From: a virus
DNA: 20,584 nt
Direction: 5' to 3' (one strand)
IMG/VR virus record: IMGVR_UViG_3300046010_001999
Coordinates: 1-20,584 of that record
Numbering within the stretch: the stretch's first letter is position 1; each line of letters begins with the position of its first letter. A program made the position numbers and the translations under genes. Under the pieces are notes generated by a model. The model searched no databases. It saw only the letters and a program-made list of their open reading frames with translations, and was not told the origin of the DNA. This document shows, one piece after another, positions 1-20,584 of this stretch.

Positions 1-826
1 CACATTAGATACTCTTAAGGAGATTGCAGACCAGATTCAAGCAGGCGGTACATTCTACGATTCAGTACTGTTTAAATCTGGCGGAACAATGACTGGCAAC
101 CTAACCCTTGCTGGTGCTCCTTCATCTAACCTACACGCTGCTACTAAGTTGTATGTAGATGATGTGGCTGGTTCTGCTACTGCTGCTGCAGCCTCTGCCG
201 CTGCTGCTGCTGCTTCATATGATTCTTTTGATGACAGATACCTAGGTGCTAAGTCATCTGCTCCTACATTAGATAATGATGGTAATGCATTAGTAACTGG
301 TGCCTTATATTGGAACTCAGTATCTGCAACTATGTTTGCTTGGACAGGTTCTGCTTGGGGTTCAATTTCCTCAACTGCAGCAATCTATCGTTACAAGTTT
401 ACTGCTGCTGGTGGAGAAACATCTGAGTCTGGACTTGACGATAATGGTCTAACACTTTCTTATATTGCTGGCAAAGAGCAGGTATATCTAAATGGTGTTC
501 TGTTGGTTCGTGGTACAGATTACACAGCATCTAATGGAACAAGCATTACTTCTCTTGCTGCATTAAGTGCTGGAGATATCTTAGAGATTATTACCTTTAC
601 AGCCTTTGATTTAGCAACTGCTATTGATAAGGCATTGTTTGATGCTAAGGGAGATATCCTAGTAGCAACTGCTGCAGATACACCTGGCAAACTAACTGTT
701 GGGGTAGATGGATATTTTCTAAAGGCTAACTCAGGAACCGCAACTGGTCTTGAATGGGCATCTGTTCCTGCTCCAGATTTAACACAATACTCAGATATAA
801 CTATGTCCATAATGGGCGCATACTAA
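1..826 (+). CDS. Phage tail fibre protein, 5' end outside window
   Basis: The frame is open from the left edge, with the first complete codon at base 2, so the ATG at 89 is internal. The residues before it (TLKEIADQIQAGG...) run straight into GGTMTGNLTL, a motif typical of phage fibre shafts, followed by LYVDD. After an Ala-rich stretch (codons about 57-75) comes a segment with YVD/YLG-type repeats and, near codons 217-250, a GDILVATAADTPGKL module ending in Trp. A related module occurs in the second fibre at 3444. The fold and role (receptor binding or fibre shaft) are inferred from these motifs. The gene heads a run of tail genes read in one direction; the next start is 18 bases downstream. 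Confidence 0.85.
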   Translation, partial: TLDTLKEIADQIQAGGTFYDSVLFKSGGTMTGNLTLAGAPSSNLHAATKLYVDDVAGSATAAAASAAAAAASYDSFDDRYLGAKSSAPTLDNDGNALVTGALYWNSVSATMFAWTGSAWGSISSTAAIYRYKFTAAGGETSESGLDDNGLTLSYIAGKEQVYLNGVLLVRGTDYTASNGTSITSLAALSAGDILEIITFTAFDLATAIDKALFDAKGDILVATAADTPGKLTVGVDGYFLKANSGTATGLEWASVPAPDLTQYSDITMSIMGAY

Positions 827-844
827 CAGAAAGGTACAGTACAA

Positions 845-1147
845 ATGGCTGTAACATCTAAGGCTCTATTCCGTGGGGCCGCATCAACATCAAGCACAAC
901 TCTATACACAACTCCTTCATCAACTACCGCAGTAGTAACTAATATTTTAGTTGCTAATACCGCTGGTAGCGTAGCAACATTTGACTTATCATTAGATGAT
1001 GTTCAGGTTGCAAACGATGTGTCAGTTGCCGCAAACGATACTTTAACTATTGACCTTAAACAAGTACTTGCTACTGCTAAAACCATTAAAGGTTTAGCAT
1101 CAGCAACTACAGTTAACTTTCACATTTCAGGAGTGGAGATAGTCTAG
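845..1147 (+). CDS. Small beta-rich virion-associated protein
   Basis: This 100-residue protein is rich in Thr, Ser, Ala and Val, with alternating polar and hydrophobic residues (TLYTTPSSTTAVVTNILVANT, then TFDLSLDDV and VNFHISGVEIV), as expected of a beta-sandwich tail or fibre accessory protein. It has no signal peptide or membrane segment. An AAAGG-like ribosome site lies about 10 bases before the ATG. The TAG stop shares its G with the GTG of the glycine-rich gene, so translation of the two is probably coupled. Small proteins of this style accompany tail fibre genes in aquatic phages; the exact role is unknown. Confidence 0.75.
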   Translation: MAVTSKALFRGAASTSSTTLYTTPSSTTAVVTNILVANTAGSVATFDLSLDDVQVANDVSVAANDTLTIDLKQVLATAKTIKGLASATTVNFHISGVEIV

Positions 1148-2889
1148 TGGCTATTCAAAACTTTAAATCATCTTCTATTAAAACTGGAACCTCAAGAAGA
1201 ACAATTTGGGACCAAGTTTCTCTTCCATCATTAATGGTTGACTATCTTGTAGTTGCGGGTGGTGGCGGTGGAGCAAACTCTCAAGGTGGCGGTGGAGGTG
1301 CTGGTGGTTATAAAACTACCATTGGTGGTTCTCCTTTAGAAATGCTTCCAAATACTGCATTTACAGTTACAGTCGGTGCAGGTGGTGCTCAAAACACCAA
1401 TGGTTCTAACTCAGTATTTTCTACTATTACATCTACTGGTGGTGGTACAGGCGGTGGCGGTAATGGTGCAGCAGGTGGTTCTGGTGGTGGTGGCGGAGGT
1501 AATACGCCAAGTCGCACTGGTGGTGCTGCTTCTCCTTCTGGTCAAGGTAATGCTGGCGGTTCATCAAGTAGCGTTGAGTATGGTGGTGCAGGCGGTGGCG
1601 GTGGTGCTGGTGCTGCAGGCGGTAATGGAAATAGTTCAACTCAAGTAGGTGGCGCAGGTGGTGTTGGCCTTGCTAATGACATAACAGGAACTTCTATTTA
1701 TTATGCTGGCGGAGGAGGAGGCGGTGGAGGTAATAACCTTGCTGCTGGAGGCGCTGGTGGTAATGGAGGAGGCGGTGCTGGTTCTCAAGGTACTGCTACT
1801 GGAACTGCTGGAACTGCTAATAGAGGTGGTGGCGCAGGTGGTGGTGGTGGTGAGTCTGGAGTTGGTAATGGTTCTGGTGGTCCAGGTGGGTCAGGAGTTG
1901 TTATAGCCCGATACCCAGGTACTACACAAAAAGCATACGGTGGAACAGTTACTACTTCAGGTGGAAATACAATCCACACATTTACTTCTGATGGAACTTT
2001 TTATACTGGTTTAGCAAAAGCAACTGGTGGAACTATTACGGTTTATTCATCAGGTGGCACTAATTATTTTGTACACACATTTACTTCTGACGGTACATTT
2101 ACTCCAAGTCAAAACTTAACTGCTGACTATTTAGTTATAGCAGGTGGAGGTGCGGGAGGCGGTAATGGTGGCGCAGGTGGTGGTGGTGGTGCAGGTGGAT
2201 ACCGCACAAGCGCTGGTACCTCTGGTGGCGGAGCAAGCGCCGAATCTGCTTTATCTTTAACTTCTAATACCGCTTATACAGTAACTATTGGTGCTGGTGG
2301 GGCTGCAATAACTAGTAGTGGATATAACACTACTAGAAATAATGGTTCCGATTCAGTATTTTCAACAATCACATCTACTGGTGGCGGCGGAGGTTCGGCT
2401 GGCGATGTTGACGGTGCAACTGGCGGTTCAGGTGGCGGTGGCGGTGGTGGGTACACAAGAGGAGGCGGTACAGGTACTGCAAACCAAGGTTATGCAGGTG
2501 GAGCAGGACAATATAGAGGAAACGCAAGCCCTAATCCAGAGGAAAATGCTGGAGGTGGAGGTGGAGGCGCTGGCTCTGCTGGAACTGCTGGAACTACTAG
2601 CACTAATGCTGTTGGTGGTAATGGTGGTAATGGTGTTTCATCATCTATTACTGGTACAGCCGTAACAAGAGCAGGTGGCGGTGCAGGTTCTGTTGGTGAA
2701 GCAGATGATACCGCTGGCACAGCAGGTTCTGGTGGTGGTGGAGCAGGTGGTAAATCAAGTAATAGTTATGCGGGTGTTGCAGGAACTATTAACACTGGCT
2801 CTGGCGGTGGTGGTTCTGGTAATTATGGTACGTCAACAACGTCTGGTGCAGGTGGTTCTGGTATCGTAATCATACGATATGCAATCTAA
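1147..2889 (+). CDS. Glycine-rich tail protein with two tandem adhesin-like modules
   Basis: This 580-residue protein starts at GTG, overlapping the previous stop by one base. It has two homologous modules, about residues 32-258 and 326-580. Each opens with DYLV(V/I)AGGG, passes through a TVT(V/I)GAGGA turn, an NG(S)DSVFSTITSTGGG motif and long glycine runs, and closes with GGSG(V/I)VI.RY. Between them lie two copies of HTFTSDGTF. Glycine-rich runs of this kind form packed polyglycine-II helices in the gp38 adhesin of T-even-like phages, so a distal receptor-binding role is likely. That structural parallel is inferred from composition, not from alignment. Open frames on the opposite strand and in frame 2 here come from the GGN codon bias. 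Confidence 0.85.
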   Translation: MAIQNFKSSSIKTGTSRRTIWDQVSLPSLMVDYLVVAGGGGGANSQGGGGGAGGYKTTIGGSPLEMLPNTAFTVTVGAGGAQNTNGSNSVFSTITSTGGGTGGGGNGAAGGSGGGGGGNTPSRTGGAASPSGQGNAGGSSSSVEYGGAGGGGGAGAAGGNGNSSTQVGGAGGVGLANDITGTSIYYAGGGGGGGGNNLAAGGAGGNGGGGAGSQGTATGTAGTANRGGGAGGGGGESGVGNGSGGPGGSGVVIARYPGTTQKAYGGTVTTSGGNTIHTFTSDGTFYTGLAKATGGTITVYSSGGTNYFVHTFTSDGTFTPSQNLTADYLVIAGGGAGGGNGGAGGGGGAGGYRTSAGTSGGGASAESALSLTSNTAYTVTIGAGGAAITSSGYNTTRNNGSDSVFSTITSTGGGGGSAGDVDGATGGSGGGGGGGYTRGGGTGTANQGYAGGAGQYRGNASPNPEENAGGGGGGAGSAGTAGTTSTNAVGGNGGNGVSSSITGTAVTRAGGGAGSVGEADDTAGTAGSGGGGAGGKSSNSYAGVAGTINTGSGGGGSGNYGTSTTSGAGGSGIVIIRYAI

Positions 2890-2903
2890 CAAAAGGGGAT
2901 GAA

Positions 2904-3104
2904 ATGAAAAACAATGTAAGTAAAATCAAAGAAGAAAAACAAACACAATGCTTTAGTTATGAAGTAGTAATGTTGGTTCACATTATTGCTGATGATGAAG
3001 TAACTGCTAAAAACCAACTTGATGAAAAAGGCGGAATAGTTACAAAGCGTGATGTTAAGTTAGTAAACTCAACAATTCTCTATGGAGAGGATAAGGATAA
3101 GTAA
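2904..3104 (+). CDS. Small hypothetical protein in tail cluster
   Basis: This 66-residue acidic/basic protein has no recognised domain. An AAGGGG ribosome site at 2893-2898 lies 5 bases before the ATG. The core (YEVVMLVHIIADDEVTAKNQ, then a GG turn and a VKLVNSTILY strand) looks like a small alpha/beta domain, with the helix probably at DEVTAKNQLDEKG. The TAA overlaps the next ATG (TAATG), so it is translated with the following tail gene. Its place between the glycine-rich protein and a fibre accessory gene suggests a structural or assembly role. Confidence 0.75.
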   Translation: MKNNVSKIKEEKQTQCFSYEVVMLVHIIADDEVTAKNQLDEKGGIVTKRDVKLVNSTILYGEDKDK

Positions 3105-3451
3105 TGGCACATTGGGCTAAAGTAGAAAATGGAATCGTAGTTCAGGTTAATGTAGTTGAGGATGATTTCCTTGAGGCAAACCCTGACCGATACACAGGTA
3201 CTTGGATTAAAACCTCATACAATACAATAGGTAATGTCCATACTCTAGGTGGTACACCACTTAATAAAAATTATGCAGGTATTGGTTATACTTGGGACGG
3301 TGTTGGATTTGCCGCACCTAAACCATATCCATCTTGGTCTTTAAACTCAACCACTTATTTATGGGAAGCACCAACTCCTATGCCAACTGATGGCAAGCGT
3401 TATGTTTGGGATGAAGCAACTACATCTTGGGTAGAGGTAGACAATGACTAA
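3104..3451 (+). CDS. Tail fibre accessory protein
   Basis: This 115-residue protein begins MAHWAKVENGIVVQV and ends with a Trp/Pro-rich segment: PKPYPSWSLN, WEAPTPMPTDGKRYVWDE, then WVEVD. The GYTWDGVGF...PKPYPSW...TDGK.Y.WDE pattern is familiar from small proteins next to tail fibre genes in cyanophages and other aquatic phages. They may be fibre tips or assembly proteins. The start overlaps the previous stop (TAATG). The last 8 bases overlap the next gene. No catalytic motif is visible. Confidence 0.8.
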   Translation: MAHWAKVENGIVVQVNVVEDDFLEANPDRYTGTWIKTSYNTIGNVHTLGGTPLNKNYAGIGYTWDGVGFAAPKPYPSWSLNSTTYLWEAPTPMPTDGKRYVWDEATTSWVEVDND

Positions 3452-4184
3452 AGCAAGAGATATAGCGAGTGCAGCACCTGCACCCTCAACCGTATCAGCA
3501 ACTGAGTTAGGCTACCTAGATGGTGTTACCTCTGCTATCCAGACACAGTTAGATGCAAAGACTGCAAAGTCTACCCTTACTACTACAGGTGATATTTACT
3601 ATGCCTCTGCTGCTAATACCCCTGCTAGATTAGGTATTGGTAGCACAGGAAATGTACTCACTGTAGCATCAGGTATCCCTAGTTGGGCTGCTGCTTCAAG
3701 CGGTGCTATGACTAAAGTAGTAAGCGCTGACTTTAGTGGAAGTACCGCCGTTGCAATAAATAACTGTTTTACATCTACTTACACAAATTACATTTTGATT
3801 GTAAGTGGTTTGGGCGATGCTGGTCAAGCAGATGTGTTTTTACAATTTCAAACTGGCACAAATACTGTTTATTCTGGAAGCACTTATTATGGTTCGCTTT
3901 TGAAATTAACTGAGGCTGGCTCAGTTTCTTATGTCGGCAATAATGCTGCACAAAAATTCGCAATGGGAACTCCTGCAATTAATCAGCGTTACACATTTAC
4001 CGCCACAATTAACAATGTTGGTGATGGTAGCCGAAGTGCTGCAATATCATCTGTTGGTAATATGGTTGGCGGTGCAACATTACAGGGCGGTTTAATTGAT
4101 GCCACTAATGTTTATACTGGATTGTATTTAACTGGCTCTGGAAATTTAACTGGCAATTATGCTATTTATGGATTGGTAAAATAA
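3444..4184 (+). CDS. Second tail fibre protein
   Basis: This 246-residue protein overlaps the upstream gene by 8 bases. Residues 20-40 carry ELGYLDGVTSAIQTQLDAK, a widespread phage fibre motif. Residues 49-82 carry GDIYYASAANTPARLGIG...W, the same module as near the C terminus of the first fibre in this window. From about residue 88 the protein is a beta-rich domain of Ser, Gly, Thr and Asn that ends AIYGLVK. This looks like a distinct C-terminal, perhaps receptor-binding, domain attached to a conserved linker. It ends in TAATG with the next gene. Confidence 0.85.
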   Translation: MTKARDIASAAPAPSTVSATELGYLDGVTSAIQTQLDAKTAKSTLTTTGDIYYASAANTPARLGIGSTGNVLTVASGIPSWAAASSGAMTKVVSADFSGSTAVAINNCFTSTYTNYILIVSGLGDAGQADVFLQFQTGTNTVYSGSTYYGSLLKLTEAGSVSYVGNNAAQKFAMGTPAINQRYTFTATINNVGDGSRSAAISSVGNMVGGATLQGGLIDATNVYTGLYLTGSGNLTGNYAIYGLVK

Positions 4185-4438
4185 TGTTAAATAAAATAAC
4201 TATTACAGATGCAACAACAAACACAACCATTGAACGAGAAATGACCGAAGAAGAATTGGCTGCTCGTAATGCTATGTTAGAGCAAGACGCACTAGATAAG
4301 GCAGAGGCAGAGGCTAAGGCTCAGGAATTGAAAGAATTAAAAACATCTGCTTATGAAAAATTAGGTTTAACACCAGAGGAAATTGAAGCGTTATTACCAA
4401 CGCCTAAACCTAGAATCATTCCGCCAGCCTCAGCATAA
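4184..4438 (+). CDS. Small fibre-associated protein with coiled-coil
   Basis: This 84-residue protein has a short N-terminal beta segment (MLNKITITDATTNTTIERE), then a highly charged Ala/Glu/Lys helix from about residue 20 to 58, and a C-terminal LTPEEIEALLP segment. Small proteins of this form often follow fibre genes in aquatic phages and may act in fibre assembly; this is inferred from position and composition. The ATG overlaps the preceding TAA. A gap of about 50 bases follows before the next large tail gene. Confidence 0.75.
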   Translation: MLNKITITDATTNTTIEREMTEEELAARNAMLEQDALDKAEAEAKAQELKELKTSAYEKLGLTPEEIEALLPTPKPRIIPPASA

Positions 4439-4440
4439 TC

Positions 4441-4472
4441 TTGAGGGATTGTTCTACAAATATTAATAACTA
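4441..4472 (+). promoter_or_regulatory. Weak promoter-like sequence before the large tail gene
   Basis: The sequence reads TTGAGG at 4441-4446, 17 bases, then TAATAA at 4464-4469. It lies in the only intergenic gap of the tail cluster. The -10 is poor and no TGn is present, so this could be chance in AT-rich DNA. Confidence 0.2.
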
Positions 4473-4475
4473 TTT

Positions 4476-4493
4476 AAAGGAGCGTGTACCATC
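4476..4493 (+). promoter_or_regulatory. Ribosome binding site fixing an ATC start
   Basis: AAAGGAG (4476-4482) is followed by an 8-base spacer and ATC at 4491. The only standard start nearby, GTG at 4484, is in another frame and meets TAG within five codons, so it cannot start the large tail gene. Confidence 0.65.
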
Positions 4494-6692
4494 GCTGGTA
4501 GAGACATAACCGAAGGTCGTGCCAATCAAGCCATCGCTATTGATGTTGGTATCGTATCTACAAGTACATACTGGCAGAATACATCTGACTCATATGATGT
4601 AGCAGTTGGTGGACAACCATTCTTCTATGCCATAAATGATGCACGTCCTTACATCAGACAGACTGCTCCTTACAAGAAAGACCAGTTTGATAATGGTAAA
4701 GAGCCAGGTGAGCAATCACTTACTGGTTGGTGGTTACGTTCTCAATCATCATTCCACTCTGGTTCAGGTATAAAGTTCTATGACCCATCTGCTGGTGAGA
4801 CTGTTGACTATAGATTTACAGATAGCAAGGGTGTTAATGTTTGGACTAAGGGACAAGTAACCTTACTTAAAGACACCGCTACTACACACTATACAACTGG
4901 TGCAATTCAGACTAACGGTAAACCATTTCAGATTGCCCGTTCTATTGAGTACGGTGGAACTAATGGAGTCCTTCTCTGGGATGAGTATGATGTAGACAAA
5001 ATTGCAGAAGATGGAACTGTTACACATTTCTTAGATTATGCAGCAGGAACTGATTATGCAGTTAATGCTATATGTGATGATGGTACTAATGCCTTTTGGA
5101 TTACCAATATTGTTGCTAGCGGTACTCCAAGATTGCGTATATATAAAAAGTTATTAACTGGTGTTTCTGGTGCTGGTGATACTCTTATGATTAGCGACAA
5201 CGGTATTACCGTAAATACTGCTGTTATGGAATATGTTAAAGACCGTATCGTTATGGGTATTAATAATAAGATATATGAAATATCTTCATCTGCATCTAGC
5301 CTTCCAAGCCCTGTGTACACACACAGCGATACCGATATTGTATTCTCAAGTATTACCGCTTCTGGTCCAGCCATTTACATAGCAGGTTATAGTGGCACCC
5401 AGTCAAGCATATTTAAATTTACTCTTAATACCTCTGGTGTTATGCCAACTCTTACTACTGCTATCACTGCAGCAGAGATGCCAGTTGGCGAGATTATCCA
5501 TAAGATTTTTTACTACCTAGGTTATATGATGATAGGTACTAATAAAGGAATCCGTGCAGCAGTTGTCTCAGACCAAGACGGCTCCATTAACTATGGTCCA
5601 CTTATTGTGGAAACCACTCAGCCTTGCTATGACTTTGCTGCACGAGACAGATTTATCTGGTGTGCAACTGGTGTAGATGGTGCAGCAGGAGTTATCCGTA
5701 TTGACCTTGGTAATGAGATAGAGACTCTACGCTTTGCTTATGCTAACGATTTATATGTTAGCGGTACATCAGGATATAGCACAGTAACCTGTGCATTTGC
5801 TGGTACAACAGACCGATTAGTATTTGCTACTACAGCAGTTAATGCTGGCTCAGTAAGCAACAAAGCACTCACATCTAACGTAGCAACCTTAACTACTTCT
5901 GCAGCACACGGCCTAGCCGTTGATGATTCTGTATGGGTAGAAGGTGTTGACTCTACATTTAATGGTCAGTACACAGTTACTGGCGTACCAACCACTACAA
6001 CATTTACCTATGCTAAGACTGCCTCTAACGTAGCCTCTACTGCCGTATCACCTGTTGGTAAGGTTAACAAGGTAGGTAGCATTAATATTGAAGCAAGTAC
6101 AACATTAGCATCTACTGGCTTTATTACTAGTGGTTACATTCGCTATGGAACATTAGAGCCTAAGAACTTTAAGCGTTTACTTGCTCGTGGAGACTTCACT
6201 AAAGGCTCATTAGTCCTTGAGACTGTAGATAAAGATGGTGTTGAGTATGACCATATCACCTACGAAGCAGGAGTAACTGCAGTTGAAGTAGGTACATCTA
6301 ATCCTGATACAGCGCAAGAGTATGTAGCCTATAAGTTTATTCTTAATCGTGATGCTACAACTACTAGTGCAGGTCCTATATTTAAGGGCTATCAAGCCAA
6401 GGCTACTATTGCTACACCTCGCCAAAGAATTATGAGATTCCCTGTTTACTGCTTTGATATTGAAACAGATAGATACAATGTGGTATCTGGTTATGAAGGT
6501 AAGGCACTGGAAAGATTACAATTACTTGAAGGTGTAGAAGAGGGTGGCGATGTTGTCACCTGGCAGGACCTTACTACTGGCGAAAGTCGTCAGGTAGTTA
6601 TTGAGCAAATCTCGTTTATGCGTATGACCCCACCTGATAAAAGGTTTGATGGGTTTGGAGGCGTAATTGAGATTACGGTTAGGACAGTATAA
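4491..6692 (+). CDS. Large minor tail protein, apparent ATC start
   Basis: The frame is open from the stop at 4467 to 6692, but has no ATG, GTG or TTG before the TTG at 5133 (codon 215). Its first 214 codons clearly encode protein (AGRDITEGRANQAIAIDVG, later SLTGWWLRSQSSFHSGSG), so starting at 5133 would truncate it. A strong AAAGGAG site at 4476-4482 lies 8 bases before an ATC at 4491, giving 733 residues beginning (M)AGRDITEGR. The middle has repeats of the type IVMGINNKIYEI, AIYIAGYSG and YMMIGTNKGI, suggesting a beta-propeller-like fold. Residues about 451-523 (ALTSNVATLTTSAAHG...FNGQYTVTGVPTTTTFTYA) match a small beta domain inserted in many phage tail proteins. It probably belongs to the tail tip or baseplate. 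Confidence 0.85.
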   Translation: MAGRDITEGRANQAIAIDVGIVSTSTYWQNTSDSYDVAVGGQPFFYAINDARPYIRQTAPYKKDQFDNGKEPGEQSLTGWWLRSQSSFHSGSGIKFYDPSAGETVDYRFTDSKGVNVWTKGQVTLLKDTATTHYTTGAIQTNGKPFQIARSIEYGGTNGVLLWDEYDVDKIAEDGTVTHFLDYAAGTDYAVNAICDDGTNAFWITNIVASGTPRLRIYKKLLTGVSGAGDTLMISDNGITVNTAVMEYVKDRIVMGINNKIYEISSSASSLPSPVYTHSDTDIVFSSITASGPAIYIAGYSGTQSSIFKFTLNTSGVMPTLTTAITAAEMPVGEIIHKIFYYLGYMMIGTNKGIRAAVVSDQDGSINYGPLIVETTQPCYDFAARDRFIWCATGVDGAAGVIRIDLGNEIETLRFAYANDLYVSGTSGYSTVTCAFAGTTDRLVFATTAVNAGSVSNKALTSNVATLTTSAAHGLAVDDSVWVEGVDSTFNGQYTVTGVPTTTTFTYAKTASNVASTAVSPVGKVNKVGSINIEASTTLASTGFITSGYIRYGTLEPKNFKRLLARGDFTKGSLVLETVDKDGVEYDHITYEAGVTAVEVGTSNPDTAQEYVAYKFILNRDATTTSAGPIFKGYQAKATIATPRQRIMRFPVYCFDIETDRYNVVSGYEGKALERLQLLEGVEEGGDVVTWQDLTTGESRQVVIEQISFMRMTPPDKRFDGFGGVIEITVRTV

Positions 6693-6886
6693 TGACACCG
6701 AATGATTGGGCAGCCCTTGCCGTAGCAGCAACTACTCTAGTAGGAACGCTGGCTATAACAGTAAGACACTTAGTTAAACACTATCTGTCTGAACTTCGCC
6801 CCAACGGTGGCTCAAGTGTAAAAGACCAGGTCAATCGGTTAGAGGAAAAAGTAGATACGCTTTACCAAATTTTAATACAAAAGTAG
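6692..6886 (+). CDS. Small membrane protein with coiled-coil tail, possible lysis or tail component
   Basis: This 64-residue protein has one predicted membrane segment, about residues 6-26 (DWAALAVAATTLVGTLAITV). A basic patch follows (RHLVKHYL), then a C-terminal heptad-like helix (VNRLEEKVDTLYQILIQK). It starts at a TAATG overlap with the minor tail protein. Similar small membrane proteins sit between tail and lysis genes in many actinobacteriophages, and a holin or accessory lysis role is possible. A second holin candidate lies at 8012. Confidence 0.75.
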   Translation: MTPNDWAALAVAATTLVGTLAITVRHLVKHYLSELRPNGGSSVKDQVNRLEEKVDTLYQILIQK

Positions 6887-6898
6887 AAAGTAATGGGG

Positions 6899-7477
6899 AT
6901 GAAAGCAGATAACTTTCCAAAATGGTTTTATGATAATGCAACGGTCCAAGACTTCGAGAATGGACTAACAGAGTTTAAGGGCAAAAAGAATCTTAAGTTC
7001 CTGCAGATAGGTGTCTTTACTGGCAACGCATCTGCTTGGCTATTAGATAATATTCTTACAGACCCAACATCATTACTTGTAGATATAGACCCTTGGTGTG
7101 GTAATTTGCAACACGAATCAATTTATGACTGGAATGATATACAACAAGCCTACAAAGAGCAGATAGAGCCACACGGCAAAAAGGTTCAAGCACATAAAGC
7201 ATTTAGTGGAGACTGGTTAAAGAATAACCGTGAGGTTAAGTATGACTTTATCTATATTGATGGAGACCATCTACCAGAATCAGTTACTTTAGATGCTGAC
7301 CTATCTTGGGACTTGCTTAAGTCTGGTGGCGTTATGGCATTTGATGATTATGAGTGGGACCATCCAGATGGTACAGATAAGAACCCTAAGCCAGCAATAG
7401 ATGCGTGGCTAGCAAAACACAAAGATGATATTGAAATATTACGTATGGGATGGCAAGTATGGATAAGGAAGAAATAG
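6899..7477 (+). CDS. Class I SAM-dependent methyltransferase
   Basis: The start was placed at the second of two in-frame ATGs (6893 and 6899), because AGAAAG at 6885-6890 lies 8 bases from 6899 but only 2 from 6893. Counting from 6893, the Rossmann fold shows motif I at about residues 39-51 (IGVFTGNASAWLL), the acidic strand VDIDPW at 63-68, YDFIYIDGDH at 117-126 and GGVMAFDDYEW at 146-155. The IDGDH and DD acidic residues resemble metal-dependent O-methyltransferases of the Methyltransf_24 type. The substrate is unknown. Its position between tail and endolysin genes could suit a virion or cell-surface glycan target, but that is a guess. Confidence 0.85.
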   Translation: MKADNFPKWFYDNATVQDFENGLTEFKGKKNLKFLQIGVFTGNASAWLLDNILTDPTSLLVDIDPWCGNLQHESIYDWNDIQQAYKEQIEPHGKKVQAHKAFSGDWLKNNREVKYDFIYIDGDHLPESVTLDADLSWDLLKSGGVMAFDDYEWDHPDGTDKNPKPAIDAWLAKHKDDIEILRMGWQVWIRKK

Positions 7478-7602
7478 ACAACAACTGTCAAGGCTGTGGC
7501 TGTGACCCAACTGATATTTGTTGGCCTAATCAAAACCTATTAAGAGAACAATGGCTTAAGGACAACCCAGATGCAAAATACGAAGGATGGATGTCAATAT
7601 GA
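7459..7602 (+). CDS. Small Cys-rich protein
   Basis: This 47-residue ORF, MDKEEIDNNCQGCGCDPTDI followed by CWPNQNLLREQWLKDNPDAK and YEGWMSI, overlaps the end of the methyltransferase by 19 bases. Its TGA overlaps the ATG of the endolysin (ATGA at 7599). Four cysteines (CQGCGC then C after six residues) form a plausible small metal knuckle. The tight overlaps and protein-like composition argue that it is translated. No family was recognised. Confidence 0.6.
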   Translation: MDKEEIDNNCQGCGCDPTDICWPNQNLLREQWLKDNPDAKYEGWMSI

Positions 7603-8003
7603 CAACTGTTGTCAAGAAAGCCACACCTGCTGCAATTGCTGTATTGCGCCAAGCGACGGCACTTTGGCCCAAGCGGAAGAAAGCAAGCGATGGTCTACTA
7701 CCATCTGCTGCTCATTTAAGTCAGAGTCCTAACTCAGACCACAATACTGGATTAGCAGTTGACTTAACAGATGACCCAGCCAACGGGGTAGATTGCAAAG
7801 ATATTTACCAAAGATTACAAAATGATATCAGAGTTAAGTATCTAATATTTAAAGGTAAAATTTGGAGCAAGGAAAAAGGGGAACATACCTACAAAGGTAG
7901 CAACCAACATAATAAACATTTACATATTTCAATTAAAACAGAATACGCTAAAGACGATTCTAACTGGTTCAGTTGGATGGGTCTACCACCTAAAAAAAAA
8001 TAG
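7599..8003 (+). CDS. Endolysin, M15-type metallopeptidase
   Basis: The chosen start is the ATG at 7599, because it overlaps the previous TGA (ATGA) and has AAGGA upstream at 7583-7587. An ATG at 7587 would add four residues. The 134-residue protein shows the zinc site of the VanY/L-Ala-D-Glu peptidase group: SDHNTGLAVDL with His48 and Asp55, and HLHIS with His109. It is a single catalytic domain with no signal peptide and no separate cell-wall-binding domain. It should cleave peptidoglycan stem peptides at lysis. The holin-like gene follows 8 bases later, forming a standard lysis cassette. Confidence 0.85.
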   Translation: MTTVVKKATPAAIAVLRQATALWPKRKKASDGLLPSAAHLSQSPNSDHNTGLAVDLTDDPANGVDCKDIYQRLQNDIRVKYLIFKGKIWSKEKGEHTYKGSNQHNKHLHISIKTEYAKDDSNWFSWMGLPPKKK

Positions 8004-8011
8004 GAGAAACA

Positions 8012-8224
8012 ATGAAAGATATAATCGCTAAACTAAAAGACCCAAAGACTAAGGCTGCATTCAAGTCTTATATTCGGGCAGTACTAGCATCTGCGGTAAC
8101 AATGGGACTAGCCCTCGCTGCCGACCTTGCTCCAGAGCAAGCAATCCTAATTGGCGCATTGGCTGCTCCGTTGGCTAAATGGGCTGATAAGACTGAAAAA
8201 GAGTACGGCATAGGTTCTAATTAA
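8012..8224 (+). CDS. Holin-like membrane protein
   Basis: This 70-residue protein begins with a charged segment (MKDIIAKLKDPKTKAAFKSY). Two hydrophobic helices follow at about residues 21-38 (IRAVLASAVTMGLALAAD) and 42-56 (EQAILIGALAAPLAKW), and the C terminus is charged. An AGGAG site lies about 6 bases upstream of the ATG. The size, two-helix layout and position next to the endolysin support a holin that lets the endolysin reach the wall. It is the last gene before a pair of terminator-like hairpins. Confidence 0.75.
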   Translation: MKDIIAKLKDPKTKAAFKSYIRAVLASAVTMGLALAADLAPEQAILIGALAAPLAKWADKTEKEYGIGSN

Positions 8225-8236
8225 ATACCCCTAATC

Positions 8237-8256
8237 GGGCTTTAAACGCCCTTTAG
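8237..8256 (+). terminator. Small terminator-like hairpin after the lysis genes
   Basis: GGGC (8237-8240) pairs with GCCC (8248-8251) across a 7-base loop, followed by TTTAG. It lies 13 bases after the holin stop. The stem is short, so on its own it would be a weak terminator. Confidence 0.35.
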
Positions 8257-8265
8257 AGACACGAA

Positions 8266-8312
8266 AACCCCCAACTTGAGGTACTTACCTCAGGAAGGGG
8301 GTTCTTTCTCGT
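8266..8312 (+). terminator. Strong two-part terminator hairpin
   Basis: AACCCCC (8266-8272) pairs with GGGGGTT (8297-8303). Inside it TGAGGT pairs with ACCTCA around a short ACTT loop (8277-8292). A T-rich tract (TTCTTTCTCGTTTCT) follows. It probably ends transcription of the late plus-strand genes. Confidence 0.75.
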
Positions 8313-8330
8313 TTCTGTATACTTATTATA

Positions 8331-8350
8331 GACCCCTTCGGGGTCTTATA
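8331..8350 (+). terminator. Second terminator-like hairpin
   Basis: GACCCC (8331-8336) pairs with GGGGTC (8340-8345) around a tight TTC loop, followed by an AT-rich tract (TTATATATATT). AT-rich flanks on both sides would let it act in either direction. Confidence 0.6.
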
Positions 8351-8404
8351 TATATTATTATATATTATATATATCTAAGTATACACATAGGAATTCTGAT
8401 TGGT
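8351..8404. other. AT-rich spacer between late and early genes
   Basis: This is mostly alternating T and A up to about 8380, with no ORF and no clear promoter. It separates the terminators from the early control region. DNA melting or protein binding is possible, but nothing specific can be read. Confidence 0.5.
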
Positions 8405-8429
8405 GGTAGGCGACATTGTCCTGCCTACC
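8405..8429. promoter_or_regulatory. Inverted repeat upstream of the early promoter
   Basis: GGTAGGC (8405-8411) and GCCTACC (8423-8429) form an exact 7-base inverted repeat with an 11-base spacer. It lies about 20 bases upstream of the extended -10, where an operator or activator site would sit. It could also be a hairpin in a longer transcript. Confidence 0.45.
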
Positions 8430-8447
8430 TACAATGGCTATTGCCTA

Positions 8448-8463
8448 TGGTATACTACTGCTA
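8448..8463 (+). promoter_or_regulatory. Early promoter with extended -10, leaderless start
   Basis: TGG then TATACT (8451-8456) is an extended -10. The A of the first ATG (8463) lies seven bases after the hexamer, where transcription would start, and there is no ribosome site. This predicts a leaderless mRNA, which actinobacteria translate efficiently. No good -35 is seen, which suits an extended -10 or an activated promoter. Confidence 0.65.
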
Positions 8464-8654
8464 TGACTATTGAATTGGGTGAATACACCCTGCCAGAACA
8501 TATATCTTACTCCGCATTTACCACCTTTATCGACTGTGGCTACCAGTATTATCTAGGTCGACTGTTACAATTACCTGAGGCACCATCTGTATGGTCAGTG
8601 GGTGGCTCATCATTTCATACCGCTACTGAGTTGTGGGATTTGGAGAACCTATGA
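8463..8654 (+). CDS. N-terminal half of a split Cas4/RecB-like nuclease
   Basis: This 63-residue product carries SYSAFTTFIDCGYQYYLGRL (Cys25) and GGSSFHTATELWD (His52). These are the first Fe-S cysteine region and first conserved histidine region of Cas4/RecB-family PD-(D/E)XK exonucleases. The frame ends in TGA just after the ELWD motif. The catalytic Asp and DxK core and the other three cysteines are in a separate ORF at 8859, in the same frame. The start at 8463 fits the leaderless promoter; an upstream GTG at 8400 lies before the promoter. The stop overlaps the next ATG (ATGA). The fragment is too short to be a nuclease alone. Confidence 0.7.
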   Translation: MTIELGEYTLPEHISYSAFTTFIDCGYQYYLGRLLQLPEAPSVWSVGGSSFHTATELWDLENL

Positions 8655-8887
8655 TTAGTATAGTTAATGAAGAGGGTGGTATTACCACTATGCAATGGGA
8701 AACCTATAATGAAATTATGCGTGAACGATATCTTGATGGCTTACAAGAAACTTGGGCTGTTGCTGTTGGTTCTATCAATTCTCTTATTGATAAGACTATG
8801 AATGAGGCTGAACTTGTTGGCTTACTTACTGCTAAACTAGCACTTAAGGAGGCACTAAGTGAGCACCGCTCAAAGTTTATGGGATAA
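8651..8887 (+). CDS. Unrecognised ORF between the nuclease halves
   Basis: This 78-residue acidic, mainly helical protein (WETYNEIMRERYLDGLQETW, then NEAELVGLLTAKLALKEALS) matches no family I recognise. Its ATG overlaps the stop of the nuclease N-terminal fragment. Its last 29 bases overlap the start of the C-terminal fragment. It sits exactly where a short loop would join the two halves of a normal nuclease. It could be a small inserted gene or a subunit that bridges the halves. Confidence 0.55.
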   Translation: MISIVNEEGGITTMQWETYNEIMRERYLDGLQETWAVAVGSINSLIDKTMNEAELVGLLTAKLALKEALSEHRSKFMG

Positions 8888-9464
8888 GGCTTGGATTAAA
8901 GAATCAGAAGGTGTTGACTTAACCTTTGCTCGTGTTGGTGGTAGAACATCTAAAGCATTTCCTAATAGAGAGAACGTAGATTTCTGGCAACAGACAGGAC
9001 CTGAATGGGTTCAGTCTTACATTGATTGGCGTAAGGCTAATCATAACTGGAAGATTTGGCATACTCCCGAAGGCGCACCCGCCGTAGAGTTGGGGTTAAC
9101 TCCTATTTTTGCTGGCGTACCAGTGAAGATGGTTCTTGATAGAGTGTTTGAAGTCGATGGTGAGTTGGTCGTGGTTGACCTCAAGACTTCACAACAGACC
9201 CCAACTTCTACCTTACAACTTGGCTTCTACAAACTAGGACTCAAGCAAGTCTTAGGTGTGGACATTAAGTACGGTGCATACTGGATGGCTAGACAAGAAG
9301 GTACCTCTGCTATGGTTGATCTTAGTGATTACACCGAGGAGAAACTTGAGTACCTTGTCGCCTCCTTTGATAAGGCACGTAAGGCTGGTATATTTATACC
9401 CAACACAAACAACTGCAATCGTTGTGGACTAACAGAACACTGTCAGTTCACTTCGAAGAAATGA
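8859..9464 (+). CDS. C-terminal half of a split Cas4/RecB-like nuclease
   Basis: This 201-residue protein starts at GTG 8859, five bases after a full AAGGAGG site (8847-8853), so it is translated independently. SLWDKAW at its start resembles the segment that normally follows the conserved His in Cas4-like proteins. The nuclease core is visible: Glu77, Asp94 (VLDRV), Asp107-x-Lys109 (VVDLKTS) and Gln120...Tyr124. The C-terminal CNRCGLTEHC gives Cys186, Cys189 and Cys195. With Cys25 of the upstream product these would make the four ligands of a 4Fe-4S cluster. It probably processes DNA ends in phage recombination or replication. Confidence 0.85.
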   Translation: MSTAQSLWDKAWIKESEGVDLTFARVGGRTSKAFPNRENVDFWQQTGPEWVQSYIDWRKANHNWKIWHTPEGAPAVELGLTPIFAGVPVKMVLDRVFEVDGELVVVDLKTSQQTPTSTLQLGFYKLGLKQVLGVDIKYGAYWMARQEGTSAMVDLSDYTEEKLEYLVASFDKARKAGIFIPNTNNCNRCGLTEHCQFTSKK

Positions 9465-9472
9465 GAAAAACA

Positions 9473-9862
9473 ATGGCAAATGAAGACTGGAAACTGCAAG
9501 TTTCCTACAAGACACCATCAGGTGATATGATAAATGTACGTGCTAATACTGCTGATGAACTATCAGTATTGTTAGAAGGCGTAGGAGATTACTCTCCACA
9601 GATTGCTGCTACCCAGCAAAAGATAGTGGGTTCATATGCTCTAAACCCGTCCTCAACATCGAGTTCCACTACAAGCACAAGGCCCTCGAGTTACTCCGCA
9701 CCAACCCCAGTCTCAGCAGCGTCAGGTACAGCGTCACCCGTATGCAAACACGGGGGCCGTATATGGCGAGAGGGAATCAGTAAGGCTAGCGGTAAACCAT
9801 ATGCATTCTGGTCTTGTCCTTCACCACAGGGAACGCCTGACCAATGCAAACCAGTAAACTAA
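9473..9862 (+). CDS. Small protein with C-terminal zinc-type motif, possibly DNA-binding
   Basis: The protein is 129 residues from ATG 9473. An ATG at 9461, overlapping the nuclease stop, would add four. An N-terminal alpha/beta domain (MANEDWKLQVSYKTPSGDMI, then DELSVLLEGVGDYSPQI) is followed by a Ser/Thr/Pro linker at about residues 57-88. The C-terminal module contains CKHGG, then REGISKASGKPYAFWSCPSP and a last Cys. The pattern C...G(K)PY.F..CPS...C looks like a zinc knuckle seen in phage replication proteins. A role in single-strand DNA handling is inferred from the neighbours. Confidence 0.7.
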   Translation: MANEDWKLQVSYKTPSGDMINVRANTADELSVLLEGVGDYSPQIAATQQKIVGSYALNPSSTSSSTTSTRPSSYSAPTPVSAASGTASPVCKHGGRIWREGISKASGKPYAFWSCPSPQGTPDQCKPVN

Positions 9863-9905
9863 AAGACTGGCATAAATCTTTTTTCGGAACTAGAAAGGAA
9901 CCAGG

Positions 9906-10688
9906 ATGCGTACACTTGTCAGATCAGTTGGTCGTGCCAGTATTGGTGGGGAACCATTACCATCTTGCTTTAAGGCATTCGAATCAAACAAGATCATCAT
10001 CCGTCGCTCTGAAGTTTCTATGTTCGCAGCAGCACCAGGAGTGGGAAAGTCCACACTAGCATTAGCATTAGCGTTAAAGATGAAAGTGCCAACACTTTAT
10101 GTCTCAGCCGATACTAATGCTCATACTATGGCTATGCGATTAGCGTCTATGATTTCGGGAAAAAACCAAACAGATGTAGAGGGGATGCTACATTCTGATG
10201 TTGGTTGGACTAAGGCTACTCTATCCAAGAGTAGCCATATAGTCTGGTCATTTGAATCAGCACCAACACTACAAGATATTGATGAAGAGGTTCAAGCCTT
10301 TGAAGAACTATGGGGTTGTTCTCCTACGCTTATCATAGTTGATAACTTAATGGATGTAGCCACAGATGGTGGCGAAGAGTTCGCTTCTATGCGTGCTATT
10401 ATGAAGGAGTTAAAATATCTTGCTCGTGCTACTAATTCGGCTGTTGTCGTTCTTCATCATACTAGTGAGGCTGTTCTTGGGTCACCGTGTCAGCCACGCT
10501 CTGCTATCCAAGGTAAAGTGGCACAACTACCAGCGCTTATATGTACACTTGGTGTTGTCGGAAGTTCAATGGGTGTGGCTCCAGTCAAAAATAGATATGG
10601 AAAAGCAGACGCAGGTGGAGGACTAATGACTTGGATTGCATTTAATCCTGAGTATATGTTCGTTGATGATATACCAGAGAACCATTGA
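9906..10688 (+). CDS. RecA/DnaB-fold replicative ATPase (RepA-like helicase)
   Basis: This 260-residue protein has Walker A at residues 43-50 (APGVGKST), a hydrophobic strand and Asp as Walker B (TLIIVDNLMD, Asp146), and a VVVLHHTSE motif at 181-188 typical of DnaB/RepA/AAA_25 ATPases. There is no N-terminal DnaB domain, so it is a minimal helicase or recombination ATPase. It follows an AAAGGA site six bases before the ATG. The neighbouring nuclease, resolvase and primase suggest DNA unwinding at the phage fork. A RecA-like recombinase is a less likely alternative because no RecA signature is seen. Confidence 0.8.
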   Translation: MRTLVRSVGRASIGGEPLPSCFKAFESNKIIIRRSEVSMFAAAPGVGKSTLALALALKMKVPTLYVSADTNAHTMAMRLASMISGKNQTDVEGMLHSDVGWTKATLSKSSHIVWSFESAPTLQDIDEEVQAFEELWGCSPTLIIVDNLMDVATDGGEEFASMRAIMKELKYLARATNSAVVVLHHTSEAVLGSPCQPRSAIQGKVAQLPALICTLGVVGSSMGVAPVKNRYGKADAGGGLMTWIAFNPEYMFVDDIPENH

Positions 10689-11041
10689 TGAGTAGTTATG
10701 GTAAGCGCAAAGGTGCTACATTCGAAACTAGTGTAGTCAAATGGCTAAGGTCAAGAGATATACTGGCGGAAAGATTGACCAAGGCTGGTGCTAAAGATGA
10801 GGGTGATGTAGTTGCTTTCTTAGATGGAGCAGCAAACATATTAGAATTAAAAGCAACAAAGAAGTTAGACTTACCACAGTTCTGGCGTGAGGCTGAGGTT
10901 GAGGCAGAAAATTATGCTAAGGCTAGAGGATTAAAAGAAGTACCATATAAGTTTGTGATAGTTAAACGTAGACAGGCAGGAATAGACAAGGCTTGGGTGG
11001 TGGAAGATTTTGAACAGTGGACTAAGAGGGCAGGCAAATGA
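10688..11041 (+). CDS. Hjc-like Holliday junction resolvase (PD-(D/E)XK nuclease)
   Basis: The ATG at 10688 overlaps the previous stop (TGATG) and gives 117 residues. The core fits archaeal-type Hjc enzymes: GKRKGATFE with Glu13, then KDEGDVVAF with Asp40, and ILELKAT with Glu53-x-Lys55, followed by a charged helix (FWREAEVEAENYAKARG). It should cut branched DNA formed during replication or packaging. The stop codon overlaps an ATG at 11038 that is not in the frame of the conserved primase zinc domain. Confidence 0.8.
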   Translation: MSSYGKRKGATFETSVVKWLRSRDILAERLTKAGAKDEGDVVAFLDGAANILELKATKKLDLPQFWREAEVEAENYAKARGLKEVPYKFVIVKRRQAGIDKAWVVEDFEQWTKRAGK

Positions 11042-11399
11042 CTTACCAAGCATACGAGAAATACTCATCCATTATGGAGCGAGTGTACGACAAGGACACG
11101 GGCAGGCTAATATCAAATGCCCTTTCCATTCGGACACTCACCAATCAGGAAGCGCTGATCTCGACGATAACTTATTCATCTGTTTCGCCTGCGGAGTCCA
11201 AGGTAACAGTCTACAAATTATCGCACAACAAGAAAGGGTAGACATACGTGAGGCAAAGCATATCGCAGAAAGAATTACTGGGTCAAGCAACTCAGAAGTA
11301 CGCGGCAAACATTTATCAGGCAGAAGATTACCTCAGAAGCAGGGGTATAACAATGGAAGCAGCACGTCTGGCTCGATTCGGCGTAGTAGGGGAGCCTGA
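11010..11399 (+). CDS. Primase zinc-ribbon ORF (CHC2-like), start uncertain
   Basis: In this frame the sequence reads SIREILIHYGASV, then CPFH (Cys37, His40) and CFACG (Cys58, Cys61), followed by QGNSLQIIAQQE. This is the zinc-binding domain of DnaG-type primases, which recognises template DNA. The only usual start in frame is TTG 11010, inside the resolvase gene, with a poorly spaced GGAAG. The ATG at 11038 has a good GAGGG and an ATGA overlap but lies in another frame. Past about residue 95 the reading looks non-conserved (GKHLSGRRLPQKQGYNNGSS), while the primase continues in a different frame. Either this is a short separate subunit or the ribosome shifts frame. Confidence 0.65.
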   Translation: MNSGLRGQANDLPSIREILIHYGASVRQGHGQANIKCPFHSDTHQSGSADLDDNLFICFACGVQGNSLQIIAQQERVDIREAKHIAERITGSSNSEVRGKHLSGRRLPQKQGYNNGSSTSGSIRRSRGA

Positions 11400-11871
11400 A
11401 ATTGGACACGAACAATACAAAGGAAGATTATCCATACCGTATATTACCAAGAGTGGTGTTGTCGATCTTCGTTTTCGCAGCCTTCATCCTGCTGTTGAAC
11501 CTAAGTATATGGGTTTAACTGGGGCTGAAACTAGAATGTATAATGTATTAGACATAGAAAAAGCGGGCGATTTTATAGGAGTGTGTGAAGGTGAATTGGA
11601 CACAGTTACTTTATCTAGTTGTGTTGGCATCCCTTGTATCGGTGTACCTGGGGCTAATAGTTGGAAGAAGCACTACACGAGATTGCTCGCTGACTTTGAA
11701 AGAGTATTTGTATTTGCAGATGGAGATCAGCCAGGAAAAGAATTTGCAACAAGTTTGGCAAGGGAACTGCCAGTCACTATCGTGCAAATGCCAGATGGAG
11801 AAGATGTGAACAGTTCATACGTAAAGTTTGGCGCTGATTATATTAGGGAGAAGGCGGGACTAGATGGATAG
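11248..11871 (+). CDS. Primase Toprim-domain ORF
   Basis: This 207-residue product starts at GTG 11248, with AGAAAGGG at 11231-11238 upstream. It continues the primase after the zinc domain: an N-terminal helical part (AEDYLRSRGITMEAARLARF), a GRLSIPY segment, then the Toprim core with CEGELD (Glu114/Glu116) and FADGDQPGKE (Asp158, Asp160), which bind the metal ions for primer synthesis. It overlaps the zinc-ribbon ORF by 152 bases in a +1-related frame. Primases divided into zinc and Toprim ORFs occur in actinobacteriophages. The last 8 bases overlap the next gene. Confidence 0.85.
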   Translation: MRQSISQKELLGQATQKYAANIYQAEDYLRSRGITMEAARLARFGVVGEPEIGHEQYKGRLSIPYITKSGVVDLRFRSLHPAVEPKYMGLTGAETRMYNVLDIEKAGDFIGVCEGELDTVTLSSCVGIPCIGVPGANSWKKHYTRLLADFERVFVFADGDQPGKEFATSLARELPVTIVQMPDGEDVNSSYVKFGADYIREKAGLDG

Positions 11872-12202
11872 AGGTATACCACCCTGCCCTGAATGTGGTG
11901 AGCATTTTGAGAATGTATTTCAGGCAACAGATCACTTGCTAGAAGATAATGATGAGTTTGATCCAGCATTAGTCTTACCCAATGGGGCTAGATTAATGAT
12001 AGGTTCTTTACTTAGGTGCCTGTATAAATATGCAGACAAACCAAATCAGATAAGAACTATAACCCAGTCTACATATATGACATTGTTTACGGCAGAGACA
12101 CAGCCTGAAGCAATCAAAGATATAGTAGAAGAGATGATAATTGAATCGCAGATGATGGAAATAGATAATGAACTCAAACAATTACTTGAAGAGGGGAAGT
12201 GA
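11864..12202 (+). CDS. Hypothetical protein with N-terminal zinc-finger motif
   Basis: This 112-residue protein begins with CPECGEHFENVFQATDHLLE. The CxxC followed by His about 13 residues later resembles a C2H2-type knuckle, although a second His is not obvious. The rest is acidic and helical (MLEIDNELKQLLEE-like C terminus). It overlaps the Toprim gene by 8 bases and is co-transcribed with the replication genes. A DNA- or protein-binding accessory role at the fork is plausible. No family was recognised with confidence. Confidence 0.65.
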   Translation: MDRGIPPCPECGEHFENVFQATDHLLEDNDEFDPALVLPNGARLMIGSLLRCLYKYADKPNQIRTITQSTYMTLFTAETQPEAIKDIVEEMIIESQMMEIDNELKQLLEEGK

Positions 12203-12205
12203 AGA

Positions 12206-12571
12206 ATGGCAGATTATAACCCACTTGGAGGAGCAAGGTTTCCATATAAGTCAGATACAAAAAATGAATGGGAAACTCGTTCTTACCCTGACAGTATCTC
12301 TTTTGAGTCAGCAGTAGCACAAACATTCCAAGAACTATTAGATCTATTGCTATCTAAGCATAAAGATTACGGACCAAAAAACATTGCTGACGCCCCCGGT
12401 GGTGCGCTGAATGGATTAAGGGTGCGTATGCACGATAAGTTGGCTCGCATAAATAATTTATATGATAGTCAATCTAATCCTGAACACGAAAGTCTTGAGG
12501 ATTCATTTAAGGATATGGCTAACTATGCAATCATAGGGTTGCTAGTATTGAGAGGACAGTGGGACAAATGA
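12206..12571 (+). CDS. DUF1599-like (nucleotide-modification-associated) protein
   Basis: The 121-residue protein contains KHKDYGPKNI, GLRVRMHDKLARINNL and LEDSFKDMANYAIIG. This is the pattern of DUF1599, sometimes named nucleotide modification associated domain 1, which is common in phages. The family resembles the all-alpha NTP pyrophosphatases with conserved acidic residues, so nucleotide handling is likely but unproven. A GAGGGGAAG site lies a few bases upstream of the ATG. The stop overlaps the next small ORF (ATGA). Confidence 0.75.
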   Translation: MADYNPLGGARFPYKSDTKNEWETRSYPDSISFESAVAQTFQELLDLLLSKHKDYGPKNIADAPGGALNGLRVRMHDKLARINNLYDSQSNPEHESLEDSFKDMANYAIIGLLVLRGQWDK

Positions 12572-12726
12572 TAGTAGCGGGACCTGAACTAATAGAAGGA
12601 ACAGTTAAAACTGACGCTGGTAAAAAACTCTACAAAGAAGTAGAAGAAAAATTTCCAGTTGAATTGTGGACAATTGTGTTAAAAGGTATTTGGGCAATAG
12701 AAAAAGAATTAGAGGAGAATCTATAA
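12568..12726 (+). CDS. Small hypothetical protein
   Basis: This 52-residue ORF (MIVAGPELIEGTVKTDAGKK, then LYKEVEEKFPVELWTIVLKG) starts within the previous stop (ATGA) and ends in a TAATG with the HNH gene. Overlaps on both sides and normal codon use argue that it is translated. The central Trp-rich hydrophobic stretch is too short and too charged around it for a clear membrane helix. Function unknown. Confidence 0.6.
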   Translation: MIVAGPELIEGTVKTDAGKKLYKEVEEKFPVELWTIVLKGIWAIEKELEENL

Positions 12727-13010
12727 TGGCTAAAGAATACGGTCCATATAAAGGAAGTAAAGCCAATGGTGGTAGACCCATTATGGTTATTAAAAAGAAA
12801 GTTAATGGTAAGATTAAAACAACATCTACCAATGCTGCTCGTGCATTATTTAAGAAAGCAACGGGTAAGAAGTTAAAACGTAATCAAGAAGTAGACCACA
12901 AAGATAACAAAGGTCGTGCTGGTACTAACGATAAGATGTCCAACCTGGGTATCATATCTAAAAGCAAAAATGTTGCTAAAGAAAATAAGAGACGGGCTAA
13001 AAAGAAATGA
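12726..13010 (+). CDS. Small basic HNH-type protein
   Basis: The protein is 94 residues from ATG 12726. The start is fixed by the TAATG overlap and an AGGAG about 8 bases upstream. It is strongly basic. Residues 55-82 read EVDHKDNKGRAGTNDKMSNL followed by a SKSKN segment. This gives the Asp-His pair, Asn and final Asn of the ββα-metal HNH core, without zinc-binding cysteines. It may be a small DNA nuclease (a homing, packaging or recombination helper). It overlaps the phosphoesterase gene by four bases (ATGA), so it belongs to the operon and is not a free-standing insertion. Confidence 0.75.
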   Translation: MAKEYGPYKGSKANGGRPIMVIKKKVNGKIKTTSTNAARALFKKATGKKLKRNQEVDHKDNKGRAGTNDKMSNLGIISKSKNVAKENKRRAKKK

Positions 13011-13747
13011 AAATTATAGTCTGCGTATCTGATTTACAGGTACCGTACCACGATAGAAAAGCAGTATCTGTACTGTCTAAGTTTATAAAACAATATAAAC
13101 CTGACGAGGTGGTATCTGTTGGGGATGAAATGGATATGCAGACTATCTCAAAATGGAGTAAGGGTACTGACCTTGAACACGAGAAGTCTATTGCTAGAGA
13201 TAGAGACGAAACATATCGTGTGCTTGAATCATTAAAGATTAAACATATGATTCGATCTAACCATACAGATAGATTGTTTAATACAATTAAGATGAGGGCG
13301 CCAGGACTTGCTGGCTTACCTGAATTAGAGTTAAAAAACTTCCTAAGACTTGATAATTTAGGCATTACTTACCACGAAAAACCATATGAATTAGCACCTA
13401 ATTGGTTGCTATTGCACGGTGATGAGGGTAATGTGCAACCTACTGCTGGTGCTACCGCACTCGGACTAGCCAAACGTGCTGGTATGTCTGTAGTCTGCGG
13501 TCATACGCACCGTATGGGCTTGACACATTACACTCAGTCATACTTTGGTGGACACCCTAAAACTCTTTGGGGCTTAGAGGTTGGTTGCTTGATGGACTTT
13601 AAGTTTGCTAAGTATGTTAAGGGGGGATTGTTTACGTGGCACAAAGGTTTCGGTGTCTTATACGTAGATGGAAATAAAGTTATACCACATCTTGTTCCAG
13701 TTAATATGGATGGTTCATTTGTATTTGACGGTAAGGTGTGGAAGTAA
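13007..13747 (+). CDS. Calcineurin-like metallophosphoesterase
   Basis: This 246-residue protein has the metallophosphoesterase metal motifs in order: SDLQVPYHD (Asp9, with Gln11 where His is usual, and His15), VGDEMD (Asp40), SNHTD (Asn85-His86), LLHGDEG (His137) and CGHTHR (His166, His168). The Gln in motif I and the Ser before NH are departures from the classic DxH and GNH(D/E). They occur in some phage members and may alter metal use. Its place in a replication operon suggests a role on nucleic acid or nucleotides, but the substrate is not evident. Confidence 0.8.
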   Translation: MKIIVCVSDLQVPYHDRKAVSVLSKFIKQYKPDEVVSVGDEMDMQTISKWSKGTDLEHEKSIARDRDETYRVLESLKIKHMIRSNHTDRLFNTIKMRAPGLAGLPELELKNFLRLDNLGITYHEKPYELAPNWLLLHGDEGNVQPTAGATALGLAKRAGMSVVCGHTHRMGLTHYTQSYFGGHPKTLWGLEVGCLMDFKFAKYVKGGLFTWHKGFGVLYVDGNKVIPHLVPVNMDGSFVFDGKVWK

Positions 13748-14395
13748 TTGGACTGGGACAACATTGAGAAGTGGGACTACATTGTAACAGCGGTTGCCTC
13801 AGAGTATCATAGGAAGTTTCCTATGGTAGAGTTAGAGGACATAAGACAATCGCTGTATCAATGGTTTGCCGAACATCCAAATAAACTTAAGGACTGGGAA
13901 GCAATAGGTGAGAAGGACGCAAAGAATCTTATCTATCGTTCACTTCGTAATGATGCACTAGATTATTGTCAACGATGGAAAGCAAAGTCTGTTGGTTATG
14001 ATATTACTGATGTACATTACTATGAATCTGAAGTGGTTGAAGCATTACTACCACCAGTATTGCGTGGTGAGTATGGTGTTACGCATAAACTAAATCTTGG
14101 TAGACCAGGAAGGCCGTCTGCTCCCGCCGAAGGTGGCAATCTAACTATAATGATGTTAGAAGTTGACTCAGGTTATTGGAAGTTAAACAAAGATGATAGA
14201 AGAATTATCTTCTTACGCTTTGCTGAACATCTAGATTTCGGCGAGATAGCAAACTACTTGGAACTTGGTACTGATAGTGCGGCACGAATGAGACTTAAGC
14301 GTGCCATTCGTAGGCTTATCAATAAGATAGGTGGATATAAACCTTACAATGATATTGATACTACTAGTTCGGAAGATCAAGAGGTTGAAGAATAG
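13748..14395 (+). CDS. Sigma-factor-like DNA-binding protein
   Basis: The frame begins at TTG 13748, directly after the preceding TAA, with GGAAG close upstream; no ATG or GTG is available nearby. In the 215-residue protein, about residues 20-85 (EYHRKFPMVELEDIRQSLYQ, then NLIYRSLRNDALDYCQRWKA) resemble helical sigma region 2-type segments. Residues 160-205 (DDRRIIFLRFAEHLDFGEIA, then ARMRLKRAIRRL) form a helix-turn-helix like sigma region 4. It could redirect host RNA polymerase to late genes. The 3' end overlaps a minus-strand gene by 19 bases with no terminator between them. Confidence 0.65.
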   Translation: MDWDNIEKWDYIVTAVASEYHRKFPMVELEDIRQSLYQWFAEHPNKLKDWEAIGEKDAKNLIYRSLRNDALDYCQRWKAKSVGYDITDVHYYESEVVEALLPPVLRGEYGVTHKLNLGRPGRPSAPAEGGNLTIMMLEVDSGYWKLNKDDRRIIFLRFAEHLDFGEIANYLELGTDSAARMRLKRAIRRLINKIGGYKPYNDIDTTSSEDQEVEE

Positions 14396-14877
14396 TATCC
14401 ATCATCAGGGTCGAACTCAATCTCCCCGTCAGACCATAGATCGTTATCGTTCATAGCAAATTCTTCCATCTCTTCATCATCATACAAATCAGCAAACAGT
14501 TTCTTACCCTTAGAAATAGGCAAAAAACCTACGGTTTTAACTACTTTTTCGATGTCCTCGAACTCGGTAGTCTTAGGTAAGTTATCTTTATCTTCCCACT
14601 TTATACTAAAGGTATCGAGATTGAATTCCCATATACCCTCAGGTGTTGAACAGATATAGATTGGTATCCTACCAGTTACATTGGCTTGATCCATTATCTT
14701 ATCATACTTATATTTTTCTATAAGTAATTCGTTGTAGTGTGTATGCCTACACTTCAACTCGATATATAAATCATCACGCTCTGACACGCAATCATAATTA
14801 GAATACTCGTCGCTAACCATTGTAAGGTCAGGATAGTATTCATCTTTAAGCATACTAAAGAGTTGTTCTTCGTTCAT
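14377..14877 (-). CDS. PD-(D/E)XK-like hypothetical protein
   Basis: The 166-residue protein starts at 14877, fixed by AGGAGG four bases upstream and by a TAATG overlap with the FmdB-like gene; an open frame continues further upstream but lacks support. Residues near 30-60 contain YDCVSERDDLYIELKCR, then KYKYDKIMDQ, and further on GRIPIYICSTPEGIWEF. An Asp followed by Glu-x-Lys in a beta strand is the hallmark of restriction-endonuclease-like folds. The C terminus is strongly acidic with low complexity (DDEEMEEF, EFDPDDGYY). The nuclease assignment is tentative. It is the last gene of the minus cluster. Confidence 0.7.
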   Translation of the reverse strand: MNEEQLFSMLKDEYYPDLTMVSDEYSNYDCVSERDDLYIELKCRHTHYNELLIEKYKYDKIMDQANVTGRIPIYICSTPEGIWEFNLDTFSIKWEDKDNLPKTTEFEDIEKVVKTVGFLPISKGKKLFADLYDDEEMEEFAMNDNDLWSDGEIEFDPDDGYYSSTS

Positions 14878-15053
14878 TATCCTCCTGTTGAATAGAACCC
14901 TGTCCCCTTGAAGTGAACTGGGTTGGCTTGGTATTCTCTTGTCATTTCTCTGTTGCATTGCGGACACTCAACCAAGTCATCACGGTCATCAACATTACGA
15001 CTTAGTTCTTGTAGTGTCTTATCGTCTAAACATCTGTATGAATAAGTTGGCAT
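14877..15053 (-). CDS. FmdB-type zinc-ribbon protein
   Basis: This 58-residue ORF reads MPTYSYRC at the N terminus, CPQC at residues 30-33 and VHFKGTGFYSTGG at the C terminus. The YxYRC start and the FKGTGFYST ending are the signature of the FmdB regulatory zinc-ribbon family. The usual second cysteine of the first knuckle is missing (RCLDDKT), leaving three cysteines, so the metal site may be changed. It overlaps genes on both sides through TAATG sequences. The function of this family in phages is not known; a transcription-related role is usually proposed. Confidence 0.85.
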   Translation of the reverse strand: MPTYSYRCLDDKTLQELSRNVDDRDDLVECPQCNREMTREYQANPVHFKGTGFYSTGG

Positions 15054-15280
15054 TAGCCGATCTCCTCATCTTCTGGTGTTGGTGCTGTTGCAAGAGTGCC
15101 ACATAAAGCGCACTCCATATCTAAGAAATACATATCAATCTCACCAGTTTCTTCATCAAACACAGTCTTTAAGTTCCATATATTACAACCGCAAGGACAT
15201 ACAGTAGTGGCTCTACCTCTTATGTCCATTGCAGATTTGTAATCAGGCTTAAGTTCTGTGATATGCTTTGGATTGTTGAT
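15053..15280 (-). CDS. Small zinc-ribbon protein, apparent ATC start
   Basis: The ORF contains VCPCGCNIWNLKTVFDEETG, then MYFLDMECALCGTLATAPTP. The two cysteine clusters (CPCGC and CALC) form a zinc ribbon of a kind seen in actinobacteriophage genomes. An internal ATG at 15229 has no ribosome site and would lose the conserved-looking NPKHITELKPDYKSAMDIRGR segment. The frame extends to an ATC at 15280 that forms TAATC with the upstream stop, exactly where neighbouring genes have TAATG. AAGGG lies 9 bases before it. With that start the protein is 75 residues. The downstream end overlaps the FmdB gene. Function unknown. Confidence 0.7.
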   Translation of the reverse strand: MNNPKHITELKPDYKSAMDIRGRATTVCPCGCNIWNLKTVFDEETGEIDMYFLDMECALCGTLATAPTPEDEEIG

Positions 15281-15681
15281 TAGTAATATCCCTTCTTAGT
15301 AAAGAACTCCCACGCCTTGCAGGGGGTAACATATCTATTATATATATATGACAGCCCTCTGTCAATTTGTTTAGGCGCAGGAGTCTTAGGGTCAAGCCCT
15401 AATATTTGTGGAATACCTCCAGCATTTTTGCCCATAACTTTTATTTTGTTGTAAGCATTGGGTCTCCAGTTGCTTTCTTTAGTCCACAATTTATTAAGGC
15501 AGTTCCATTGTTTATGCTTGAAGTCGTATAGTTTATCTTGTGCATATGCTTTGCTATCCTCTATTGTCCATTCCATCTTAGGGTCAAGGACTGCGGGTGG
15601 GCTGGACACAGGGGTAGCAAATCTTATACTAACCATTATCAATAAAGCAACAGTAAGTATAAATATAATTTCTTTTCTCAT
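15280..15681 (-). CDS. Secreted or membrane-anchored lytic transglycosylase-like protein
   Basis: The 133-residue protein starts with a short basic end and a hydrophobic segment (residues 5-24, IIFILTVALLIMVSIRFATP), a signal peptide or anchor. The C-terminal domain reads WNCLNKLWTKESNWRPNAYN and GKNAGGIPQILGLD, ending with YNRYVTPCKAWEFF. KES (Glu69) is the catalytic Glu region of SLT/lysozyme-like actinobacterial transglycosylases, and Cys61 and Cys121 could form a disulfide. It should cut peptidoglycan glycan strands outside the membrane. The start overlaps a small membrane ORF (ATGA), suggesting coupled expression. It is separate from the main lysis cassette. Confidence 0.8.
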   Translation of the reverse strand: MRKEIIFILTVALLIMVSIRFATPVSSPPAVLDPKMEWTIEDSKAYAQDKLYDFKHKQWNCLNKLWTKESNWRPNAYNKIKVMGKNAGGIPQILGLDPKTPAPKQIDRGLSYIYNRYVTPCKAWEFFTKKGYY

Positions 15682-15797
15682 AACAAAGCACCTATAAAGT
15701 ATAGAACTAAAAGAAATACAAGAGTATATGGTATGGTTGCGCCACCCATTATGAATAGCAAACCAACTCCCAGGTTAAATCCTATAAACTTTAGTAT
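15678..15797 (-). CDS. Tiny two-helix membrane ORF, possible ATA start
   Basis: The frame encodes LKFIGFNLGVGLLFIMGGAT then IPYTLVFLLVLYFIGALL, two hydrophobic helices. It ends in an ATGA overlap with the transglycosylase. No ATG, GTG or TTG start has a ribosome site. AGAGAGG at 15803-15810 lies about 7 bases before an ATA at 15797, giving 39 residues. An internal ATG would leave 23 residues without a ribosome site. It could be a small holin-like partner of the transglycosylase. The start codon is inferred. Confidence 0.5.
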   Translation of the reverse strand: MLKFIGFNLGVGLLFIMGGATIPYTLVFLLVLYFIGALL

Positions 15798-15810
15798 CTT
15801 TACACCTCTC

Positions 15811-15987
15811 TCAGATCTCCTCTGCTATTACATCTTTGCCTGCTGGCATATCAAAGTCAGAAACTTCCCACTCCCTATAGGGTGCGTCAATCGCTAACTC
15901 TATTGCTCTATCTATATCATACTCTGATACATAATAGACCAATTCCGCTGGTGTCTTAATGGTAATCTTATACTGTTTGATTTCCAC
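15811..15987 (-). CDS. Small acidic hypothetical protein
   Basis: This 58-residue ORF (MEIKQYKITIKTPAELVYYV, then SEYDIDRAIELAIDAPYREW) starts at GTG with GAGGGG five bases upstream. It overlaps the end of the WhiB gene by 20 bases. The beta-alpha-beta-like pattern and composition look protein-like. No family is recognised. Confidence 0.65.
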   Translation of the reverse strand: MEIKQYKITIKTPAELVYYVSEYDIDRAIELAIDAPYREWEVSDFDMPAGKDVIAEEI

Positions 15988-16381
15988 TTATACCCCTCTC
16001 TTTCATAGTGCGCCTAACCTTTCGGGCAAACGCCATCTTGTTTTTGTTAGTAGAGTTCTTCATTGATCTACCTACTTGTAATAGTCGCTCTCCTGCCATT
16101 GTGCCACCATATATACCGAAGTATAATTGATGACCACGCATACCTATCTCTAGGCAGTTGTCTTTAGCAGGACAACCTTTACATATTGATAGAGCAACGA
16201 TAGCCTTATCTACTTCTGCTTGTGTAGCCGTTGAATTCTTATTGACACTAGAGTTTGTGTCGGGCAAATCAACTTCACCCGCAAACCATAGGTCAGGGTC
16301 GTCGTGATTGACACAATGACCATTACTTATATCTAAATCTTTATCATTAGATAAGTATAAATCTATCATACCTTTAGCCAT
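15968..16381 (-). CDS. WhiB-family Fe-S transcription regulator
   Basis: The 137-residue protein has the four WhiB cysteines: Cys23 (GHCVNHDDPDLWF), Cys67 and Cys70 (ICKGC), and Cys76 (DNCLEIG), which bind a 4Fe-4S cluster. The G(I/V)YGG turn at 89-93 (FGIYGGTMAGER) and a basic C-terminal tail (NKNKMAFARKVRRTMKERG) that can bind DNA are also present. WhiB proteins are confined to actinobacteria and their phages, so this gene is the best host indicator. It starts in a TGATG overlap with the upstream gene. It probably retunes host or phage promoters through the host sigma factor. Confidence 0.9.
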   Translation of the reverse strand: MAKGMIDLYLSNDKDLDISNGHCVNHDDPDLWFAGEVDLPDTNSSVNKNSTATQAEVDKAIVALSICKGCPAKDNCLEIGMRGHQLYFGIYGGTMAGERLLQVGRSMKNSTNKNKMAFARKVRRTMKERGISGNQTV

Positions 16382-16521
16382 CAGTTATGTATCCCATACT
16401 CGAAGCATACACGCTGAACTTCTTTATCTAGTTCTATTATCATTTGTTTAAGTTCCTCATCTGATAGGTGTTCGGTCTCGAACTTCCTAATATAAGAAGT
16501 CCAACTGAATTCCTCTAGCAT
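16381..16521 (-). CDS. Small hypothetical protein upstream of WhiB
   Basis: This 46-residue ORF (MLEEFSWTSYIRKFETEHLS, then DEELKQMIIELDKEVQRVCF) has AGAGAGG five bases upstream of its ATG. Its stop overlaps the WhiB ATG (TGATG). It is helical and charged. Function unknown. Confidence 0.65.
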   Translation of the reverse strand: MLEEFSWTSYIRKFETEHLSDEELKQMIIELDKEVQRVCFEYGIHN

Positions 16522-16544
16522 ACTGTCCTCTCTGTGTTGGTGTA

Positions 16545-16564
16545 GGTGGGGCGATTACCCCACC
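16545..16564. repeat. GC-rich hairpin between minus-strand genes
   Basis: GGTGGGG (16545-16551) and CCCCACC (16558-16564) form a 7-base stem with a 6-base loop, extendable after one mismatch. It sits after the 16582 gene and before the gene ahead of WhiB. No T-run follows on the minus strand, so it may be a weak terminator or an mRNA-stabilising structure. Confidence 0.5.
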
Positions 16565-16581
16565 CACAATTAACTAGTTTA

Positions 16582-16872
16582 TTATGGGCGGAATACTACA
16601 GTAGTATAACCTTCTAAGCGTGAGTGCTTGGTAATCAAGCCCTTCTCACCAGTCAAGTGTTGATACTTGCCGTTGCCTAGAGATACCCACATAGACTTAG
16701 GCTTAAACCTAGACTGTGTTGGTAGTGCTTTAAGTATTGTGCCCTTAGGTTCATATCCATTGACACTATCTACATCAAACTGGACTGTCGCAAGTTCATC
16801 TGCTAAGTCCGCTAGTGTCATTGATATGCTAGCCAAGTAGTCCTCATATACTCGTGCTGTCGTGGTTGTCAT
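16582..16872 (-). CDS. Hypothetical protein after an operator-controlled promoter
   Basis: The start is placed at 16872 because AAAGG lies about 7 bases upstream, inside the five codons of a longer alternative from 16887. The 96-residue protein (MTTTTARVYEDYLASISMTL, then LADELATVQFDVDSVNGYEP) has a helical N-terminal half and a beta-rich end (KSMWVSLGNGKYQHL, LEGYTTVVFRP). No family was recognised. It is the first gene read from the promoter at 16938-16966, and a CTTGG/CCAAG hairpin lies in its leader. Confidence 0.7.
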   Translation of the reverse strand: MTTTTARVYEDYLASISMTLADLADELATVQFDVDSVNGYEPKGTILKALPTQSRFKPKSMWVSLGNGKYQHLTGEKGLITKHSRLEGYTTVVFRP

Positions 16873-16932
16873 TGTATTACCTTTCATTGTTATCCGCTTG
16901 GCAATTTACCAAGTGGTGTCTGTTGGTATCGA

Positions 16933-16949
16933 TAGTGATTATATCACTA
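16933..16949. promoter_or_regulatory. Palindromic operator over the -10
   Basis: TAGTGAT, three bases, ATCACTA: an exact 7-base inverted repeat centred on the TATAAT of the promoter at 16938. A dimeric repressor bound here would block RNA polymerase. Confidence 0.6.
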
Positions 16950-16966
16950 CCAATTCTAGAAGTCAA
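16938..16966 (-). promoter_or_regulatory. Consensus promoter with extended -10
   Basis: Read on the minus strand: TTGACT (16961-16966), a 17-base spacer ending in TGA, then TATAAT (16938-16943). The -35 lies over the last codons of the amidotransferase gene. The -10 lies inside a palindrome. Confidence 0.85.
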
Positions 16967-17819
16967 GTGGCTCTTTACTATACCACTTCTCACTTAAAAA
17001 TCCATACTCATCTCTTATCATACTCTTAGCGTTAGGATTGTAGCATAGGCAGTCTAAGAACTGTGCGCTACAATCAAAGCAACACTCACATATCAAGCAG
17101 TAGAGTTCGCTCTCATATAAATCTACTATAGCCATACAATTAGGACACTCGAACTTGTGATAATCAAACCCGCTATCCTCTTGCACTACTATATCATATA
17201 CACTAGGCTCATCACCATAGGTGTAGTTATAACTCTCGGTGCGTGGTGTAGATATTGTAGGCTTGTATGAAGTATTACTCCACCATATACCATTATCGTC
17301 CCAACTACCTAGACTTTCATTGATAATATAAATCTTATACTGTGCGCTAGGGTCATTAGTCATTACCGCAACCTTGCTACCACTAGCCCACGCACTTATC
17401 ATATCATATACATAATCATCATCTAACGCAGACACGCCACCAAGTCTAGGCAATAATTCCTCTGCCATAATCCTAGTGTCGCTACGCTTATCACCTTTAG
17501 GTATATGAATATCTAGCACGCCATTGTGCGCTAAGTAAGTATCGTGCTCACCTACTACCTTAAATGGGTGGCAGTTGAGTTCGTTCTTAACTCCGTGAGT
17601 AGCATACCTAGCGTGCCACATAGCATAGCCATTAGGATATTGCTCACGCAATTCTAAGAACCTAGCGATAGATTTCTTAGCGGACATACTGCGTTCAGAT
17701 ATAATACCCGAACCAGTATCTATTGCAAACCCAAAGCCGTGTGGATTACTACAAGCACCCATCTTTAGGTCATCTTTACTAGGTGTGGAATTAGGATTAC
17801 ACACCACTAACAAGCACAT
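16956..17819 (-). CDS. Class II glutamine amidotransferase-like protein with Cys-rich tail
   Basis: The 287-residue protein begins Met-Cys, so Cys2 becomes the N-terminal nucleophile after Met removal. Family motifs follow: HARYATHG (69-76), NCHPF (82-86), YLAHNGVLD (95-103) and GDKRSDT (109-115). This is an Ntn-hydrolase glutaminase that releases ammonia from glutamine. No synthetase domain is fused. Instead, residues 225-259 carry CPNC, CLICECC, C and CLC, a likely zinc-binding tail. AAGGGGG lies 6 bases before the ATG, and the gene starts 11 bases after the amidoligase, its probable partner. The next promoter's -35 overlaps its stop. Confidence 0.85.
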   Translation of the reverse strand: MCLLVVCNPNSTPSKDDLKMGACSNPHGFGFAIDTGSGIISERSMSAKKSIARFLELREQYPNGYAMWHARYATHGVKNELNCHPFKVVGEHDTYLAHNGVLDIHIPKGDKRSDTRIMAEELLPRLGGVSALDDDYVYDMISAWASGSKVAVMTNDPSAQYKIYIINESLGSWDDNGIWWSNTSYKPTISTPRTESYNYTYGDEPSVYDIVVQEDSGFDYHKFECPNCMAIVDLYESELYCLICECCFDCSAQFLDCLCYNPNAKSMIRDEYGFLSEKWYSKEPLDF

Positions 17820-17830
17820 ACTTTACCCCC

Positions 17831-19024
17831 TTACGCATTGACTAACTCTTTACTATCGATTACTAACTTATCTACTCTACTCATACGCATATAGAGTTCA
17901 GGATATAAACCATTATTGGCTTGTATCCAGTCAGAGAACCACTCCCAACTTAGCGCACCCATCTTTACATCAGATAGGGTTAAGTCCCTAGTGTATTCTA
18001 CTGTTGCGTGTGCTAATTGTATAGCACTAAGCACACCTTCGGGGTTCATAGTTCCCCTAAAGAACCTAAGTTCTAGGGTGTGTTCGTTCTGCGTATTCAC
18101 CGCAGAATATCTTTCGGTCATACTATTACTAGGGTGAGCAACCTTGTGCGCTAGTGTGAAGTATGGTCTATCGAACTCATCATCTTTATACACATCATTA
18201 AACCTAGCGTAGTTAGATTTACGCCCACCTAACTTCATCATCTTATCAGAGTTCTTATAGATAAGTGATAAGAACCTATGCGTGTGTGCGCCACCCTTAA
18301 ACCCTGCCCTGCTGATATGGATATGAAGTCCGCAACTCTTAGCGTCCCAACTTCTAGCAATATGAACCTTGCGTAGATAATCTAGCGTAGTCCATAAGTT
18401 CTTATTGGTAGCAAAATAATCAAGAGTAGCAGGGTGAGATACCATCTCGAACCCACGATACCCACCACTATTTATACTACTATCCTCTTTAAGATATACA
18501 AAATCGCCCATCATCTCCATTATATATTCTGAACTATCTACTAGTTCATTATCTCTAATCTCCATCTCTAGTTCTATACCGAAGTGTAGTTTATTCTTAT
18601 CCTCACCATAGAATATAGGGCGTGGCTTGTAAGAGTATTGGTGAACTTGTCCACCGCCCTCACAACTCCCGCACTCCTCTCGATTATACACTTCGCAACT
18701 ATCGCACCAGTTGGCGTTATCAGAGCAACAACTTTCACACCAATAAGAACCAATATCCTCTAGGTGATAACTACTCTCATTTTCAGAGTATAAGCACTCG
18801 CAAGCCTCGCACCAGAAGGTATGATTATCAGCGCAAGGTTCGCACCAAGTTCCAACACCCTCTACATACCTAGAGTTTTCTTCGAAGTCGTAGTTATCGC
18901 AACGCTCACAATAGATACGACACTCAGAGCATAGCACATTACCATTTAAGGTAGTGGCTAAGTCGTCAGGGTCATAGCCAGTAGAGCAACTATCGCACTC
19001 TACTAACTCTATACCATCAGACAT
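17831..19024 (-). CDS. Phage amidoligase with N-terminal zinc-ribbon repeats
   Basis: The 397-residue protein has two parts. Residues 10-121 hold at least six CxxC pairs (CDSC, CSEC, CERC, CEPC, CEAC, CESCC, CDSC, CGSC) in repeated WC(E/D)xC(C) units, a multi-zinc array. From residue 147 the glutamine-synthetase-like amidoligase fold is visible: HFGIELEMEI (147-156), LKEDSSI (178-184), FEMVSHPATL (192-201), CGLHIHIS (231-238) and LELRFFRGTMNPEG (317-330). The Glu, His and Arg residues should bind ATP-Mg and an acyl-phosphate. Such enzymes join a carboxylate to an amine. AAGGAG lies about 6 bases before the ATG. It is co-transcribed with the amidotransferase. Confidence 0.85.
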   Translation of the reverse strand: MSDGIELVECDSCSTGYDPDDLATTLNGNVLCSECRIYCERCDNYDFEENSRYVEGVGTWCEPCADNHTFWCEACECLYSENESSYHLEDIGSYWCESCCSDNANWCDSCEVYNREECGSCEGGGQVHQYSYKPRPIFYGEDKNKLHFGIELEMEIRDNELVDSSEYIMEMMGDFVYLKEDSSINSGGYRGFEMVSHPATLDYFATNKNLWTTLDYLRKVHIARSWDAKSCGLHIHISRAGFKGGAHTHRFLSLIYKNSDKMMKLGGRKSNYARFNDVYKDDEFDRPYFTLAHKVAHPSNSMTERYSAVNTQNEHTLELRFFRGTMNPEGVLSAIQLAHATVEYTRDLTLSDVKMGALSWEWFSDWIQANNGLYPELYMRMSRVDKLVIDSKELVNA

Positions 19025-19033
19025 ATTTACTCC

Positions 19034-19210
19034 TTACTTTATTGGTAGTTCTAACTCTATCATTATATCATTAACTTTATTTCTTAGCAAACTAGTAGCC
19101 ATAGCCATACTCTTAAAGTCTGACCTAACATACCAGTTCTCTTGAGTTCTTAAAGATTTGCGGATTAACTCCAACTCATCTTTAGTTATCTCGATTACTA
19201 TGCTATCCAT
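19034..19210 (-). CDS. Small helical protein in the amidoligase operon
   Basis: This 58-residue ORF (MDSIVIEITKDELELIRKSL, then RTQENWYVRSDFKSMAMATS, ending ELPIK) lies one base after the membrane protein gene and ends 10 bases before the amidoligase. It is charged and mostly helical, with no known domain. Its conserved-looking position makes it a candidate carrier or substrate for the amidoligase. Confidence 0.65.
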   Translation of the reverse strand: MDSIVIEITKDELELIRKSLRTQENWYVRSDFKSMAMATSLLRNKVNDIMIELELPIK

Positions 19211-19211
19211 A

Positions 19212-19364
19212 TTACTTGCGTTCTCTGAACAACTTGATACTTCTTAGGGTGATAGCAACCACCGCTAAGATAATCAGCGTTCTATGTGGTAAATAAATAT
19301 CCACTAAATAACTGTCTAGGTAGGTGGCATAACCATCTACGCTAAACTCTCTAATGAACTCCAT
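19212..19364 (-). CDS. Small single-pass membrane protein, first gene of the amidoligase operon
   Basis: The start is placed at 19364: GGAG lies 5 bases upstream, and a longer reading to 19415 would begin beside the promoter -10. The 50-residue protein has a polar N-terminal half (MEFIREFSVDGYATYLDSYL), a membrane segment at about residues 28-44 (LIILAVVAITLRSIKL) and a basic end (FRERK). The basic C terminus suggests the N terminus faces out. It could anchor the amidoligase system at the membrane or be its target. Confidence 0.65.
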   Translation of the reverse strand: MEFIREFSVDGYATYLDSYLVDIYLPHRTLIILAVVAITLRSIKLFRERK

Positions 19365-19393
19365 CTTATCTCCATCTCCTAATCTAGTGATTA

Positions 19394-19429
19394 GGCTACC
19401 CTCTAAGGATACCATACCCTTAAAGGATA
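19394..19429 (-). repeat. 18-base tandem repeat across the promoter
   Basis: TATCCTTTAAGGGTATGG (19412-19429) and TATCCTTAGAGGGTAGCC (19394-19411) are adjacent imperfect copies. Each is itself a near-palindrome (CCTT/AAGG). The first fills the promoter spacer and the second starts at the -10, as expected of a double operator. Confidence 0.55.
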
Positions 19430-19434
19430 GTCAA
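19406..19434 (-). promoter_or_regulatory. Promoter of the amidoligase operon
   Basis: On the minus strand: TTGACT (19429-19434), 17 bases ending TGG, then TATCCT (19406-19411), an extended -10. The start point should lie near 19399, giving a short leader to the ATG at 19364. Confidence 0.8.
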
Positions 19435-19438
19435 GCCA

Positions 19439-19654
19439 CTACTTTAATCTATCAAATATCTTTAAGATAGTGCCATCATAACTTTCAGCACCCTCACCAT
19501 CAGCACCTTCTAGCCAAACAATTTTCTTTCCCACTCTAATAGTAGAACCTTCGCCGTGAAGGCTCATCAATAGTGGTGCGCCGTAATCATCTGAATTACA
19601 CTTAGCAATTAAGCGACCTTCAGGGTCATAAGCGTCTAAGGTTATCTTAGCCAT
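19439..19654 (-). CDS. Small hypothetical beta-rich protein
   Basis: This 71-residue acidic protein (MAKITLDAYDPEGRLIAKCN, then LHGEGSTIRVGKKIVWLEGA) has AAGGAG six bases before its ATG. Alternating strands and Gly turns suggest a small beta barrel. No family was recognised. It has its own promoter at 19683-19711 and ends just before the -35 of the amidoligase promoter. Confidence 0.7.
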   Translation of the reverse strand: MAKITLDAYDPEGRLIAKCNSDDYGAPLLMSLHGEGSTIRVGKKIVWLEGADGEGAESYDGTILKIFDRLK

Positions 19655-19682
19655 CTATTCTCCTTCTATTAAGTTATACCTA

Positions 19683-19711
19683 AGTATAGCATACTCAGGG
19701 CGACAAGTCAA
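19683..19711 (-). promoter_or_regulatory. Promoter for the 71-residue protein gene
   Basis: Minus strand: TTGACT (19706-19711), 17 bases ending TGC, then TATACT (19683-19688), an extended -10. It gives a short leader of about 20 bases ending in AAGGAG and the ATG. Confidence 0.85.
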
Positions 19712-19727
19712 GTTCTGACTTATGGCG

Positions 19728-19778
19728 TGTCCTAGTAGGGTATCGAACCCTATGCACACCCGACCTACGGGCTAGGAC
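19728..19778 (-). ncRNA. tRNA-like element without an anticodon arm
   Basis: On the minus strand GTCCTAG (19772-19778) pairs with CTAGGAC (19729-19735) as a 7-bp acceptor-like stem. Directly before the 3' strand is a T-arm: TAGGG, loop TTCGATA, CCCTA (19736-19752), with a 5-bp stem and 7-base loop matching the tRNA TTCRANN rule. Only 19 bases remain between the 5' strand and the T-arm. They form a 4-bp hairpin (CCCG, loop TAGGT with GG, CGGG) like a D-arm. There is no room for an anticodon arm. Alternatives are a terminator for the 19789 gene, a decayed tRNA or an attachment-site remnant. Confidence 0.5.
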
Positions 19779-19788
19779 TATCTTGCAA

Positions 19789-20106
19789 TTATAGGTAGTT
19801 CTCAGCAGGTCTAGCCAGTAGGCTAGCCATCATAGCCTTACGCTCATCAAGCGCAATTCTACGCAACTCATCAGCACTTAAAGGTTTAGGGGTAGTATCG
19901 GGCTTAGGTTTGGCGTTCTTAATAGTTCGCCTTGCCAACTTAACCGCTTGACTATCCTCGATAGCCACGATTATATTGCCCTCTTTATCACGCACCACTA
20001 AATTGCTAAATCGCTTAGAGCGTGAACCTAACCACGCAGGGGCAGACCTAACATTTCTAGGGGGTGTGATAATGCTACCGCTAACCCCATAGGGGTTATG
20101 CGACAC
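19789..20106 (-). CDS. Small basic hypothetical protein
   Basis: The start is set at GTG 20106 because AAAGGA lies 7 bases upstream; an ATG at 20112 lies only one base after the same site. The 105-residue protein has a Pro/Arg-rich N terminus (ITPPRNVRSAPAWLGSRSKR), a VVRDKEGNIIVAIED beta segment, and a basic helical C-terminal half (VKLARRTIKNAKPKPDTTPK, then ELRRIALDERKAMMASLLAR). A nucleic-acid-binding role is plausible from charge. It is the first gene after the right-hand control region. Confidence 0.65.
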   Translation of the reverse strand: MSHNPYGVSGSIITPPRNVRSAPAWLGSRSKRFSNLVVRDKEGNIIVAIEDSQAVKLARRTIKNAKPKPDTTPKPLSADELRRIALDERKAMMASLLARPAENYL

Positions 20107-20112
20107 TATCAT

Positions 20113-20231
20113 ATCCTTTCGCTAGGGGTTAGGCTACTAGTGAGTAGTCTATTGAGTATCCCATCAGCGCAACCGCCGACTTGTCTAGGGGCGTATCCCA
20201 TTAGGCTACTTACTAGTAGTCTAACCTTGTA
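20113..20231 (-). promoter_or_regulatory. Structured leader of the rightmost gene
   Basis: This is the likely untranslated leader. It holds two imperfect 23-base copies (20129-20151 and 20201-20223), each able to form a CTACT/AGTAG hairpin. Two copies of GTATCCCAT and two of CTAGGGG also occur in it. A 30-codon ORF (20201 to 20109) ends two bases before the GTG start and could be a leader peptide, but has no good ribosome site. Confidence 0.4.
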
Positions 20232-20238
20232 AGAACTT

Positions 20239-20267
20239 ACTCTACACTATCTCTTACCGCTTGTCAA
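20239..20267 (-). promoter_or_regulatory. Promoter 1 of the right-hand control region
   Basis: Minus strand: TTGACA (20262-20267), 17-base spacer, TAGAGT (20239-20244). CGGCGTGTCG lies just upstream of the -35 (20271-20280), as also at promoter 2. Confidence 0.75.
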
Positions 20268-20346
20268 GTTCGACACGCCGTAAGTTCTAAATATATTTTA
20301 GTTCTTTATTTAGTTGTATCTAGTTATTGCTAACTTGATAAAGAGA

Positions 20347-20375
20347 ACTCTACCACGCTCATTTGATAAAGTCAA
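20347..20375 (-). promoter_or_regulatory. Promoter 2 of the right-hand control region
   Basis: Minus strand: TTGACT (20370-20375), 17 bases ending TGG, TAGAGT (20347-20352), an extended -10. GGTCGGCGTGTCG lies upstream (20379-20391). Confidence 0.75.
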
Positions 20376-20412
20376 TACGACACGCCGACCCTATTTTGTT
20401 ATCTACATCACA

Positions 20413-20426
20413 CGAACAGATGTTCG
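20413..20426. promoter_or_regulatory. LexA/SOS box 1
   Basis: CGAACAGATGTTCG matches the Gram-positive and actinobacterial SOS box CGAACRNRYGTTCG at every position. It lies upstream of promoter 2. Confidence 0.75.
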
Positions 20427-20462
20427 ATTACTGGCGGGTAATATATGGTCGGGCAGATAGTT

Positions 20463-20476
20463 CGAACAGGTGTTCG
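20463..20476. promoter_or_regulatory. LexA/SOS box 2
   Basis: CGAACAGGTGTTCG also matches the SOS box fully and starts exactly 50 bases after box 1. Between the two lies a TATATT element (minus strand) that could be a -10 under LexA control. Confidence 0.75.
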
Positions 20477-20507
20477 CATATTTGGATTATTAAACACGCC
20501 CGACCTC

Positions 20508-20541
20508 GTTGCTCAGGTGGTTCTCAGGTAGTTCTCAGGTA
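20508..20541. repeat. Three iteron-like 11-base repeats
   Basis: CTCAGGT occurs at 20512, 20523 and 20534, spaced 11 bases apart. The last two units are GTTCTCAGGTA. Spacing of one helical turn fits a protein bound on one face of the DNA. Confidence 0.6.
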
Positions 20542-20556
20542 AATACTACTAGGCAG

Positions 20557-20584
20557 TAAGTCGATAAGTCGATAAATCGACAAA
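20557..20584. repeat. 8-base tandem repeat at the window edge
   Basis: TAAGTCGA, TAAGTCGA and TAAATCGA follow one another from 20557 to 20580; the array may continue beyond the window. It is a short operator or origin-type repeat. Confidence 0.55.

Follow-up and report, generated by a model that had tools for sequence, protein, structure and literature searches.

Two enzymes and two small proteins are encoded in a compact four-gene operon that is conserved in the phage lineage studied here. The gene products most likely form a glutamine-dependent amidating or ligating machine at the host envelope, with a putative substrate. The window analyzed, a whole virus record of 20,584 bases, is apparently a genome fragment, because 17 of the 18 longer relatives span 38-41 kb; the whole genome would thus be about 40 kb. 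The lineage is a freshwater phage family whose hosts are probably actinobacteria, because the window carries a WhiB-like gene.

The gene run and its linkage in relatives

The four open reading frames of the run all lie on the minus strand and are separated by gaps of only 1, 9 and 11 nt. They encode, from upstream to downstream, a 50-residue single-pass membrane protein with a basic C-terminal tail (19212..19364, from the ATG at 19364), a 58-residue protein named S58 (19034..19210), an amidoligase of 397 residues with an N-terminal cysteine (putative zinc) array (17831..19024), and a class II glutamine amidotransferase of 287 residues (16956..17819). The ligase start is preceded by AAGGAGTAAAT. 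The preliminary description had read the region as a four-gene run bounded by two promoters, and this arrangement was recovered in full, both as open reading frames and in its conservation among relatives.

Two promoter-like sites on the minus strand frame the run. The site preceding it (19406..19434) reads TTGACT-17-TATCCT, with a TG before the -10 box (extended -10) and 9 of 12 matches. It is real as a pattern, and relatives such as L003, L016, L029 and L052 have it in the corresponding position. The next site (16938..16966; TTGACT-17-TATAAT, extended -10) is the stronger one, with 11 of 12 matches; it overlaps the last amidotransferase codons and recurs in about 10 relatives. A second good promoter-like site lies inside the run, at 19090-19062. 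Promoter-like matches in the region are in slight excess over shuffled sequences (26 vs 18.8 +/- 4.5), and therefore position is a better argument for a promoter than match count.

The next gene downstream, D101 (16582..16887, minus strand), lies outside the run and has its own promoter-like site. Its product, about 100 residues long and of unknown family, has the conserved core KSMWVSLGxGxYxHLTGxKGL. The gene follows the enzyme pair in most of the lineage and adjoins it in the closer part. D101 was undetected in some relatives that keep the pair (L333, L343, L344, L347, L348, L351 and L353).

Linkage was assessed with neighbouring genes as baits, namely D101 and a phosphoesterase gene (13007-13747). 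Both lie outside the unit, so the count is not circular. With D101 as bait, the amidotransferase gene was found upstream in 70 of 70 loci with room for it. With the phosphoesterase as bait, 38 loci had 5 kb or more of room, and the enzyme pair was present in all 38; in these loci ligase identity drops to 35% while the bait holds 92-100%. In the viral collection, the gap between the ligase and amidotransferase genes is 8-15 nt in lineage loci reaching both.

The small genes were followed in 67 representatives of the lineage, obtained by clustering at 90% ligase identity; L102 and L105 are two further representatives outside the lineage. S58 was found in 63 of the 67, and 2342 frames from elsewhere contained no copy. 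The region within 900 nt upstream of the ligase gene holds a small open reading frame with one strong hydrophobic segment in 52 representatives, compared with 31 of 271 control segments (11%); in the other 15 representatives it was undetected. Where both small genes were called, the membrane gene was upstream of S58 in all 34 loci. The four-gene operon is therefore real and conserved, and the lack of linkage in relatives that would have spoken against the preliminary description was not seen.

The two enzyme genes are also adjacent in phage Marvin, in Methylophilales phages, in a Manatee Spring podovirus and in a faecal phage contig. The Manatee Spring phage is unrelated and encodes a hydrophobic membrane protein of 37 residues two genes upstream of its ligase. 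In the faecal contig (L105, MT839723; 4161-6163), the gene after a distant zinc-array amidoligase encodes a class II amidotransferase-like protein that belongs to another subfamily and lacks the cysteine tail, and a helix-turn-helix-like gene adjoins the two. A similar amidoligase is encoded by a Clostridioides difficile phage (L103), in which the next downstream gene is, by eye, not an amidotransferase. The sole bacterial copy in the genome scan was a ligase gene at 80% identity on a 3.3-kb contig of a Rhodobacteraceae metagenome-assembled genome (L108, RFQY01000240.1), more likely a misbinned phage contig.

Other genes of these phages were noted in passing. In the window, a membrane-anchored transglycosylase-like protein (15280-15681, minus strand) and a peptidase-like protein (7587-8003, plus strand), both recognized by eye, are candidate wall-active or lysis proteins. 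Relatives of 40 kb encode a protein of about 190 residues that starts MTAIVGIQGKGWAVLASDS (L188:7000-7566, minus strand; record G001 27000-27566), with similar proteins in 10 further relatives. It has a proteasome-beta/HslV-like match just above the Pfam cut-off, adjoins large open reading frames of the apparent structural region and is absent from the window fragment. It is possibly an Ntn-type head-maturation protease.

The four proteins

Residues 148-340 of the ligase match Amidoligase_2 (PF12224; E 3e-9, 37.5 bits vs a curated cut-off of 22), a family that was matched at E <= 0.1 in all 63 aligned ligase members. The protein also matches phrog_22302 (E 5e-34). Searching solved structures by sequence gave nothing useful for the ligase. 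An AF2 model built from 63 window and viral-contig sequences had a pLDDT of 86. In VIA-align, residues about 142-397 of this model, the GS-like catalytic domain (17834..18601, minus strand), superimposed on YbdK (1r8g) with a Z score of 12.5 and 228 residues aligned at 4.0 A. Plant glutamate-cysteine ligase gave Z 11.9 and glutamine synthetases Z 11-12. These proteins have the fold in common with the ligase but are only 8-16% identical to it and have no zinc array. Foldseek matches were YbdK, glutamine synthetases, Dop and PafA.

The ligase alignment contains eight invariant residues: E151, E153, E193, H234, H236, R305, E318 and R320. Their E-x-E, H-x-H and E-x-R motifs probably serve metal and ATP binding, as assigned by motif rather than by superposition. 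The GS-fold amidoligase announced in the preliminary description was thus confirmed by family match, motifs and fold, and the loss of ATP-binding Glu and Arg residues that would have spoken against it was not seen, catalytic residues being kept in 63 ligases and likewise in 61 amidotransferases.

Ahead of the catalytic domain, residues 10-121 (18662..18997, minus strand) form an array of 16 cysteines arranged as four CXXC...CXXC sets (10/13/32/35, 39/42/61/64, 72/75/96/99 and 107/110/118/121). In the 63 sequences 15 of the 16 are invariant, the exception being C110, which is nearly invariant. LIM-domain matches to the ligase were weak (Foldseek, E 0.1-0.5). The N terminus had been described as multi-zinc. 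Its four conserved cysteine sites stand, while zinc binding itself, here as in the amidotransferase tail described below, is a prediction from the cysteine motif.

The amidotransferase has a GATase_4 match over the Pfam cut-off (E 5e-6) and matches phrog_25883 (E 9e-37). GlmS came first in sequence searches, and NCBIfam matches to GlmS and PurF were weak only. The class II motifs are all kept: the Cys2 nucleophile, R71, T74-H75-G76, H98-N99-G100 and S113-D114-T115 are invariant in 61 sequences. The model (pLDDT 73, with low to moderate confidence for the linker and cysteine tail) superimposed over residues 2-193 on the GlmS glutaminase domain (1xff) with Z 12.2, indicating an Ntn fold. It also fits PurF, and EgtC is among the closest relatives (Z 11.4). 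The catalytic residues are common to these enzymes, at 14-20% identity; unlike GlmS, PurF and EgtC, the lineage protein adds a tail of eight cysteines (C225/228/241/244/247/250/257/259; 17043..17147, minus strand), invariant in the 61 sequences. The tail cysteine pattern is also found in Marvin gp106. The class II amidotransferase with a Cys-rich tail was therefore correctly recognized from the start.

Among close relatives, the ligase array diverges far more than the catalytic domain. In 16 of the 17 relatives with a catalytic-domain identity of at least 87%, dS was 0.8-2.2 in the array vs 0.2-0.6 in the catalytic domain, L004 being the exception. Nucleotide identity tends upward after about 360 nt of the ligase gene. 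A reverse mosaic was found in L027, with 68% identity in the array and 58% in the catalytic domain. In the simplest reading, recombination may have brought together arrays and catalytic domains that had separate histories. Such mosaicism would be expected of an array that reads a changing partner, but this is no proof.

The cysteine-rich regions had also been suggested to dock the two enzymes to each other. The amidotransferase tail covaries with the array more than with the ligase catalytic domain (partial Mantel r 0.34-0.48 in 28 sequences), and the correlation was positive in 59 sequences as well, but it disappeared when more controls were applied to a subset of 13 sequences. Mantel tests are liberal with related sequences. 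Moreover, the distant relatives L102 and L105 keep the ligase array without the amidotransferase tail. The docking proposal was thus not borne out, and the covariation gives a hint of it at most.

The small membrane protein consists of one hydrophobic segment followed by the basic tail. A longer reading of 67 residues is possible from ATG 19415. The 50-residue form appears preferable: it has its own ribosome-binding site and is conserved in relatives, and ATG 19415 sits inside the promoter-like site. Several types of this membrane protein occur in the lineage; they show no obvious similarity in sequence but have a common layout, one pass and a basic tail. S58 was delineated by lineage alignment and had no family match in the databases searched. 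Its C termini vary (PIK, TKA, ARV, VRS and others), and none of the 46 counted ends in GGE or GGQ. It was rejected as a Pup-like tag since its C terminus is not conserved. The preliminary description had offered one of the small proteins or the peptidoglycan stem peptide as the substrate. Neither small protein looks like a specific substrate, because the C terminus of S58 varies and the membrane protein types are unlike in sequence. In PADLOC (anti-phage defence) none of the four proteins had a match, and a known defence system was rejected.

Related systems in other phages

The enzyme pair itself is not new, according to passages in the literature on Marvin, OM43 phages and phiEco32-type cassettes. 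An amidoligase with a glutamine amidotransferase is reported for OM43 phages in PMC10580990, which cites a predicted role in wall modification for phiEco32 and in metabolite synthesis for Marvin. A seven-gene 'peptidoglycan modification cassette', which adds an ATP-grasp protein and a gamma-glutamyl cyclotransferase to the amidoligase and GATase, is described for PSA-HP1, RIO-1, phiEco32, LUZ24 and others (PMC5498523), and such a cassette for UFV-P2 (PMC3890496). Wall modification and superinfection exclusion are predicted for related cassettes in passages of PMC10580990 and PMC5498523. In the passages concerned, the functional statements on these pairs are predictions with no activity shown (PMC10580990, PMC5498523, PMC3890496). 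The system had been called uncharacterised: biochemically this holds, but the pair was already reported in other phages with the same kind of prediction.

Marvin (cluster S) is similar in its adjacent amidoligase and class II amidotransferase genes, gp105 and gp106, whose products are 33-34% identical to those of the lineage, as well as in the eight-cysteine tail of gp106 and in cysteines ahead of the gp105 ligase domain. It differs in a 79-nt gap, a shorter cysteine region, a C-terminal extension and the lack of an S58 homologue, and the upstream gp104 is a different protein of 140 residues. The OM43 (Methylophilales) phages MEP401 and MEP402 also have adjacent genes, amidoligase then GATase, but with 26-31% identity, no eight-cysteine tail and a different N-terminal region.

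The cassettes of the phiEco32/RIO-1/LUZ24 type likewise have an Amidoligase_2 protein and a class II GATase in the early region, and their members include ATP-grasp, COOH-NH2 ligase and gamma-glutamyl cyclotransferase proteins. The lineage, in contrast, has one Amidoligase_2 gene per record, cysteine arrays and a small membrane protein. The other cassette genes were sought in 19 lineage records, the 20.6-kb window fragment included. Gamma-glutamyl cyclotransferase (GGACT, PF06094) was matched in none, while the positive controls StenR_269 and RHph_N3_13 both gave a match. RimK ATP-grasp (PF08443) was also matched in none of the 19; of its controls, StenR_269 gave a match and RHph_N3_13 was silent despite an annotated ATP-grasp. 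COOH-NH2 ligase (PF14395) had no match in the lineage, nor in any control. The cassette analogy is incomplete, because the published cassettes carry a gamma-glutamyl cyclotransferase and an ATP-grasp protein and PF06094 and PF08443 were unmatched here. What is new is the reduced form, with no GGACT or RimK-type ATP-grasp detected, together with the conserved membrane protein and S58 and the separately evolving putative zinc array.

Proposed mechanism and alternatives

From family knowledge and conserved residues, the class II glutaminase would hydrolyse glutamine with its Cys2 nucleophile, and the GS-fold ligase would use ATP to convert a carboxylate to an acyl phosphate. Ammonia would be handed from the glutaminase to the neighbouring ligase, as we infer from the constant pairing of the enzymes, and the acyl phosphate would become an amide (-COO- to -CONH2, -0.98 Da). 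The weakest step is the target, which would lie on or at the cell envelope and would most simply be a carboxylate of a peptidoglycan precursor; it is proposed because the membrane protein is conserved and published predictions point to the wall. The small membrane protein would place the complex at the membrane, the variable zinc array would read a host or phage partner, and the wall would be altered during infection, for example in superinfection control.

A phage machine for glutamine-dependent amidation of an envelope carboxylate, most simply in a peptidoglycan precursor, is thus put forward tentatively, at somewhat less than even confidence. Against ammonia supply, an amidotransferase fold need not provide ammonia, as the analogy with EgtC would suggest. 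Against membrane placement, the membrane proteins are of sequence-unlike types and escaped detection in the 15 representatives mentioned above. A more elaborate version, in which a membrane-placed, glutamine-driven complex amidates proteins or the wall and is targeted by the four-site zinc array, a module that phages exchange as host partners change, appears doubtful.

The main rival is a pair resembling EgtA and EgtC, because the closest folds fit nearly as well. YbdK/GCS2 enzymes and EgtA join glutamate to an amine, and EgtC is a gamma-glutamyl hydrolase in ergothioneine biosynthesis. By analogy, the phage ligase would attach an amino acid, glutamate or a different one, to an amine, without ammonia transfer, and the Ntn protein would be an EgtC-like hydrolase that removes the glutamyl group or finishes the product. 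YbdK and plant glutamate-cysteine ligase are indeed the closest solved relatives of the ligase, EgtC is among those of the Ntn protein, and related phage cassettes contain a gamma-glutamyl cyclotransferase (PMC5498523). However, the glutaminase domains of GlmS and PurF score equal or better, GlmS leads the sequence searches, and the 19 lineage records contain no cyclotransferase match. Attachment and removal of gamma-glutamyl groups by the pair is considered unlikely.

A soluble pathway, modifying a small molecule or nucleotide (a secondary metabolite or a DNA base precursor) and leaving the small proteins as incidental early genes, is distinctly improbable. The Marvin pair has been suggested to act in secondary metabolism (Mageeney 2012, as cited in PMC10580990), and one gene of the phages studied here is of the DUF1599 ('nucleotide modification associated') type. 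Nevertheless, the membrane protein and S58 persist across great divergence, and no known base-hypermodification enzyme was seen among 25 of the 30 families of a near-complete relative; base hypermodification was rejected on this ground.

Finally, protein modification of the PafA/Dop type, in which S58 or another small protein would be joined to host proteins by an isopeptide bond or a conjugate would be deamidated, is very unlikely: Dop and PafA are among the best Foldseek matches, the small protein S58 accompanies the ligase, and pupylation exists in actinobacteria, to which the likely host belongs (WhiB gene), but S58 lacks a conserved C terminus, with no GGE or GGQ ending, YbdK and glutamine synthetases fit the ligase model equally well or better, and a class II glutaminase has, to our knowledge, no role in pupylation.

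Altogether, amidoligase/glutaminase pairs are common in phages, yet the functional statements made on them in passages of PMC10580990, PMC5498523 and PMC3890496 are all predictions. The version found in this lineage is reduced to two enzymes and two small proteins that are retained across large divergence; this keeps the substrate question experimentally small. If the target is a protein, the operon would represent a new kind of phage protein modification. If peptidoglycan precursors are amidated, as tentatively proposed here, it would give the phage a means of rewriting the wall of the infected host.
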